Of a DNA stretch of 64,000 nt, positions 1-64,000 are shown piece by piece; positions within the stretch are counted from its first letter, which is position 1; each line of letters starts with the position of its first letter. The DNA lies in contig CAUJHZ010000047.1 of NCBI GenBank assembly GCA_963205185.1, positions 1 to 64,000 on the forward strand, given 5' to 3'. Below the pieces are notes generated by a model. That model searched no databases. It was not told the DNA's origin and was given only the letters and a program-made list of their open reading frames with translations. Source of the DNA: Planctomycetota bacterium. GTDB lineage: Bacteria > Planctomycetota > Phycisphaerae > Phycisphaerales > UBA5793. The translations under genes and the position numbers were made by a program.

Positions 1-76
1 GTTTTCGCCGTGGTTTGACGGGAATGATGGGCTCGATCAGGTTCCACAGTTCATCATCGAGAAGCGGCTTGGCCAT
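1..76 (-). mobile_element. IS5-family transposase, N-terminal fragment (cut by window edge)
   Basis: Read on the minus strand from an ATG at 76, this encodes 25 residues beginning MAKPLLDDELW and continuing through an IEPIIP stretch. That is the usual N-terminus of IS5-group (DDE) transposases. A strong Shine-Dalgarno AAGGAGG lies at 84-90, seven bases before the start. The rest of the gene and one terminus lie outside the window, so I cannot tell whether the element is intact. The other end of the element must lie somewhere in about 77-140, but its terminal inverted repeat cannot be identified without the partner end. Confidence 0.75.
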
Positions 77-685
77 GTGCGTGCCTCCTTGCACTGCACG
101 GCCATCAGCAATCAGCGTGCCATTGTGTTAGAGGCTCTTAGGGAGCATGACGCAACCGATGTGCTTGATTGCCCCGCTGGGAGGGGCGCATTCACCTATA
201 GGCTGCTCAACGAGAGATTTTCGTGCTCAGCGGCGGACATTTTGCCGAATGCTTTTATGTTGGGCGACCGAATGGAGTGCCATTACGCCGATTTAAATCA
301 ATCGCTTCCCTTCGAGTCCGGGCAGTTCTCCGCCGTTGTGTGCCTCAACGGACTCCATCGCGTGTGGGCGCGCGGCCGCGCGCTCGCTGAGTTTGCGCGC
401 GTACTTCGCCCTGGAGGTATCGTTGTGTTGACAAACGTCAATAATGTTAACCTTGTGCACCGGTGTTTGGGGCTTGCATGCGGATCAATGAATTATAATA
501 CCAACGGTCCGCCATATGGATTTCTGCCGTTCGCGGACGCACCTGCCACCTGGTATCGCGCTCCGATGACGATTGCCGGAGTCGTGCAAGTGGCGAGTCG
601 CGCAGCACTTACGATAGATCGCCTCGAAGCCATTCGCTGGTCCCGAATGTCCATCGTGATGGCGCCTGCTGCGCTTGCGGCTTAA
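77..685 (+). CDS. Class I SAM-dependent methyltransferase, 5' end possibly lost to the IS
   Basis: The open frame of 202 residues contains a Rossmann methyltransferase core. Motif I is degenerate (VLDCPAGRG at about residues 29-37), followed by an acidic AADI strand, a PFESGQFSAVV motif and EFARVLRPGGIVVLTN near residue 105-120. The nominal GTG at 77 lies inside the leader of the adjacent transposase gene and has no ribosome site, so the first roughly 20 residues are probably IS sequence. The true protein may start elsewhere or be truncated. Substrate unknown; a role in modifying the polysaccharide of the next operon is possible from position only. This stretch is visibly richer in A+T than the genes after 3187. 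The 225 bases between it and the flippase hold nothing I recognise. Confidence 0.6.
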   Translation: MRASLHCTAISNQRAIVLEALREHDATDVLDCPAGRGAFTYRLLNERFSCSAADILPNAFMLGDRMECHYADLNQSLPFESGQFSAVVCLNGLHRVWARGRALAEFARVLRPGGIVVLTNVNNVNLVHRCLGLACGSMNYNTNGPPYGFLPFADAPATWYRAPMTIAGVVQVASRAALTIDRLEAIRWSRMSIVMAPAALAA

Positions 686-910
686 GGACTCGGAAAGTGC
701 CTACCAAAGCGGATTCGGCAGCGCGTAAGTGTGGCAGAATCAAATAGCCTAGTGGGATTATTTGGTGATTACATCGCTCTCGTGCTTCGTAAGGGAGGCA
801 TGTGCTAGACCGAGCGATACAAGCGGGGTACAACCCAGCCAAGTCTCCGGGCCTACTACCAACCGCGGCGCACGCGCAGTGAACATCGCTTGTTCTGTTA
901 GTCACACGAG

Positions 911-2395
911 ATGGAATCTGAAAGTTTGAGAGTGCTCGCCGTTCGCGGCTCGTTTTGGACGCTTGGCGGCTACGGGCTCAGCCAGGTGGTCCGACTAGGG
1001 AGCCACCTTGTTCTCGCGTGGCTGCTGGCGCCGGAAGTATTTGGGCTCATGGCACTCGTCACCGTCTTCATGCAGGGGATGCAGATGTTTTCCGACGTCG
1101 GCATCAAACCCAGCATCATTCAAAGCGGGCGAGGTCGCGATGCAGATTTTTTGAATACCGCCTGGACGATTCAGATTGTTCGCGGGCTCGCCTTGTGGGC
1201 GTGCACCTGCATCCTCGCCTGGCCCGTGGCGGCGATGTTTGCGCGCAATGATGCCGCCGCTGGGGCACTGGCGGTTTTACTCCCCGTGGCGGGGTTTGGC
1301 ACCGTTATCGCCGGATTCAGTTCCACGGCTCTGGCGACGCTCAACAAGGACCTGCGCCTGGGCCGACTCACCATGCTCGAATTGGTTGCTCAGATCATAT
1401 CGCTGATGGTGACCGTCGCCTGGGCGCTCATTCATCCCAGTGTCTGGGCCATCATCGGGGGCGGCTTGGTAAGCGGCGTGTTCAAAGCGGCCATCAGTCA
1501 TCTCATCGTTCCCGGCCACCGGGTTCGGATCTCGTGGGACCGAGACTGTGCACGAGAGTTGTTTTCCTTCGGCAAATGGGTATTCCTGAGCACCGCATTC
1601 ACATTTCTGTCGACCAACATGGATCGACTTGTCCTGGGCAATGTGCTCACGCTGGCAGAGCTTGGGCTGTATGGCATTGCGTTGGTCTTTGCGAGGGTCC
1701 CGCTACATGTCAGCGGGCGACTTGGCGATACGGTGCTCTTTCCAGTATACGCCAAGTACAAAAGCGACCCGGCCCGCATGGTCGCGGTGGCGCTTGAGGC
1801 GAGGCGAGTCGTTCTTTGGGCCGGATCGGGTACGTGCCTGGGGATGCTGATCGCCTCGCCGCTGGTCTTTCAAACACTCTGGGATGAGCGATACCATTCG
1901 GCCGGCACCATTGTGCAGTGGACCGTGCCGTATATCTGGAGCATGATCGTGCTTCTAACGATGGATCGCATTCCGCTGGCTCTCGGGAACTCACGAGCGC
2001 TCTTCAGTGCTAATATCTTCCGATGCACCGGGATCGTACTGGCCGTTGCCGGCTACGCGGGAGCGGGCTTGCCCGGCTTCCTGATCGGTCTCGCGATCGG
2101 GCCGCTTGTCGCACACATCTACCTGCTTCTGCGATTGCCGACTCAGAGTCGCGAGGTCTTTTTGCAGGGACTTCGCTTCACGCTCGGATCAGTTCTGTAT
2201 GGGTCGTGTGCGCTGGCGATCATCACCTGGACTCCGATGTCTGCGGGAACCACGCTTGGAATTGTGACTGTGGGGATGCTCGCACTGGCCCCGGTCCTGG
2301 CTGCTGGTTATATGATCTGGCAGCGGGTTCGTTCCTCGAAGACCTCGCTGAGGGCACCAGTTGCCGTTGCGCCGGCCGCCGTCGGATCGCTGTGA
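911..2395 (+). CDS. Oligosaccharide flippase (Wzx / PST family)
   Basis: This 494-residue, almost entirely hydrophobic protein matches the polysaccharide-transporter (MOP/PST) family in length and in its N-terminal pattern: a short polar start, then ten or more membrane helices with a LAPEVFGLMALV loop after the first helices. Such proteins move undecaprenyl-linked repeat units across the inner membrane. It is the first gene of the long polysaccharide operon. Its stop overlaps the next start (GTGA), so the kinase-like gene is probably translationally coupled. Family assignment is secure; the substrate is inferred from the neighbours. Confidence 0.85.
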   Translation: MESESLRVLAVRGSFWTLGGYGLSQVVRLGSHLVLAWLLAPEVFGLMALVTVFMQGMQMFSDVGIKPSIIQSGRGRDADFLNTAWTIQIVRGLALWACTCILAWPVAAMFARNDAAAGALAVLLPVAGFGTVIAGFSSTALATLNKDLRLGRLTMLELVAQIISLMVTVAWALIHPSVWAIIGGGLVSGVFKAAISHLIVPGHRVRISWDRDCARELFSFGKWVFLSTAFTFLSTNMDRLVLGNVLTLAELGLYGIALVFARVPLHVSGRLGDTVLFPVYAKYKSDPARMVAVALEARRVVLWAGSGTCLGMLIASPLVFQTLWDERYHSAGTIVQWTVPYIWSMIVLLTMDRIPLALGNSRALFSANIFRCTGIVLAVAGYAGAGLPGFLIGLAIGPLVAHIYLLLRLPTQSREVFLQGLRFTLGSVLYGSCALAIITWTPMSAGTTLGIVTVGMLALAPVLAAGYMIWQRVRSSKTSLRAPVAVAPAAVGSL

Positions 2396-3183
2396 GCTAC
2401 CCGGACGCACATCTCGTCGACGACATTGTGAGACAGTGGCTGGTGACGAAGGACTTGGTCGACGGCTGCTCCGTGCTCCACCAGCGCCCCAAGGGACGAG
2501 GTACCTTGTTGCGCATCGGTGAGCCGGGCGGGCGAACGGTTATTGTGAAGCTCTGGCCGACCCGCTCGGCACGCGAAGTGTTGAAGTGCACCCTCGGGAT
2601 CAGCAACGGCTTCCGAGAGTGGCGGATCCACCGCTATCTTGCGAGGCTCGGGCTTCACGTGCCGACACCGCTGAGATACTCGCGTCTCAAACTGGTCCCC
2701 GACGGCCGGTTCGAGGTTATGGTGGTTCAGGATCTTGGTCCGACAGTGGCTGGACTCTCCTATCTCAAGACGTGTCTTCAGAATGAGGATGAGGAACGCA
2801 TCGAAAGACTTGAACACGAGGTGATTGAAGTCGCTGCAACGCTGTTGCGATCCCGCATCATCGACATAGATCATCATTTGGGTAACTTTGTGGTCAACGA
2901 CAACGAGGACATTTTGCGCATTGACTTCGAATGCGCGCGGCGGTGGCTCCCGGGGCGCGTTCCACTCGGTGCATTGGGAACAATGATCGGCCGCCTCGTG
3001 TGTTCCCACGTCTATGCGTGCCAGCCACATGTCGAACGAAGTGAGGCATTTGCGGCACGAGTTGCGGACAGACTCAGGCTATCCGGGCCAGTTCTCTCTA
3101 CCGCCAATGCACTTATCGTCCGCAATCTCGGAAAGCAACTGGAACACCAAGGTATCGAGTCGCGACTGGCGCTCTCCTGGTAA
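2392..3183 (+). CDS. Lipopolysaccharide-kinase (WaaP/InaA)-like protein
   Basis: A 263-residue protein with a small-kinase fold. A VKLW lysine motif lies near residue 46, a helix FREWRIHRYLARLG follows, and the catalytic loop reads DIDHHLGNF with a following LRIDFE, equivalent to the HxDxxxxN and DFG motifs. This pattern is typical of Kdo kinase/InaA/RIO-like enzymes that phosphorylate lipid A core sugars. The GTG start at 2392 is chosen because it makes the 4-base overlap with the flippase stop; the open frame extends further upstream only inside that gene. It may phosphorylate a sugar of the exported glycan. Catalytic activity is inferred, not proven. Confidence 0.7.
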   Translation: MSYPDAHLVDDIVRQWLVTKDLVDGCSVLHQRPKGRGTLLRIGEPGGRTVIVKLWPTRSAREVLKCTLGISNGFREWRIHRYLARLGLHVPTPLRYSRLKLVPDGRFEVMVVQDLGPTVAGLSYLKTCLQNEDEERIERLEHEVIEVAATLLRSRIIDIDHHLGNFVVNDNEDILRIDFECARRWLPGRVPLGALGTMIGRLVCSHVYACQPHVERSEAFAARVADRLRLSGPVLSTANALIVRNLGKQLEHQGIESRLALSW

Positions 3184-3186
3184 GGC

Positions 3187-4539
3187 ATGAGTATCTTTGT
3201 TCCAGTTGCGCTGTTTAGCTGGCCTCTGGTCGTGCTGGTGCTGTTTAGCACAGTGCCGGCGCGGCGGGCGGTGATTACGGCATTTCTCTTCGCGTGGCTC
3301 TTTCTGCCAGTTGCCGCTTACGAAGTTCCCGGCCTGCCCGACTACACCAAGACGAGTGCGACGAGTTATGCGGTTGTGCTCGGCGTGCTGCTCTTCGACT
3401 CGGCAAGGCTGACGAGGTTTCGGCCTTCGTGGATCGACCTGCCGCTCGTGATCTGGTGCGTCACGCCGCTGGTAACTTCTGTTCTCAATGGCCTGGGCGC
3501 TTACGACGGCATGTCGTCGGTTGCGAGCGAGATCGTGGCATGGGGCATCCCCTGGTTCATCGGTCGCCTCTACTTTGGCGACCCGGACGGTCTGCGTGAA
3601 CTGGCCATCGGCGTCTTTATTGGCGGCTTGATCTACGTGCCGCTGTGCCTGTACGAGATTCGGATGAGCCCCCAACTGCACGACATGATTTACGGCTATC
3701 ACCAGCACTCGTTCGGGCAGACGAAACGCTTTGGCGGCTGGCGGCCGGTAGTCTTCATGCAGCATGGCCTGGCCGTGGGTTTCTGGATGACGTCGGCATC
3801 GCTCGCCGGCGTCTGGCTATGGCGAAGCGGCGTGCTCCGGCACGTCAGAGGCGTGTCGATGTCGGCTCTTGTGCCGGCGCTGCTGGTAACCACGGTCCTG
3901 TGCAAATCGGCGGGGTCGTTGATCCTGCTCGCAGTCGGCGCGTTTATTTTGTTTGCGACGCGGTGGACCAGATCTCCGGTCTGGATGATGCTGCTCATCG
4001 CTGCCCCGATAGCGTACATGGGCCTTCGGGCAACGGGCGACTGGTCGGGGCGGCCGCTCATTGCCTTTGCCGAAATGATCAGCGACGAGCGGGCGGGTTC
4101 GCTTCAGGTGCGGCTGGACAACGAGGATCTGCTCGCCGAGAAAGCGCGGGAGCGTCCGGCATTCGGCTGGGGCGGATGGGGTCGAAACCGCGTTTACGAC
4201 GACCGCGGACGAGACATGACGATTACGGACGGCCTGTGGATCATCACGTTTGGTCAGAGGGGGCTGGTGGGACTGGCCGCGCTCTACGGGATGCTGCTGA
4301 TTCCTGCGGGGCTGGCGCTGCGGCAATGGCCGGCGGCTGCATGGTCGTCGCCGGAAGTAGCACCGATTGCGATTGCGGCAGCCCTACTTGCGCTGTTCGC
4401 CTGCGACAGCCTGTTCAACGCGATGGTGAATCCAGTGTACATGCTTTGTGCGGGCTCGCTAGTCGGGATGGTGCAAAGTTGGGAGAAGGACCGATCGTTT
4501 CGGCCGAGAGTCGAATACCCACGGCCATCGACCGCCTAG
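3187..4539 (+). CDS. O-antigen polymerase/ligase-like membrane protein
   Basis: A 450-residue protein with around ten predicted membrane helices and one large polar loop about two thirds along. The loop has a RLDNEDLLAEKARERPAFGWGGWGRN stretch in which GWG(G/S)WGRN-type motifs follow a short helix, as in Wzy/WaaL-family proteins. It starts three bases after the kinase-like gene. It probably polymerises repeat units or transfers the chain. Sequence alone cannot separate polymerase from ligase, because these proteins conserve topology more than residues. Confidence 0.65.
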   Translation: MSIFVPVALFSWPLVVLVLFSTVPARRAVITAFLFAWLFLPVAAYEVPGLPDYTKTSATSYAVVLGVLLFDSARLTRFRPSWIDLPLVIWCVTPLVTSVLNGLGAYDGMSSVASEIVAWGIPWFIGRLYFGDPDGLRELAIGVFIGGLIYVPLCLYEIRMSPQLHDMIYGYHQHSFGQTKRFGGWRPVVFMQHGLAVGFWMTSASLAGVWLWRSGVLRHVRGVSMSALVPALLVTTVLCKSAGSLILLAVGAFILFATRWTRSPVWMMLLIAAPIAYMGLRATGDWSGRPLIAFAEMISDERAGSLQVRLDNEDLLAEKARERPAFGWGGWGRNRVYDDRGRDMTITDGLWIITFGQRGLVGLAALYGMLLIPAGLALRQWPAAAWSSPEVAPIAIAAALLALFACDSLFNAMVNPVYMLCAGSLVGMVQSWEKDRSFRPRVEYPRPSTA

Positions 4540-4608
4540 TACGGCGCTCTGACTCGTAGTCCGGAAGGATCCGCAATTGAAGTTTCCCGTTTTGCGACAC
4601 CAACGCGC

Positions 4609-5415
4609 ATGAGTAATCCAGTGCAGAGAATTGGTACTCCCGTCCTCGTCCTCTGCGGCGGCCTCGGCACGCGCCTGAAAGAAGAAACCGAGTTTCGACC
4701 CAAACCCATGGTGCCCGTGGGTGGGCGGCCGATTCTGTGGCACATCATGCGCACCTATGCCCATCACGGGTTCCGGCGGTTTGTGTTGTGCCTGGGGTAC
4801 AAGGCGGAGGTCATCAAGGACTATTTCCTTGACTACCACGCGCTGAGTAGCGACTTCACGGTGCAGTTGGTCAACAACAACGTGACTGTTCATTCCGTCG
4901 ACCATGCCGACGATTGGGAAGTGACGCTGGCGTCGACCGGGGATCTGACGATGACCGGCGGGCGGGTCGCGCGTGCGGCGGAGAAGTACCTCGGCGATTC
5001 GGAGCACTTCGCGGTGACGTACGGCGATGGGGTCACCGACGCCGACCTGGCTGGCGAGTTTGAGTATCACCTCGGGCATGACCGGCTCGGTACGGTGCTC
5101 GGTGTCAATCCGCCGTCTCGCTTTGGCGAACTTCAACTGGAAGGCAATCGGGTCGCGGTGTTCGAGGAGAAACCGGACTTTGAAGAGAAGTGGATCAACG
5201 GCGGATTCTTCTTCTTCCGCCGTGGCTTTCTTGACTACCTCTCGCAGGATGAGTCGTGCGTGCTAGAACGTGAACCGCTCGTGAGACTCGCGCGGGATGG
5301 GCAACTCAACATGTTCCGGCACCACGGCTTCTGGCAGTGCATGGACACCCAGCGTGACCGCGACAACCTCGAAAGACTCTGGGCCAGCGGCAAGGCGCCG
5401 TGGAAGGTCGATTGA
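4609..5415 (+). CDS. rfbF: Glucose-1-phosphate cytidylyltransferase
   Basis: This 268-residue protein carries the nucleotidyltransferase signature LCGGLGTRLKEET near residue 16-28, with the KPM lysine motif shortly after. It is specifically of RfbF type, as shown by the IMRTYAHHGFRRFVLCLGYKAE segment and the YFLDYHALSSDFT loop. It would make CDP-glucose from CTP and glucose 1-phosphate. No clear ribosome site precedes the ATG; a GTG at 4621 is an alternative. It opens a cassette with two reductase/epimerases and an RfbC-like epimerase, so a CDP-linked modified sugar is the likely product. A canonical CDP-glucose 4,6-dehydratase is not visible nearby. Confidence 0.88.
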   Translation: MSNPVQRIGTPVLVLCGGLGTRLKEETEFRPKPMVPVGGRPILWHIMRTYAHHGFRRFVLCLGYKAEVIKDYFLDYHALSSDFTVQLVNNNVTVHSVDHADDWEVTLASTGDLTMTGGRVARAAEKYLGDSEHFAVTYGDGVTDADLAGEFEYHLGHDRLGTVLGVNPPSRFGELQLEGNRVAVFEEKPDFEEKWINGGFFFFRRGFLDYLSQDESCVLEREPLVRLARDGQLNMFRHHGFWQCMDTQRDRDNLERLWASGKAPWKVD

Positions 5416-5452
5416 TCGGGCGATCGCTCGGCGCAATGCGAAAGGACTTGGC

Positions 5453-6469
5453 ATGATGCGTGTTTTTGTCACTGGCCATCTCGGCTACATTGGAGTGCAC
5501 CTCGTCGACCTTCTGCTTGAAGCAGGTCATGACGTCACAGGATGTGACCTCGGCCTCTTTGACGGCTGCGAATGGGAGCCGTTCGCCCGGCCGCAGCGGG
5601 AACTGCGTAAGGATGTGCGCGACCTCACTGAAGCCGATCTCGATGGCCACGATTGCGTGATGCACCTGGCGGCGATCTCCAACGACCCCATGGGTGAACT
5701 CAATCCGGGGCTGACCGAAGCGGTCAACCTTGAAGGGTCCGTCGAACTGGCCCGCACCGCCAAGGCGGCCGGCGTGGGGCGATATCTCTTCTCGGGCAGT
5801 TGCTCGGTGTATGGCAAGGGTGAGAAACTCGATCTAGAGGAAGGCGACCCGCTCAATCCGCTCACCGCATACGCCAAGTCGAAGATCGAGACGGAGCGGC
5901 TCGTGTCAGAGATGGCCGACGATGGTTTCACGCCGGCGTACCTGCGCAATGCGACCGCGTTCGGCCATTCGCCGATGCTGCGGATCGACCTCGTCGTGAA
6001 CAACCTGCTTGGGTCGGCCTTAGCGTACAACCAGATCCGCATCATGAGCGACGGCACTCCGTGGCGCCCCCTCGTGCATTGCCGGGACATCGCTCGAGCG
6101 TTCGTGGCGTTCATGAACGCACCGCGCGAAGTGATCCACAACAAAGCGATCAATGTCGGCGACAACGCACAGAACTACCAGGTGAAAGATGTCGCCGACC
6201 AGGTCGCGCGACTCATCCCGTCGGCCAAGATCGTCTTCACCGGCGAGGTCGGCAACGATCCGCGCAACTACCGCGTCAAGTTCGACATGCTCAATCATCT
6301 GCTGCCGGAGTTCCGGCCGCAGTACACGCTGGAAACCGGCATGGAAGAGCTGCACAGGCACATGGTCGATCATGGCTTCAGTGCGGCGGACTTCGAGGGC
6401 AAGCAGTTCGTGCGCTTGCGGACGCTGCAGGGTCGAATTGACATGCTGACCGCCGCGGGCAGCGCCTGA
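5453..6469 (+). CDS. NAD-dependent epimerase/dehydratase (extended SDR)
   Basis: A 338-residue extended short-chain dehydrogenase. The nucleotide-binding motif is TGHLGYIGVH at the N-terminus, followed by a HLAAISNDP segment, a FSGSCSVYG serine motif and the YAKSK (YxxxK) catalytic pair. The start is ATG 5453, directly after an AAAGGA site at 5441-5446; the frame is open further upstream only inside rfbF. Proteins of this type often sit beside rfbF and probably act on the CDP-sugar. Whether it is the 4,6-dehydratase, a reductase or an epimerase cannot be told from motifs. Confidence 0.8.
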   Translation: MMRVFVTGHLGYIGVHLVDLLLEAGHDVTGCDLGLFDGCEWEPFARPQRELRKDVRDLTEADLDGHDCVMHLAAISNDPMGELNPGLTEAVNLEGSVELARTAKAAGVGRYLFSGSCSVYGKGEKLDLEEGDPLNPLTAYAKSKIETERLVSEMADDGFTPAYLRNATAFGHSPMLRIDLVVNNLLGSALAYNQIRIMSDGTPWRPLVHCRDIARAFVAFMNAPREVIHNKAINVGDNAQNYQVKDVADQVARLIPSAKIVFTGEVGNDPRNYRVKFDMLNHLLPEFRPQYTLETGMEELHRHMVDHGFSAADFEGKQFVRLRTLQGRIDMLTAAGSA

Positions 6470-6491
6470 TTCTGACGAGAGGTTCCACTCC

Positions 6492-7037
6492 ATGAAGTTT
6501 CGAGAATTGCCAGTTCGCGGGGCGTACCTCATCGACCTCGAAAAGCGAGGCGATGAGCGTGGCTTCTTCGCGCGGATGTACTGTGAGCGCGAATTCGCAC
6601 AGCAGGGCCTCGTGACGAAGTTCGTGCAGATGAACAACTCGCTCAGCGCCGAGGTCGGCACGCTGCGCGGCATGCACTACCAGTTGCCGCCGCATGGCGA
6701 GACCAAAGTCGTCCGCTGCGTGCGCGGCGCGTTGTACGATGCGATTGTCGATCTGCGACCGGATTCGCCGACATTTGGCGTCAGTTGCGGTGCGGAGTTG
6801 ACGGCCGAGAATCGCACGATGATCTACGTTCCCAAGGGATGCGGCCACGGCATCCTGACGCTGACGCCCGACACCGAGGCGATGTACCTTGTGGACGAGT
6901 TCTACGCGCCGGCCGCCGAGCGCGGCGTGCGATGGAACGATCCGAAGTTCAAGATCCAGTGGCCGCGCGAGCCGGCGGTGCTTTCTGACAAAGATCGGAA
7001 CCATCCGGATTTCGATCCCGAGATTCACCTGAAGTAA
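6492..7037 (+). CDS. dTDP-4-dehydrorhamnose 3,5-epimerase family protein
   Basis: At 181 residues this has the normal RfbC length. It shows the family cupin core, with DERGFFARMYC near residue 20, QMNNSLSAEVGTLRGMHYQ near 50-65 (the active-site histidine lies in RGMHYQ) and VPKGCGHGILTL around 110. A GAGAGG ribosome site lies about eight bases before the ATG. No rmlA, rmlB or rmlD is present nearby, so the natural substrate is more likely a CDP-4-keto sugar from the adjacent cassette than dTDP-rhamnose precursor. I therefore leave the symbol empty. Confidence 0.85.
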   Translation: MKFRELPVRGAYLIDLEKRGDERGFFARMYCEREFAQQGLVTKFVQMNNSLSAEVGTLRGMHYQLPPHGETKVVRCVRGALYDAIVDLRPDSPTFGVSCGAELTAENRTMIYVPKGCGHGILTLTPDTEAMYLVDEFYAPAAERGVRWNDPKFKIQWPREPAVLSDKDRNHPDFDPEIHLK

Positions 7038-7041
7038 CCCG

Positions 7042-8001
7042 ATGCAATCGATGCGAATCCTCTTCACCGGCGCCAGTTCGTTCAGCGGCATGTGGTTTGC
7101 CCGCGCGCTGGCTGCGGCGGGTCATCAGGTGACGGTCACGATGACCCGGCCCTCGCTCGACGCTTACGACGATCCCACGCGCCAGCGGCGCGTTGAACGG
7201 GCGATGGAGCACGCAGCTGAGACGCGCTGGGGTGCCACGTTCGGCGATGATGCATTCGTCGAACTCGTCGCCGGCGGGTTCGACGTGCTCTGCCACCACG
7301 CGGCCGACGTGACAAACTACAAGAGTCCGGACTTTGACGTTCACAAGGCGCTGGCGAACAACACGCACAACCTGCGGAACGTCCTCGCGGCATTTCACGC
7401 GGGTGGCGGGCGGCGTGTCGTGCTGACCGGCAGCGTGTTTGAAGGTGACGAAGGCGCAGGCGATGGCGACCTGCCCCACTTCTCGCCGTATGGCCTGTCC
7501 AAGGCGCTCACGGCTCAGGTGTTTCGACACTACGCGCGCGAGCGGGGACTGCATCTGGGCAAGTTTGTCATTCCCAATCCATTCGGGCCGTTCGAGGAGC
7601 CTCGCTTCACGGCCTACCTCATGAAGACGTGGCACGCAGGCAAGACGGCCGGCGTGAGCAGCCCCGACTATGTGCGCGACAATATCCACGTCGATCTGCT
7701 CGCTCGGTGCTATGCGAAATTCGTCACGGATCTTCCCGCGGAACCCGGGTCATCGCGGATGGCGCCGTCGGGCTACGTCGAGTCACAGGGCGCGTTCACG
7801 CATCGACTTGCTCGCGAGATGCGAACGCGGCTGGGTCTGGAGTGCGCCGTCGATCTGGCCAACCAGGTGGACTTCAGCGAGCCGCGCATGCGGATCAACA
7901 CCCAGCCGGCCGCGGCGATTGTCGGCGACTGGTCTGAATCGGATGCATGGGATGAGTTTGCTTCGTACTACCAGAATGCACTCTCGGGAGCGAAGGTTTG
8001 A
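7042..8001 (+). CDS. NAD(P)-dependent sugar epimerase/reductase (SDR)
   Basis: A 319-residue Rossmann protein with an FTGASSFSGMWFA dinucleotide motif, an HHAADVTNY segment, the LTGSVF serine strand and YGLSK as the YxxxK pair. It is shorter and more divergent than the SDR at 5453. It fits the last ketoreductase or epimerase step of the CDP-sugar cassette. ATG 7042 and ATG 7051 are both possible starts; the second gives a more typical N-terminus (MRILFTGAS). Its stop overlaps the next gene's TTG start. Confidence 0.75.
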   Translation: MQSMRILFTGASSFSGMWFARALAAAGHQVTVTMTRPSLDAYDDPTRQRRVERAMEHAAETRWGATFGDDAFVELVAGGFDVLCHHAADVTNYKSPDFDVHKALANNTHNLRNVLAAFHAGGGRRVVLTGSVFEGDEGAGDGDLPHFSPYGLSKALTAQVFRHYARERGLHLGKFVIPNPFGPFEEPRFTAYLMKTWHAGKTAGVSSPDYVRDNIHVDLLARCYAKFVTDLPAEPGSSRMAPSGYVESQGAFTHRLAREMRTRLGLECAVDLANQVDFSEPRMRINTQPAAAIVGDWSESDAWDEFASYYQNALSGAKV

Positions 8002-9254
8002 CGATCGCCCCCGCTGAGCCGCGCGTGGCTGAGCCGCATGTTGCGGCGGCGCGCAGCACTGTCTTCGATGCGGCCATCGTCGGCGCCGGCATCGTCGGCC
8101 TGGCGACGGCATGGCGGCTGATCTGTCGCAACCCGGGGTGGCGGATCGCCATCCTCGAGAAAGAGGACCACGTCGCCGCGCACCAGACGGGGCACAACTC
8201 GGGCGTTCTTCACTCAGGCATCTACTACAAGCCGGGATCGCTCAAAGCGAACAACTGCCGGCGCGGCCTGAAGATGATGGTCGAGTTCTGCCGCGAGCAT
8301 TCGATCCCGCATGATCTCTGCGGCAAGGTGATCGTCGCGACGCGCGATTCCGAACTGCCCGCGCTCGAGAAGGTGCATGAGAAAGGCGTGGCCAACGGCG
8401 TTCGCTGCCGGATGATCAGTCCCGAGGAACTGCGTGAATTCGAGCCGAATGCCTCGGGCGTTCGCGCCATTCATGTTGAAGACACCGGCATCGTGGACTA
8501 CCCGGCGGTGTGCCGCAAACTGGCGGAACTGATCGCCGCCGCCGATGGCGCCATTCGCACCGGCGCCCGCGTGCTCTCCATGCGGCGCGAGAACGGCTCC
8601 GTACATCTTCAGACTCCGGCCGGCGAGATTGCGGCCCGTCGAGTCATCAACTGCGGCGGCCTGCAGTCGGATCGTGTGACCAAACTCTCCGGCGTGCAAC
8701 CCGATGTTCGCATCGTGCCCTTCCGCGGCGAGTACTACGTGCTGCGGCCCGAGGCGCGATCGCTCGTCTGCAACCTGATCTACCCCGTGCCCGATCCGCG
8801 CTACCCATTCCTCGGCGTTCACTTCACGCGCATGATCGACGGCGAGGTCGAGTGCGGCCCCAACGCTGTGCTCGCGTTGGCGCGCGAAGGCTACACCTGG
8901 GGCGACATCAATCTGCGCGACCTTGGCGCCACGTTTTCCACGCCCGGCTTCTGGCGCTTTGCGAGCAAGCATTGGCGCACCGCGGCGTCGGAAATCTGGC
9001 GATCGATGAGCAAGGCCGCGTTCCTGCGCAGTCTGCAACAACTCGTGCCGTCGATCAAGGCCGAGGACATTCAGCGGGCGGGCAGCGGCGTGCGAGCCCA
9101 GGCCATGCTGCCGACCGGCGACCTGCTCGACGACTTCTCAATCACCACGGCCGAAGGCGTGGTGAACGTCTGCAACGCACCCAGTCCGGCAGCGACGGCT
9201 TCGCTGAGCATCGGCGAAACGATTGCCGAACACGTGGAGGCGATGAGTCGGTGA
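7998..9254 (+). CDS. lhgO: L-2-hydroxyglutarate oxidase family FAD enzyme
   Basis: A 418-residue DAO-type flavoprotein. The FAD motif is AAIVGAGIVGLATAWRL near residue 28, followed by HQTGHNSGVLHSGIYYKPGS, the LhgO fingerprint, and a C-terminal GSGVRAQA segment before the second flavin-binding strand. LhgO oxidises L-2-hydroxyglutarate to 2-oxoglutarate, passing electrons to the membrane quinone pool. The start is a TTG overlapping the preceding TGA, and the stop overlaps the next GTG, so the gene is embedded in the polysaccharide operon. A related hydroxy-acid, perhaps a sugar acid, could be the substrate here. Confidence 0.85.
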   Translation: MTIAPAEPRVAEPHVAAARSTVFDAAIVGAGIVGLATAWRLICRNPGWRIAILEKEDHVAAHQTGHNSGVLHSGIYYKPGSLKANNCRRGLKMMVEFCREHSIPHDLCGKVIVATRDSELPALEKVHEKGVANGVRCRMISPEELREFEPNASGVRAIHVEDTGIVDYPAVCRKLAELIAAADGAIRTGARVLSMRRENGSVHLQTPAGEIAARRVINCGGLQSDRVTKLSGVQPDVRIVPFRGEYYVLRPEARSLVCNLIYPVPDPRYPFLGVHFTRMIDGEVECGPNAVLALAREGYTWGDINLRDLGATFSTPGFWRFASKHWRTAASEIWRSMSKAAFLRSLQQLVPSIKAEDIQRAGSGVRAQAMLPTGDLLDDFSITTAEGVVNVCNAPSPAATASLSIGETIAEHVEAMSR

Positions 9255-10300
9255 CCGTGGCTGTCAGTCAAACTACCACTGCGGCAGCCGTGTCACGGGC
9301 CTCCACCGAGTGGGTGCATCCATCGCGCCTCGTGATCGTCATCGTCTGCTACCGCGCGGTTGATCTCACCATCGACTGCCTGAAGTCGCTCGAACCCGAA
9401 ATCGCCGCCAACCCCGGCGTGGGCGTCATCGTCTGCGAAAATGGCACGGGCGACGGGGCCGAGCAAACACTCCAGAATGCGGTGCTCGAGAACAACTGGG
9501 ACAAATGGGTCGAGATTCGCGCGATCCACCCCAACCGCGGCTTCTCGGGCGGCAACAACGCGGTGCTCGACGAAGTCCTAACGTGGACCGATCCGCCGGA
9601 ATACGTCCTGCTGCTCAATGCCGACACGATTGTGCGGCCGGGGGCAATCGGACAATTGCTCGCGACCGCCTCGATATCACCCGAGGCGGACATCTTCGCT
9701 CCGAGACTCGAGAACGCCGACGGAGCACCGCAAGTGAGTTGCTTTCGAGACTTCAGACCGCTTGGCGAACTCCTCACCGCCTCGAAACTCGGGTTCCTAT
9801 TTCAGCTATTGCCGAAATACGTTGTTCCCGGTGGACCGGCCGAGGCATCGAGCCCGACCGACTGGGTATCCTTTGCCGCCGTCATGCTTCGCCACCGCCT
9901 GATGCAGGATATTGGTGTGCTTGACGCAGGCTACTTCCTCTACTTCGACGATCCAGACTTCTGTCGCCGAGCGAGCGCGAATGGGGCCAAAACGATTGTT
10001 GTTCCCGATGCAGCGATTGTTCACCTTCAAGGGCAAAGCAACCCGCTTGAATCGCTCAAACGCGCCAAGAAACGCAAGCCATGGTACTTCTTTCGCTCAA
10101 GATCGAGGTATTACGCAAAGTACTATGGTAGACTTGGACTGCTCACCGCGAACCTTTTTTGGGAGCTTGGTTTTGTAACCGCCTTGACGCTAAGGCTGGC
10201 GCTGCGCCGCCCACTGCCTTCAAGCAAACGAGAGTGGTTGGACATCTGGTTGGGCTTCCTGAACCCACTCGCCTTGCCATGCCGAGGCCAAGATGACTGA
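9251..10300 (+). CDS. Glycosyltransferase family 2
   Basis: A 349-residue protein with a GT-A fold. It has a VIVIVCYRAVD start strand, an ENGTGDG acceptor, HPNRGFSGGNNAVLDE (the GN motif of rhamnosyl/galactosyl-type GT2 enzymes), LLLNADT as the DxD-like strand, and a DAGYFLYFDDPDFCRRA motif around residue 220. A hydrophobic segment near residue 300 may peripherally anchor it. Start is GTG 9251 in a GTGA overlap with lhgO; the frame is open upstream but only across lhgO. Transfers one sugar to the lipid-linked repeat unit; the specific sugar is unknown. The second half is visibly more A+T-rich than the genes before it. Confidence 0.82.
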   Translation: MTVAVSQTTTAAAVSRASTEWVHPSRLVIVIVCYRAVDLTIDCLKSLEPEIAANPGVGVIVCENGTGDGAEQTLQNAVLENNWDKWVEIRAIHPNRGFSGGNNAVLDEVLTWTDPPEYVLLLNADTIVRPGAIGQLLATASISPEADIFAPRLENADGAPQVSCFRDFRPLGELLTASKLGFLFQLLPKYVVPGGPAEASSPTDWVSFAAVMLRHRLMQDIGVLDAGYFLYFDDPDFCRRASANGAKTIVVPDAAIVHLQGQSNPLESLKRAKKRKPWYFFRSRSRYYAKYYGRLGLLTANLFWELGFVTALTLRLALRRPLPSSKREWLDIWLGFLNPLALPCRGQDD

Positions 10301-11348
10301 CGTTGATCGGGAAGATCGAGACTCTGTCGGCATAGTCGTGATCGGTCGCAATGAATCTGCCAGGCTGGCGACCTGTCTCGCTTCGGTCAAGATGCAGTCT
10401 CGAGACGTGATCTATGTCGATTCTGGCTCGACAGATGGCAGCGTGGGTTTGGCTCGATCGTCAGGGGTTGAAGTCATTGAGCTTGATGAAGGCCCGGGGT
10501 ATTCCGCAGCGCGAGCTCGAAATGCCGGCCTAGCGACTGTGGCGCAGCGCAAACTCTCACTTGTTCAATTTGTAGACGGCGATTGTGAATTGGAAAGCCA
10601 CTGGGCTCGTCATGCAAGTAGTTTCTTGACGTCGCATAACAATGTCGCCGTTGTGGTCGGTCACCTTGTTGAGAAGGAGCCCAACGCGAGCCTTTGGAAT
10701 CGACTTTGCAATCTTGAATGGTTTGGCCCGGTTGGCGATCTGCCAACTTGTGGCGGTATTTTCATGGGTCGGACCGATGTTCTATCGCAAATGGGCGGGT
10801 TCCGCGAAGACCTGATCGCCGGCGAAGAACCCGAACTCTGCGTTAGGCTCCGACTCAATCAGTGGCGTGTGTATCGCATCGACGTTCAAATGGCAACTCA
10901 CGACGCAGCAATGACGCGATTCGGCCAGTGGTGGAAACGTGCCACGCGAGCCGGGCACGCCTATGCCGAAGGCGCTGCGATGCACGGGCGCGGCCCGCTC
11001 AAGCACAACGTGTCGCAGGTGCGGAGCACATTGCTCTGGGGAGCAGCGATCCCCTTGGCGCTGCTCGCGTGTTTGATTGCTTCGATCTGGTTTCCGCTTG
11101 TGATTCTAGGCGCGGCGGCCATTGTCCTGCTGCTGGCGGTGCAGTGGGTACGGATTGCGCAGGGCTGTCGAACGCGCGACATTGCGGTCTCCGATGCGCA
11201 TCTCTACGCCACGTTTGTACTGATTGCCAAGCCCGCCGGGGCGATGGGTATCGCCAAGTACTGGCTGAATCGCCTGCGCGGCAAACGAAGCGGGCTGATC
11301 GAATACAAGAATGCCAAACACGCGGACCCCGCGGCCAGCACCACATGA
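10293..11348 (+). CDS. Glycosyltransferase family 2 with C-terminal membrane helices
   Basis: A 351-residue GT2 protein: GIVVIGRNESARL start strand, VIYVDSGSTDGS nucleotide-binding motif, SAARARNAGL, and QFVDGDCEL as the DxD strand near residue 95. Two membrane helices follow at about 250-290 (LALLACLIASIWFP and onward). It overlaps the previous gene by eight bases and the next by four. The first half is visibly more A+T-rich than the flanking genes, a possible sign of separate origin. Sugar donor unknown. Confidence 0.8.
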   Translation: MTDVDREDRDSVGIVVIGRNESARLATCLASVKMQSRDVIYVDSGSTDGSVGLARSSGVEVIELDEGPGYSAARARNAGLATVAQRKLSLVQFVDGDCELESHWARHASSFLTSHNNVAVVVGHLVEKEPNASLWNRLCNLEWFGPVGDLPTCGGIFMGRTDVLSQMGGFREDLIAGEEPELCVRLRLNQWRVYRIDVQMATHDAAMTRFGQWWKRATRAGHAYAEGAAMHGRGPLKHNVSQVRSTLLWGAAIPLALLACLIASIWFPLVILGAAAIVLLLAVQWVRIAQGCRTRDIAVSDAHLYATFVLIAKPAGAMGIAKYWLNRLRGKRSGLIEYKNAKHADPAASTT

Positions 11349-12622
11349 TTCACTACATCACTACCAACGGCATCGGTAACGCCTGGGTGGGTAACGAATT
11401 GCGATGGTTGAAGGCGGCCGGGATTCCGGTGCAGTTGCACGCGATGCGAAGTCCGCACCAGGAATTCCACAGCTCCGAGTGGGCGAAGCAGATTCACGGG
11501 AACACGCGCGATCTCTATCCCATACCTCCGCTGCGCTTGGTCGCTTCGACAGTATCTGCCGCAGTGCGAAATCCTGGCAGATTTGCTTCTGCACTGGCGA
11601 ACGCTGTGTTTGGTCAGCGAGAGCACTTTCGGGCTCGAATGGCGGGGATCTTCCACTTGATGGTGGCTTGCGATTGGATCCGATCCTTCGACGCCAATCA
11701 GGTCGATCACGTCCACTCACAGTGGATTCACTCGTGTGGTACGATCGGGATGTACGGCACCTGGCTTCTCAACGTGCCCTTCAGTTTTACCGGCCATGCC
11801 GCAGATTTGTTCCGCGATCGGTGCGCCCTTCGCGACAAGATCAAGCGTGCGAAGTTCATCGTCTGTATTTCCGAGTTCCATCGCGAGTTCTTTCTGGAGA
11901 ATGGCGCTCGGCCCGAGCAACTCCAGATTGTGTACTGTGGCATCGACCCCTCGCACTTTTCGTTTCGATTGCCTGAGCGCGGCGCGGATGAGCCGTACCA
12001 CATCCTCTCCTCGGGCCGACTCGTCGACAAGAAGGGATTCGGCATCCTGATCGATGCCTGCGCCATACTTCGCCAACGGGGGGAGGATTTCCGATGCACC
12101 ATCGCCGGCAGTGGGCCACTCGAGAGGGATCTTCGCGAGCAAATTACACGCCTCGGGCTTGAAGATGTCGTGACCGTAACCGGGCAACCCTTGAAGCAGG
12201 AAGACATCCCCGCGTTCATGCGCGCCGGACATCTCTACTGCCTGCCGTGCGTGTGGGCGAAGGACAATGATGTGGATGGATTGCCGCAGATGCTCATGGA
12301 GGCGATGGCCTGCGGGCTGCCGGCAGTCTCGACGCGCCTTGTTGGCATCCCCGATCTGATCATCGATGAGCAGACGGGTCTGCTCGTCGAGCCGAACAGC
12401 GTCGTTCAACTTGCGGATGCGCTTCAACGATTGGCACACGACCAGGCGCTGGCCGACCGACTGGCCACTGCGGGCCGACAACACATCGAGGCAAAGTTCG
12501 ACATTCACAAGTGCCTCGAGCCGCTGATCAACCAGTTCCGCCTGAGTCTGGGATTGCCAGTTCCTGACAACCGACCCGGCGAACCACAAACACAGCCGGA
12601 GCCGGCGGTGGCTGTCACATGA
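11345..12622 (+). CDS. Glycosyltransferase family 4 (GT-B)
   Basis: A 425-residue GT-B enzyme. The N-terminal half holds DHVHSQWIHSCGTIG and SFTGHAADLF, the C-terminal half SSGRLVDKKGFGILIDAC near residue 225, then GLPQMLMEAMACGLPAVST, which contains the E-x7-E motif of retaining GT4 enzymes. The start is the ATG at 11345 in an ATGA overlap with the previous stop, and it gives a classical N-terminus; the longer open frame lies within the preceding gene. Position suggests it extends the repeat unit after the GT2 enzymes. The donor sugar cannot be read from sequence. Confidence 0.85.
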   Translation: MIHYITTNGIGNAWVGNELRWLKAAGIPVQLHAMRSPHQEFHSSEWAKQIHGNTRDLYPIPPLRLVASTVSAAVRNPGRFASALANAVFGQREHFRARMAGIFHLMVACDWIRSFDANQVDHVHSQWIHSCGTIGMYGTWLLNVPFSFTGHAADLFRDRCALRDKIKRAKFIVCISEFHREFFLENGARPEQLQIVYCGIDPSHFSFRLPERGADEPYHILSSGRLVDKKGFGILIDACAILRQRGEDFRCTIAGSGPLERDLREQITRLGLEDVVTVTGQPLKQEDIPAFMRAGHLYCLPCVWAKDNDVDGLPQMLMEAMACGLPAVSTRLVGIPDLIIDEQTGLLVEPNSVVQLADALQRLAHDQALADRLATAGRQHIEAKFDIHKCLEPLINQFRLSLGLPVPDNRPGEPQTQPEPAVAVT

Positions 12623-13596
12623 TCATTTCGCAGACCCCCTATCGTGTCAGTTTTGCCGGGGGCGGCACCGACCTTCCCGCGTTCTATCGCCAGGAGGCCG
12701 GAGCCGTACTTTCCGTTGCGCTCAAGAAGCACATGTACGTCGCGCTGTCGAGGCGATTCGAGCCGACGGTGCGCGTCGCGTACTCGAAGACGGAGATTGC
12801 CCCAACGCGGGATGAGGTACAGCACACGATCGTGAAGGCGGCGCTGCAGATGCTCGACCTCGGCCCTCACATGGAAATCGTCACCATCGGCGATGTTCCA
12901 GCTGGGACGGGCATGGGTTCATCGAGTGCCCTGACGGTTGGACTGCTCAACGCACTCTACGCCTTCACGGGACAGATCCGATCATCAAAGACACTTGCCG
13001 AGCAGGCATGCAGGATCGAACTCGAAATCCTCGGCAAGCCGATCGGCAAGCAGGATCAGTATGCGGCAGCTTTCGGCGGGCTGAACTACATTCGATTCAA
13101 CTCCGATGACTCCGTAGACGTGCAGCCGGTTCCCACGGCTACGGACACTCTGGCCGAACTTGAGCGCCGAACGCTGATCCTTTATACCGAGAAGCAGCGG
13201 AATGCTGAGGACATTCTCAAGAAGCAATCAGACGGCACTACTGAACAGATGCGGGTCCTCCGCGAAATGCGGGATCTTGCCAGTGAGATGCGAGGCGTGT
13301 TGGCCGGCCATGCGAATGTCGATGAGTTCGCGCGCCTTCTGCACGTCGGGTGGCAGTTGAAACGGTCGCTGGGCTTTGGCATTTCGGACGATTCCGTTGA
13401 TCAGGCGTACACCGCCGCTCGCCGGGCCGGAGCGCAGGGTGGCAAATTGCTGGGCGCCGGTGGAGGCGGATTCATCCTGCTCGTCGCACCGCCGGAGCGG
13501 CATGAAGCCATCCGCGATGCGCTGCGTCGCCCGCGCGAACTGCCCTTTGCGGTGGATAGACTGGGCAGTCGGATCATCTTTATCAGCGAGCACTGA
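12619..13596 (+). CDS. hddA: D-glycero-alpha-D-manno-heptose 7-phosphate kinase
   Basis: A 325-residue GHMP kinase. The N-terminus TPYRVSFAGGGTDLP is characteristic of HddA. The GHMP ATP-binding motif follows as DVPAGTGMGSSSALTVG near residue 96, with GKQDQYAAAFGG at about 145 and a C-terminal GGKLLGAGGGGF motif near 275. It phosphorylates D-glycero-D-manno-heptose 7-phosphate at C1 in the GDP-heptose route. Its partners gmhA, an hddC-like nucleotidyltransferase and gmhB follow within 3.2 kb, which supports the specific assignment over other GHMP sugar kinases. Confidence 0.88.
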   Translation: MIISQTPYRVSFAGGGTDLPAFYRQEAGAVLSVALKKHMYVALSRRFEPTVRVAYSKTEIAPTRDEVQHTIVKAALQMLDLGPHMEIVTIGDVPAGTGMGSSSALTVGLLNALYAFTGQIRSSKTLAEQACRIELEILGKPIGKQDQYAAAFGGLNYIRFNSDDSVDVQPVPTATDTLAELERRTLILYTEKQRNAEDILKKQSDGTTEQMRVLREMRDLASEMRGVLAGHANVDEFARLLHVGWQLKRSLGFGISDDSVDQAYTAARRAGAQGGKLLGAGGGGFILLVAPPERHEAIRDALRRPRELPFAVDRLGSRIIFISEH

Positions 13597-13625
13597 GCCC
13601 ACGCGCGCAACTGAGAGCAATTACC

Positions 13626-14234
13626 ATGGCTGGTCACGTCTGCAACACCGCCGAATCCTATTTGAACCGAATGAGCAGCATGCTGGGGCGTCTCGATCAC
13701 GACGCGATTGATCGGTACGCCGACGTCCTTCTTGAGGCGTGGCTCCGCGATGCGTGTGTGTTCGTATTCGGCAATGGCGGCAGCGCTTCGTGCGCGAGCC
13801 ACCACGTCGCCGATTATGTCAAGACGGCCAGCGTGGATGGTCAGCGCCGCCTTCGTGCGATGAGTCTGGTTGATAACAAGGAACTACTCACAGCGATCGG
13901 CAACGACCTGAGTTACGAGGATGTCTTCGCTCATCAACTGGAGTCGTTCGCCAAGCCTGGAGATGTTGCCGTCGCAATCAGTTGCTCGGGAAATTCCCCG
14001 AACGTCGTCAGCGGATGCAGATGGGCGAAAAAGGCGGGCATGCCTATCGTCGCTCTCACTGGGTTTACAGGCGGCACGATCGGCGCTCTGGCGGACATCC
14101 ACATCAACATACCAGACGACAACTACGGCATTGTCGAGGATCTGCAACTCTCCGTCGGACACATGGTGGCCCAGCGTTTGCATTGCAGGGTGCGCGACCA
14201 TGCGGCCGGCAATGGCGGAAGGAAGGCAAGTTGA
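13626..14234 (+). CDS. gmhA: Phosphoheptose isomerase
   Basis: A 202-residue SIS-domain protein of normal GmhA size. It has FVFGNGGSASCASHHVADYV near residue 43-60, AISCSGNSPNVV near 115 and a C-terminal DNYGIVEDLQLSVGHMVAQ helix, which is the GmhA pattern. It converts sedoheptulose 7-phosphate to D-glycero-D-manno-heptose 7-phosphate, the first step of the heptose branch. Only a weak ribosome site (GAGAGC) precedes the ATG, 29 bases after hddA. Its stop overlaps the TTG of the next gene. Confidence 0.9.
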   Translation: MAGHVCNTAESYLNRMSSMLGRLDHDAIDRYADVLLEAWLRDACVFVFGNGGSASCASHHVADYVKTASVDGQRRLRAMSLVDNKELLTAIGNDLSYEDVFAHQLESFAKPGDVAVAISCSGNSPNVVSGCRWAKKAGMPIVALTGFTGGTIGALADIHINIPDDNYGIVEDLQLSVGHMVAQRLHCRVRDHAAGNGGRKAS

Positions 14235-15361
14235 GTCGAGTCCTGATTACAGGCGGAGCGGGGTTCATCGGATCGCACACCGCCGATGCGCTGCTGGCGG
14301 ACGGCTACAAAGTGCGCGTGATCGATAGTCTTGAAGAGCCGGTGCATCCGGGACATCGCGTCCCGGCCTATCTGGATGATCGCATCGAATTCGTGCGCGG
14401 CGACGTGCGCGATGAGGCGACGATGCTCGCTGCGTTGCGGGGATGCGAAGCGGTGTACCATTTCGCTGCATTCCAGGACTACTTGCCGGTGTTCAGTCGG
14501 TATTTCGATGTGAACGTGACTTCGACGGCGCTGATCTACGAGTTGATCGTGCGTGAGAAGTTGCCGATTCGCAAGGTGATCGTCGCTTCCAGCCAGGCCA
14601 CGCTCGGCGAGGGGTTGTATCACGACGCGGACGACCGACCCGTGCTGCCCGACATCCGCGGCGATGAGCAATTGCGGCAAGGCGTGTGGGAATGCCAGGC
14701 GCCCAAGGGCTCCCGCGGCCCACTGAAGTGGCAGCCGACCGATGAGACGGTCGCGAATCCGCAGAACCAGTATGGCATCAGCAAGATCGCCGAGGAAAAG
14801 GTGGCGCTGCACCTCGGGCGGCGCTACGACATTCCCTCGGTGGCGATGCGGTACTCGATCGTGCAGGGGCCGCGGCAGAGTTTCTACAACGCCTACAGCG
14901 GCGCGTGCCGCGTCTTCTGCCTCGCGTTCCACCATGGACAGGAGCCGACGATTTACGAAGATGGGCAGCAGGTGCGCGATTTCGTCAACATTCACGACGT
15001 TGTCGATGCCAACGTCTTGGTGCTCAAGGACGATCGAGCAAACTACGAAATGTTCCACGTCGGCGGGGACAAGGCCATCACCGTGGCGGAATTCGCGGGC
15101 GTGGTGGCGGAGGTGTTCGGCGCGACGAACTACCAGGCGGAGCCCAGCGGCAAATACCGGTTCGGCGACACGAGGCACATCTTCTCCGACGTGAGCAAAC
15201 TCAAGGCCCTGGGCTGGTCCCCTCGCCGCACCGCTCATGAAAGCGTGGAGTCCTATTGCCAATGGCTTGATACCGCTGATTCTATCGGCGACATTCTCGA
15301 CTACTGCAGCAAGCAGATGGCGAGACTGAACGTCGTGCGAAGTGTGGGCGCCTCAAGTTGA
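14231..15361 (+). CDS. NAD-dependent epimerase/dehydratase (extended SDR)
   Basis: A 376-residue extended SDR with LITGGAGFIGSH at the very N-terminus, HFAAFQDYLPVF, VIVASSQATLGEG and the YGISK pair near residue 180. A long loop with many charged residues (about 135-165, including a CQAPKGSRGPLKW stretch) separates the last two motifs. The TTG start at 14231 overlaps the gmhA stop (TTGA) and places GGAGFIGSH at the expected distance; the frame runs open upstream only inside gmhA. Lying among the heptose genes, it may modify GDP-heptose, but it could equally be another sugar epimerase. Confidence 0.75.
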   Translation: MSRVLITGGAGFIGSHTADALLADGYKVRVIDSLEEPVHPGHRVPAYLDDRIEFVRGDVRDEATMLAALRGCEAVYHFAAFQDYLPVFSRYFDVNVTSTALIYELIVREKLPIRKVIVASSQATLGEGLYHDADDRPVLPDIRGDEQLRQGVWECQAPKGSRGPLKWQPTDETVANPQNQYGISKIAEEKVALHLGRRYDIPSVAMRYSIVQGPRQSFYNAYSGACRVFCLAFHHGQEPTIYEDGQQVRDFVNIHDVVDANVLVLKDDRANYEMFHVGGDKAITVAEFAGVVAEVFGATNYQAEPSGKYRFGDTRHIFSDVSKLKALGWSPRRTAHESVESYCQWLDTADSIGDILDYCSKQMARLNVVRSVGASS

Positions 15362-16107
15362 CGATGCAATCGAATCAACAAGTCAAGGCCCTGATCCTCG
15401 CCGGCGGGCTCGGCACGCGGCTGCGGCCCATCACGAACACGCTGTCTAAGTGCCTGGTGCCGATTGCCGATCGGCCGCTGCTCGACTACTGGTTCGACCG
15501 CCTTGCTGAGACGTCAGTCCGTGAGGTGTTGATTAACAACCACCACCTGCCTGACCAGGTTCGAGAGTACATCGCCGCGAAGAACGCGGAGGGTCGTTTC
15601 AACGTCAGCGAAGCGTTTGAGCCGACCTTGCTCGGCTCGGCCGGCACCATCGCGGCCAATCGGTCCTTTGCCGACGGGACGGATGCGATCGTCGTGATCT
15701 ACGCCGACAACCTCAGTGATGTCGATCTTGCCGCGCTCATTGAGTTTCACACCTCGCACAATGACCCGTTCACGATGATGCTCTTCCACACACAGTATCC
15801 CGAGAAGTGCGGCATCGCCGCGCTCGACAGCGAGCAGCGCATCGTCGAATTCGTCGAGAAACCTAAGCAACCGAAGAGCGATCTAGCGAACGGCGGGGTC
15901 TACGTGTTGGACGCCGATGCGTTTCGTGAGATCTCGGATATGAACGCGTTCGACCTTGGCTTTGACGTACTCCCCCGCTTCATCGGACGGATGCGCGGCT
16001 GGACGTGGAACGGCTACCACCGCGACATCGGCACGCTTGAATCGCTTGAGATTGCGCGTGCCGAAGCGCCTCGCGTGTTTCTGAAGACTGAGACGCCCAG
16101 CACATGA
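15358..16107 (+). CDS. Sugar-1-phosphate nucleotidyltransferase, probably HddC-like
   Basis: A 249-residue nucleotidyltransferase with LILAGGLGTRLRPITN near residue 11 and a KCLVP lysine motif, then a IYADNLSDVD metal-binding strand and EKPKQPKSDLANGGVYVL. The length lacks the C-terminal beta-helix of bifunctional enzymes. Placed between heptose kinase, isomerase and phosphatase genes, it most probably joins GMP to D-glycero-D-manno-heptose 1-phosphate (the HddC step). Mannose- or glucose-1-phosphate activity is the alternative. A TTG at 15358 overlaps the previous stop; ATG 15364 is equally possible. Confidence 0.75.
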   Translation: MTMQSNQQVKALILAGGLGTRLRPITNTLSKCLVPIADRPLLDYWFDRLAETSVREVLINNHHLPDQVREYIAAKNAEGRFNVSEAFEPTLLGSAGTIAANRSFADGTDAIVVIYADNLSDVDLAALIEFHTSHNDPFTMMLFHTQYPEKCGIAALDSEQRIVEFVEKPKQPKSDLANGGVYVLDADAFREISDMNAFDLGFDVLPRFIGRMRGWTWNGYHRDIGTLESLEIARAEAPRVFLKTETPST

Positions 16108-16715
16108 AGCCCGCCATCTTTCTCGATCGCGACGGCACGCTCATCGAGCATGTGCATTACCTCGCTGACCCTGACGACGTGGCGTTGATTCCTGGCGCGG
16201 CCCGGGTGATCCGCGAGTGGCGTCAGGCTGGTTTTGCCTGCGTCGTGGTCACAAACCAGTCGGCCGTCGAGCGAGGCATCATTACCGTTGATCGCCTCGG
16301 CGGGATTCATGACACGCTGGCGGATCAACTGGCCGCGGAAGGAACCGAACTGGACGGCATCTACTACTGTCCGTTGGCCCCGAAGGTGAAGGACCAGCGC
16401 CTCATCGAGCATCCCGATCGCAAGCCCGGACCGGGGATGTTGCAGAAGGCGGCCCGCGAACTGTCGCTCGATCTATCGCAATCGTGGATGATCGGCGACT
16501 CGCTCAGTGACGTGCTGGCCGGCCGCAATGCCGGTTGCCGGGCGACGATTCTGGTGCGATCGGGCTACGGTGAGACGCACGAACACGAGACCGATTCATT
16601 TGACTTCATCGCCGCAGATATCGTCGAAGCGGCTGAGATCATCAGGTCGCACAGCAATTCAAAATCGCACACGGCGCAGTCTGCCGCGGCGCCGCAAGAA
16701 GGGAACGTCGAATGA
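16104..16715 (+). CDS. gmhB: D-glycero-D-manno-heptose 1,7-bisphosphate phosphatase
   Basis: A 203-residue HAD-IIIA phosphatase. Motif 1 is FLDRDGTL near residue 6, motif 2 VVVTNQSAVERG, then KPGPGML and motif 4 MIGDSLSDVLAGRNAGC. It removes the C7 phosphate of heptose 1,7-bisphosphate. The loop that usually carries a CxH...CxC zinc site keeps only the first cysteine (YYCPL) and reads EHPDRKP where CDCRKP is expected, so structural zinc is probably absent. The context with hddA, gmhA and the nucleotidyltransferase makes the assignment firm. ATGA overlaps join it to both neighbours. Confidence 0.85.
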   Translation: MKPAIFLDRDGTLIEHVHYLADPDDVALIPGAARVIREWRQAGFACVVVTNQSAVERGIITVDRLGGIHDTLADQLAAEGTELDGIYYCPLAPKVKDQRLIEHPDRKPGPGMLQKAARELSLDLSQSWMIGDSLSDVLAGRNAGCRATILVRSGYGETHEHETDSFDFIAADIVEAAEIIRSHSNSKSHTAQSAAAPQEGNVE

Positions 16716-17722
16716 GGATTCTGGTAACTGGCGGAGCGGGTTATGTCGGCAGCGCATGCCTTCGCTACCTGCTTGACAATGGGCACGAGGCGTTGGCGTA
16801 TGACAATCTTGTGCAGGGCCATCCGGAAGCGGTACCCGGCGATCGCTTCGTGCGCGGCGACATCGCGGAAACGGATCGCTTGGCGGCCACCATGCGCGAG
16901 TTCAGCGCTGAAGCCGTGATGCACTTTGCCGCCGCTACCTGTGTTGGCGAATCGGTTGAAGATCCGGAGTATCACTATCGCAACAACATCGCCGGAACGT
17001 TGAGCCTGCTCGATGCGATGCGTCAGACCGGCGTGCAGCGACTGCTCTTCTCGAGCACGTGCGCCACGTATGGCCTGTCGCCCAAGTGCCCGATGTCTGA
17101 GGAAGCGCCGCAGGATCCTGTCAGCCCGTACGCCCGCACGAAACTCGCTGTGGAGTGGATGATCCGTGACTTTTCAGTCGCGTACGGTCTTGGCTTCACA
17201 CTCCTGCGCTATTTCAATGCCGCCGGCGCATCGTCCGACGGGCAATACGGCGAAGACCACGACCCGGAGAATCATCTGATCCCGCTCGTTCTGCAGGTGC
17301 CCCTTGGGCGACGGGAGCGAATTCTCGTGTTCGGCAATGACTACCCCACGCCGGACGGCACCTGCATCCGCGACTACATCCACGTTGACGACCTTGCGGC
17401 GGCTCACAAACTCGCCATCGAGGCAACGACGCCCACTACGCAGCAGGTGTTCAACGTCGGCACTGGCAACGGCGCTTCCGTGCTCGAAGTCATCCGTGCC
17501 TGCGAAGAGGTCGTTGGCCAGTCCATTTCCTACGAGGCGGTCGAGCGCCGACCAGGCGATCCGCCCGCGCTCGTTGCCGATCCGGCCAAGCTCAAGTCGG
17601 CACTTGGCTGGGAGCCGAGATACCCGAACATTGGCGCGACCGTGAAAACTGCGTGGAAATGGCACCGCACTCACCCCAATGGGTACGCCAGCAAGCCAGC
17701 GCCTGCGCATGCGAGGCATTAA
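16712..17722 (+). CDS. galE: UDP-glucose 4-epimerase
   Basis: A 336-residue extended SDR closely following the GalE pattern: LVTGGAGYVGSA start, YDNLVQGH, MHFAAATCVGESV, FSSTCATYG, YARTKL catalytic pair, LRYFNAAGA and GTCIRDYIHVDDLA. It interconverts UDP-glucose and UDP-galactose (or the GlcNAc forms) and would feed the glycosyltransferases and the dehydrogenase downstream. An AAGGGAA ribosome site precedes the ATG, which also overlaps the gmhB stop. GlcNAc versus Glc preference depends on a gate residue that I cannot place with certainty. Confidence 0.9.
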   Translation: MRILVTGGAGYVGSACLRYLLDNGHEALAYDNLVQGHPEAVPGDRFVRGDIAETDRLAATMREFSAEAVMHFAAATCVGESVEDPEYHYRNNIAGTLSLLDAMRQTGVQRLLFSSTCATYGLSPKCPMSEEAPQDPVSPYARTKLAVEWMIRDFSVAYGLGFTLLRYFNAAGASSDGQYGEDHDPENHLIPLVLQVPLGRRERILVFGNDYPTPDGTCIRDYIHVDDLAAAHKLAIEATTPTTQQVFNVGTGNGASVLEVIRACEEVVGQSISYEAVERRPGDPPALVADPAKLKSALGWEPRYPNIGATVKTAWKWHRTHPNGYASKPAPAHARH

Positions 17723-17763
17723 TAACGACTGAGTCCGCCGCCGGCCAGTTGCGGCCAGATAAA

Positions 17764-18792
17764 ATGACGCGCAACGAACAGAAAGCACCGACTCCGCCCG
17801 ACACGCAGTCTGTCGGCAACTACATCATCATCTCCCCCTGCCGGGATGAGGCGGGGTACATGCGGCGTACGCTGGACGCTGTCATTGCGCAGACGGTGCC
17901 TCCACGACTTTGGATCATCGTCGACGACGGCTCGACGGATGGCACGGCCGGAATTCTCGCTGAATATGCGGCGCGTCATGCGTTCATTCAGATCGTTCGA
18001 CGGGAGGATCGCGGAAGGCGGAGCGTCGGCCCGGGAGTGATTGATGCGTTCTACGCCGGATTGCAGACGGTCGATCTCGCCGACGTTGACTTTGTTGTCA
18101 AACTCGATCTCGATCTTGACTTGCCTTGCGCGTACTTTGAGGAACTGATCCGCCGCATGGAGGCGAATCCTTCCATCGGCACGTGCAGCGGCAAGCCGTA
18201 CTTCATCGATCCTCGCAGCGAGCGGCTCGAGAGCGAGATGTGCGGCGACGAGATGTCTGTGGGGATGACCAAGTTCTACCGCCGCGAGTGCTTTGAGCAG
18301 ATCGGCGGGATCGTGCGCGAGGTGATGTGGGATGGGATTGACTGCCATCGGTGTCGAATGCTTGGGTGGAAGGCGTGCAGTTGGGATGATCCGGAGCTGC
18401 GGTTCATTCACCTTCGGCCGATGGGAACGAGCGACAAGGGCTGGTGGACTGGGCGAATGCGACACGGAGCCGGCCAGTACTTCATGGGCACCGGACTCGT
18501 CTATATGACCGTCAGTGCCTTGTATCGCATGACGCGCCCGCCGCGTGTGGCCGGCGGACTGGCGATGTGGTGGGGCTACGTGAAGGCGATGCTGCAGCGC
18601 CGGCCGCGCTACGACGATCTCGAATTCCGACGGTTTCTGCGCCGCTACCAGTGGCAGTGCCTGCTCAAGGGCAAGCGCCGGGCGACTCAGGAACTGGATG
18701 AACGACAGGCGGCGGTGTTTGAACAACGGATGAAGGCGCGGACTACTCCTGACAAAAAGCTGAGCCGAGGCGCCGCAGTTGCAGCCGGATAG
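17764..18792 (+). CDS. Glycosyltransferase family 2
   Basis: A 342-residue GT2 enzyme with YIIISPCRDEAGYMRRTLDA at the N-terminus, IIVDDGSTDGTA nucleotide-binding motif near residue 60, a VKLDLDLDLP DxD-type strand near 112 and a DGIDCHRCRMLGW segment in place of the usual ED motif. A hydrophobic patch near residue 245 may associate with the membrane. The start is ATG 17764; an open frame reaches back into galE but without a ribosome site. It overlaps the next gene by 14 bases. Donor unknown. Confidence 0.8.
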   Translation: MTRNEQKAPTPPDTQSVGNYIIISPCRDEAGYMRRTLDAVIAQTVPPRLWIIVDDGSTDGTAGILAEYAARHAFIQIVRREDRGRRSVGPGVIDAFYAGLQTVDLADVDFVVKLDLDLDLPCAYFEELIRRMEANPSIGTCSGKPYFIDPRSERLESEMCGDEMSVGMTKFYRRECFEQIGGIVREVMWDGIDCHRCRMLGWKACSWDDPELRFIHLRPMGTSDKGWWTGRMRHGAGQYFMGTGLVYMTVSALYRMTRPPRVAGGLAMWWGYVKAMLQRRPRYDDLEFRRFLRRYQWQCLLKGKRRATQELDERQAAVFEQRMKARTTPDKKLSRGAAVAAG

Positions 18793-19609
18793 CAGTGTGA
18801 CGACGCGCGATTCAAATCCTCCACGCGCCCTCCCTGCGCGACGGACCATCCGACTTCTTGGCGCCCTGCTGGACTCCACAACCGAGCGGCAGTGTATCGC
18901 GCACGTTCTCGATTCACTCGGTAAGGGGCAGGGCGGCTGGATCGTGACGCACAATCTCGATCATCTCCGCCGGCTGACCCTCGACGGCGCGTTTCGGGCA
19001 CTTTGCGAGCAGGCGGACATCCGCGTCGCAGATGGGATGCCGCTCGTCTGGGCGAGCCGGATCCAGGGCACGCCGCTACCGGAGCGTGTGGCGGGATCGA
19101 GTCTCATCTGGACGCTCACCCAAGCCGCGGCGATGCGAGGCAAGTCGATCTTCCTGCTCGGTGGCGATGGCGAAAGCAGTTCGCGCGCAGCCGAAGCGCT
19201 CCAGACCAAGCATCCGGATCTCACCATTGCAGGCGTGGACCCGGCGCCGATTGGCTTCGATCAGGATGTGGCGCGCATGGAGCAACTGAGGCAGAGCCTG
19301 ATCGCAGCGCGGCCCGACATCGTCTACGTCGCGCTAGGCTCGCCCAAGCAGGAACAGTTGATCAACGATCTCCGTGGCACCCTGCCCCGGGCGTGGTGGA
19401 TCGGCGTGGGGATCAGTTTCAGCTTCGTCTGCGGCGAAGTCAGGCGGGCGCCTCGCTGGGCTCAACGGGCCGGCTTGGAGTGGGTGCATCGCATGACCCA
19501 GGAGCCGGGGCGTCTCTGGCGGCGATACTTGTGTCAAGGCATTCCGTTTGCCGCCCGGCTTTTCGTTTCGGCAGCACTCAATCGATTCGCAGTGCGTACA
19601 GAACCATGA
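18779..19609 (+). CDS. WecG/TagA/CpsF-family glycosyltransferase (GT26)
   Basis: A 276-residue protein with the family-26 fingerprint: LGALLDSTTE start, VTHNLDHLRRL, ADGMPLVWASRI near residue 83, LPERVAGSSL, FLLGGDGESS and VALGSPKQEQ near 185, ending with an EWVHRMTQEPGRLWRRYL helix. Such enzymes add the second sugar, often ManNAc-type, to the lipid-linked first sugar. TTG 18779 is the nominal start inside the previous gene; GTG 18797 would remove six residues and is as likely. The next gene begins in an ATGA overlap. Confidence 0.85.
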   Translation: MQPDSSVTTRDSNPPRALPARRTIRLLGALLDSTTERQCIAHVLDSLGKGQGGWIVTHNLDHLRRLTLDGAFRALCEQADIRVADGMPLVWASRIQGTPLPERVAGSSLIWTLTQAAAMRGKSIFLLGGDGESSSRAAEALQTKHPDLTIAGVDPAPIGFDQDVARMEQLRQSLIAARPDIVYVALGSPKQEQLINDLRGTLPRAWWIGVGISFSFVCGEVRRAPRWAQRAGLEWVHRMTQEPGRLWRRYLCQGIPFAARLFVSAALNRFAVRTEP

Positions 19610-21006
19610 ACCGCCGCATGACCGAAGGGTTCGCATCTCCACCGCAGGAAGCGCCAGGGCAAATGTCGCACGCAGAGCTTCAATCCCGCGTCGACTCCGC
19701 CACTGCCACGATTGGCATCATTGGCCTGGGCTACGTCGGACTGCCGCTGGCGAGCGCGCTCCACGCCGGCGGATTCCGCATCGTCGGGTTTGATGTGGAT
19801 GCGAGCAAGATCGAGGCGCTCGCGGCGGGGCGGAACTATCTCAAGCATCTCGGGCAGGAGATGACGCAGGCTCTGGCGGCCAGCGACCGGTTCGAGGCGA
19901 CGACCTCGTTTGAGCGATTGGGTGAGCCGGATGTGGTGATTGTCTGTCTGCCCACGCCGCTGGGGGCGCATCGCGAGCCCGATCTGAGCTACGTGATCGA
20001 CGCGGGTCAACGCATCGGCGCGACGCTTCGCCGCGGGCAGTTGATCGTGCTCGAATCGACGACGTATCCGGGCACGACGCGCGACGAGTTTCTGCCGGCG
20101 ATCCTGAACGCGGCGAAGCAAGCAGGCCGCGAGCCGCTTGAATGCGGCAAGGACTTCTTCGTCGCCTACTCGCCCGAGCGCGAAGATCCCGGCCGGCAGT
20201 CGCACTCAACGCGCACCATTCCGAAACTCGTCGGCGGCCTGGATGATGTCGCGACCGATCTCGCGGTGCGCATGTATCGGCGAGCGGTTGAACAGGTCAT
20301 TGCGGTGCGATCGGCCGAGGTGGCGGAGGCTGCCAAACTGCTCGAGAACATCTTCCGTTCGGTCAACATCGCGATGGCCAACGAGATGAAGATGATTCTC
20401 GACCCGATGGGGATCGACGTGTGGGAAGTGATCGCCGCGGCGTCGACCAAGCCGTTCGGCTTCATGCCGTTCTATCCGGGGCCGGGACTCGGGGGGCACT
20501 GCATCCCGATCGATCCGTTCTATCTGACATGGAAGGCCAAGGAGGTCGGTCGGCCGACGAAGTTCATCGAACTCGCCGGCGAGATCAACACGTCCATGCC
20601 GCATTACGTGATGGGCAAGGTGACGGACGCTCTGAACCGGCAGGGCAAGGCGGTGCGCGGCTCACGCGTGCTCGTGCTCGGGCTGGCGTACAAGCCGAAT
20701 GTGGATGACATCCGCGAGTCGCCTTCGTTTGAGTTGATTGAACTGCTGCGCGATCACGGCGCGGTCGTGGAGTATTCTGATCCGCACGTGCCGCAGACGC
20801 ACCAGATGCGCAAGTTCGACCTCCGGATGAAGAGCGTTGAACTCTCGCGCGAGTCGATCGGCTCGTTCGATGCGGTGCTGATCGCGACGAACCACGACGC
20901 GTTTGACTACAGCCTGCTGGCAGCGCACGCCCGGCTCGTGATCGACACGCGAAATGCGATGCAGGCGTTCGCGGAGCAGATGGGCGAGCGGCTGGTGAAG
21001 GCCTGA
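19606..21006 (+). CDS. UDP-N-acetylhexosamine 6-dehydrogenase (WbpA/TviB type)
   Basis: A 466-residue nucleotide-sugar dehydrogenase. The NAD motif IGLGYVGLPLASAL lies near residue 39, then VVIVCLPTPL, the AEAAKLLENIFRSVNIAMANE central helix, and the catalytic Cys299 in GLGGHCIPIDPFYLTWKA. The IPIDPFYL wording is typical of UDP-GlcNAc/GalNAc dehydrogenases rather than UDP-glucose ones. It would supply a UDP-hexuronamide, giving the polymer negative charge. Start ATG 19606 overlaps the GT26 stop; the open frame runs far upstream only as a shadow of that gene. Confidence 0.88.
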   Translation: MNRRMTEGFASPPQEAPGQMSHAELQSRVDSATATIGIIGLGYVGLPLASALHAGGFRIVGFDVDASKIEALAAGRNYLKHLGQEMTQALAASDRFEATTSFERLGEPDVVIVCLPTPLGAHREPDLSYVIDAGQRIGATLRRGQLIVLESTTYPGTTRDEFLPAILNAAKQAGREPLECGKDFFVAYSPEREDPGRQSHSTRTIPKLVGGLDDVATDLAVRMYRRAVEQVIAVRSAEVAEAAKLLENIFRSVNIAMANEMKMILDPMGIDVWEVIAAASTKPFGFMPFYPGPGLGGHCIPIDPFYLTWKAKEVGRPTKFIELAGEINTSMPHYVMGKVTDALNRQGKAVRGSRVLVLGLAYKPNVDDIRESPSFELIELLRDHGAVVEYSDPHVPQTHQMRKFDLRMKSVELSRESIGSFDAVLIATNHDAFDYSLLAAHARLVIDTRNAMQAFAEQMGERLVKA

Positions 21007-21054
21007 GCAGCGCGCCGGCCAGCCATGCGGCGGCGCGATGACGACTGTACCTGA

Positions 21055-22110
21055 ATGATCGCGCCACGTTCGGGCAATGAAGGCGGCGCGATTCTCAATC
21101 TCGAGATGACTCCATCGGACACATCTCAAGGCAGAACGCACGGATCGCTGCGGCCGGAGCTGTCGCGCATTGCGCCGGCGGTCGGCGGCTGCGTCGAAGC
21201 GTTCGTGCTGCTCGGCGGAGGACTCACGCCGTCTCCGCTCACGGCTGCTGCGCAGTGCTCGGTGCTCGATCTGCTCGTCGGGCCCGGCGATCGCACGGTG
21301 CTCAGCCGCTGGTTGGAGCGCATCGACGGGCTTGGCGATCTGGCTGCGGATCGGCTCTCGGTCATCGTCGCCAATGGAGAGGACATTCCCGCGCCGCGTC
21401 TGCCTGCGGAGGCGTCGAGGCAAATTGAGGTCGTGGTTGATCGGGAGAACTACCGCGGCGCTGCGGGCGTGGTGCACGATGTGTCGCAGCATCTGAGCGG
21501 TGATGCGGTGCTGCTGGTTGCCGAGGCGGCGCGTTGCCCGGACTTTGACCTGGCGGCGCTCGTGAGGCACCACCGTTCGAACGCGTATGAGACCACGGTG
21601 CTGGTCAATCCCGACGGGACCCCTGCGGGTGTGTACGTGGTCGCGCGCCCCCTCATGCGCTACGTGCAGCGCGAAGGGTACATGGATCTCAAGGAACAGT
21701 GGCTGGCGAAGGTCATCGCCGGCGAACATCGCGTGGGCGCGTTTCGATTGATCGATGGATATTCACGGCCGCTGCGCACGCGGGAACAGTTGCTTCACGC
21801 GGCAAGGCTCAGCGTGCAGCCCGTTTCGCAAAGCAAGCCGGCTCGATTTCGGCTTGAATCAGCATCGCGGCGGAGCGGCTTTCAGTGCATCGCGGCGGAT
21901 GCGAAGGTGGACCCGACGGCGGTCGTGATGGATTCCATCATCATGTCGGGCGCCAAGGTTGGCGCAGGCAGCATTGTGACGCGGTCGGTCGTTTGCGCCG
22001 GCGGAGCAGTGCCGGCGGAGGCGCGACTGGTGGATGAGGTGTGGGCAGCCGGCCGGCCTGGAGTCGGCGCCATCGGCACAAATGGGAATCACCGGAGATC
22101 GGCACATTGA
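21055..22110 (+). CDS. Degenerate sugar nucleotidyltransferase with beta-helix C-terminus
   Basis: A 351-residue protein built like an NDP-sugar pyrophosphorylase: an N-terminal alpha/beta domain, then a left-handed beta-helix (about residues 280-335, with DAKVDPTAVVMDSIIMSG and hexapeptide-like turns). The signature that should read GGxGTRLxPLT is LLGGGLTPSPLT, so the catalytic arginine is missing, and no KPM/KCL lysine follows. It is therefore probably not an active nucleotidyltransferase. It may be a scaffold, a regulator of the pathway or an acyltransferase-like protein. It sits 48 bases after the dehydrogenase and overlaps the exosortase start. Confidence 0.6.
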   Translation: MIAPRSGNEGGAILNLEMTPSDTSQGRTHGSLRPELSRIAPAVGGCVEAFVLLGGGLTPSPLTAAAQCSVLDLLVGPGDRTVLSRWLERIDGLGDLAADRLSVIVANGEDIPAPRLPAEASRQIEVVVDRENYRGAAGVVHDVSQHLSGDAVLLVAEAARCPDFDLAALVRHHRSNAYETTVLVNPDGTPAGVYVVARPLMRYVQREGYMDLKEQWLAKVIAGEHRVGAFRLIDGYSRPLRTREQLLHAARLSVQPVSQSKPARFRLESASRRSGFQCIAADAKVDPTAVVMDSIIMSGAKVGAGSIVTRSVVCAGGAVPAEARLVDEVWAAGRPGVGAIGTNGNHRRSAH

Positions 22111-22979
22111 GCACACTTCGGCGCACATGGGACTTTTCACTCGGACTCTGGCTCGGCGTGCTGACGCTCGTGGCTGTCGCAGCCACCATGGACCTCTGGC
22201 GCGACATCTTCGCCATCGGCTGGCAGGACCCGGAGAACTCGCACCTCATTCTGGCGCCGTTCGTCGCGGTCTGGCTGGTCTGGGTGCGGCGGGAACGGAT
22301 TCGCTTCATGCGGCCGAGCCCGAGCATCTATGGTCCGCTCGTCGTCATCGCTGGCTGGATCAGCGTGCGCATCGGCTACCAATACGGCATCATCGTGGCG
22401 CAGCACGGCGGAGCGCTGCTCATCGTTTGTGGCGCTGCACTCACGATGCTCGGGCTTCAGGTCGTGCAACTGTTCCTGCCGGCCGCCGCGGCGCTGCTGT
22501 TCATCCTGCCGGTGCCCGGGAGGATTCGAGAGGCAATCGCCTTGCCGCTGCAGGAGCATACGGCTCAGATCACCCATTACCTCCTGACGGCGATTGGCAT
22601 ACCGCTCGAACGCGGCGGGAGCGTACTGACCATCAACGGCACGGAAGTGGCCGTCGCCGAAGCCTGCAACGGCATGCGCATGGTCACGGCACTGATGCTC
22701 ATCACCTTCGCATTCGTATTCTCCGTGCCGATGCGGCAGCGAATCCGGCTCTTCTTCCTCATTCTCAGCCCGGTCATCGCGCTGCTCGTCAACGTGATCC
22801 GGCTTGTGCCGACGGTGCTTCTCTACGGCTACGCGAGCGAATCGGTGGCTACGACGTTTCACGACATCAGTGGGTGGGTCATGCTGTTCGTCGCGCTGGG
22901 AATTCTCTGGGCGATGCTGGGGCTGCTCCGGTGGCTGGAGATTGCCGTGTCTCCACATCCGATCGGAGAGGAGGATTAA
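22107..22979 (+). CDS. Exosortase
   Basis: A 290-residue membrane protein with about eight helices. All three residues of the proposed exosortase active site are present: Cys187 in EACNGMRM, Arg232 in NVIRLVP and His252 in FHDISGWVMLF. Exosortases are membrane transpeptidase-like enzymes that cleave CTERM-tagged exported proteins, usually in genomes with linked exopolysaccharide genes. A TTG at 22107 overlapping the previous TGA is chosen; the upstream extension from 22041 lies within that gene. The tails at 32159-34388 read [IV]PLP[AV]PV, suggesting the VPLPA-type (XrtD-like) subclass; a profile search would be needed to fix the subclass. Confidence 0.88.
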   Translation: MSTLRRTWDFSLGLWLGVLTLVAVAATMDLWRDIFAIGWQDPENSHLILAPFVAVWLVWVRRERIRFMRPSPSIYGPLVVIAGWISVRIGYQYGIIVAQHGGALLIVCGAALTMLGLQVVQLFLPAAAALLFILPVPGRIREAIALPLQEHTAQITHYLLTAIGIPLERGGSVLTINGTEVAVAEACNGMRMVTALMLITFAFVFSVPMRQRIRLFFLILSPVIALLVNVIRLVPTVLLYGYASESVATTFHDISGWVMLFVALGILWAMLGLLRWLEIAVSPHPIGEED

Positions 22980-23672
22980 GTGACGCGAGGCAACCGCCAT
23001 CGACTTCGCTCGCTGGGCATCCCGCTGGTCACTCTGGTGCTGCTGATGTGCATGTTGGCGTTCGGCGGGCTCAGCCAGGACCCGCCGACCGGCGCGCCGG
23101 ACTACTTTGCTCGTGTTGCCGCGAAGATGGATGAAGTGCCCTTCAGGGTCGGCGCCTGGTTCGGCGTCAACCTGCCGTACACCGATGTCGAAGTGGAGAT
23201 GCTCCGGCCCAACAAGATGCTTCAGCGCACCTATCAGGACCAGGCGACGGGGCAGAAGGCCAGTCTCTCAATCGTGCACTGCACGGATGTCCGCGACATG
23301 GGCGGGCACTATCCGCCGGTCTGCTACCCCGCGCATGGATGGAACCTGGAGTCGAGTGAACTCTCCGAAGTGACGGTGCAGGGCCGGCCGCAGAGCGTGC
23401 GTGTCTACGTGTTTTCGCGCATGAACCGTGGCACGAGAGAGGCCATTCGGATCGTGAGCTTCTTCATCATTCCGAACTCATCGGACATTCGAAGTGAGAG
23501 AGACGGACTGGAGCGTGCGGCCAAGCGGCCGCAGGCGGCGGGCCTCGGCGCTGCGCAGGTGCAGATCCTGACGCCCGATTCGCAATCCATCGAAACCACG
23601 GATGAGATGGTGTCGAAACTGATCGAAGTCGTCGAACCTGTCATCGAGACAGTCCAAGAAGGTGTGAAATGA
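22980..23672 (+). CDS. epsI: Exosortase-associated protein EpsI
   Basis: A 230-residue protein with one N-terminal membrane helix (about residues 12-30) and an extracytoplasmic domain. The EpsI/DUF3485 hallmark HYPPVCYPAHGW lies around residue 111-122, with Cys115 in it, and is followed by a VYVFSRMNRGT strand. EpsI is normally fused to or next to an exosortase and is needed for exopolysaccharide output. The GTG start abuts the exosortase TAA without a gap, and a GAGAGGAGG ribosome site lies just upstream at 22966-22974. Its exact chemistry is unknown in the family. Confidence 0.88.
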   Translation: MTRGNRHRLRSLGIPLVTLVLLMCMLAFGGLSQDPPTGAPDYFARVAAKMDEVPFRVGAWFGVNLPYTDVEVEMLRPNKMLQRTYQDQATGQKASLSIVHCTDVRDMGGHYPPVCYPAHGWNLESSELSEVTVQGRPQSVRVYVFSRMNRGTREAIRIVSFFIIPNSSDIRSERDGLERAAKRPQAAGLGAAQVQILTPDSQSIETTDEMVSKLIEVVEPVIETVQEGVK

Positions 23673-25954
23673 ACGCAGACGGACAGATGCAGGTTCACCG
23701 CGTGCAGGTCGGTGACGGCCCGATCGGGCCGGCCGCCGAGGAGCGTCAGGCCGGAGCGGTGGCGCTGCTGCACCGCCGGCTGCGCGGCAGATACCCGGTT
23801 GCGATCATACTCGCGGCAATCTTCGCTTCGACAGGCATCGTCGGCGGCTACCTCTCAAGCGGGCCGCAGTACACGAGCGAAGCATTGATTCGAATCTTCC
23901 CGACGCTGCCGCGCGTGATGTATCGGACGGAAGAGAACGAGATGCCGCCGCTGTTTGGCGAGTTTGTCGCCTCGCAGGCCGAGATCATCGACTCTCCCCG
24001 TGTTCTGCAGCAGGCCGCCGACGATCCAAGGCTCACAGAGATCGGATGGCCAATTGGCGGTGACGGCGCTTCCAAACTGAAGCGAAGCATCGACGTCAAC
24101 TATCGGCGCGGGACTCAGATTATTTTTGTGAGCGCCACGACTGATTCGCCACGCGAGTCGGAGCGAGCAGTCAACGCGGTCATCGAAGCCTACATGGCTC
24201 TCTATGGCGACACTTCCGATTCTGAGGTCACCGAGAAGGTAAATCTTCTGCGCGCCCGCCGCACCGATCTTGAAAGCCGCCTCGCCAGTATTCGCGGTTC
24301 CATTCTCGCGTTCAGCGACAACTACGGCTCATCCGATCTGGAGTCGATCCTCGCGGCCCGCACACAGGAACTGATTTCCATTGAGCAGGACATCTTCACT
24401 GTAAAGCAGCGCATTCTCGGGCTGGAGACGGCGGAGTTTGGTGAGCCCGGCGCCCAGACAGGCGAGCCTGATCTCTCACTGGAGCACCTCGCCAAACTGG
24501 ATCCCACCGGCCTCGGAGAACTCGTACGCCAGCGCGAGCAACTCGATGCGCAGATTGAGGAAGCCCAACGGTTCGGCCCGCGGCACGTTCAAACGCGACG
24601 GTTGATCGAAGAACGCGACATCCTGAACGCGCAGATCAACAAGCGGCTGGAGATCGTTCGCGGCTGGGCGCGGGATGGCAGCCTCACTCCAACGGAACTG
24701 GCCGGCCGTACCGGCGATCTGACGCTTCAGCAGGCGCAGGACCTGCTCGCTCGCCTTGAGGCAGCCCGCACGACCGCATTTGAGGAGATGCAGCGGATCT
24801 CAAAAGCCATGAGTGAGATCGACGCCAAGCGCGAGGAGGCGGAATCCGTAAAGGGCTGGCTTGCCGAGACGGCGCGCGCTCTCGAACAGCTGCTCGTCGA
24901 GACCCAGAACTCGACGCAGGGCCGCATCGACCCTTCGCTGGGCGACCTGCCGACCCAGCCCTCAAAGGACCGCCGCTTCCAACTTGCCGTTCTCGGCGGC
25001 ATGGCCGGCGCCGGCTTCGGCGTTGGCATCGTGCTGCTGTTTGGCCTGCTCAAGCCCAGTTTCCGCTACCTCGATGAGATTGAAGACGCGGAAACGCTCG
25101 TGCCCGTGCTCGGCACACTGCCCGATCTGAGCAGCGAAGCCGAAGACCTCGAGTCGATGGCGACGCTCAGCGTCCATCATCTGCGCAACATGCTCGCCAT
25201 GCAGGCCCGGCCGCGCAAGCAGGGCGGCACCGCGTTCATGGTGACCAGCGCCCGGCCCGGCGACGGCAAGACGAGTCTGACCGTCGCGCTGGGCATGTCG
25301 TTCGCCGCCCAGGGCGTGAAGGTGCTTCTGATCGACGCCGACCTCATCGGCCACGGCCTCTCGCCGACGATGCGCATGGATGGCAAGGTCGGGCTGCGCC
25401 AGGTTGCGGGCGGGGTCTCGATGTCCGAGTGCATCGTGCCATCGCGCATCGCCAATCTCTCCGTGCTGCCCGCGGGTCAGTCGTCGCGCCAGGGCTCGAA
25501 CTCCAACGGCAAGGCAGCAGCAGATGGCTCGCTCGAAGCCGAGCATCTCTCCACCGAACGCATGCACGAACTGATCGACGAAGCCAGGAGCAGGTTCGAC
25601 ATCGTACTGATCGACACGGGTCCGCTCATGGGCAGCCTCGAAGCCAACGTGCTGGCTACGGTCGTCGATCGCGTGGTGCTGACAGTGCCGCGCGGCCAGG
25701 ATCCGCGGTTGCTTCGTGCCGCCTTGGGGCGCTTGCGCTCGATCGGCGCCAATTGCGCCGGGCTTGTCTTCAATCGCGCCACGCCCACCGATTTGCGCAG
25801 CAGCATGAGCACGATCTCATTCCACTCGCAGAGCATGCGATCGAACGGCGAGGCGGGGCTCGAATCCACGGCTGAATCCCGGCACGCCCTCGTGCGCGCC
25901 ATTCTGATGAGCGGCCAGCCCGCTGAAAACAAGAAAGTTGCCGATAAGGCGTGA
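23669..25954 (+). CDS. Wzz/Wzc-like chain-length protein with BY-kinase ATPase domain
   Basis: A 761-residue fusion. The N-terminal half has a Wzz domain: a membrane helix near residue 43-65, a long coiled coil (about 185-420) and a second helix at about 435-457. The C-terminal half is a BY-kinase-type ATPase with Walker A SARPGDGKTS at 527-536, Walker A' VLLIDADLIG and Walker B IVLIDTGP at 645-652. After the second membrane helix the only tyrosine is in FRYLDEIED; the ATPase domain and the tail have none. The usual C-terminal tyrosine cluster is thus missing, so it may not signal by autophosphorylation. It sets chain length and export together with the following genes. Confidence 0.85.
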   Translation: MNADGQMQVHRVQVGDGPIGPAAEERQAGAVALLHRRLRGRYPVAIILAAIFASTGIVGGYLSSGPQYTSEALIRIFPTLPRVMYRTEENEMPPLFGEFVASQAEIIDSPRVLQQAADDPRLTEIGWPIGGDGASKLKRSIDVNYRRGTQIIFVSATTDSPRESERAVNAVIEAYMALYGDTSDSEVTEKVNLLRARRTDLESRLASIRGSILAFSDNYGSSDLESILAARTQELISIEQDIFTVKQRILGLETAEFGEPGAQTGEPDLSLEHLAKLDPTGLGELVRQREQLDAQIEEAQRFGPRHVQTRRLIEERDILNAQINKRLEIVRGWARDGSLTPTELAGRTGDLTLQQAQDLLARLEAARTTAFEEMQRISKAMSEIDAKREEAESVKGWLAETARALEQLLVETQNSTQGRIDPSLGDLPTQPSKDRRFQLAVLGGMAGAGFGVGIVLLFGLLKPSFRYLDEIEDAETLVPVLGTLPDLSSEAEDLESMATLSVHHLRNMLAMQARPRKQGGTAFMVTSARPGDGKTSLTVALGMSFAAQGVKVLLIDADLIGHGLSPTMRMDGKVGLRQVAGGVSMSECIVPSRIANLSVLPAGQSSRQGSNSNGKAAADGSLEAEHLSTERMHELIDEARSRFDIVLIDTGPLMGSLEANVLATVVDRVVLTVPRGQDPRLLRAALGRLRSIGANCAGLVFNRATPTDLRSSMSTISFHSQSMRSNGEAGLESTAESRHALVRAILMSGQPAENKKVADKA

Positions 25955-27426
25955 CCCTGCTCACGCGACATACCGAAACCAGGGTGGAGCCGGCTGAGGC
26001 GGCGCGCCCGGTCTTCTGGGGCCTCGATCACAAGGCTCTGCACGATCGCTTCTGGGCTTCGCGCGGCGTGCAGGTCGTGCGTCCCGGCATGCTCGTCGAG
26101 CGCGCCGATGGACAGGAGCCGGCACGCGTCCGCGACGGTCCCGGCAAGCGTCATCGCGGCGACTTCTACCTGCTCCTGGGCGAACATGATCTCGTCCTGT
26201 TCCGCCTGGCGCCACTGCTCGATCGCTTCTCCTGGCTCAAGCCGCGCTCGATGCGCCTGCGGCTCGTGGAGCAGGAGCCAGAGCCCTATCTCGAGCGCGT
26301 CGAGACGGATGAACAGGGCCTGCTCAAGCGCATCCGCCGGCTCTACCACAGCCGCTCGAGCGCCACACAGCAGGCGTGGCTCACCGCGGACGGCAGCCTC
26401 GCCAGGCTCTGGGCCCAGTCGCAGAGTCTGGCCGAGGCAAAACGCTCCATCAAGCGCCGACTGCGCCACGATGCGATCGTGCCCGAAGTTGCTCGCGCGC
26501 GGCTGTTCGATACCGAAGCGGACTCGAATCGCATCGATCAGTTCCTCCTCGTGCTGCAGCGCCTCTGGCAGCGCCCGGGCGCGACGCTCGACGGCGTTTA
26601 TGAGTTCAGCCCCGGCGTCTGGGTGCACGAACAGTCGCAGGTGGCGCCGGGCGCCCGCCTCATCGCCCCGCTCTGGATCGGCGCCGGGACGCGCATCGAC
26701 GCTTCGGAAGTTGTCGTCGGACCCGGCGGAGTCGCCGACGGCCCCGATGTGCCGGTGGATCTTCGACCCATCGACTGGGAGTACATCCGCTTCGCCTCGC
26801 GCAGCCGCTTCACGCGCGGCGATGCAGCGCCGCTTTCCCGACCCGGCAAGCGCCTGTTCGATATCGCCTTCGCCAGCGCGGCGCTGCTCGCGACCGGGAT
26901 CATCTACCCGATCGCGATTGCAGCGATCGTCCGCGAGGACGGCTGGCCCGCGTTCTTCATCCATCGCCGGCAGACGCTCGGCGGCCGCGAATTCCCCTGT
27001 TACAAGTTCCGCACGATGTTTCGCAACGCGGAGGCGATGAAGGCGGATCTGGTGCAGGCCAACGCGTGCGACGGGCCACAGTTCCACATCGAAGATGACC
27101 CGCGCGTGCTCAAGGTCGGCAAGATCCTGCGCAAGTACTACCTCGATGAACTGCCACAGTTCTGGAACGTGCTGCTCGGCCACATGAGTGTCGTCGGGCC
27201 GCGGCCGAGCCCGGACAAAGAGAACCAATACTGCCCGACGTGGCGCGAAGCGCGATTGAGCGTGCGACCCGGCGTGACCGGCCTCTGGCAGGTCCGCCGC
27301 ACGCGCCGACCCGAAAGCGACTTCCAGGAGTGGATCCGCTACGACCTGGAGTACGTGCAGAACCAGAACTGGCGACTCGATCTCTGGATCATCTTCGAGA
27401 CGATCCGCAAGATACTCATCCGATGA
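25951..27426 (+). CDS. Undecaprenyl-phosphate sugar-1-phosphate transferase with beta-helix N-domain
   Basis: A 491-residue protein. The C-terminal 220 residues are a bacterial sugar transferase domain: KRLFDIAFAS, one membrane helix, CYKFRTMFRNAE, YYLDELPQFWNVLLGHMSVVGPRP, and VRPGVTGLWQV. This starts repeat-unit assembly on the lipid carrier. The N-terminal 290 residues do not resemble the usual multi-helix part. They hold a charged alpha/beta region and a hexapeptide-like stretch (VHEQSQVAPGARLIAPLW and IGAGTRIDASEVVVG, about residues 228-262) similar to nucleotidyltransferase beta-helices. The GTG start overlaps the previous stop. Confidence 0.85.
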   Translation: MTLLTRHTETRVEPAEAARPVFWGLDHKALHDRFWASRGVQVVRPGMLVERADGQEPARVRDGPGKRHRGDFYLLLGEHDLVLFRLAPLLDRFSWLKPRSMRLRLVEQEPEPYLERVETDEQGLLKRIRRLYHSRSSATQQAWLTADGSLARLWAQSQSLAEAKRSIKRRLRHDAIVPEVARARLFDTEADSNRIDQFLLVLQRLWQRPGATLDGVYEFSPGVWVHEQSQVAPGARLIAPLWIGAGTRIDASEVVVGPGGVADGPDVPVDLRPIDWEYIRFASRSRFTRGDAAPLSRPGKRLFDIAFASAALLATGIIYPIAIAAIVREDGWPAFFIHRRQTLGGREFPCYKFRTMFRNAEAMKADLVQANACDGPQFHIEDDPRVLKVGKILRKYYLDELPQFWNVLLGHMSVVGPRPSPDKENQYCPTWREARLSVRPGVTGLWQVRRTRRPESDFQEWIRYDLEYVQNQNWRLDLWIIFETIRKILIR

Positions 27427-27448
27427 CCTGCTTCATGTGGAGTTCGAA

Positions 27449-30400
27449 ATGACACGACGCGGCAAGAAGCGTCTCCTTATTCTCGTCGGCATCACCGCCC
27501 TGCTCGGCGGTGCAGCCACCGGAGCGTACTTCGTCCGTGAGGCGCGCCGGGCCCAGCAGATCGCCGAGGCCTACACCGATGGCATGGCGGCGTACGACGC
27601 CGGCGACTACGAGAACGCGCTGCGCGGTCTCGGCAAGGCGCTCTCGGAGCACCGGGAGGATCCGGAAGTGCTTTATCGCGTTGCCAACGCCCGGCGGCAT
27701 GTACCGGTGGAGAACAACCGGCACCTGGGGGCCGCGATCCCTTACGCGCGCGAAGCGGCCGGTCGGGCGCCGCAAGACGAGCGGCCGCTGGCGCTGCTGC
27801 TGGACCTGTATCGCCGGGTGGGATTCGTCACCGAGCGCCTTGAAGCCGCCGACCGGCTGCTTGCGCTGGACCCGACGCACGAGCAGGCTCACACCGCCAA
27901 GATCGAATGCCTGGCCACGCTGGGCCGCTCAAGTGAAGTGCAGGCCGCGGTGGATGCGTTGCTCGCCGCGCATCCTCAGAACCTCTACGGCCATCAGTCG
28001 CGCATCGAGACGATGCGACTCGATGGCCGCTCCGCCGAGGAGGTGCTGGCGTACACCGAAGATCTTGTCACGCAGTATCCCGACAATCTCATGCTCGCCA
28101 CGCTGCAGGTGCGCGTGCTCGCCGCGTATGGCAAACGCGAGGCGGCTGTCGAGGCAGCCAGGCGCGCCCAGGGGCTGACCATTCCGGATACCGAAGCCTT
28201 GCTCGAACTCGTCCGCATCCTCGACCAGATCGGACTGCGGACGGATGCCGATGCACTGCTGGATCGAAGCGCGGAGAATACACAGTTCCGCGACGATGTG
28301 CACGCGTATCTCATTGAGCGAGCCTGGAACGCTGGTCAGATGGACCGCGCGCGCCAGCAGGCCGCGCTACACGCCGAGCCGCTCGATGCGACTCCATCGC
28401 GACTGCTGGGCTGGATGGCGCTGATCTCGCTTCCCGTGGAAGGCGGCTGGGCGTCCGGCGCGGCCGGCGCCGAACTGAAATCTCGCACCGATGACCAGGG
28501 CCGCTACTGGCAGGGGCTGCTCGACAGCCGCGAATTCATGGATGCCGGTGAATACAGCAAGACGCGTCAGCGCCTCGCTGAACTGGTCGCACTGCCTGTG
28601 ACTGACAGTCTGGCGTGGTCGATGCTCGGCGAGGTCGATCAGCGCCTCGGAGAGTCGGAGATGGCCGTGCTGAGCCTTCAGGAGGCGGTGCGGCAGGATC
28701 CGACGTCCTCGCGTGCTCAAATGATGCTGGCAACCTCGCTGCTGGATCTCGGCCGGCTCGATGAGGCGCGGCTGCCCGCCGAGCGGGCCGTCATGTCCAA
28801 CCCCGGCGCAGCCGAGGCGCTGACGCTGGCGCGTATCTACATCGCGCTCCTCGACGCCAATCGCGCTGACCAGCGCATTCGCGACGGCGTTGTGACGATT
28901 CTTGAGGAGATGGCCGCACAGGCGCCGGAGCAGGCCGATGTGCAGGCGCTGCTCGCGCGGACTTACGTGGCTGTCGGTCATCTCGAGGATGCGAAGGCGG
29001 TGATCAGTCAGATGGCCACGATGGAGCGGCTGCCGAACTCAGCAGTGCTGCTCGACCTGGCCAACGCCTGCAAGCGGTCTGCGCCGGAACTTGTGGACAG
29101 CGTGCTAGCGGTTGCGGCGCGCCTTGAAACCGTCGGCCCCGGGCTCATGGCGCTGCAGTTGAATGCCGGCTCGGCCGCGCTCGCCCCGGAGACGGTGCGC
29201 GCCAGGTACGAAGAAGCGATCCAGGCCGCAGACGACCCGAACCTGCGCATGCAGTACGAGATCGCCTACGCGCGATACCTTGATTCAACGGGTGATGAAG
29301 GTGCACTTGCGGAACTCAAACGCATCTCGACTACCTATCCGGATCGGCCGGAAGCGCAGAACGCACTGCTCGACTCTCGATCCGCGTGGACCGATCAGCA
29401 GTGCATCGTCGATGCAATCGACCGTCTCAAGGCCGCAACGGGCGAGAACGCAGCCCGCTGGAAACTCGCCGATGCTCAGCGGCGCCTTGCGTTCGAACCG
29501 GGAGACGAGGCGGCCTCGGCGGTTGTGCTCTCACTGACGCCGCTCACCCAGCCGCCCTCGTCGAATGTTCGGGCGATGATGCTCTGTTCCGACGCGATGC
29601 TCATGCTCGGCGACAAGCGGCAGGCAATCGACATTCTTCTGCGCGCTCTCGATCGCGACTCGAGCAATCCGCTGCTCTACGCGCACACGATCGACCTGCT
29701 CCAAAGCACCGGCCGGGCCACCGAAGCGGCGACTCGGCTGCGCGAATTCCTCGCGATCCGGGCACTGAGCCCGGAGTTCCAGCGTCGACGCGTCGGACTG
29801 CTGGCGCGAGCCAACATGTGGCCTGAAGCGATCCGCGACTGCGAAGCGCTCACAGCCGCCACCGGCGAATCGCAGGATCGACTCTCGCTAGCCATGCTTC
29901 ATGGCAGCCACGGCCGGTCCGCCGACGCCCGGCGACTCTTTGATAGTCTGCTTGCGGAGCCTGAGGCGCCTCGACAGATTCGCATCGCCGCGGCGGACTT
30001 CTATGCGGCAGCTGACAGTGTCGAGCGCGGGGCGGAAGTGCTCAAGCCGCTTCAAGAACAACTCGCGGCGTCTGAATACACCGCGGTGTTGGCCGGTTAC
30101 TACGAACGGCACGGCCGGCTCGATGAGGCCGGCCGGCTGCTGGCGTCGCAGGCGCAAGAGTCAGGCGCCGGCGATGACTGGGTCGCACTGGCCGAGTTCC
30201 AGATCCGCACGCGGCAGGCTGAACAGGCTCGCACGACCGTCGCTGCCGGCCTGAGAGCCGATGCCGAGCATCCGGCTCTGGTCGCATTGAACGACCTGCT
30301 CGACGCGCTCGAATCCGGCAGCCTTGGCGCCGGCTCCATCGACGACATCATCGACGCGCTCGTCGATGAGAACCTTCGGGCGGTGATGAAACGCATTGCG

Positions 30401-31618
30401 ACCGCGATGCACTACGCCGAGGCGAACCCGGCAGATCCCGCAGGCTACATCGAGCGGTTGCGCGAGGTGGTAGATGATGAGCCGACCCTGATCCTCGGGT
30501 GGCAACTGCTCGTCGGCGCTCTGCTCAACTCCGGCCAGCCGGACGAGGCCGTGCTGACGGCACAGAACGCGGCGCGTGTGCTCCCGAATTCGGTCCGTGC
30601 GGCTGAGTTGCTTGCGACGACGCTGGCGGACGCCGGGCGCTTCACCGAAGCGCGGGCCGCCGCCGGTCGGTGGCGGGAACTCGATTCGGAGCGCCCGACG
30701 CGCGCCGATCTCCTGCTCGCCCAGATTGAGACTCAGTCGGGGCAGCCCGAGCGCGCTTTGGCAGCGATCCAGCCGTGGGTGGAGAGGATCAAAGCGGAGG
30801 CGGACCAGTTTCCGACGCGTCTGGGGCTGTACGCGAGCATTCTCATTCAGGCCGGCCGCGTGGACGAGGCGCAGGCGATGATCTGGCCCAAGGCGGAGCA
30901 GAGCGGCGACTGGGCCCAGGCATACGTGCGGCTGGCGGGCGAAATCGGCGATGTCTCCACGGCGATTCAGTGGGTGGATCGAGCTGAACCGTTGGTTCCG
31001 CTCACGCCGGACACGCGGATGGGTATGGCTCAAGTCCGTTCCGAACTCGGGCAGCGCGGCGGCGGAGCGGACCAGTTCCGCAAGGCGGTGGCGTTGCTCG
31101 AGCCGCTCCAGTCCGACCCGGCATTCCCGGCGGCGGCGCTGGCGATGCTCGCTGGCTGCCAGCAGCAACTCGGTGAGGTCGCCGCTGCGGAAGCGACATA
31201 CCGAAAGGCTCTGGCTGCCGCGCCGGGAGATCCGATCATCCTGAACAACCTGGCCTACCTTCTGCTCGACTCGGCGGAAAACGCCGACGAAGCACTGAGA
31301 ATGGCTTCGCAGGCCGTCGCTGCCGCGAAGCAGCGAAACCTCCCGGCGGGCATCCGTGCCAATCTTGCGGACACACTCGGTACGGCGCAGTTGAGCGTCG
31401 GTCAGTTCGACGAGGCCCAGCGCAGTTTCCGCGATGGGCTGGTTCTCGATGGGCGCAATGCTCTGTTGCAACTGGGTCTGGCGGAAGCGCTTGCGCGAGC
31501 CGGGCAGGGCGAGGATGCCAAGGCGCAGTACGAGCAGGTCGCCGGCCGCAGCGACCTCAATCGAAATGATGCGGATCTGGCCGCCCGGCTGGAGCGCGTC
31601 GCGGCGCTGGTGAATTAG
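27449..31618 (+). CDS. Giant TPR protein of the exosortase/exopolysaccharide locus
   Basis: A 1389-residue protein with an N-terminal signal anchor (about residues 8-24) and then tetratricopeptide repeats across nearly the whole length, for example LGEVDQRLGESEMAVLSLQEA and DPIILNNLAYLLLDS near the C-terminus. PrsT-type TPR proteins of similar character occur in exosortase loci, where they are thought to help polymer export across the envelope. ATG 27449 is chosen because GGAG lies at 27439-27442; GTG 27437 would overlap that site. It is the last gene of the long operon. No catalytic motif is visible, and the partner is unknown. Confidence 0.75.
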   Translation: MTRRGKKRLLILVGITALLGGAATGAYFVREARRAQQIAEAYTDGMAAYDAGDYENALRGLGKALSEHREDPEVLYRVANARRHVPVENNRHLGAAIPYAREAAGRAPQDERPLALLLDLYRRVGFVTERLEAADRLLALDPTHEQAHTAKIECLATLGRSSEVQAAVDALLAAHPQNLYGHQSRIETMRLDGRSAEEVLAYTEDLVTQYPDNLMLATLQVRVLAAYGKREAAVEAARRAQGLTIPDTEALLELVRILDQIGLRTDADALLDRSAENTQFRDDVHAYLIERAWNAGQMDRARQQAALHAEPLDATPSRLLGWMALISLPVEGGWASGAAGAELKSRTDDQGRYWQGLLDSREFMDAGEYSKTRQRLAELVALPVTDSLAWSMLGEVDQRLGESEMAVLSLQEAVRQDPTSSRAQMMLATSLLDLGRLDEARLPAERAVMSNPGAAEALTLARIYIALLDANRADQRIRDGVVTILEEMAAQAPEQADVQALLARTYVAVGHLEDAKAVISQMATMERLPNSAVLLDLANACKRSAPELVDSVLAVAARLETVGPGLMALQLNAGSAALAPETVRARYEEAIQAADDPNLRMQYEIAYARYLDSTGDEGALAELKRISTTYPDRPEAQNALLDSRSAWTDQQCIVDAIDRLKAATGENAARWKLADAQRRLAFEPGDEAASAVVLSLTPLTQPPSSNVRAMMLCSDAMLMLGDKRQAIDILLRALDRDSSNPLLYAHTIDLLQSTGRATEAATRLREFLAIRALSPEFQRRRVGLLARANMWPEAIRDCEALTAATGESQDRLSLAMLHGSHGRSADARRLFDSLLAEPEAPRQIRIAAADFYAAADSVERGAEVLKPLQEQLAASEYTAVLAGYYERHGRLDEAGRLLASQAQESGAGDDWVALAEFQIRTRQAEQARTTVAAGLRADAEHPALVALNDLLDALESGSLGAGSIDDIIDALVDENLRAVMKRIATAMHYAEANPADPAGYIERLREVVDDEPTLILGWQLLVGALLNSGQPDEAVLTAQNAARVLPNSVRAAELLATTLADAGRFTEARAAAGRWRELDSERPTRADLLLAQIETQSGQPERALAAIQPWVERIKAEADQFPTRLGLYASILIQAGRVDEAQAMIWPKAEQSGDWAQAYVRLAGEIGDVSTAIQWVDRAEPLVPLTPDTRMGMAQVRSELGQRGGGADQFRKAVALLEPLQSDPAFPAAALAMLAGCQQQLGEVAAAEATYRKALAAAPGDPIILNNLAYLLLDSAENADEALRMASQAVAAAKQRNLPAGIRANLADTLGTAQLSVGQFDEAQRSFRDGLVLDGRNALLQLGLAEALARAGQGEDAKAQYEQVAGRSDLNRNDADLAARLERVAALVN

Positions 31619-32158
31619 CGCCGCTCGGGGCTGCCCGTTCTGGGATAGCCTCAGAGTTTTCCACAATTCAACCCCGTGTCGATCCCGCGCTGACGCAGAT
31701 CCGCGCGCGGCCGGTGCGCCGCGCGCCCCAGCGGAGCGAAGATCAACGCTCCACATCCTCCAGATCGCCCGTCTTTGCAGATCCGGCAGCGGTTTCTCAC
31801 CCGTTGCCGAAGATGCCTGCGAACACGTAAATATTTCTTCACGAAATCTGTTGTTTTGCTAACCGAGGGCTTGACAGCCGCCTTGATTGGGGGGAAACTG
31901 TACGCGTTGCAGTCCGGCCAATCAGTCGCGACTGCGACGGAGAGATGATCGCTGCGGATCCTGTCTTTGTCTGCGGCTTCAGCCGTTCCGTGGTGGAACG
32001 TGTCAAAGGTTGAGTGATTCACAAGCGGCCGCTCGGCGATTCTCGCTGCGCGCTCGTGGAAAGTCTTGCTCCGGGGGGAGTGAATTCGGAGGATCCGGAT
32101 TCGCTTCAAGATCGAGTGGAAGGTGTTCCGCGACAGCGGACGCGAACGGAGGACGAGA
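31619..32158 (+). promoter_or_regulatory. 540-base leader upstream of the first CTERM gene
   Basis: No coding frame here looks real. Positions about 31826-31870 are strikingly A+T-rich for this genome (including TAAATATTT), and a perfect TTGACA lies at 31871-31876. No good -10 box sits 16-18 bases further on, so I call a promoter region rather than a defined promoter. The rest reads as a long untranslated leader, ending in a GGAGGA ribosome site before ATG 32159. The CTERM genes probably have their own control, separate from the polysaccharide operon. Confidence 0.35.
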
Positions 32159-32926
32159 ATGCGATTGCGATCACTTGGTATGCTGGCCGTGGCGTTACTG
32201 ATTCCTGCTGTTTCCGCCACGCAAGTCGCGGCCGACCCCCCGGTTTACTGGGGAACGATGACCTTTGACGGCATCTACTACGGAGGAGCCGGTGGGGGCG
32301 GAGAGTTTCGGTGGACGACGACGAAGAGTCCCGCTGGAAAGGGAGACCTTACTCTCAAGGGTCCGGGGAGTCTGAATTCATCACAGTTCTTGACGTTCTG
32401 TGTTGAGACGACAGAGCATATCAGTAATGGCGAAAAGGTGTTCGCCTTTCTGAATGATCGGTCAAAGAACACGAACATCACTCTAAAGAACGGAACCGCT
32501 TGGGTCTACAGCCAGTTTGTCAATGGCGCCCTCTCCACGCTCTCTCCTTACTCGTACGCCACGAATGCGGGCAACGCGCGAACCAGCGACGCTAACTCGT
32601 TGCAGAACCTCATCTGGTACTTCCAGGGCCAATCGCTTTACAGCAGTCTCGATGCACAGTCTCTGGCTTGGCTCGCGGAGGCTCAAGCCGCCCTTGGTGG
32701 AGCCGGAAACGAGTTTCTCACAGACAACATCGGAAAGGTGCGCATCCTCAACTGTTGGCAGTCGCTGGACGGCAATGGTAACGGCACGGGCGCGCGCCAG
32801 GACATGCTTGTCATGATCCCGCTTCCTGCGCCGGTCTGGATGGCCGGAATCGGGCTGTTCGGCGTTGTCGGCGGCACCATCTACCGTCGCCGCTTCTCCG
32901 GCCGGAACCTATCCGACTGCATCTGA
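32159..32926 (+). CDS. Exosortase substrate, putative thioester-domain surface protein
   Basis: A 255-residue exported protein: signal peptide (MRLRSLGMLAVALLIPAVS), a beta-rich body, then a CTERM tail with IPLPAPV at 220-226, a hydrophobic helix and YRRR. The body has FCVETTE with Cys81 and LQNLIWYF with Gln149. These fit the Cys and Gln motifs ([YFL]C-hydrophobic and hydrophobic-Q-x2-hydrophobic-W) that form an internal thioester in TED/TQXA surface proteins of Gram-positives. ATG 32159 follows a GGAGGA site; the frame is open a few codons upstream without a signal. It is paralogous to the product at 33591. Confidence 0.75.
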   Translation: MRLRSLGMLAVALLIPAVSATQVAADPPVYWGTMTFDGIYYGGAGGGGEFRWTTTKSPAGKGDLTLKGPGSLNSSQFLTFCVETTEHISNGEKVFAFLNDRSKNTNITLKNGTAWVYSQFVNGALSTLSPYSYATNAGNARTSDANSLQNLIWYFQGQSLYSSLDAQSLAWLAEAQAALGGAGNEFLTDNIGKVRILNCWQSLDGNGNGTGARQDMLVMIPLPAPVWMAGIGLFGVVGGTIYRRRFSGRNLSDCI

Positions 32927-33002
32927 TTCGATCGGTTTGTGTGGCGTTCTTCAAACTCGTGTCCCCAATCGATGTGGGTGAGTGGAAGAAAAGGAGAGCT
33001 TA

Positions 33003-33470
33003 ATGAATTGTCGTACCTCGTTTGTTATCCTGGCTTCGTTGGCGGCTGCCGGCAGCGCCTTTGGGGCCAGCGTTCCTGCTAGCCTCGCTTCCGGCGGCAC
33101 GAATGACGCAGCCGTGGACAGTTTCCTGCAGTACATTACCTCTGCAGAAGAGCAGCCTTCTTTCGCTGCGTTTGAAGGCAGCGGACTCGTCGCTCAGGAT
33201 CGGCCGACGTATTCGGTCGGCTTGGTTGGTGGCGGCATCGAGTTCGATGGAAGCGTGGTGGTCGGGCATCTCTCCATCGAAAGCGAATTCAATGCAGCTG
33301 AAGGTTCCGATCGGAGCTTCTCACTTGCTCCGCCGGTCGGAACCTTCAGTGATGCAGGCGGCCTCGTCAGTCCCAACAATGTCCCGCTGCCGGCACCCGT
33401 TGCCATGGGCGGCATCGGCCTGCTGAGCCTCGGCGGTTTCGCCGCCTGGCGGCGCCGTGGTCGCATCTGA
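33003..33470 (+). CDS. Small exosortase substrate with VPLPAPV CTERM tail
   Basis: A 155-residue exported protein. A signal peptide (about residues 1-22, ending SAFGAS) is followed by a short acidic, serine-rich body and a tail beginning VPLPAPV at residue 127, then a helix and a WRRRGRI end. The tail fits the VPLPA-type CTERM signal. The body has no similarity I recognise, no cysteine and no catalytic motif. The ATG at 33003 follows an AAAAGGAGAG ribosome site at about 32990. It lies between the two larger paralogues. Confidence 0.75.
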   Translation: MNCRTSFVILASLAAAGSAFGASVPASLASGGTNDAAVDSFLQYITSAEEQPSFAAFEGSGLVAQDRPTYSVGLVGGGIEFDGSVVVGHLSIESEFNAAEGSDRSFSLAPPVGTFSDAGGLVSPNNVPLPAPVAMGGIGLLSLGGFAAWRRRGRI

Positions 33471-33590
33471 TTTCGCCGAATGACTCACATCGAGTCAACG
33501 AGATCAAGAAACCATCGAGTGGGCTGGCGGACACGTCAGCTCACTCTTTTAGAAGCGTATCTGCCCACTTCCAGGCGCTGAGCCACACCA

Positions 33591-34388
33591 ATGACCCGGT
33601 CCATCCGCCCGCGCCGTCCGTCCGTGAGTTCATTCATTGCGGCGGCAATTATTCTGGGCTGCACGACCACCGCCCTCGCCAACCCCATCCCCGTCGGCCA
33701 GATCCGAATGGACGGCTTGCGCAACCACTTCAGCGTGCCTGGCGGCGGTTACGCCGGCGAGTTCATCGTCAACGCCAGCCGCCTCACATTCACGCCTGAG
33801 GGCCTCGGCCGCAACGGCGTCGATTCCAACCACTTCATCAGCTTCTGCGTCGAAACCACCGAACTTATTCAACTTAACAAGTGGTACGACGCGGAACTTA
33901 ATACCGAATCCCGGAACACCAACCGCGAAGTCCAGCAGGAGACGGCGTTTCTCTACTACCACTTCGTCAAAGGCGACCTGGCCGGCTACAAGTACTTCGA
34001 TGACGCCTCCGCGAGTGGCGCGGAGAAGGCCGCCTCGGTCCGCGCCCTGCAGGAGGTGATCTGGTATTTCCAGGATCCAGCAGGATTCGTCGCCCGCTAC
34101 GGCGCCAACGCTTTCGGCACTGGCGGCTACTTCAAAGGCACCGCCTTGCACAAAGTCCTCGCCCGCAGCTGGTACTCCAACCTCTCCACATGGCTCGACG
34201 GCTCAGGCAGCGAACTCGCCAAGGTCCGCATCATCAACATTTGGGACGGCGGCAACGCCCGTCAGGACACGCTCGTCATGATCCCGCTGCCGGTCCCGGT
34301 CTGGATGGGCAGCCTCGGCCTGTTCGCAGTAATCGGCGGCTGCAGGTGCAGGCGACGGGCGGCGAAGCGAACTCCCAACTCACTCTGA
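33591..34388 (+). CDS. Exosortase substrate, putative thioester-domain surface protein
   Basis: A 265-residue paralogue of the product at 32159: signal peptide to about residue 30 (ALAN), then SFCVETTE with Cys86 and ALQEVIWYF with Gln154. The 68-residue Cys-Gln spacing is the same as in its paralogue although the sequence between is quite different. The tail starts IPLPVPV at 231, followed by a helix and CRCRRR, with nine further residues. No clear ribosome site precedes the ATG. It is the last CTERM gene; the 295 bases after it up to the tRNA hold nothing I recognise. Confidence 0.72.
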   Translation: MTRSIRPRRPSVSSFIAAAIILGCTTTALANPIPVGQIRMDGLRNHFSVPGGGYAGEFIVNASRLTFTPEGLGRNGVDSNHFISFCVETTELIQLNKWYDAELNTESRNTNREVQQETAFLYYHFVKGDLAGYKYFDDASASGAEKAASVRALQEVIWYFQDPAGFVARYGANAFGTGGYFKGTALHKVLARSWYSNLSTWLDGSGSELAKVRIINIWDGGNARQDTLVMIPLPVPVWMGSLGLFAVIGGCRCRRRAAKRTPNSL

Positions 34389-34683
34389 ATCGCGTGGCCG
34401 CTGCATCCCATAGCCGCCAACCAGTTCATTCGAGGGCCGGCACTTCCGCCGGCTCCGCCTCGTTTCTGGAGCAGCCGCGCCCATCGGGCTTGCATCCTCG
34501 CTGTCGGCGGTCAGGTGCAGCGTTGCCCTCATCCGGGGCGCTGTCGACGGGTTGAGTTGGGACGTGGGCGGTGCTTCTTTTCGCAGAGCGCGGCAGTTGA
34601 CCGCGCACTTCGGCGAGTGAGGCTGCACCTCCGACCGCTGGCGGGTGTCCGCAACTGGCGGGTTCATTCGGACGTACATCCAA

Positions 34684-34756
<73 letters not shown>

Positions 34757-34839
34757 GCGGTCGGGTGGTCGTCGGGCAGAGTATAGGTGGGAGCCGCGGC
34801 CTGGTCATTGCATGGTCCAGCGGCTCAGCGCCCGGGGAA

Positions 34840-35055
34840 AGGGCCTGGTCGATGCAATGGCGATTGAGCCGCAGCGACCGCGGACAGCAAGGTACGAGGC
34901 GGGCGCTGGTGGTTGAATCGCCGCTGGCAAAGAGCGTGACGTCGTGGCCCTGGCGGACGAGTTCTTCGCTGAGGTAGGAGACGACGCGTTCGGTGCCGCC
35001 ATAGTTGCGAGGCGGGACAGCTTTCGTACAACGGCGCGACGTGGGCAATACGCAT
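34840..35055 (-). pseudogene. Frameshifted N-terminal remnant of a family 4 glycosyltransferase
   Basis: From an ATG at 35055 the minus strand reads MRIAHVAPLYESCPA, the common start of one GT4 group. The match then continues in a different frame from about 35010: RNYGGTERVVSYLSEELV, GHDVTLFASGDSTTSARLV and PRSLRL. One extra base near 35009-35014 breaks the frame. Similarity fades after about 70 residues, at around 34860, and the rest of the roughly 350-400-residue protein is missing. It ends about 85 bases before the tRNA-Gly gene. No intact copy of this GT group is in the window. Confidence 0.75.
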
Positions 35056-35232
35056 GGAGGGCAAACCTCGCGGCACAGCGGCGGCCGCCACAGCGCCAGT
35101 GCAGCGCGCGGCGGGGCCGTTCGGTGCGAGCGGCCACGGGAGACTACTCCGCAGGCGCTGTCCGCAGGCTCCGCGATTTGCTGGTTTGCAAGAGCGGCGA
35201 CGAGGTTTCCCCCGCCGCCGCCGGAGAATTCA

Positions 35233-35910
35233 TTACGGCTGCGGAACGCCGCCCGCGGCCTTCCATGCCTGATCGAGGGAGCCGAGGTATTTCGCCGGCT
35301 CGGCTTCGAACTTCTTGATGCAGTTCCTGCAGCAGAATCGGACGAGGTGGTTGTTGTACACCTTGTCGACCGGCTCGCCCATCCCGCCCAGTTCTTCGCC
35401 CGAGACGACGCATGTCTGAAGCGGATACGCCTTGTCCTGCCGCTCGATCACGGCCTGATCGAGTTTGTCCAGCGTGGCTTTGGGGTCCTTCTCGAACCTG
35501 CCGACGCATTTCTCGCAGCAGAAGCGCACGAGGCGGTTGTTGTAGACGTAGTCGACCGGCTCGCCCATGCCGCCGAGTTCTTCGCCCGAGATGGGGCAGG
35601 TCGCCAGCGGGTAATAGGGCATCTGGGCTTCGATGATCTTCTCATCGATCTTTTTCCAGTACCCGGCCTTGTCCGCCTCAAACTTCTTGATGCAGCTCTT
35701 GCAGCAGAAGCGGACCTCGCGGCCGTCGTAGGTCTTGACGATGGGATCGCCCATGGAGCCGAGCTTTTCGCCCGAGACGGGGCAGGTGTCGAACGGGTAG
35801 GGATCGGACTTGACGTCCTTGGACGGATTCTGCACGGCGGAGCCGAGGCCGGCGAGGCTCAGCAGAGCGCAGCTGAGCAATGCAGACACGTTGTTTCGAA
35901 TGCGGTTCAT
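35233..35910 (-). CDS. Exported protein with three TRASH/YHS-like metal-binding repeats
   Basis: A 225-residue protein with a signal peptide (about residues 1-25) and three tandem repeats of exactly 62 residues. Each has C-[PV]-[VI]-SGE-x-LG, 21 residues on a RFCC-x2-C, then FE. The cysteines are C43/C69/C70/C73, C105/C131/C132/C135 and C167/C193/C194/C197. This fits a TRASH/YHS-type metal site. As the last gene of a CusCBA-type operon it could chaperone or sense copper, silver or a similar ion in the periplasm. Metal identity is inferred from context only. Confidence 0.75.
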   Translation of the reverse strand: MNRIRNNVSALLSCALLSLAGLGSAVQNPSKDVKSDPYPFDTCPVSGEKLGSMGDPIVKTYDGREVRFCCKSCIKKFEADKAGYWKKIDEKIIEAQMPYYPLATCPISGEELGGMGEPVDYVYNNRLVRFCCEKCVGRFEKDPKATLDKLDQAVIERQDKAYPLQTCVVSGEELGGMGEPVDKVYNNHLVRFCCRNCIKKFEAEPAKYLGSLDQAWKAAGGVPQP

Positions 35911-35961
35911 CGGATTCTCCTTTGAGGATGTGGCAAATGGAGACAGTGGATTGAAGCGGCG

Positions 35962-38900
35962 TCAACGCGACGCCGCGCGGTTTTCGTGAAACTGTCGATG
36001 CAGCGCGATGCGCTTGGCGAGATAGAACAGCGGCGGGTAGATGAGCAGTTCGAGCAGGAAGCTCGTCGCCAGCCCGCCAATCATCGGTGCGGCGAGGCGG
36101 CGCATGGTGTCGGCGCCGGCGCCGGTGGCCCAGAGCAGCGGAACCAGGCCGATAAAGGTGGTCATCACCGTCATCGTCTTGGGCCGGATGCGCTGCACGG
36201 CCCCGTCGTGAACGGCCCACCAGAGATCGTCGGCGTTGCGCATGCGCCCCTGCTGCGTGAAGCGCTCGAAACTGTTGTCGAGATACAGCAGCATGACCAG
36301 GCCCGTTTCGGCGTCGAGACCGGCCAGCGCGATGACGCCGACCCACACCGCCAGCGATAAATTATAATCGAGCAGATAAAGCAGCCACACCGCGCCCACG
36401 AGGCTGAATGGCACCGCCAGCAGCACGATCCCCACGCGCAGCCAGCTGTGCGTGGCGAGGTACAGCAGCAGCACGATGAGTACGCCCGCGACGGGTACGA
36501 CGATCATCAGCCGCGCCCGCGCCGCCTGCATGTACTCGTACTGGCCGGACCAGACGATGCTGTAGCCCGGCGGCAGCGCGACGCGTTGCGCGACCGCCCG
36601 TTGCGCGTTGCGCACGTACGTGCCCACATCGATGCCGGCGATGTCCACGAACACCCAACTCGTCAGGCGGGCGTTTTCGCTCTTGATCATCGGCGGGCCT
36701 TTGTGGACGACGAAGTCGGCCAGCTGCCCGAGTGGAATCTGCGCGCCGCCCGGCGCGGCGACGAGCGTCTGCTTGAGCGCATCGACGTTGTCGCGCAGTT
36801 CGTGCGGGTAGCGGACGTTGATCGGATAGCGCTGCAGTCCTTCGACGGTGCTGCCCAGGCTCATGCCGCCCAGCGCCGTCATGATGACATCCTGCACGTC
36901 GCCGACCAGCAGGCCGTAGCGTGCGATGGCGTCGCGATTGATTTCGATGTCGAAGTAGTTGCCGCCGACGCTTTTTTCGGCAAAGGCGCTGGTGGTGTAC
37001 TGACCCGTGCCTTCGGCGGTCTTGATGACGGTGGCGATCTCATCGGCAAGCCGCGCGAGCGTCTCCAGATCGGGCCCCATGACCTTGATGCCCACGGGCG
37101 TCTTGATGCCCGTGCTGAGCATGTCGATGCGCGTCTTGATGGGCATGGTCCACGAGTTGGTCAGGCCGGGGATCTGCACGATCTCGTTGAGGCCCGGCAC
37201 GTGCGTGCCATCCGGGAACTCGTAGCCGTAGACCAGTTCGGCCGTGGTAATGGGGCGCGCTTCGCCAACGAGCCTGCGGCCGAGCCAGCGGGTGCCCCAC
37301 GGCCAGTGCTCGAACGCGACGGGCACGTGGCGCCGCTTTGTTTTGTCGCGCTGCAGGGTGATGGTCGTTTCGATCATGCTCGGCGGCGCGGGGTCGGTGG
37401 CGGTGTCGGCCCGCCCGACTTTGCCCATCACGCTGACCACTTCGGGCACTTGCATGATGAGATTGTCAGTCTGCTGGAGCAGTTCGCGGGCTTTGGTCAT
37501 GCTGATGCCCGGATCGGTCGTGGGCATGTAGAGCAGGTCGCCCTCTTCGAGCGGGGGCATGAACTCGCTGCCCAGGCCGGGGAACGCACGAGAAAGCGCG
37601 GGAAACCGCTGGGCCGCTTCAACGCCGAAGATGCGCTGGAAGCCCATCAGCGGCACTGCCGTGCTTGCCACGAGCAGCGCAGCGCCCAGCAGCACGAGCC
37701 AGCGGAAGCGCATCACCAGCACGAACAGCGGGTGGTAGAGCGCCTGCAGCACCCAGGAGATCGGATTGGCGCGCTCGTGGATGATCTTCTGCGGCACGAG
37801 CAGCATGCCCATGAAGACGATCCAGCCGATCGCGAGCCAGAGGCGATAAGGCTCCCATGCCCCCAGCGGCGCGGTCCAGAAGATCGCCGCGGGGATAAAC
37901 ATGGCGGCCAGCGTGATCGCCGTGTTGCGCCACACGCCCCACTGCTTCGGCAGGACGCGCGGCGTGATGAAGTATGTCATCAGCACGGGGATGATCGTCA
38001 CCGCCAGCAGCGATGCCGAACCCATGGCGAACGTCTTCGTCCATGCGAGCGGCTTGAACATTCGCCCGCTCTGCTCGCCAAGCACGAAGATCGGCAGGAA
38101 CGAGACGGTGATGATGAGCAGGCTGAAGAACAGGCTCGGCCCCACTTCGCGCGCCGCCTCGGCGATAATGACGCGCCGATCGCGCGGCTCAGCCGGCTCG
38201 CCCGCGGCCGTCGCTTCGTGCAGGCGCTCTTCCTCGCGATCCAGGTGCTTGTGGGCGTTTTCGACCATGACGATCGAACTGTCCACCATCACGCCGATGG
38301 CGATGGCGATGCCGCCCAGGCTCATGATGTTTGCGTCGATGCCCAGGATGTGCATGAGCACGATGCTCGCCAGCACGCCGGTGGGGACGACGAACACGGC
38401 GACGAGTTCACTGCGCGCGTGCAGCAGGAAGAGGATGCACACGAGACCGACGACGATGATCTCTTCGACGAGGGTGTGCTGGAGCGTGTGCACGGCCCGG
38501 TCGATGAGATCAGAGCGGTCGTAGCCGACGCGCACCGCCGCGCCGGGCGGGAGGCCGCGCTCGAGTTCGGCGAGTTTGGCCTTGACGCGCTCGATGGTGT
38601 CGCGCGCGTTCTGGCCGAAGCGCATGACGACGATGCCGCCGACGACTTCGCCCTGGCCGTTCCACTCCGCGATGCCGCGGCGGATTTCGGGCCCGAGGCG
38701 CACTTCGGCCACGTCGCGCAGGTAGACGGGCCGGCCCTGCGGATTCGACGCCAGCGCGATGCTGCCGAGCTGGTCCAGCACGCGCTGCGTGCGCACCGCC
38801 TCGACGGATTCGCCGCGGCTCTCGATGGCCGCGCGTTCTTCGGCGCTGAGCGTGCCGAGATAGCCCAGGCCGCGGACCATGTATTCGGTTTCGCTCATTT

Positions 38901-39729
38901 CGATGAGCCGCCCGCCGACGTCGACGTTCGAGCGCTGGATGGCCTGCTTGATGCGCGAGAGCGGCACGTCGTAGGCGAGCAGCCGCACGGGATCGACGAC
39001 GACCTGGTACTGCTTCACGAAGCCGCCCACCGGCGCCACTTCGCTCACGCCCTCGACGGCGGTGAGCTCAAACCGCAGGTACCAGTCCTGCAGGCTGCGC
39101 AGGCCGGCGAGATCGACCTCCGGATCGGCAAGGGGCGCGCCATCCAGCGGACAGGCCTCCATGCCGTCGAAGGTGCGCACGCGCTCGAGCCGCTCGCGCG
39201 CCTCGGCCGGCGCATCATCCGGCTCCGCGTACCATGCATCGTCAACGGGATCATGCCACAGTCCCTGCGGATGCTCCGGGCAGTAGCGTCCCGTGACGAG
39301 CACGTACTCATACGCCCAGCCGACGCCGGTGGCGTCGGGCCCGAGCTGGGGTGAGACGCCCTCGGGCAGTCGCGCGCTGACGGAACTGAGCTGCTCGAGC
39401 ACGCGGCTGCGGGCCCAGTACATGTCCGTGCCGTCTTCAAAGATGATGTAGACGAAACTCGAACCGAACATGCTGTAGCCGCGCACGACCTTGGCCAGCG
39501 GGACGGCGAGCATGGCCGTCGTGAGCGGATAGGTCACCTGGTCTTCAACGATCTGCGGCGCCTGGCCCGGGAACTCGGTGCGGATGACCACCTGCACGTC
39601 GGAAAGATCGGGAATCGCATCGACGGTGATGTGCTGCGCCGACCAGATTCCGCCGCCGATGAGGCACGCGGTGAGCAGCACCACCAGCAACCGATTGGCG
39701 ACGCACCAGTCGATGAGTCGGGCAATCAT
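35962..39729 (-). CDS. cusA: Heavy-metal efflux RND pump (CusA/CzcA family)
   Basis: A 1255-residue RND protein, somewhat longer than the usual 1040-1060. It keeps the N-terminal DLSDVQVVIRTEFPGQAPQIVEDQVTYPL heavy-metal signature, the GGIAIAIGVMVDSSIVM helix, two large periplasmic domains and a C-terminal ALAGLDAETGLVML helix. The GIAIA...D context with VD in TM4 resembles CusA/CzcA proton relays. An insert of about 60 residues (147-205) after EYVLVTG carries Cys150 (CPEH) and Cys193 (CPLDG), not found in typical family members. The gene overlaps the adaptor gene by four bases, so the two are coupled. Confidence 0.9.
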   Translation of the reverse strand: MIARLIDWCVANRLLVVLLTACLIGGGIWSAQHITVDAIPDLSDVQVVIRTEFPGQAPQIVEDQVTYPLTTAMLAVPLAKVVRGYSMFGSSFVYIIFEDGTDMYWARSRVLEQLSSVSARLPEGVSPQLGPDATGVGWAYEYVLVTGRYCPEHPQGLWHDPVDDAWYAEPDDAPAEARERLERVRTFDGMEACPLDGAPLADPEVDLAGLRSLQDWYLRFELTAVEGVSEVAPVGGFVKQYQVVVDPVRLLAYDVPLSRIKQAIQRSNVDVGGRLIEMSETEYMVRGLGYLGTLSAEERAAIESRGESVEAVRTQRVLDQLGSIALASNPQGRPVYLRDVAEVRLGPEIRRGIAEWNGQGEVVGGIVVMRFGQNARDTIERVKAKLAELERGLPPGAAVRVGYDRSDLIDRAVHTLQHTLVEEIIVVGLVCILFLLHARSELVAVFVVPTGVLASIVLMHILGIDANIMSLGGIAIAIGVMVDSSIVMVENAHKHLDREEERLHEATAAGEPAEPRDRRVIIAEAAREVGPSLFFSLLIITVSFLPIFVLGEQSGRMFKPLAWTKTFAMGSASLLAVTIIPVLMTYFITPRVLPKQWGVWRNTAITLAAMFIPAAIFWTAPLGAWEPYRLWLAIGWIVFMGMLLVPQKIIHERANPISWVLQALYHPLFVLVMRFRWLVLLGAALLVASTAVPLMGFQRIFGVEAAQRFPALSRAFPGLGSEFMPPLEEGDLLYMPTTDPGISMTKARELLQQTDNLIMQVPEVVSVMGKVGRADTATDPAPPSMIETTITLQRDKTKRRHVPVAFEHWPWGTRWLGRRLVGEARPITTAELVYGYEFPDGTHVPGLNEIVQIPGLTNSWTMPIKTRIDMLSTGIKTPVGIKVMGPDLETLARLADEIATVIKTAEGTGQYTTSAFAEKSVGGNYFDIEINRDAIARYGLLVGDVQDVIMTALGGMSLGSTVEGLQRYPINVRYPHELRDNVDALKQTLVAAPGGAQIPLGQLADFVVHKGPPMIKSENARLTSWVFVDIAGIDVGTYVRNAQRAVAQRVALPPGYSIVWSGQYEYMQAARARLMIVVPVAGVLIVLLLYLATHSWLRVGIVLLAVPFSLVGAVWLLYLLDYNLSLAVWVGVIALAGLDAETGLVMLLYLDNSFERFTQQGRMRNADDLWWAVHDGAVQRIRPKTMTVMTTFIGLVPLLWATGAGADTMRRLAAPMIGGLATSFLLELLIYPPLFYLAKRIALHRQFHENRAASR

Positions 39730-41360
39730 GGCTTGCCTCCCCCGCCGGCTTCGTCGAGAAGCCGCATGTACTTCTCCGGGTCGGCTTCGAAATCATCAAG
39801 ACACGATTCGCAGCAAAAGAGCAGCTCACGGCCCTGGTAAGCGCGGCGGATCGGATCGCCCATTGAACCCAGACGGGCATCGCTGACCACGCAAATGTCC
39901 AGCGAATACGGCGTCAGCGCTTCATCTGCGTCAGGCACGCGCAGCACGCGATCCTCCGGCGCCGGCGGCGGCGGCGCGGCCGGCTGGCCTGTCATCATCT
40001 TCGCGAGGCTTTCGCGCATCCTCGCTTCGCTGTCGAGCAGGAACTGGCCGCTGGTCACCACCATCTCACCGACCTGCAATCCCTCGATCACCTCGACCAT
40101 CCCGTCTTCGGTCTGGACGCCCATGACGACGTCGCGCGGCTCAAAGCGCCCCTGCCCCAGGCTCACGAACGCGACGCTCCGCTCGCCCGTGTCGATGATG
40201 GCGGATCGCGGCGCCAGCGGCTGATCCGCAGCGATCGTGTTGCGCAGTTCGATTTGGGCGAACATACCCGGCTTGAGCAGCAGGTCGGGGTTGTCAAACT
40301 CCAGCCGAACGCTCGCCTGCCGCGTCTGTTCGTTCAGGTACGGATAGATGTAGATCACGCGGCCTTCGAGCGACTGGCCCGGCAGATACGGCAGCGTCAT
40401 CTTCGCCGTTTCTCCGACGTGCACGAACGGCAACTGGTATTCGTAGAGCGAGGCCTGCACCCAGACCTTGCTCAGGTCCGCCACTTGATAGATGCGCATG
40501 CCCGGCTCGACGCGCATTCCCTCGTTGGCGCGCTTGGCGGTCACGACCCCGCCAAAGGGGCTGCGCACCGTCACGGTCTTGCTCGGCTCGCCGCGCTGCT
40601 CGAGCGCTTCGATCTGCTCGGGCGTGACGTCGAAGTACTCGAGTTGCACCCGCGCATCGCTGATGAGGCGCTCGACGTCGATTCCCGAGTCGGGCAGCAG
40701 TTCTGACACGTTTCGGTCGCGCATTTCAAGCGCGGAGAGGTACTCCGCCTGCGACGCGTACAGCTGCGGCGAGTAGAGATCAAAGAGCGACTCGCCCGCC
40801 TGGATGTGCGCGCCTTCGTAATCGACGTACAGCTTCTCGATCCACCCGGCCACCTTGACGTTCACATCGCGCACACGCGTTTCGTCGTATTCGACGCTGC
40901 CGACCGTGCGCACCGTCCGCACCACGGGGCCGCTGGTGACGGGCGCGACGCGCACGCCGATGTTTTGCGTGACCACAGGATCGATGCTGATCTCACCGGT
41001 GAACTTACTCGGATCGAGCGGCACGAGGTCCATGTGGCAGATCGGGCACAAGCCCGGCTCGGGCAGGATGACCCACGGGTGCATGCCGCAGGTGTAGAAC
41101 CGGGCAGCGGCCGACGGCTGCTGTGATTCATTGTGCCCGTCGTGCTCGTCGTGCGCTGCGGCGCCGAACCACTTCTCGGCCTGCTGCCGGGCTGCCGGGC
41201 CCCAGAGCGTGCCGACGGCGATGCCGGCCAGCACGGCGAGGCTGAAGAGCAGCATGACCCACAGCCGCGGCCCGCGCGGCGGCTTGCCGCTCGGCGGGGG
41301 CGCTTTGGCCGGAGTTGACCTGGCATCCACCGGTTTGTTGACTTGCTCTGGTGCGCTCAT
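39726..41360 (-). CDS. cusB: RND efflux adaptor (CusB family) with N- and C-terminal metal-binding modules
   Basis: A 544-residue periplasmic adaptor with one N-terminal membrane helix (about residues 33-54). A heavy-metal-binding domain follows, with Cys91, Cys105 and Cys108 in a TCGMHP...CPICHMDLVP pattern, then barrel-sandwich and beta-barrel regions. At the end a TRASH/YHS-like module (C490, C516, C517, C520) has the same cysteine spacing as the repeats of the protein at 35233-35910. It would link the pump to the outer-membrane channel and could deliver metal. It overlaps the TolC gene by four bases. Confidence 0.88.
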   Translation of the reverse strand: MSAPEQVNKPVDARSTPAKAPPPSGKPPRGPRLWVMLLFSLAVLAGIAVGTLWGPAARQQAEKWFGAAAHDEHDGHNESQQPSAAARFYTCGMHPWVILPEPGLCPICHMDLVPLDPSKFTGEISIDPVVTQNIGVRVAPVTSGPVVRTVRTVGSVEYDETRVRDVNVKVAGWIEKLYVDYEGAHIQAGESLFDLYSPQLYASQAEYLSALEMRDRNVSELLPDSGIDVERLISDARVQLEYFDVTPEQIEALEQRGEPSKTVTVRSPFGGVVTAKRANEGMRVEPGMRIYQVADLSKVWVQASLYEYQLPFVHVGETAKMTLPYLPGQSLEGRVIYIYPYLNEQTRQASVRLEFDNPDLLLKPGMFAQIELRNTIAADQPLAPRSAIIDTGERSVAFVSLGQGRFEPRDVVMGVQTEDGMVEVIEGLQVGEMVVTSGQFLLDSEARMRESLAKMMTGQPAAPPPPAPEDRVLRVPDADEALTPYSLDICVVSDARLGSMGDPIRRAYQGRELLFCCESCLDDFEADPEKYMRLLDEAGGGGKP

Positions 41361-42805
41361 GGCTGAGCCTCCTCGGCTTGCTCGCCGTCTTTGGAACCGG
41401 TCACGAGCGGCTTCCTCGGCACGTCGCGGCCGATTGCCTGTTCGAGTTCCGCAACGCTGCGCTCGAGCGAAGCGAGCGAAGACTCGTACATGAGTTGAAA
41501 GTTGATCGTCTTGCGCCAGTTGTCCATGAGATTGAGAAACGGCACGGTGCCCGCGCGATAGCCGCTCAGCGACGCCTGCACGGTCCTTTCGGCTTCGGGC
41601 ACGATCACATCGCGCAGCAGCAGCGCCTGCTTCTGCTGCGCTTCGATGCGCGCCATCGCATCGCGGACGCGAAACGCGAGGCGGTTGCGTTCACCGGCGA
41701 GCGACGCCGACGTCTCGATGAGGCCGCGCGTCGCTTCGCGCTCGGCGGCGGAGAGCCGGCTGTTCCAGATCGGCAGGTTCGCGCCCACGGAGAGCCACCA
41801 CTGGTCCTGCCCGTTGGCGAGCATGGAAAGGCCGTCATCATCGACGGCGTTGTACGTCACACCGACAGTCAGATCGGGATACCGTCCCAGCCGCGCCTGC
41901 TCGCGTTGCTCTCGGAACTGGGCGATTCGTTCGCGCACCGCACCGATCTCGGGGCTCGACTCCTCAGCCGCCGCCAGCAGCGCGTCGATTTCGAGCGCGA
42001 GTTGGGCCAGCTCGACCGGCGGCGGATCGGGGATTGGAGCATCTACGGGCCGATCGAGTTGCGTGTTGAGCATCGCCGCCGCGCTCGTGCGGTGCTGCTG
42101 CAGGGTGATCAGTTCGGCTTCGAGATTTCCGAGTTCGACGGAGAGGCGCCCAGCCGCCTCCTGGCTCGCGCCGCCGGCGCGGATCTTCGCGCCCACGGCA
42201 TCTCGCACGAGCCCGAGCAGCGAGCGGCTGCGCTCGGTCGCGTCGATGGCGCGCACCGCGTAGTAGAGATTCCAGTACGCCCGCCTCGTATCCGCGGTCA
42301 CGCCAAGCCGCACGCGCTGCAGGTCCTGCTGCGCGATGGCGACTTCCTGCTGCGCGATGCGGCCGCGGGCTTCGAGTTTGCCGGGAAAGGGCAGGCGCTG
42401 GCTCAGGCCCGTCATCAACCCGACCTGCCCCGCCGCCGTCTCGGCCATCTCACCCACGGGCGAAAGCGTGAACATCGGATCATCCAGGCTCGTCACCTGC
42501 GCGATCCGCTCGCGCAGGCGCAGGACGCGCTGCTCGGCGGCGAGGATGGACGGGTGCCGCTCCAGCGCCGACTGCACGTAATCTTCCACGCCCGGCTGCT
42601 CGGGCAGTGCCGGCAGAGTCTGAGCCGCGGGCGCTTCGCCCGGCTCGGCACGCTGGAGCGCTTCGAGTTCGGCCGGCGTGATCTGATCCAGGTCGTGAAT
42701 CACAAAGCGCGTGGCCGGGCCGTCCAGCGGGCCCGACGAGCACGCGCTCAGCGCCCATGCGACTCCGGCCGCGGCGCAGCACGCGCTCAGTCTTCTGTTC
42801 TTCAT
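41357..42805 (-). CDS. cusC: TolC-family outer-membrane efflux lipoprotein (CusC type)
   Basis: A 482-residue OMF protein with a type II signal peptide ending in a lipobox (WALSAC, Cys21 region), two long alpha-helical hairpins and the repeats typical of TolC. It forms the outer-membrane exit duct of the tripartite pump with the CusA and CusB proteins downstream. The ATG at 42805 has no clear ribosome site that I can point to. The 214 bases between it and the Cys-rich gene hold no recognisable element. Confidence 0.85.
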   Translation of the reverse strand: MKNRRLSACCAAAGVAWALSACSSGPLDGPATRFVIHDLDQITPAELEALQRAEPGEAPAAQTLPALPEQPGVEDYVQSALERHPSILAAEQRVLRLRERIAQVTSLDDPMFTLSPVGEMAETAAGQVGLMTGLSQRLPFPGKLEARGRIAQQEVAIAQQDLQRVRLGVTADTRRAYWNLYYAVRAIDATERSRSLLGLVRDAVGAKIRAGGASQEAAGRLSVELGNLEAELITLQQHRTSAAAMLNTQLDRPVDAPIPDPPPVELAQLALEIDALLAAAEESSPEIGAVRERIAQFREQREQARLGRYPDLTVGVTYNAVDDDGLSMLANGQDQWWLSVGANLPIWNSRLSAAEREATRGLIETSASLAGERNRLAFRVRDAMARIEAQQKQALLLRDVIVPEAERTVQASLSGYRAGTVPFLNLMDNWRKTINFQLMYESSLASLERSVAELEQAIGRDVPRKPLVTGSKDGEQAEEAQP

Positions 42806-43019
42806 TGAGAAACCTCTTCCCGAACACCCGTTCAGTACGCATCGCCACCGCGGCGCGCGGGGTGAGCCGCGAACCGCGCACGAAGCGGGCCCGGTGGCGT
42901 CTGAGAAAGTCGCGTGAATGAAGCGCCGTCAGGGCGCGATCACTGCCTGAGCCGGCAATGCAGCGCACCGAGTCGGCGCGCACGAATTCCCATGCGCGCA
43001 CCGTCTCCGCAGCGTTTCG

Positions 43020-43406
43020 CTACGTGCGCCAGACGCCCTTGAGAGCCTGAACTGTGTTGTGGGAGGGAAGAGCGATCATCCGCGACCGCTGGATGGGAGT
43101 CGCGAAGCTTGCGACCAGCAGCGGAAGAACGGCCGTCGCGGGAGTGACGGGCAATTGCAGATCCACTCGCGTCTCGCGCGGCTGCGGGGCGGGTGAAACC
43201 GGCGCCTGGCGCCCGGCATGGGCCCGGCAGGCGCAATCCACCGCGGTCGGCGGCGCTGCCGGCTCATCGCAACAGGAAGGCTCCTGCGGAGCGCAGCACG
43301 CCATCCGGCACTCGGGCACCGCATCGGCCGGCCGCGCATCGACGCCGCCCGGCAACCCGAGTTGCGCCAGCAGCAGGCCGAGGATGATCGTAAGGGGCCA
43401 CTTCAT
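43020..43406 (-). CDS. Small exported cysteine-rich protein, probable operon leader gene
   Basis: A 128-residue protein with an N-terminal signal or anchor helix (WPLTIILGLLLAQLGLPGG) and seven cysteines within residues 33-60 (ECRMACCAP, SCCDE, DCACRAH). It has proline-rich linkers and a second hydrophobic stretch near residue 90-105. I do not recognise the family. The cysteine cluster and its place just upstream of the efflux genes suggest metal binding. The start is ATG 43406; the open frame upstream lacks a signal. Confidence 0.55.
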   Translation of the reverse strand: MKWPLTIILGLLLAQLGLPGGVDARPADAVPECRMACCAPQEPSCCDEPAAPPTAVDCACRAHAGRQAPVSPAPQPRETRVDLQLPVTPATAVLPLLVASFATPIQRSRMIALPSHNTVQALKGVWRT

Positions 43407-43542
43407 GGCACGGATCAATGATACGCCGCTGCATCCATACCGCTCGCCGGAGCAGCGGCATCGGATTCCCCCCTTGTCAGAATTCGGTCGGCCGGGCCGC
43501 ATGCTTGATGGCGCGCCCCTTCCGGTCGAGCCTCCAGCAGCG

Positions 43543-44070
43543 TTATCGGAGCGCCCTGCTCCCGCTGGGCGTCTCGCCATCGGTGCGGCCGTGCGAGCAA
43601 TCGCGGGCGATGAGCCACCGCTCGCCGTCACGCCTGAGGATCCAGAGGAAATGGCCGCGCAGTTCGATGGGCTCGGCGCCGCCTTCGGGGGTGATGCTGC
43701 CGAAGGATGTGCCCCAGACCCACGCCCACGAGCCTTGGGATGCGAGTTCGCGCGGCACGAAAGCCAGCGCGTGCACCGTCATCGCCTGCAGGTCCGCAGC
43801 GATGGCATCACGCGCGGCATCGCGGCCTTCAATTGGCTCCTTGTCGGGCGCGAGCGCGACAAAGTCCTCCGTCATGAGCGCCGCGACGGCGTCGGCATCG
43901 CCACTCCTGAACGACTCGGCATAGTCGTTGGCGAATTCGAGCAACTGCACTTCACGTTCAATCGCTTCGATTTGTTCGCGAAAAACCGACTGGTGCTGAT
44001 TCTCACAACCTGCAGCGGCGGCGGCACACCCGATGACGATAAGCCGAAATAAACGTCGCATCGCACTCAT
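43543..44070 (-). CDS. NTF2-like (SnoaL/DUF4440) lipoprotein
   Basis: A 175-residue lipoprotein with a signal peptide ending in AAAAAGC. The body follows the NTF2-like cone fold: FANDYAESFRSGDADAVAALMTEDFVALAPD, an IEGRDAARDAIAADL helix, and a HFLWILRRDGERWLIARD C-terminal strand. Proteins of this type bind small ligands or act as isomerase-like enzymes; no catalytic pair is certain. Its start overlaps the stop of the M14 peptidase gene (ATGA), so the two are probably coexpressed. Confidence 0.75.
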   Translation of the reverse strand: MSAMRRLFRLIVIGCAAAAAGCENQHQSVFREQIEAIEREVQLLEFANDYAESFRSGDADAVAALMTEDFVALAPDKEPIEGRDAARDAIAADLQAMTVHALAFVPRELASQGSWAWVWGTSFGSITPEGGAEPIELRGHFLWILRRDGERWLIARDCSHGRTDGETPSGSRALR

Positions 44071-46568
44071 TTCTCAGCCTTATGCTGGTCCAGAATCACC
44101 GCGCGGAAGACGAGCCCGAACGTCGCCTGCGACCACCCGCGATACTGCGGCCGAAAGGCGAACAGGTGCACCATGCCTTTGCCGTGCTCGGCCCGCAGCC
44201 ACGCGCCCTGGTTCTCGATGACCTTGGGACTTCTGATCCATCCTGAGAGCAGCACGCGCGTGGGTGCGTAGCGCAGGAGCGTCTCCACACGGCCGGCGGC
44301 TTCGATGCCGGCGTCTTTGCGCTCCTTGTCGTTCATGGGCCGAAACGCCGACGAACCGGAGAAGAACAGGGCGACGGAGTCTGGCAGGCCGACGGTGAGA
44401 TCGTGAGGCTCGGCGATTCCGCGCAGCACGCTGCCGGGACAGGAGAATTCGCTCGCGTCCGGGCCGCGAGTCACGTTGGCCACGGGCAGTTTCATCAGAT
44501 CGATCGCCCACTGGCTGGACGAATCGAAGGTGATGAGCCGCCCGCCGCCGCGCACGAATTCTTCGACGGCGACGGCGCCCTCAGGCGACAGGCCGCGTGC
44601 ATACTCATCGGCGATGGAGCCGGGGCCGCGTCCTTCATCGAGTTGCCGCGCGCCGAGGTCGGCGATGATGAGCACATCGAGGAAGTCGTCGAGTTGGCCG
44701 GCGCGAATCATCTCGTTCGTCACCGACGCGTATGGAATCTCCCACGTGTCGAGCACCCAGCGCATCCAGCCTTCATCCATACTGCCCGACCACGGGCTGT
44801 AGAGGCCGATGCGCGGGAGGCGCTCAACCACCACCGCGTTCTCCTTCGTCTGATCGGTGATCGCGAAGAGGCCGGCTATCTCCCCTTCGGTGAAGAAGCG
44901 GCACGTCCGTCCTTCGGCGAGCGACCGCACCACGCTGCTCCACGCGCTGCTGTGCCACGACGACAGAACGCCGTCGCGAAACGCGATGCGCTCATCGCCG
45001 ATGAATTTCGCCAACGCCTCGTGTTGCATCGCGACGCGCTTGAGCGGGGCATCGATCTTCTGCATCACTTCCACGCGCCGCACGCCGAGCAGATACGGCA
45101 GCGTCCAGCCGGCCACGTCGTAGGGCGGATCGCCCTCGGGGTAGCGCTGCACTTCCATGAGGTCTTTCACGTGCGTGCCGTAGGGCTGCTCGCGCAGAAT
45201 GACGATCGAGCCGGCGGGATAGGTGCGGCCGTCGGCTTCGAGTTCCACCTCGCTCACGTTGATCTCGACGCCCGTGGCCAGCAGCACGTCGACAAATCGC
45301 GCCACGGCGTCGGGATCGCGATTATCGCTGGGGATGATCCACGCGCGCGGCGCGCCTTCCTCGGCTGCCGCGACGGCCCGCCGTGCCGCGTCGGCCGCGT
45401 TGCGCAGCCACAGCGACGGCTCGCGCGAGAGACTTCCCACGAGCGAGCGGCCGAAGGCCATTTCGTAGTCGATGATGTCGCGGATTCGCCACCACCCGCC
45501 GGGCCACGGCATCGGGAACTGGTTGGATGGCGCGTACTCGCGCTGAACCGGCCCGGAGAGGCGATTGATCGGCAGAAACACTGGCGAAGCCAGGTTGGCC
45601 GACGCGGCTTCGGTGAGGATGCCGATGATGTTGTGCCGCACGGGCACGTTGCGATTGCCGCCGTTCCACCACATGTCATACGACACGCCGGTTGAGACGC
45701 CGCTGAAGCCCTCGCGCGTCAGATCGAGCAGGGCCCGGCTGGCCAGCGCGTCGATTCCCGTGATGATGTTCGGATCGAGATTCGGATTGAGCGGGTCGCG
45801 GTACGGCGGCACGAACAGCCGCTCGCCGCTGCTGCCCTGCTGGTGCACATCCCAGTAGACCTGCGGAAACCACTCGGTGTAGAGCAGTTCGCTGACGATG
45901 CGCGTTTCGTTTTGCGTGAGCATGAACCAGTCGCGATTGTTGTCGTGGCCAGAATAGTACTGGTACAACTTGAGCAGATCGGCGCCTTCATGCGGCGTAC
46001 CGACGGTCTGGCGATACCAGTTGGTCACGTGGTCGATGCCGTCGGGGTTGGTCATGTACAGCACGACGACCATCTTGTCGCGCGCGCTTTTCCATGGCTC
46101 GTCGTCGGACGTCGCCAGGGTGTAGGCGAACTCCATGCCGAACTGCACGCCGGCGCACTCGGTGGCGTGCATGGCGCAGGAGATGAACAGCGTAACGCGG
46201 CCGTCGCGCGCGGCCTGCTCGATCTCCGCTTCGCTGCGGCCGCGCGGGTCGGCGAGAAGGCGCGAATTGGCCTTGATCGCGTCGAGGTCGTTGAGATTGG
46301 CCGGGCTGGAGATGATGCTGATGAGAAAATCGCGGCCCTCAGTCGTCGTGCCGACTTTCTTCGTGATGACGTTGGGGCTCTGCTCGCCCAGGCGCAGGAG
46401 ATAGGAACTTGTCTCCGCCCAGTCGGTCAGGGTGAAGTCGCCGCCGACGGGCCGGCCGAGGTGGTCTTCGGGTGATGTGACATCGGGGCCCGACTGGACG
46501 TTGCCTCCCATGGCCGGCTGGAGCAGCGCCCAGCCCAGCACACACGCCGCCATCACTTCACGCATCAC
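44067..46568 (-). CDS. Exported M14-family zinc carboxypeptidase
   Basis: An 833-residue protein with a signal peptide (about residues 1-21). The M14 zinc ligands are His134 and Glu137 in SCAMHATECAG and His242 in YWDVHQQGSSGE, with substrate-binding Asn211-Arg212 in GHDNNRDWF. The catalytic Glu is probably in GILTEAASAN near residue 317. A large C-terminal region of about 400 residues has a glutamine-amidotransferase-like look (GAVAVEEFVRGGGRLITFDSSS), as in other exported M14 proteins. It likely trims peptides or cell-surface crosslinks. Divergent promoter space of 200 bases separates it from the next gene. Confidence 0.82.
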   Translation of the reverse strand: MMREVMAACVLGWALLQPAMGGNVQSGPDVTSPEDHLGRPVGGDFTLTDWAETSSYLLRLGEQSPNVITKKVGTTTEGRDFLISIISSPANLNDLDAIKANSRLLADPRGRSEAEIEQAARDGRVTLFISCAMHATECAGVQFGMEFAYTLATSDDEPWKSARDKMVVVLYMTNPDGIDHVTNWYRQTVGTPHEGADLLKLYQYYSGHDNNRDWFMLTQNETRIVSELLYTEWFPQVYWDVHQQGSSGERLFVPPYRDPLNPNLDPNIITGIDALASRALLDLTREGFSGVSTGVSYDMWWNGGNRNVPVRHNIIGILTEAASANLASPVFLPINRLSGPVQREYAPSNQFPMPWPGGWWRIRDIIDYEMAFGRSLVGSLSREPSLWLRNAADAARRAVAAAEEGAPRAWIIPSDNRDPDAVARFVDVLLATGVEINVSEVELEADGRTYPAGSIVILREQPYGTHVKDLMEVQRYPEGDPPYDVAGWTLPYLLGVRRVEVMQKIDAPLKRVAMQHEALAKFIGDERIAFRDGVLSSWHSSAWSSVVRSLAEGRTCRFFTEGEIAGLFAITDQTKENAVVVERLPRIGLYSPWSGSMDEGWMRWVLDTWEIPYASVTNEMIRAGQLDDFLDVLIIADLGARQLDEGRGPGSIADEYARGLSPEGAVAVEEFVRGGGRLITFDSSSQWAIDLMKLPVANVTRGPDASEFSCPGSVLRGIAEPHDLTVGLPDSVALFFSGSSAFRPMNDKERKDAGIEAAGRVETLLRYAPTRVLLSGWIRSPKVIENQGAWLRAEHGKGMVHLFAFRPQYRGWSQATFGLVFRAVILDQHKAEK

Positions 46569-46769
46569 GTTGCTCCTTGCCAGTCTCTCTGCTTCGCTTG
46601 CACCGCTTGTCCGCGGCGCCGATGTGCACTCTAGCCGGCCGGTCCGGCGCTCGCGCGCCGCCGGCCGGGATGGGCGACGGCGGACCTGAGGGCAAATCCC
46701 TCATGCCCCGGCGGCGCCGGCGGGCCCACAATCGAAAAGACACGGAATGAGATCGGAAGGAAGTGAACC

Positions 46770-47150
46770 ATGTCACTCACCGTTCACGCCATCGAGATGA
46801 CCACCCGCGCCGACGGCCGGATCATCGTGTTCCGCCTCACCGGCAAACTCACGCGCGATGACTACGAAATGTTCGTACCCGCGCTGGAAAGCGCCATCGA
46901 AGAGCACGGCCGCATCCGCATGCTCGTGGACCTGGTTGACTTCCACGGCTGGACGGCCGGGGCTCTGTGGGAAGACATCAAGTTCGACGCGAAGCACTTC
47001 AACGACATCGAGCGCGTGGCGCTCGTGGGCGAGAGCAGATGGGAGAAGGGCATGGCCATGTTCTGCAAGCCCTTCACCGCCGCGAAGGTCCGCTACTTCA
47101 ACACAGGCCGGCGCGATGAGGCGGTCCGGTGGATCGAAGAGCCGGACTGA
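46770..47150 (+). CDS. SpoIIAA-like (STAS-related) protein
   Basis: A 126-residue protein of the SpoIIAA-like/DUF3478 family: FRLTGKLTRDDYEMFVPALESA, MLVDLVDFHGWTAGALWEDIKFD, VALVGESRWEKGM and a C-terminal FDEA-type RRDEAVRWIEE helix. The function of the family is not established; it is small, soluble and cytoplasmic. A good GGAAGGAAG ribosome site precedes the ATG. It is divergent from the M14 peptidase. Confidence 0.8.
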   Translation: MSLTVHAIEMTTRADGRIIVFRLTGKLTRDDYEMFVPALESAIEEHGRIRMLVDLVDFHGWTAGALWEDIKFDAKHFNDIERVALVGESRWEKGMAMFCKPFTAAKVRYFNTGRRDEAVRWIEEPD

Positions 47151-47211
47151 ATCGGTCGTTTTCAGATTGCATGCGGAACATTCTGCCGCGCAAGCCGAAT
47201 AATGCCGGCAG

Positions 47212-48078
47212 ATGCGATGGCGCGCGCCACTTCGTTGCCTGCGCCCCGGCCGCAAGACTCGACGCGTGCTGGGCGTGTTGCTCATCGCCGCGCTGGCGAC
47301 GTACATCTATGTCTACGTGCAGGTCGAGCGATCTCAATCGCCGACTGACCGGTACATCACGCTCGAAGACGGTCGCCGGCTCGCGTACCTGGCGATCAAC
47401 GCCCAGCCTTCGCCGCGCCGACGCGTCGTACTCATTCACGGCGCGCCGACGCACGCGGGCAGCTGGCTCACGTTCATCCGCCGCTGCGCGTGGACGTTTC
47501 CGGATGTCGAGTTCATCATCGTCGATCGCCTCGGCTACGGCAACTCGGACCGCGCCAGTGAGCCAGGTCTCGAGTCGCAGGCGCGCAGCCTCGAGCCGTT
47601 TCTTTTGCCGGGCGTCATCCTCGTCGGCCATTCGTACGGCGGCCCGGTCGCGCTGCGGGCCGCGGCGGATTTCCCGGATCGCGTCGGCGGCGTCGTCCTG
47701 GCGGCGGGGGCGTGCGACGCCAACATGAACGACGCCCAGACGCTGCGCTGGCTGCTCGACCAGGTGCCCGTGGTCATGCCTCAAACCTGGGCAACGAGCA
47801 ACCGCGAACTGCTCGCGCTGACGGATGAGAACCGGGCCATGCAGCCGCTGCTCGAGCGCGTGCGCTGCCCTGTGGCGATGGTGCATGGCACGTGGGATCC
47901 GGTGTGCCCCTGCGACAGCACGCTCTCCTACCTGCGCGAGCAACTGGTGAATGCATCAGGCATCGACGTTGTCGCGATTCCCCGGGCCGGGCACAACGTG
48001 CATCTCAACTATCCGGCAGAAATCGCTGCCGAACTGCACGCCATGATGGCGGCCGAGAGCCGCGACGTGTCCCACTGA
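47212..48078 (+). CDS. Membrane-anchored alpha/beta hydrolase
   Basis: A 288-residue protein with an N-terminal membrane helix (about residues 19-36). The catalytic nucleophile Ser is in LVGHSYGGPVAL near 142, the oxyanion strand is VVLIHGAPTHAGSW, the acid lies in HGTWDPVCP and the His in PRAGHNVHLNYP. It therefore has a full hydrolase triad. Substrate unknown; esterase, lipase and epoxide-hydrolase activities share these motifs. No strong ribosome site is visible at the ATG. Confidence 0.8.
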   Translation: MRWRAPLRCLRPGRKTRRVLGVLLIAALATYIYVYVQVERSQSPTDRYITLEDGRRLAYLAINAQPSPRRRVVLIHGAPTHAGSWLTFIRRCAWTFPDVEFIIVDRLGYGNSDRASEPGLESQARSLEPFLLPGVILVGHSYGGPVALRAAADFPDRVGGVVLAAGACDANMNDAQTLRWLLDQVPVVMPQTWATSNRELLALTDENRAMQPLLERVRCPVAMVHGTWDPVCPCDSTLSYLREQLVNASGIDVVAIPRAGHNVHLNYPAEIAAELHAMMAAESRDVSH

Positions 48079-48256
48079 GGCGCCGGAAGAAAATCCGCCG
48101 ATTTCGACGCGCCGACGCCAATTGTCCGCGAAGCGATGCTCGATCACGGATTTTCATGCCGCGCGCCTGGTCGGCTTACGAGTGTACCTGGTGAAAGCCG
48201 GTCGCGCGAATGTCGCGGCGGCCGCACATCAGGCTCTCTCAAAAAGGAGGCACACC

Positions 48257-49276
48257 ATGTGCCAGAACATCTCTCTCACTACGCGCGCTCTTTGCGCTGC
48301 TCTTGCAGTGGCAACGCTCAGTCCGCTGGCGCTGGCCAAGGACGCGACCATGACCTTCACAACGCCCAGCAACCGCCGCCCCTCGACGGTCAAGATCGGC
48401 CTGGATCCGTACCGCGACGCCCAGGTCATCATCCCCGCGGGCTCGACCGTGGAGCAGAAGCGCAACCTGATTCGCGACGCGATCAAGGCGGCCAATCCGA
48501 ATCTCACGGTCGAGGACGTTGGCACAACCGGCCTGAAGATCAAGGACGTTCATGACGACACCAACGTGACGTTCGATCCCGGCGAAACCGGCGAAGCGAG
48601 TGACAAGATCTCCTGCGCTGCGCCGACCCACGGCGCCATCGAGTTCACCGGATTCTTCGATCCGATGGACTGGAACAGCCAGCCGGCCGTGTTTACCGCA
48701 GGCATCATCACGGACGTGGGTGAACTGACAGCCGAGGTCTCGGCGAGCGAACTCAACTTCCAGACCGAAGGCCCGATCATCTGCCAGGCCCTGTTCCAGC
48801 GCCTCGCGCCGCAGGCGCCCCAGTATGGCGCCGATCTGCTCTTCGTGGGCGATCGCCTCGAAGTCTATTTCGACCCCGCGTATTCCATCACCGTCGGGGG
48901 CGTGGTCTTCGGCAGCACCTCGCAGAGCGCCGGCAACTCCGGCTCGCTCAGCACCGGCCAGGCCACCGGCTATCACGCCCAGGTGACGGGCGCCTGCCCC
49001 GGCACCGTCGATCTCCATTGGAGCGGCGCCAACCCCGGCCAGCAGCAGGGCGTCGTCTTCGCGCTCAACACCGGCTCGCTGGTCGTGCCCAACGGTCCGT
49101 GCCAGGGAACGCAACTGGGCCTTGGCACGAACGGCATTCAGCTCTACGCGACCATCGGCACGGGCAGCGGATCGGGGACGATCAGCGCCTCCGTGAACCA
49201 GTCGGCGTGCGGCGGCTACGTGCAGTTGATCGCGCTGCCGTCCTGCGCGACCAGCAACGTGGCCCGAGTGCCGTGA
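48257..49276 (+). CDS. Secreted protein with C-terminal four-cysteine module
   Basis: A 339-residue secreted protein. A perfect AAAGGAGG at 48243-48250 fixes the ATG at 48257; the signal peptide ends near ALAKDA. The N-terminal domain (about 28-95) has a beta-alpha pattern with VEQKRNLIRDAIKAANPNL, then a domain I do not recognise. The last 93 residues are the module found in three Kelch proteins nearby, with Cys247, Cys282, Cys318 and Cys330, ending CATSN-x4-stop nine residues after the last Cys. No enzymatic motif. It converges on the beta-propeller operon across a bidirectional hairpin. Confidence 0.65.
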   Translation: MCQNISLTTRALCAALAVATLSPLALAKDATMTFTTPSNRRPSTVKIGLDPYRDAQVIIPAGSTVEQKRNLIRDAIKAANPNLTVEDVGTTGLKIKDVHDDTNVTFDPGETGEASDKISCAAPTHGAIEFTGFFDPMDWNSQPAVFTAGIITDVGELTAEVSASELNFQTEGPIICQALFQRLAPQAPQYGADLLFVGDRLEVYFDPAYSITVGGVVFGSTSQSAGNSGSLSTGQATGYHAQVTGACPGTVDLHWSGANPGQQQGVVFALNTGSLVVPNGPCQGTQLGLGTNGIQLYATIGTGSGSGTISASVNQSACGGYVQLIALPSCATSNVARVP

Positions 49277-49292
49277 TCACTGGCACGAAGGC

Positions 49293-49339
49293 GCGTCTCT
49301 GACAGACGCAAAGGAGCGCGGCACCCGCCGCGCTCCTTT
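49293..49339. terminator. Bidirectional transcription terminator
   Basis: Two hairpins lie between convergent genes. GCGTCT (49293-49298) pairs with AGACGC (49304-49309). AAAGGAGCGCGG (49310-49321) pairs perfectly over 12 bases with CCGCGCTCCTTT (49328-49339) around a six-base loop. The A-rich and T-rich outer ends of the long stem allow it to work in both directions, though the T-run is only three bases. It would end transcripts from 48257 and from the beta-propeller operon. Confidence 0.75.
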
Positions 49340-49386
49340 CGTTCCATCATGACGCGGATGGTCAGCGGCCCATTTGCAGACCATCA

Positions 49387-50910
49387 TCACTCCTCGATCC
49401 GCGCCGCTCGAAATGGAGTCTTGACCGAGTCGCGCCCGCCCGGACCGCGCCTGACGACCGCCTGCGTGGTCAGGGTCACCAGCGGCGCCTGGGCCGGCAC
49501 GATCTTGCTCAAGACGGCAATCCCCGATTCGTTGGCGGTGGCGGCGCCGAGGACGATCACCGGTTCAAGCAGATCGAGCGTCGCCCCTCCGAGAAGCGAC
49601 TGGCCGACGCTGTTTCCGGCACCCGTGATCGAGGCGAGGAACACCACCTGCTCGCGCGGGTTGGCGCGACGGACGCCAAAGCTCGCCTGCTCTCCGCGGA
49701 CGAGCGGCGTCTGATGCAACTCCAAACGGGTTTGTGACGCATTTGGATAGACAACCGCTCCGTATCGGCCCGGCGTGGCGATGTCCCATCGCCCGTCTCC
49801 GTGAATCTCCTCCACCAGTACATCGCCCGCCCAGCCGCCGTGCAGCGTCCGCACACTGGTGAGGAATCCTGAGCCGGTGTTCTGCAGCACGTAGAGGTAG
49901 AGGCTGCTGTTCACGGCGATATCGAGGCGACCGTCGGTGTCGAAGTCGGCCGTGGCGACGGATACGACATATTCCTCCGGGATTTCCATATTGGGCCCGA
50001 ACCGCACGCTCTGCTCTTCGGTGTAGAGCACGCGCACGAGCGCCGGTCCCGGGGCGTAGTAGTTGACTCTTGAGCCGACGAGGATGGTGTCGAGATCGCC
50101 ATCGCCATCCATGTCGCCCTGCGCGATGCGGTCGAGGTCGTTCTCCGGCCAGGAGACATTGATCTGCTGCGACGCGAAGTTGCGCCCGTTGCCGTTGTTG
50201 AGCAGCAGCACAACGGCGCTGCCGCAACCCCAGTAGTACAGGCAGCCGCTCAGGTAGGCGATGGTAAGGTCCACATCGCCGTCCCGATCGACATCGCCGG
50301 GCACGATCTGCAGCGCCGCAGGACCGAGGCCACCGCTGAAGTAGTAGATCATGCCGGACTCGCTTTGCGTGCGGCTGAAGTTCCAGATCGCGTTGACCTC
50401 AGGGTTGCGGCGAATGTGGATGATGTCGAGCCAGCCGTTGCCATCGAGATCCGCGAGTTCGAATGATCGCGCGAAGTAGTCGTAGCGGATGTGCTGGAAT
50501 TCGCCGCTGCGGCCGTCGCCGCTGTTGTACCAGATCGAGAAACCGGTCCACCACGAATAGGTCTCGAGGAAGACGAGATCGACGGCGCCGTCGCCATCGA
50601 TGTCGCCGGCGCGCATGGTTCCCTGCTCGCGCCCCAGCACGGGAACGATCGTGTCCAGGAGCAATTCGCCCCCGCCCTGATTGAGGTAGATGTAGATGGC
50701 ATCCTCGTTGAGGACGGCCAGATCGTTCAGCGCATCGCCGTTGAGGTCGGCGACGACAGACGAGATGGCCGGCTGGGCGTCAACGTAATACACGGGCTGG
50801 CCGAACTGGATCTGCCCGTCGGCCGCGGTGCAGGCAATGGACCCGATTCCGAGGGCCGTCAGCGCCTGGGCGGAGGCGGCGCGACTTCTGTGTTGTTCTG
50901 GTTGACGCAC
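49387..50910 (-). CDS. Secreted FG-GAP/VCBS-repeat beta-propeller protein
   Basis: A 507-residue protein with a signal peptide and six visible FG-GAP repeats that carry calcium-binding D-x-[ND]-x-D-G-x2-D loops (DLNGDALNDL, DIDGDGAVDL, DLDGNGWLDI, DVDRDGDVDL, DMDGDGDLDT, DFDTDGRLDI), together an integrin-like propeller. The last 110 residues form a separate domain (LRGEQ-type start, LGGATLDLLEPVIVLG) without cysteines. GTG 50910 is chosen for its AGGAGA site; the frame open to 51009 runs into the previous gene. It is the last gene of the operon. Confidence 0.75.
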   Translation of the reverse strand: MRQPEQHRSRAASAQALTALGIGSIACTAADGQIQFGQPVYYVDAQPAISSVVADLNGDALNDLAVLNEDAIYIYLNQGGGELLLDTIVPVLGREQGTMRAGDIDGDGAVDLVFLETYSWWTGFSIWYNSGDGRSGEFQHIRYDYFARSFELADLDGNGWLDIIHIRRNPEVNAIWNFSRTQSESGMIYYFSGGLGPAALQIVPGDVDRDGDVDLTIAYLSGCLYYWGCGSAVVLLLNNGNGRNFASQQINVSWPENDLDRIAQGDMDGDGDLDTILVGSRVNYYAPGPALVRVLYTEEQSVRFGPNMEIPEEYVVSVATADFDTDGRLDIAVNSSLYLYVLQNTGSGFLTSVRTLHGGWAGDVLVEEIHGDGRWDIATPGRYGAVVYPNASQTRLELHQTPLVRGEQASFGVRRANPREQVVFLASITGAGNSVGQSLLGGATLDLLEPVIVLGAATANESGIAVLSKIVPAQAPLVTLTTQAVVRRGPGGRDSVKTPFRAARIEE

Positions 50911-50939
50911 GATGATTCTCCTGACCTCACACGACACTG

Positions 50940-52511
50940 CTATTGCACCAGCACGGCGTTGCCGGCGACACACATCGAGAGATCCACCAACTGAATGAAG
51001 CCGCCGCACGCTGCAGGACCTGCATTCGTATTGAGCACGCGCGCGCCATGGGGATCGGAGCGGCCGGTCCAGACGATCTGCAACCGATTGGGGTCAAGGT
51101 TCAGTTGCAGGCCGGCGCAGGGCATTCCGCCGGGAATCGTCTGCAGGCCCGGCGATGGCGAGTAGAGAATCGCCGCGTCGCCACCGGGGCTGGCGTTCGA
51201 CCACTGCACGCTTGCCGCGCCGCCTCCCGGGCACGAGGCATCCACGGACAACGCAATGCCCGGCACCGTCAACTGGGCGGCGCGGCTGATGATCTGTCCG
51301 CACTCGCCCTCGATCACCACGTCGTACGCCGCCGCATCGAGCGGCCAGACGCGGCGGATGATGAGTGTGTCCGTTGCGGCGCCGCGGATGTTGCCGCCGT
51401 CGGTGAGATCGACGCCATCGCGACGCCAGCGGTAGGCGCGCGGCGTCTGTCCCGTGGTCGCGACGGAGAATACTGCCTCGCGTCCGATGGCGATGTCATG
51501 GTCCTGCGGATGCTCGCGCACCCACAACAGTGGCTGCATCTCCCAGGTATCGCTGTAATCGGTTCTGCCGGGATTGAGGCCCCCGCCGAAGAGCACGATG
51601 CGCTGGCGTGCGGCGTCGTACGCGGCGGCGCTTTCGTGCCGAACGAATGGCCCTTCGCCGGTCCGCGCAACTCGGCGCCACGTCTGGCCGTTCCACTCCC
51701 ACGTTTCGCCGGTCGAGACATCATTGGCAGAGCCGCCGAAGTAGACGGCCACGCCGCGCGTTGAGTCGAAGGCGGTGGCTCCGCGCAGCGGCATTTCGGG
51801 TCCATCCGCCTCCAGCAGCGTCCACTCCGCTCCATCCCATGACCACGTATCACGAAAATTGTTCGTATCATCTGTGCCACTATGCAACATGCATGCCGCT
51901 CGCACAGTGTCGTATACCATCCGGCCGGAATAACGGCCGGGCGGACCGACTTCATTGGCCACGAGCTTCCACGCCGTCCCGTCCCACTCCCAAGTATCGC
52001 GATAGAGATTTGAACTGCGGCTTCCGCCGAAGAGCACCGTCACACCACGCCGCTCGTCGAAGGTCATGCATGCATTGATGCGCGGCGACGGGCCCTGCTC
52101 GGCGACGAGAGACCACTGGACGCCGTCCCATTCCCACGTGTCACCAAGCGTGCTGCTCCCGGAGCCGCCGAAGATGACCAGCCGATCGCGCCACGAGTCG
52201 TAGGCGATTCCGGCCCAGGATCGCGCGGGTGGTCCGCCGTCGGCGAGCATCGTCCACTCGGACCCATCCCACTGCCAGAGATCATCGTGTCGGGTGTTCA
52301 GCCAGTTGCCGCCACCGAACATCAGCGTGACGTGCCTCAGTCTGTCGTACGCCATGGCGTGCGACCGCCGCGCCTCGGGCCCGGTCTGGGCGACCTGGCT
52401 CCACCCCGCACACTGGCGCGCCAGCGCTGCCTCGCCGGCGCACAGGAGGATCGCGCACAACGCCATCATCAACGCGAGAGATGCCGGCGGGGGCGCGTGT
52501 GATTCTCTCAT
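50940..52511 (-). CDS. Secreted Kelch-repeat protein with Ig-like and four-Cys C-terminal modules
   Basis: A 523-residue protein: signal peptide, then six Kelch-like blades of about 50 residues, each with an MxYD-x4-[RG]-x2-[VL]-x-FGG strand and a DTW-x-WDG-x2-W motif. An Ig-like domain follows (about 340-425, with TGQTPRAYRWRRDG and the cysteine pattern EC), then the four-cysteine module with Cys427, Cys465, Cys502 and Cys514. The nearest relative is the next gene; their Ig domains are nearly identical, which points to recent duplication. It lies 12 bases after that gene. A carbohydrate- or protein-binding surface role is likely but unproven. Confidence 0.78.
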   Translation of the reverse strand: MRESHAPPPASLALMMALCAILLCAGEAALARQCAGWSQVAQTGPEARRSHAMAYDRLRHVTLMFGGGNWLNTRHDDLWQWDGSEWTMLADGGPPARSWAGIAYDSWRDRLVIFGGSGSSTLGDTWEWDGVQWSLVAEQGPSPRINACMTFDERRGVTVLFGGSRSSNLYRDTWEWDGTAWKLVANEVGPPGRYSGRMVYDTVRAACMLHSGTDDTNNFRDTWSWDGAEWTLLEADGPEMPLRGATAFDSTRGVAVYFGGSANDVSTGETWEWNGQTWRRVARTGEGPFVRHESAAAYDAARQRIVLFGGGLNPGRTDYSDTWEMQPLLWVREHPQDHDIAIGREAVFSVATTGQTPRAYRWRRDGVDLTDGGNIRGAATDTLIIRRVWPLDAAAYDVVIEGECGQIISRAAQLTVPGIALSVDASCPGGGAASVQWSNASPGGDAAILYSPSPGLQTIPGGMPCAGLQLNLDPNRLQIVWTGRSDPHGARVLNTNAGPAACGGFIQLVDLSMCVAGNAVLVQ

Positions 52512-52523
52512 ATCGCTTCTCCG

Positions 52524-54083
52524 TCATCGAATGACGGCTGTGTTGCTCGTCGCGCAGTAGTCCACATCGACGATCTGTATCGACCCGCCGCACGCCTGCG
52601 GGCTCGCTGACACATCAAGAGTCCGGCTGCCGTCGGCATTCGACACGCCGCGCCAGACGATCCGGGCTGACTGGTTCAGCCCGAGCGGCAGCCCGGCGCA
52701 CGGCATTCCGGGCGGAATGAGCCGGAATCCCTGCGCATCGGCAAACAGCAGCGCCACGTCCCCGGCTGAACTCGCATCGAACCAGTGCACGCGGAGCGGA
52801 CCGCCCTGCGGACACGTCGCATCTGCAGTTAGTCGCGTGTCGCGCACGACGAGTTGAGCCGCGCCGCTGGCAAGGTCTCCACAGTCGGCGGAGATGACGA
52901 CGTCATAGCGGCCCGCGTCAAGCGGCCAGACGTGTCGAATCGTGAGGGTGTCGGTTGTCGCGCCGCGGATGTTGCCGCCGTCGATCAGGTCGCGACCATC
53001 ACGGCGCCAGCGGTAACCGCGCGGCGTCTGTCCGCGGGTCTCGACCGAAAACACCGCTGGCTGGCCGAGGCGCAGGATCTGGCTCTCCGGGTTTCGGATG
53101 AGGCGCAGCGGTCCCTTCATGAGCCACGTGTCGCCATGGAGGATCTGGCCGGGCCTGGTCGAACCGCCGAAGTGCACGACGCACTCGCGCGCCTGGTCGT
53201 AGACGAGGGAGGAGAATTCGCGCTGGAGTGGCCCTTGTCCCGTTTCAGAGATGAGTTGCCATTCATAACCGTTCCACGCCCACGCATCACCGACAGACAG
53301 ATTGTTCACGTATCCGCCGAAATAGATGGGCGCCTGCCGGATGTCGTCGTACGTCAGCGCGCCGCTGATTCCCATTCCCGGCGCGGAGTCCGACAGCAGG
53401 CGCCACTGCGAGCCGTCCCACGACCACGTTTCATCCATCCAGCCCCAATCCTCGTCAAACCCGCCAAACAGCAGGCACTGCTGTCGCGCGCGGTCGTACG
53501 TGAGGCAAGCCTGCGAGCGGGCGGGTGGACCCTCGACGACAACCTGAATCCACGACTCGCCGTCCCAGAGCCACGTGTCTCCACTGGGCCCGGAGCCGCC
53601 GTAAAGGACGGTGACACCGCGAGCTTCGTCAAAGGTCATCGCGACGGAATAGCGGCGCCCGGGCCCGACCGTGAACTCATCGGCAACCTGCTCCCAGCTC
53701 TGGCCATCCCATTCCCACGTGTCGCCGAAGCGCGCACTGCTGAGTCCGGCGCCGCCGAACGGGACAACGCGCGCGCGCCGATCGTCGTAGGCCATTCCGA
53801 AACTGCTGCGCGGCGCGGGGCCGCCGGAGGCGACCTGCGTCCACCCGCGGGCGTCCCAGACCCAGGTGTCGTCATACCTGGCATAGTTCATGTCGGCGCC
53901 GCCGAAGAGTACGGTCCGCTGCACCAGTGTGTCATAGACCATGCCGAAGGTGCGCCTCGGCACGGGTCCGCTTTCGGCCGCGAGCGTCCACTCGACGCAG
54001 TGCTGCGCCTGGATGAGCGCGGGACAGCAGACGAGCATCAGCACGCCGAGCAGGAACGTGTACGGGCGCTGCGCTGGATTCAT
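52524..54083 (-). CDS. Secreted Kelch-repeat protein, close paralogue
   Basis: A 519-residue protein with the same order of parts: signal peptide (about residues 1-27), six Kelch blades with D[TA]W-x-W-[DN]-x-[GR]-x-W motifs, an Ig-like domain and the C-terminal module ending with Cys498 and Cys510 in ACGGSIQIVDVDYC. It shares an almost unchanged Ig segment (TGQTPRGYRWRRDG, GGNIRGATTDTL) with the product at 50940. It is 27 bases downstream of the third Kelch gene and 12 bases upstream of the next. No enzymatic site. Confidence 0.78.
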   Translation of the reverse strand: MNPAQRPYTFLLGVLMLVCCPALIQAQHCVEWTLAAESGPVPRRTFGMVYDTLVQRTVLFGGADMNYARYDDTWVWDARGWTQVASGGPAPRSSFGMAYDDRRARVVPFGGAGLSSARFGDTWEWDGQSWEQVADEFTVGPGRRYSVAMTFDEARGVTVLYGGSGPSGDTWLWDGESWIQVVVEGPPARSQACLTYDRARQQCLLFGGFDEDWGWMDETWSWDGSQWRLLSDSAPGMGISGALTYDDIRQAPIYFGGYVNNLSVGDAWAWNGYEWQLISETGQGPLQREFSSLVYDQARECVVHFGGSTRPGQILHGDTWLMKGPLRLIRNPESQILRLGQPAVFSVETRGQTPRGYRWRRDGRDLIDGGNIRGATTDTLTIRHVWPLDAGRYDVVISADCGDLASGAAQLVVRDTRLTADATCPQGGPLRVHWFDASSAGDVALLFADAQGFRLIPPGMPCAGLPLGLNQSARIVWRGVSNADGSRTLDVSASPQACGGSIQIVDVDYCATSNTAVIR

Positions 54084-54110
54084 GCCGCTTCTCCCTCTCG
54101 GTTCGGGGCC

Positions 54111-55652
54111 TCACTCCACGCGCGCGACATTGCTCGTGGCACAGAAGTCGAGATCGAGCAGTTGCAGTCGACCGCCGCATGCACCCAAACCCACCGAGCC
54201 GTTGAGCGTTCCGCCACCCTGATTGTCTGACTGACCGCGGTAGATGATGCGCAGCCGCTGCGCGCCGAGTTGAAGCACGGTTCCCGCGCAGGGTTGGCCC
54301 GGCGGGATGGTCGTCATGCCGGCCCGCGTCGAAAACAGCAGCACCATGGGGCCGCCGGGTGAGCCGCCGGACCATTCGATGGTCAGCGGTCCTCCTTGCG
54401 GGCAGGACGATGCGACGCTCAGCCCCAGCTCGACGACCATCAGCGACGCATCGCGACTGAAAGTCTCGCCGCACGCCCCGCGCACCTGCACGCTGTAAAG
54501 CCCCTGGTGTTCGAACCGCGCCGGCTCGATCGTAAGTGCGTCCGTCTGCGCTCCGTGGATCGAGCCGCCATCGAACAGCGGCGTGTTGCCGAACCACCAC
54601 TGATAAGTAAACGGCCCGCCGCCGGCCGGTGTCACGCGAAACTCCGCGCGCCCCTCACCCGCGACCACGACGTCCTGGGGTGACTGCTGCACCCACAGGC
54701 GCGGCGATTCGGACCACGTGTCGCTCCAAGTGTCCTGGCTCCTCCGGCCGCCGTACACGATTAACCTTTGGTTCAACGCGTCGTAGGCGCCGCTGTGGTA
54801 CGCCCGAGCGCGCGGCCCCTGGGTACCGATGGGAATCCATCGCGAACCTGACCAGCTCCACAGATCAAAGAGGTAGCGCTGCGGATTCCACCCGCCGTGC
54901 ATGATGATCTGCTGACGCTTCTCGTCGTAGACCATCACCGCGCCCTGGCGCGTGGGAGGCGGCTCGGCGTTGATCTGCTCCCATATCTGCCCGTCCCACT
55001 CCCAGGTGTCGGCAAAATCGCGGCCGCCGAAGAGCACCGTGCGCCGGAGCAAGGGGTCGTACGCCATAGCGTGCTGCGCGCGCGGCGGCGGCCCACCCAG
55101 TGTCACCCGCGTCCACTGCTGCCCGTCGAACTCCCAGGTGTCTTCGTAATCCGTACTCAGCGTGCCGCCTCCGAAGAGCACAGTCACTCCTCGCTCCGCG
55201 TCGAACGCCATCGCATGCCGATATCGGGCTGACGGCCCGATGACGTTGACTTCGCGCCAAGCGACGCCGTCCCACTCCCACGTATCGCTCTCATACGTGA
55301 AGCTCGAACTGCGACCACCGAACATCACCATCACTCCGCGCACAGAGTCGTACACCATTGCATGTTCGGTACGCGCCTGCGGGCCGCCGGTGGCGACCTG
55401 GTTCCACCGCTCGCCGTCCCATTCCCAAGTATCGCCAAGGGCGAAGCTGTCCGATGTCTTTCCGCCGTGCAGCACGACCACGCCGCGCTGGGTGTCAAAC
55501 GCCATCACGGCCGTCCATCGCTGGCCCGGACCCTCGCGGCTCAGTTCGGTCCACTGGCCACACTCCTGCGCCCGGCCGCGCGGCGAAATGGCGGCCGTCA
55601 GTATCAATATTGCAATCGATATGGATCGTCTTCGCCCGAGCGTCCGTGGCAT
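54111..55652 (-). CDS. Secreted Kelch-repeat protein, more divergent paralogue
   Basis: A 513-residue protein: signal peptide, six Kelch blades (DTWEWDGERW, DTWEWDGVAW, DTWEFDGQQW and so on), then an Ig-like domain that differs more (PFTYQWWFGN, GLYSVQVRGACG) and the four-Cys module with Cys492 and Cys504. It is the first Kelch gene in transcription order, 146 bases after the hydrolase gene. The blade consensus is well kept although the Ig domain has diverged. Domain order matches the two later genes. Confidence 0.78.
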   Translation of the reverse strand: MPRTLGRRRSISIAILILTAAISPRGRAQECGQWTELSREGPGQRWTAVMAFDTQRGVVVLHGGKTSDSFALGDTWEWDGERWNQVATGGPQARTEHAMVYDSVRGVMVMFGGRSSSFTYESDTWEWDGVAWREVNVIGPSARYRHAMAFDAERGVTVLFGGGTLSTDYEDTWEFDGQQWTRVTLGGPPPRAQHAMAYDPLLRRTVLFGGRDFADTWEWDGQIWEQINAEPPPTRQGAVMVYDEKRQQIIMHGGWNPQRYLFDLWSWSGSRWIPIGTQGPRARAYHSGAYDALNQRLIVYGGRRSQDTWSDTWSESPRLWVQQSPQDVVVAGEGRAEFRVTPAGGGPFTYQWWFGNTPLFDGGSIHGAQTDALTIEPARFEHQGLYSVQVRGACGETFSRDASLMVVELGLSVASSCPQGGPLTIEWSGGSPGGPMVLLFSTRAGMTTIPPGQPCAGTVLQLGAQRLRIIYRGQSDNQGGGTLNGSVGLGACGGRLQLLDLDFCATSNVARVE

Positions 55653-55798
55653 GTCACGCTCCGTTTCTCAGGCTGCCGCGCGTGGTGCATTGATCGGCGG
55701 TGCGGCATCTGCATCATCATACCACAGGGCCGCAGAAAACCGGCGGGTGCCAACTACCTCGTCTGAAAATAAGGGCTGATTTCCTGCCCCACCGCTTT

Positions 55799-56959
55799 CT
55801 ACCGCTCGCTTTCCGCGTTTCGCACCGGAGCGTGCAGACCGAGGATGGCGTTGACGATCGCTTCGGCTTCGTATTCGGCGGTGAAATGGCCGCCGCCGGG
55901 TCTCAGATCGACGCGCTGCACGAATTGCCCCGGCCAGAGCCCGACCCACCGGTCCAGCGCCGGATAGATGCGCTGGCCCTGCCCGTCGACGCACCAGTCG
56001 ATGCCGTCGATGCGCCGGCACTCCAGCGGCGGCGGGCACGGCGGACTTGCATTGCCATCGCAACGCAGCGCGCCGAACCACTTGTCATCCGCGCACATCA
56101 CAAACGCAACCGGGCGATCATTGAACTGCTCCACCGCGAGTTCGACTTCCTCCATGAAGGCCGGGTCGAGGCCGATGTAGTGGTACAGCCGGTTGGTCGG
56201 CTGGATGGCATCCTTGCTCAGCGGCAGGCCCGTGCTCAGGTTGAGAAACGGGCCCCAGTACGCATTGCGCACTGCGAGATACGGCTGAGAGCCCGGCGGG
56301 CCGTAGAGACCGGCCACACTCTGTCCAACGCTCTTTGGCAGACTGCCGGTGCGGAGCAACTCCTGGGTGTTGCTCACGTTGTAGTTCACCCAGTCGAAGA
56401 GGAAGTGAAAGAGCGGGCGATCGGATTCGTGCAGCGTCCAGCCCCAGGTGTTGAGCACGACGAGCGAGTCGATGCGCTCGGGCGAGGCGCCTGCGGCGTG
56501 CAGCCCGATCGGCCCGCCCCAGTCGTGAATGACGAGGGTGACATCGCGCAGATCGAGCGCCTCGATGAACTGGGCGAGATTCTCCGCCTGCGAGCGCGGC
56601 GAGTATGGAAATGAACTTGGGTCGGGTTTGCTCGACATGCCGAATCCGAGCAGATCGGGCGCGATGGCGCGATAGCCCCGCGCGCGCAGGCCGGCGATCA
56701 CATCGCGATAGAGAAACGCCCACGACGGGTTGCCGTGCACGAGCAGGACTGTGCCGCGCGGCTCGGGGGTTGCCTGTTCATCGATGTAGTGAATGACGCC
56801 GCCGGCGGTCTTGATGCAGTGGTGCTCGAAAGGATAAAGAGCCGGGTCAACGGCAAAGGGCGGCTCCCAGTTGGGCCCGCAGTCCTGACCGAGCGCAGGC
56901 GAAGCGGCGCCAAGGCAGATCATCAGCCCGGCGGCACATGCGAATCTGGTTCGACCCAT
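55799..56959 (-). CDS. Exported haloalkane-dehalogenase-like alpha/beta hydrolase
   Basis: A 386-residue hydrolase with a signal peptide (about residues 1-24, ending ALGQD). The oxyanion strand HGNPSWAFLYRD and nucleophile VIHDWGGPIGLH (Asp nucleophile followed by the halide-stabilising Trp) are the haloalkane dehalogenase pattern. The catalytic His is in PGGGHFTAEY. Between the core and the His lies an insert with six cysteines (CADDKWF to DWCVDG), absent from usual members. ATG 56959 follows GGGAGAG. Its substrate need not be a haloalkane; the same fold hydrolyses fluoroacetate and epoxides. Confidence 0.7.
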   Translation of the reverse strand: MGRTRFACAAGLMICLGAASPALGQDCGPNWEPPFAVDPALYPFEHHCIKTAGGVIHYIDEQATPEPRGTVLLVHGNPSWAFLYRDVIAGLRARGYRAIAPDLLGFGMSSKPDPSSFPYSPRSQAENLAQFIEALDLRDVTLVIHDWGGPIGLHAAGASPERIDSLVVLNTWGWTLHESDRPLFHFLFDWVNYNVSNTQELLRTGSLPKSVGQSVAGLYGPPGSQPYLAVRNAYWGPFLNLSTGLPLSKDAIQPTNRLYHYIGLDPAFMEEVELAVEQFNDRPVAFVMCADDKWFGALRCDGNASPPCPPPLECRRIDGIDWCVDGQGQRIYPALDRWVGLWPGQFVQRVDLRPGGGHFTAEYEAEAIVNAILGLHAPVRNAESER

Positions 56960-57009
56960 GACACACTCTCCCGCCCCGGTCGAGTGTAGACGCGTGGTTG
57001 GAGGCACTG

Positions 57010-57768
57010 CTACTCGACGGTCGGAATAGACGTGCTTGAAGCGGTTCCGACCGACGCTCCGCACTCCGGACACTGGCTCGATGTGCTGCCGCGCAGGTCG
57101 TAGCCGCACTTCTGGCAAGCACCGGTCGCGTATGGAGCCAGCAACCGATCGATGAGCCAGCAGGCGATGAGAATGACGAGCGCCGCGCCCAGGGCTGCGC
57201 CGATTACCTTGTATGCATACGGCCAGTAGATCGAAAGCTCGTATTGTCTGCCGAGTCTTGCCGGGTGATTGACCGATTGCCGCCAGAACGGAACGCCGAG
57301 CGAACCCGGGGGCCACAGTGCGAGCCGGTTACCGAGCCAGGAAGCGGGCGGCGCCTCTGATGCGACATCGGGTCCTCCCAGGCCGAACCACGCCACCTCC
57401 GCATCATCGATGATGACGTTCTCACTAAGCGTCTCGACGACTTTCACTCGGTTAGCATCGCGCGCCGCTTCCAGGTGCCACGGCCAGGCAGCGCGCGGAA
57501 TGCTGGCCGGTGGATACCCCGGATCATCAACCGGCGCTGCCGCGATGCTCACATCGCGCACGAGGTGCCAGGGCGCCTGCGACACTTCTTCGCGCAGCTC
57601 AGCGACATAAAGCGTCCCGTCGATGATCGCCGTGAAACGGGTAATTGACCAGTGCGAATTCGGCTTTGCTTCGACGAACGGCTGCGCGAGCAGCCAGCCG
57701 GCCACGCACACGATGCTCAGCAGCAGAACATTCCTGCCGATGCGAATCCACTTCCGCGCTCGCGACAT
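57010..57768 (-). CDS. Membrane protein with C-terminal zinc ribbon
   Basis: A 252-residue protein with a membrane helix near residue 12-28, an extracytoplasmic domain, and a second helix near 195-218. The C-terminal zinc ribbon reads CQKCGYDLRG...CPECG, a motif that recurs in planctomycete membrane proteins. The start ATG 57768 follows an AAAGGAAA site; the longer frame overlaps the tRNA-Ser gene region. The function is unknown. It is the first gene of the minus-strand run that ends with the FG-GAP protein, if that is one transcript. Confidence 0.65.
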   Translation of the reverse strand: MSRARKWIRIGRNVLLLSIVCVAGWLLAQPFVEAKPNSHWSITRFTAIIDGTLYVAELREEVSQAPWHLVRDVSIAAAPVDDPGYPPASIPRAAWPWHLEAARDANRVKVVETLSENVIIDDAEVAWFGLGGPDVASEAPPASWLGNRLALWPPGSLGVPFWRQSVNHPARLGRQYELSIYWPYAYKVIGAALGAALVILIACWLIDRLLAPYATGACQKCGYDLRGSTSSQCPECGASVGTASSTSIPTVE

Positions 57769-57867
57769 CGTCGGTTTCCTTTCGGTCAACCTCTCCGTCT
57801 CGGCAAAGCGCTGCACGCCGCCCGCTGCAGCAGACGCGCGGGCTTGGGAACTATTCGGAAAAAGAAA

Positions 57868-57955
<88 letters not shown>

Positions 57956-58119
57956 ACGGCTGGACGAACGCGATGGAAACCCCATCGCACCCGCCTCAAA
58001 AAAGGTCTGGCCCGAATCGTAGGCCCCCACCCCCTTCCCCGCCGCGCACCGCTTCGCGCCGCCAGAGCCCCTCCTGACCTCCGCGCTCTCCGCGACCTTG
58101 GCGGTGAATAATCCGCTTC

Positions 58120-58839
58120 ATGCCCGAGCCTGCCGATCAACGCGAACCACTCTGCGGCCTCATCGTCATCGACAAGCCCTACCGCCTGTCGTCCACGTCG
58201 ATCGTGCGCGTCGTCAAGCGCCGCGCGCGCGGCGTCAAGACCGGCCACGCCGGCACGCTCGACCCGCGGGCCTCGGGCATTCTCATCTGCTGCATCGGCC
58301 GGGCCACGCGCCTCGTCGAGCGCCTCATGGCCATGCCCAAGACCTACGAGTGCACGATCGATCTGAGCGCCGTGTCGAGCACGCACGATCTCGAAGGGAT
58401 TATCACGCCGCTGGAGAATCTCACGCCGCCCGCGCGCGAGGCGATCGACCGCGTGCTCGCCGAGCGGTTCACGGGCACGATCCTGCAGACGCCGCCGATC
58501 CATTCGGCAATGCGCATCGGCGGAAAGCGGGCGTACCACCTCGCGCGGCGCGGCCGGGAGGTCAACCTCGAACCGCGCCCGATCCGCATCGACTCGATCG
58601 AAATGCTCTCCTACGAGTGGCCGCTGCTTTCGATCCGCACGACCTGCGGCCGAGGCACGTACATCCGCTCGCTCGCGTTCGACATCGGTGCAGCGCTGGG
58701 CGTGGGCGGCTACCTGACCGCGCTGCGCCGCACCGCCATCGGCCCATTCGACGAGTCGCGTGCGTATAAGCTGGACGACGTGCCGGACCCGATCGAGCAG
58801 GGGCACCTGATTGCGGTGGATGAGGTTCGACTCAACTGA
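58120..58839 (+). CDS. truB: tRNA pseudouridine(55) synthase
   Basis: A 239-residue TruB. The catalytic Asp48 lies in GHAGTLDPRASGIL, preceded by the IDKP segment near residue 17. It has YECTIDL, the PPIHSAMRIGGKRAYHLAR motif and RTTCGRGTYIRSLAFDIG. The usual C-terminal PUA-like part is short, as in other short bacterial forms. It makes U55 in the T loop of tRNAs. It overlaps the convergent tRNA-binding gene by eight bases. Confidence 0.92.
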   Translation: MPEPADQREPLCGLIVIDKPYRLSSTSIVRVVKRRARGVKTGHAGTLDPRASGILICCIGRATRLVERLMAMPKTYECTIDLSAVSSTHDLEGIITPLENLTPPAREAIDRVLAERFTGTILQTPPIHSAMRIGGKRAYHLARRGREVNLEPRPIRIDSIEMLSYEWPLLSIRTTCGRGTYIRSLAFDIGAALGVGGYLTALRRTAIGPFDESRAYKLDDVPDPIEQGHLIAVDEVRLN

Positions 58840-59188
58840 TCGGCGAGCCCGGGGGCACCGGCTTATCGACGCCCAGGAGAATCACCTTGCGGGCTTCTTC
58901 GCCGTCGGTGAGGTCGCTGGCGGCGCAGAGCATGCCGTTGCTGACTTCGCCGCGGATCTTGCGCGGCTCGAGGTTGGCGACGATGACGATCTGTTTGCCC
59001 ACAAGTTGCTGCGGCTCGTAGTGGCCGCGGATGCCGGCGCAGATCTGCCGGCCGGCTTCGCTGCCGTCGTCGAGCTGGAGCACGAGGAGTTTGTCTGCGT
59101 TGGGATGGTGCGCTGCGGCCTTGACGGTCGCGACGCGGAGATCGATCTTCGCGAAATCATCGTACTTGATCGGGTCTTTGAACTGCAT
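58832..59188 (-). CDS. tRNA-binding OB-fold protein (MetRS beta-subunit type)
   Basis: A 118-residue OB-fold protein: FAKIDLRVATVKAAAHHPNADKLLVLQLD, ICAGIRGHYEPQQLVGKQIVIVANL, and SNGMLCAASD. This is the tRNA-binding domain found at the C-terminus of MetRS or as a separate beta subunit or CsaA. No MetRS catalytic gene is in the window, so it may be a free-standing tRNA-binding factor. It converges on truB. Confidence 0.85.
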   Translation of the reverse strand: MQFKDPIKYDDFAKIDLRVATVKAAAHHPNADKLLVLQLDDGSEAGRQICAGIRGHYEPQQLVGKQIVIVANLEPRKIRGEVSNGMLCAASDLTDGEEARKVILLGVDKPVPPGSPIS

Positions 59189-59263
59189 GTCAGCCTCGTG
59201 TTGGCGATGGTGTCGTTGGTTGAAATCCAGTTTAGCGCTGCAGCCCGCGATGGCGCACGCGCC

Positions 59264-59713
59264 CTATGCCGTCAGGCCGCGGCGCGTGAGTTCGGCCGCG
59301 AGCGCCTCCATGAACGGGCGATCGGTCTGCGGATCGAACGGCCGCGCTGCCTCCCAGTCGTAGAACCAGATCGGCCGGGTGCGCAGTTCGGCGGGCTCAT
59401 CGCGGTAGCGCGGAAACAGGTGCGCGTGCAGCGCCGGCTCGAGGTTGCCGAGAATCTCGTAGTTGATGCGCGCAGCACCCGTGGTGGCCAGCAGCGCTTC
59501 GCCCGCTTCGATCATGTCTGAAAGGAACGCTCCGCGCGCGGCGCCCTGCAGCGCGTTGAGATCGGACACGACCGGATCGGGCAGCAGCAGGCAGTAACCG
59601 GATACGACCTGGCGGTCGCCCATGACGAGCCAGCCGGAGCGGACGCGAGCGATGACGCGCGGGTTCGTGCCGGCGTTAGCCTGTGCGACGCGCTGGTGGA
59701 TGAGCGTGGACAT
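59264..59713 (-). CDS. HIT-family hydrolase
   Basis: A 149-residue HIT-like protein: GWLVMGDRQVVSGYCLLLPDPVVSDLNAL early and PALHAHLFPRY near residue 105, which is the H-x-H core of the histidine triad; the third histidine position is occupied by P/R, so the triad is incomplete. ATG 59713 is chosen; the frame extends nine codons further without a signal. It is probably a nucleotide hydrolase or a non-catalytic relative. Confidence 0.68.
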   Translation of the reverse strand: MSTLIHQRVAQANAGTNPRVIARVRSGWLVMGDRQVVSGYCLLLPDPVVSDLNALQGAARGAFLSDMIEAGEALLATTGAARINYEILGNLEPALHAHLFPRYRDEPAELRTRPIWFYDWEAARPFDPQTDRPFMEALAAELTRRGLTA

Positions 59714-59745
59714 GCGCAAGCGTAGGACAACCGACGCCAACGAAG

Positions 59746-59771
59746 ACGCCCAGGCGTCGGAGCCTGGGCGT
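59746..59771 (-). terminator. Rho-independent-like hairpin after the HTH-receiver gene
   Basis: ACGCCCAGGC (59746-59755) pairs perfectly over ten bases with GCCTGGGCGT (59762-59771) around a six-base loop, 36 bases beyond the stop at 59807. No T-run follows on the minus strand (CTTCGTTGG). It separates the regulator from the HIT gene downstream. Confidence 0.6.
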
Positions 59772-59806
59772 GGAAGGAGATGAAAACGCGCGGGGAGTCG
59801 AGCGGT

Positions 59807-60391
59807 TCAGACTTCGAGCAGTTCGCCGATGCGCGCGACGAGTTTCTCGATGTTGAACGGCTTCTTGACAAAGTCGTCGGCGCCGGCCTTGAGCAATTCG
59901 TTGATCTCGTCGGGGTTGACCACGCCGGACACGATGATGATCTTGGTGTTGGCGAGTTCTTCGTTCTCGCGGATGCGCTTGCACACGACGTTGCCGTTGA
60001 TATCCGGCAGCATGTAGTCGAGGATGATCAGGTGCGGCCGGAAGGATTCGGTGACCATGCCGGCTTCGTAGCCGGTCTGGGCCGTCTGCACTTCGAAGCG
60101 CTCATCGCGCGAGAGGACATCGACGAAGAGTTCGATGATCTGGTCGTCGTCATCGACGACGAGGATGCGCTTCTTGCCGCCCTCGATGAGATCCGGCGGA
60201 ATGTCATTCTCGCGCATGAACTTGATCAGTTCAGCGCGGGGGATGCGGCGGAAGCGCGAGCCGGGCACGCGGAAGCCCTGCAGACGCCCGTTGTCGAAGC
60301 AGCGGATGATCGTCTGCTGGCTGACCTTGCAGATGGCGGCCGCTTCGCCGGTGGTGAACACCTGCTTCTTGGAGATGTCGCTCACGGTCAT
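59807..60391 (-). CDS. Response regulator with N-terminal excisionase-type HTH
   Basis: A 194-residue protein. The N-terminal part (about residues 10-60) is a MerR/excisionase helix-turn-helix: TTGEAAAICKVSQQTIIRCFDNGRL and RIPRAELIKFM. A receiver domain follows (about 73-190) with acidic VVDDDDQ, phosphoacceptor Asp in ILDYMLPD, the IIIVSG switch strand and KKPF lysine. The order HTH then receiver is the reverse of most response regulators. ATG 60391 is used; GTG 60400 is possible. No histidine kinase is near. Confidence 0.82.
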   Translation of the reverse strand: MTVSDISKKQVFTTGEAAAICKVSQQTIIRCFDNGRLQGFRVPGSRFRRIPRAELIKFMRENDIPPDLIEGGKKRILVVDDDDQIIELFVDVLSRDERFEVQTAQTGYEAGMVTESFRPHLIILDYMLPDINGNVVCKRIRENEELANTKIIIVSGVVNPDEINELLKAGADDFVKKPFNIEKLVARIGELLEV

Positions 60392-60749
60392 CGCCCCCAC
60401 CCGGCCTTGTGACTGGATTCGCGGTCACGTGCGGCCGTCATTTTGCCCAGGCTCCCGATCAGGCCCAAAATGCCTACCTTTACCTTCCTGCACCAATCGG
60501 CGAAGGGCCGAGGTGTCTTAACCGGTTCATGTCGCGGAAATGGCGCAAAGCGTGCCGATTTTGCGGGCGACCGATGAACATCGCGCCCAAGTCGTTGTCT
60601 GGACTTGCGTTGCTTCCCCCGTGCGGCCGGAGGGTTTCTGTGCTACCCCAAACCCCCTTTCTGTATCGCGTCGCCGCGACCGGCGGTTCCGCAAAAGTGT
60701 GAGGAATTCGTAAGGTGGAGCCCGGTAACAAGCCCGGACGCAGCGGAAT
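60392..60749. other. 358-base gap without a gene, with one inverted repeat
   Basis: I see no plausible coding frame. CATTTTG (60439-60445) and CAAAATG (60466-60472) form a perfect seven-base inverted repeat 48 bases upstream of the regulator start, a possible operator. Positions about 60470-60700 are less G+C-rich and could hold the regulator promoter. Nothing else is recognisable. Confidence 0.4.
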
Positions 60750-61442
60750 TCACGTCTGCCGGTCGCGCCAGAGGCGGACCGCCTCAGGTTCGCGCGGATA
60801 GATCGGCAGCAACTCGCCCGGCGGGGTCGGCCCGGCGAGCGACAGCCGCCGGCGGCCCGCGGCCCAGAGGTGCGATGCGTCGGGCCGGGTGCTCAGGAGC
60901 GTAAGACCGGCAGCCGCAGCGGCTTGCGCCAGATCGCCGACCCGATCCGGCGGCTGGTTCGAGGCGATGCACCCGACGCCAAGCGCCGACGCCGTCTGCA
61001 TAATCTGTTCCAGTTCAAGCACGTGCCCCTCGGCGGCGCGGCCGCTCGTGCACGCGGCGGTCCAGTAGCAGCCGCGCTTGCCCGCGAGGCAGATGAGCAG
61101 AGGCTCACTCACTTTCGCCGCCTCGACGACCGCCTCCGCCTCCGGCACGGGGTAGAGGTCGCATCCTGTGGCGAAGGCGAGCATTTTGGCAGTGGCCACC
61201 GCAATGCGAAGGCCCGTGAAGCCGCCTGGCCCAACGGAAACGTAGAGCGTCTGCAAGTCCTTTGGGCTGGCACTGATGCGCCTGAAGCACCTGTCGATGG
61301 CGGGCATGAGATCGTCGTCATGCCGGGCCCCGCTTCTGACGGGCTCGAGGTGCAGCAGCGAATCGCCGCGCGCCACGGCGACGGAGGCGTCCGATCCGCT
61401 GGCCTCGATGGCCAGGGAGATTGTGGCGGCAGGCTCGGGCAT
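60750..61442 (-). CDS. tsaB: tRNA threonylcarbamoyladenosine complex subunit TsaB
   Basis: A 230-residue ASKHA-fold protein: LAIEASGSDASVAVARGD, HDDDLMPAIDRCF, VSVGPGGFTGLRIAVATAKMLA near residue 70-90, then a variable C-terminal half. This is the TsaB pattern; it supports TsaD in making t6A37 of tRNAs. The ATG at 61442 is chosen; the frame extends upstream without homology. It is divergent from pdhA, with 210 bases between. Confidence 0.9.
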   Translation of the reverse strand: MPEPAATISLAIEASGSDASVAVARGDSLLHLEPVRSGARHDDDLMPAIDRCFRRISASPKDLQTLYVSVGPGGFTGLRIAVATAKMLAFATGCDLYPVPEAEAVVEAAKVSEPLLICLAGKRGCYWTAACTSGRAAEGHVLELEQIMQTASALGVGCIASNQPPDRVGDLAQAAAAAGLTLLSTRPDASHLWAAGRRRLSLAGPTPPGELLPIYPREPEAVRLWRDRQT

Positions 61443-61652
61443 GGCCAAGTCTAACCGAAGGGGCCTGCGAGGCGACGGGGGCGGGGAACCGCCTCTCTGG
61501 ACGAGAATTTCGCGGCGGCGCAGCGGCCGGCGCGGACTCGTTGCCCTCACAGGCCGATATTCATAGAATCATGTTTCGCTCCTGACGCCCCGGCATAACC
61601 TCTGAAGAGAACCCGGACCGGGGGCGACAGTTCGCGTGAGGACCGGCCTGGC

Positions 61653-62753
61653 ATGACCATGACTGACCCGCAGGCAGTGAGTCAACCCGTGGAGCGCGTA
61701 AGCGCCAAGACGCGCCTGAAGTGGCTGCGCGACATGATGCTCATCCGCGAGTTCGAACTCCGGACGATGCAGGCGTACCAGGAGGCGAAGATCGGCGGCT
61801 TCTGCCACGTCTACATCGGGCAGGAGGCGTGCGCCGTCGGCTGCATCGCTGCGACCAACCCCGATGATCCCGTCATCACCGCCTACCGCGACCACGGCCA
61901 CGCCCTGGCGCGCGGCATGGAATCCCGCTACGCCATGGCCGAGATGTTCGGCAAGATCGGCGGCTGCGCCAAGGGCAAGGGCGGCTCGATGCACCTCTTC
62001 GACAAGCGCACCCACTTCTACGGCGGGCACGCGATCGTCGGCGGGCAGACTCCCCTCGGCGCAGGTCTCGCCTTTGCGACGCGCTATGAAAACGAGGTGC
62101 TCGGCGAAGGCAAGAAACGGGTGACGCTGTGCTTCCTCGGCGACGGCGCGCTCAACCAGGGCGCGCTGCACGAGGCCATGAACCTCTGCACCATTCTCGA
62201 ACTGCCCTGCATCTACGTTGTCGAAAACAACCGCTACTCGATGGGCACCTCGATCGAGCGGGGCACGTCGATGGCCGACGACCTGTCCACCAAGGCGGCG
62301 GCGTACGGCATGCCCTACTTCCAGGCCGACGGCATGGATGTGTGCGCGGTGTACAACGTCATGAAGCGCGTCGTCGATCGCATGCGCAGCGAGCAGCGGC
62401 CGGCGTTCGTCGAGATCAACACGTACCGGTACAAGGGTCACTCGATGTCGGACCCGCAGAAGTACCGCACCAAGGACGAGGTGTCCGAGTACGAAGCGAG
62501 CGATCCCATCCGCCGGCTGGCCGATGCGCTCATCGCGGCCGGCGCTCTGAACGAGGACGGCTTCAAGGAACTGAACCAGAGCGTTCGCGACGAAGTGCGC
62601 GATGCCATCAAGTGGGCGGAGCAGTCGCCTGAGCCCGATCCTGCTGCAGATCTGTACAGCGACGTCGTCACCGAGCCGTTCGGCGAATACGGGCCGACCA
62701 GCCTTCCCGAAATGTGCGATCACGAGCCCGGCGATGTGCCGGAGTCGCCCTAG
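61653..62753 (+). CDS. pdhA: Pyruvate dehydrogenase E1 component, alpha subunit
   Basis: A 366-residue E1 alpha: LIREFELRTMQAYQEAKIGGFCHVYIGQEA, AYRDHGHALARG, GKGGSMHLFD, GGHAIVGGQTPLGAGLA and the thiamine-diphosphate motif CFLGDGALNQGALHEAMNL...VVENNRYSM near residue 165-195, plus the YRYKGHSMSDP phosphorylation-loop region. It decarboxylates pyruvate with pdhB and pdhC. ATG 61653 or 61659 may be the start. Confidence 0.93.
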   Translation: MTMTDPQAVSQPVERVSAKTRLKWLRDMMLIREFELRTMQAYQEAKIGGFCHVYIGQEACAVGCIAATNPDDPVITAYRDHGHALARGMESRYAMAEMFGKIGGCAKGKGGSMHLFDKRTHFYGGHAIVGGQTPLGAGLAFATRYENEVLGEGKKRVTLCFLGDGALNQGALHEAMNLCTILELPCIYVVENNRYSMGTSIERGTSMADDLSTKAAAYGMPYFQADGMDVCAVYNVMKRVVDRMRSEQRPAFVEINTYRYKGHSMSDPQKYRTKDEVSEYEASDPIRRLADALIAAGALNEDGFKELNQSVRDEVRDAIKWAEQSPEPDPAADLYSDVVTEPFGEYGPTSLPEMCDHEPGDVPESP

Positions 62754-62807
62754 AGGTCGCGCCAGCGCTCGGCGGCGGGATCACAGTCATTGCTCAGAGA
62801 GATTCAC

Positions 62808-63806
62808 ATGGGTGCTGCGGTAGCCACACGTCAGATTCAGTTTCGCGAAGCGCTTCGCGAAGCCATGACCGAAGAGATGCGGCGCGACAAGCGCGTGTTT
62901 CTGATGGGAGAAGAAGTCGCGCAGTACCAGGGGGCGTACAAGGTCAGCCAGGGCATGCTCGATGAATTCGGCGAGAAGCGCGTCATTGATGTGCCCATCT
63001 CCGAGAACGGGTTTGCCGGGCTGGGCATCGGCGCCGCCATGATGGGGCTGCGGCCGATCATCGAATTCATGTCGTGGTCATTCTCGCTCGTGGCGGCGGA
63101 CCAGATTCTCAACAACGCGCCCAAGATGCTTTACATGTCCGGCGGGCAGTTCGGCTGTCCCATCGTGTTCCGCGGCAACGACGGCGCCGGCGGGCAACTC
63201 GGTTCGACGCACTCGTGGGCGGTCGAGGGCCTGTTCGCCAACGTGCCCGGTCTGCGCATTGTCATTCCCTCCACGCCTTACGACGCCAAGGGCCTGCTCA
63301 AGACGGCGATCCGCTGCAACGATCCCGTGTTCTTCCTCGAGTCCGAGCGCATGCTCGGCAACAAGGGTCCCGTGCCCGAGGAGGAATACCTCATCCCCTT
63401 CGGCCAGGCGGACATCAAGCGCGCCGGCGGCGACTGCACGCTGGTGAGTTTCGGCCGGCCGGTGCACTTCTGCCTCGAGGCTGCGGAGAAGCTGGCGGAG
63501 GAGGGCATCGAATGCGAAGTGATCGACGGCCGCACAATCCGGCCGCTCGACATGGACACGATCATCGAGAGTATCCGCAAGACGAACTATTGCGTGGTGG
63601 TGGATCAGTCGTGGCCATTCGGCTCGGTGGCGAGCGAGGTGGCGACGCAGATCTACGAGCGCGCGATGGATCATCTCGACAACCGCGTGTACCGCGTGTG
63701 CAGCGACGACGTGCCGGCACCCTACAGCAAGACGCTCGAGCAGGCGATGCTGCCCAACCCCGGCAAGATCATCAAGGCGGTAAAGCAGGCGATGTATCTC
63801 GAGTGA
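62808..63806 (+). CDS. pdhB: Pyruvate dehydrogenase E1 component, beta subunit
   Basis: A 332-residue E1 beta: REALREAMTEEMRRDKRVFLMGEEVAQYQGAYKV, PISENGFAGLGIGAAMMGLRPI, a QFGCPIVFRG strand and the C-terminal DGRTIRPLDMDTI and VVVDQSWPFGSVASEV segments. ATG 62808 is preferred over TTG 62790 because the AGAGAGA site at 62796-62801 would lie between them. It follows pdhA by 54 bases. Confidence 0.93.
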   Translation: MGAAVATRQIQFREALREAMTEEMRRDKRVFLMGEEVAQYQGAYKVSQGMLDEFGEKRVIDVPISENGFAGLGIGAAMMGLRPIIEFMSWSFSLVAADQILNNAPKMLYMSGGQFGCPIVFRGNDGAGGQLGSTHSWAVEGLFANVPGLRIVIPSTPYDAKGLLKTAIRCNDPVFFLESERMLGNKGPVPEEEYLIPFGQADIKRAGGDCTLVSFGRPVHFCLEAAEKLAEEGIECEVIDGRTIRPLDMDTIIESIRKTNYCVVVDQSWPFGSVASEVATQIYERAMDHLDNRVYRVCSDDVPAPYSKTLEQAMLPNPGKIIKAVKQAMYLE

Positions 63807-63879
63807 CATGGAAGTCTGGCTGATGGCCGTCGGTAGCAGCCGACGGTTCTCGTAACGACACTTTTCAGCGGGTGAAGCG

Positions 63880-64000
63880 ATGGCGATTGAAATCAAAATG
63901 CCTCGTCTGTCGGACACGATGGAGCAAGGCACGCTCGTCAAGTGGCACGTGAAGGAAGGCCAGCAGGTCGAGTCGGGCCAGGTGCTCGCGGACATTGAGA
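63880..64000 (+). CDS. pdhC: Pyruvate dehydrogenase E2 component, N-terminal fragment
   Basis: The first 40 codons of a dihydrolipoamide acetyltransferase, cut by the window end. A lipoyl domain begins [19 protein letters not shown] and runs on through [19 protein letters not shown], the outer strands around the lipoylation hairpin. The lysine itself lies beyond the end. It follows pdhB by 73 bases in the same operon. Confidence 0.9.

Follow-up and report, generated by a model that had tools for sequence, protein, structure and literature searches.

The window, as we call the whole 64,000-nucleotide stretch of DNA from a planctomycete of the order Phycisphaerales that was analysed, carries an exosortase gene and, downstream of it, two genes coding for exported proteins, P0001 and P0003, whose ectodomains are predicted to adopt the fold of thioester domains (TEDs), the self-activated domains by which Gram-positive bacteria attach themselves covalently to surfaces. 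The genes and codons considered here are the following.

22041..22979, plus strand: exosortase (PF09721, E 3.2e-48)
22980..23672, plus strand: EpsI-type exosortase-associated protein (PF11984, TIGR02914)
27437..31618, plus strand: large TPR protein resembling PrsT (TIGR02917; 150 bits, cut-off 312), directly upstream of the CTERM genes
32159..32926, plus strand: P0001, first predicted TED protein, 255 aa, with a signal peptide, a single predicted TED and a PLPAPVWMAGIGLFGVVGG...RRR tail
32399..32401, plus strand: codon of Cys81 (FCVE), predicted thioester cysteine of P0001
32603..32605, plus strand: codon of Gln149 (LQNLIW), glutamine of the TQxxPhiW motif of P0001, not expected to take part in the bond
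32798..32800, plus strand: codon of Gln214 (RQDMLV), predicted thioester-forming glutamine of P0001, 133 residues after Cys81
32819..32923, plus strand: C-terminal exosortase-type sorting tail of P0001, as read from its sequence; a PxP-type tail occurs in 135 of 138 relatives
33003..33470, plus strand: P0002, small secreted CTERM protein of 155 aa, between the two predicted TED genes
33591..34388, plus strand: P0003, second predicted TED protein, 265 aa
33846..33848, plus strand: codon of Cys86 (FCVE), predicted thioester cysteine of P0003
34050..34052, plus strand: codon of Gln154 (LQEVIW), glutamine of the TQxxPhiW motif of P0003, in the central helix
34263..34265, plus strand: codon of Gln225 (RQDTLV), predicted thioester-forming glutamine of P0003, 139 residues after Cys86
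34284..34385, plus strand: C-terminal exosortase-type sorting tail of P0003, likewise read from its sequence

Also encoded upstream of the CTERM genes are a tyrosine-kinase-like protein and a sugar-phosphate transferase of an exopolysaccharide-initiating type. On the minus strand, positions 35233-41360 hold genes of metal-efflux type (an RND pump, a CusB/HlyD-like adaptor with YHS/HMBD domains and a YHS-repeat protein), which are unrelated to the TED finding.

P0001 and P0003 have the same layout, with an N-terminal signal peptide, then some 200 residues of ectodomain, and at the end PLPxPVWMxGxGLF...RRR, a tail in which a P-x-P motif is followed by a hydrophobic helix and an Arg-rich end. They align from end to end with 33% identity (pair E 8e-38) and are therefore homologues. 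The motifs from which an earlier, sequence-only reading had proposed internal thioesters could be read in the DNA codon by codon: FCVETTE at Cys81 and Cys86, and LQNLIWYF or LQEVIWYF at Gln149 and Gln154, with 68 residues between Cys and Gln in both proteins. Sharing by chance can be set aside, because the two proteins are related over their whole length and the residues are nearly invariant in 104 representatives of the family. The same reading had described the sequence between the motifs as greatly different; the divergence is real, but the segment can still be aligned. One more invariant residue had escaped it: directly before the sorting tail, both proteins have a Gln within RQD[TM]LV (Gln214 and Gln225). 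P0002 is not a TED and has a single Cys, which falls within the signal region; it contains no Lys and so cannot serve as a Lys side-chain target of a thioester. It shows a weak similarity to the flocculation protein PepA (E 0.018).

The proposed linkage to an exosortase held, since both TED-fold proteins end in PEP-CTERM-like tails and the exosortase gene lies 9-11 kb upstream of theirs. A second exosortase copy is present in the genome (C7). Exosortases were found in 294 of the 301 genomes of the order, so that mere co-occurrence says little and only linkage is informative; in this regard, the TED gene lay less than 15 kb from an exosortase gene, typically 7-14 kb, in 17 of the 45 genomes that had both genes among the matches listed. 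The window tails score under the Pfam PEP-CTERM cut-off. A tail of the form PLPxPVWMxGxGLFGVxGG...RRR, below that cut-off, recurs in both window proteins and in L025, L026, L028 and L029, and is possibly a separate CTERM subclass with a matching exosortase.

Predicted fold and relation to known thioester domains

AlphaFold models of the ectodomains (residues 26-225 of P0001 and 31-235 of P0003) were built from alignments of planctomycete relatives only and without templates, and reached a pLDDT of 94.5 and a pTM of 0.91 for P0003, and of 84.5 and 0.86 for P0001. When these models were searched against 350,542 PDB chains, the best matches of both were thioester domains. For P0003, Foldseek ranks 1-5 were all TEDs, with 5a0l at the top (E 3.3e-3, probability 0.99), and VIA-align placed TED entries at ranks 1-7 (Z 7.9-9.8; next entry 2.4) among the matches listed. 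Re-alignment of P0001 gave TED entries at ranks 1-11 (Z 7.1-9.7; next 3.7), again among the matches listed. The best Foldseek E value is modest, TM-scores are about 0.5, and a Z of about 8-10 is by itself middling; the TED fold is convincing because for both proteins every high row is a TED that aligns across almost the entire domain, and the entries that follow score far lower. An AlphaFold check for the TED fold had been suggested beforehand, and both models matched TEDs with no other high-scoring PDB structures. We regard the TED fold of P0001 and P0003, and their homology to TEDs, as nearly certain.

Direct Pfam and NCBIfam scans of the window proteins found no domain in P0001 or P0003, and both fall below the cut-off of the TED profile PF08341, while homologues in three genomes score above it. 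Over 294 planctomycete genomes this profile gave ten matches, three of them above the curated cut-off and reaching up to 27.6 bits, compared with 23.6 bits for TIEpLS20 of Bacillus subtilis, a genetically validated TED (PMC8092201). Nine of the ten matches belong to this PEP-CTERM family; in the tenth, L071, Cys, AFQLATW, RQDVFV and PEP-CTERM are arranged as in the family. When PDB sequences were searched with the family profile A1, the TED 6fwv came first, at E 0.12 and level with a venom protein, and the broader profile A4 gave chance matches only. Compared profile to profile with ten class II TEDs of Gram-positive bacteria (plasmids, Bacillus), the family aligned over just 12 columns around the Cys, with no support otherwise.

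The predicted fold of P0001 and P0003 is common to the class I TEDs of Gram-positive bacteria (SfbI, CpTIE, PnTIE, Cpa), with which they also share a [YFL]C motif, a QxxPhiW motif on the central helix, a late Gln on the last strand and a Cys-to-Gln distance of about 130-150 residues. Unlike these, the window proteins have neither isopeptide or ester stalk domains nor an LPXTG signal, and carry a PEP-CTERM-like tail in a diderm planctomycete host. In their secondary-structure strings the fourth strand leads to helix 1 without an intervening helix, so that the alpha-0 insertion of class I seems absent. The class II TEDs (BaTIE, SaTIE, EfmTIE86, TIEpLS20) have the same head fold, as illustrated by the Z of 9.7 between 6fwv and the P0001 model, but the beta-sandwich insertion that follows their helix 3 and precedes the last strands is missing from the models of the window proteins. 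As judged from the secondary-structure strings only, P0001 and P0003 would thus be minimal TEDs. Each has one domain of about 200 residues directly before the PxP-helix-Arg tail, without a TIE stalk or a sortase signal, and for this reason we do not class them as TIE proteins.

Family conservation and the predicted bond-forming residues

Relatives were detected with a domain profile in 139 of 301 Phycisphaerales genomes, which represent 74 of 143 genera, and a phylum-wide sample had them in 37 of 392 genomes; the search with domain profile A3 matched two congeneric genomes, and plasmid searches with family members as queries found no relatives. Of the six members in the host genome, two are encoded in the window, two as a pair on C6 and the remaining two on C76, where one has Ala in place of the Cys. 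Tandem TED pairs no more than 3 kb apart were found in 26 of 81 genomes among the matches listed. The C6 cluster (L220:7677-10678, G000:C6) has an arrangement like that of the window, with a CTERM protein followed by two TED genes. In a congeneric genome, the cluster at G001:C34:7977-16268 (L008, L021, L025, L028-L031) contains intact TED genes together with decayed copies that have stops and frameshifts, and is a case of local duplication and decay. A frame of 1618 aa in G441 was considered as a multidomain TED protein and rejected, as it is an overlong open frame whose real gene is of ordinary size.

Conservation was assessed on an alignment of 151 distinct sequences, with counts made on 104 representatives of less than 60% identity. 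Among these, the Cys is conserved in 99 of 102 and the Gln of the TQxxW motif (QxxxW) in all 102; the Trp of this motif is present in 101 of 102, and none of 98 lacks the late Gln (QDxL). Additionally, F, Y or W precedes the Cys in 132 of 134 relatives. The sequence-only reading had made its case depend on the conservation of both of its residues; its Gln is kept, and the loss of the Cys in 4 of 148 aligned members calls for mild caution. In these four the Cys is replaced by Ala (L005, L052), Thr (L027) or Asp (L060), so that L005 and L027 read FAVE and FTVE, and both Gln are retained in all of them, which suggests either that the last Gln has a role beyond the bond or that the Cys losses are recent. 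Cys-less members occur beside intact paralogues in two genomes of the genus of the window, and are possibly non-covalent partners.

The four Cys-less members, whose signature is otherwise intact and still has the last Gln, fit a TED fold without a working thioester, that is a non-covalent binder (of exopolysaccharide, for example) in which Cys and Gln are kept for packing. We consider this unlikely for the family, because packing rarely demands a lone Cys, while here the Cys is present in nearly all diverse representatives and is normally the only one of its domain; moreover, the spacing and the [FYW]C context of the family match those of TEDs with proven bonds. In 120 of 134 relatives the domain has no second Cys, which speaks against an internal disulfide. 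Dimerisation through an intermolecular disulfide would be compatible with a conserved Cys that stands alone in an exported domain, or the residue could carry a lipid or a metal instead of forming a thioester, but such roles are very improbable given that the Cys follows the first strands of the TED fold and not an N-terminal lipobox position, lies beside the TQxxW helix in homologous structures and is co-conserved with the last Gln. A thioester remains our preferred reading of the conserved Cys.

Two Gln could in principle be its partner. The sequence-only reading had paired Cys81 with Gln149 and Cys86 with Gln154, and the invariance of this Gln throughout the family, together with its identical distance from the Cys in both window proteins, agrees with that choice. 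Known TEDs, however, are fully conserved in two residues only, the Cys that makes the bond and a Gln of a weak PhiQzetaPhiPhi motif in the last strand, and crystal structures have the Cys bonded to this later Gln; TQxxPhiW is a helical element apart from these, and the bond does not depend on its Gln and Trp, the Gln having been found dispensable by mutagenesis and lying on the central helix, where it hydrogen-bonds the Cys backbone (PMC4450167, PMC6194298). Likewise, the corresponding Gln of P0003 sits in a long helix of the model (model residues 113-131), and its spacing from the Cys varies in the family from 51 to 89 residues. The assignment of Gln149 and Gln154 as bond-forming residues had to be given up, and a thioester between them and the Cys now appears extremely improbable.

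By homology, the bonding Gln should instead be Gln214 and Gln225. Both are at or immediately before the C-terminal strand of the models, and when the ends are aligned, on the assumption that the final eight or nine residues contain no gap, Gln225 falls opposite Gln247 in 5a0n and Gln267 in 5a0g, and Gln214 likewise. The Cys-to-last-Gln distance is 108-155 residues in the family alignment (median 131); that from Cys to bonding Gln is 129-153 residues in three crystallised class I TEDs. The motif RQDxLV fits PhiQzetaPhiPhi only loosely, the residue preceding the last Gln being often Arg or Ala as opposed to a hydrophobic residue, and the Thr position of TQxxPhiW is mostly L or F in the family. 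Taking the mapping and the conservation together, we judge a bond from Cys81 to Gln214 and from Cys86 to Gln225 to be highly probable.

Proposed delivery and function in the matrix

We think it likely, for the explanation as a whole, that P0001 and P0003 are minimal TEDs delivered by an exosortase and not by a sortase. On this reading they are stalk-less, exosortase-exported domains, probably able to bond covalently to amines in the matrix or on neighbouring cells. The N-terminal signal would direct Sec export, after which the predicted beta-barrel and three-helix bundle would place Cys81 or Cys86, buttressed by the Gln and Trp of TQxxPhiW, beside Gln214 or Gln225 of the last strand. By analogy with known TEDs, Cys and Gln would then condense spontaneously into an internal thioester with loss of ammonia. 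Processing of the PLPxPVWM...RRR tail by the exosortase may leave one TED without a stalk on the cell surface or close to it, or release it into the exopolysaccharide made by the same cluster. Finally, attack on the thioester by a nucleophile, for which a Lys amine on a protein of the matrix or of a neighbouring cell is the best candidate, would create an amide link to Gln214 or Gln225. The likely result would be covalent retention of the matrix on cells or cell-cell aggregation, comparable to the floc formation of Aquincola that depends on PEP-CTERM proteins and PrsT.

The comparison with Aquincola rests on a shared gene neighbourhood. In this bacterium floc formation involves prsT and a PEP-CTERM gene next to it, and when the PEP-CTERM protein is overexpressed, soluble exopolysaccharide becomes a bound polymer (PMC9850573). 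Its PEP-CTERM substrate PepA and the window proteins have in common a signal peptide, a tail of P-x-P, membrane helix and Arg residues, and a prsT-like gene and exopolysaccharide genes nearby; in contrast to PepA, the window proteins have a predicted TED as ectodomain and a tail below the Pfam PEP-CTERM cut-off. Identity of the family with the floc protein PepA was considered and rejected, as the relative L053 is similar to PepA only in its last 70 residues. The shared neighbourhood suggests that the TEDs fix matrix to cells, or cells together, through Lys residues, and we lean slightly towards covalent attachment of matrix or cells as their biological role.

In 2015 TEDs were described as exclusive to Gram-positive bacteria (PMC4450167). 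In the collection of papers searched, none combines 'thioester domain' and 'PEP-CTERM'. To our knowledge, the extracellular role of PEP-CTERM proteins is largely unknown, and a reactive domain within them offers a concrete hypothesis that can be tested by mass spectrometry. If true, it would bring TEDs without a stalk, anchored by another enzyme, into diderm envelopes, and would provide new small TEDs (about 200 residues, mostly with a single Cys) for covalent-coupling tools. Proteins that glue covalently may be widespread in settings from which they had not been described. More tentatively, and a little short of an even chance in our estimate, a large and so far undescribed class of diderm bacteria could build its extracellular matrix by means of thioester proteins that an exosortase delivers; covalent, self-activated amine coupling would then be common among the PEP-CTERM ectodomains of Phycisphaerae and would explain how soluble exopolysaccharide becomes cell-bound.
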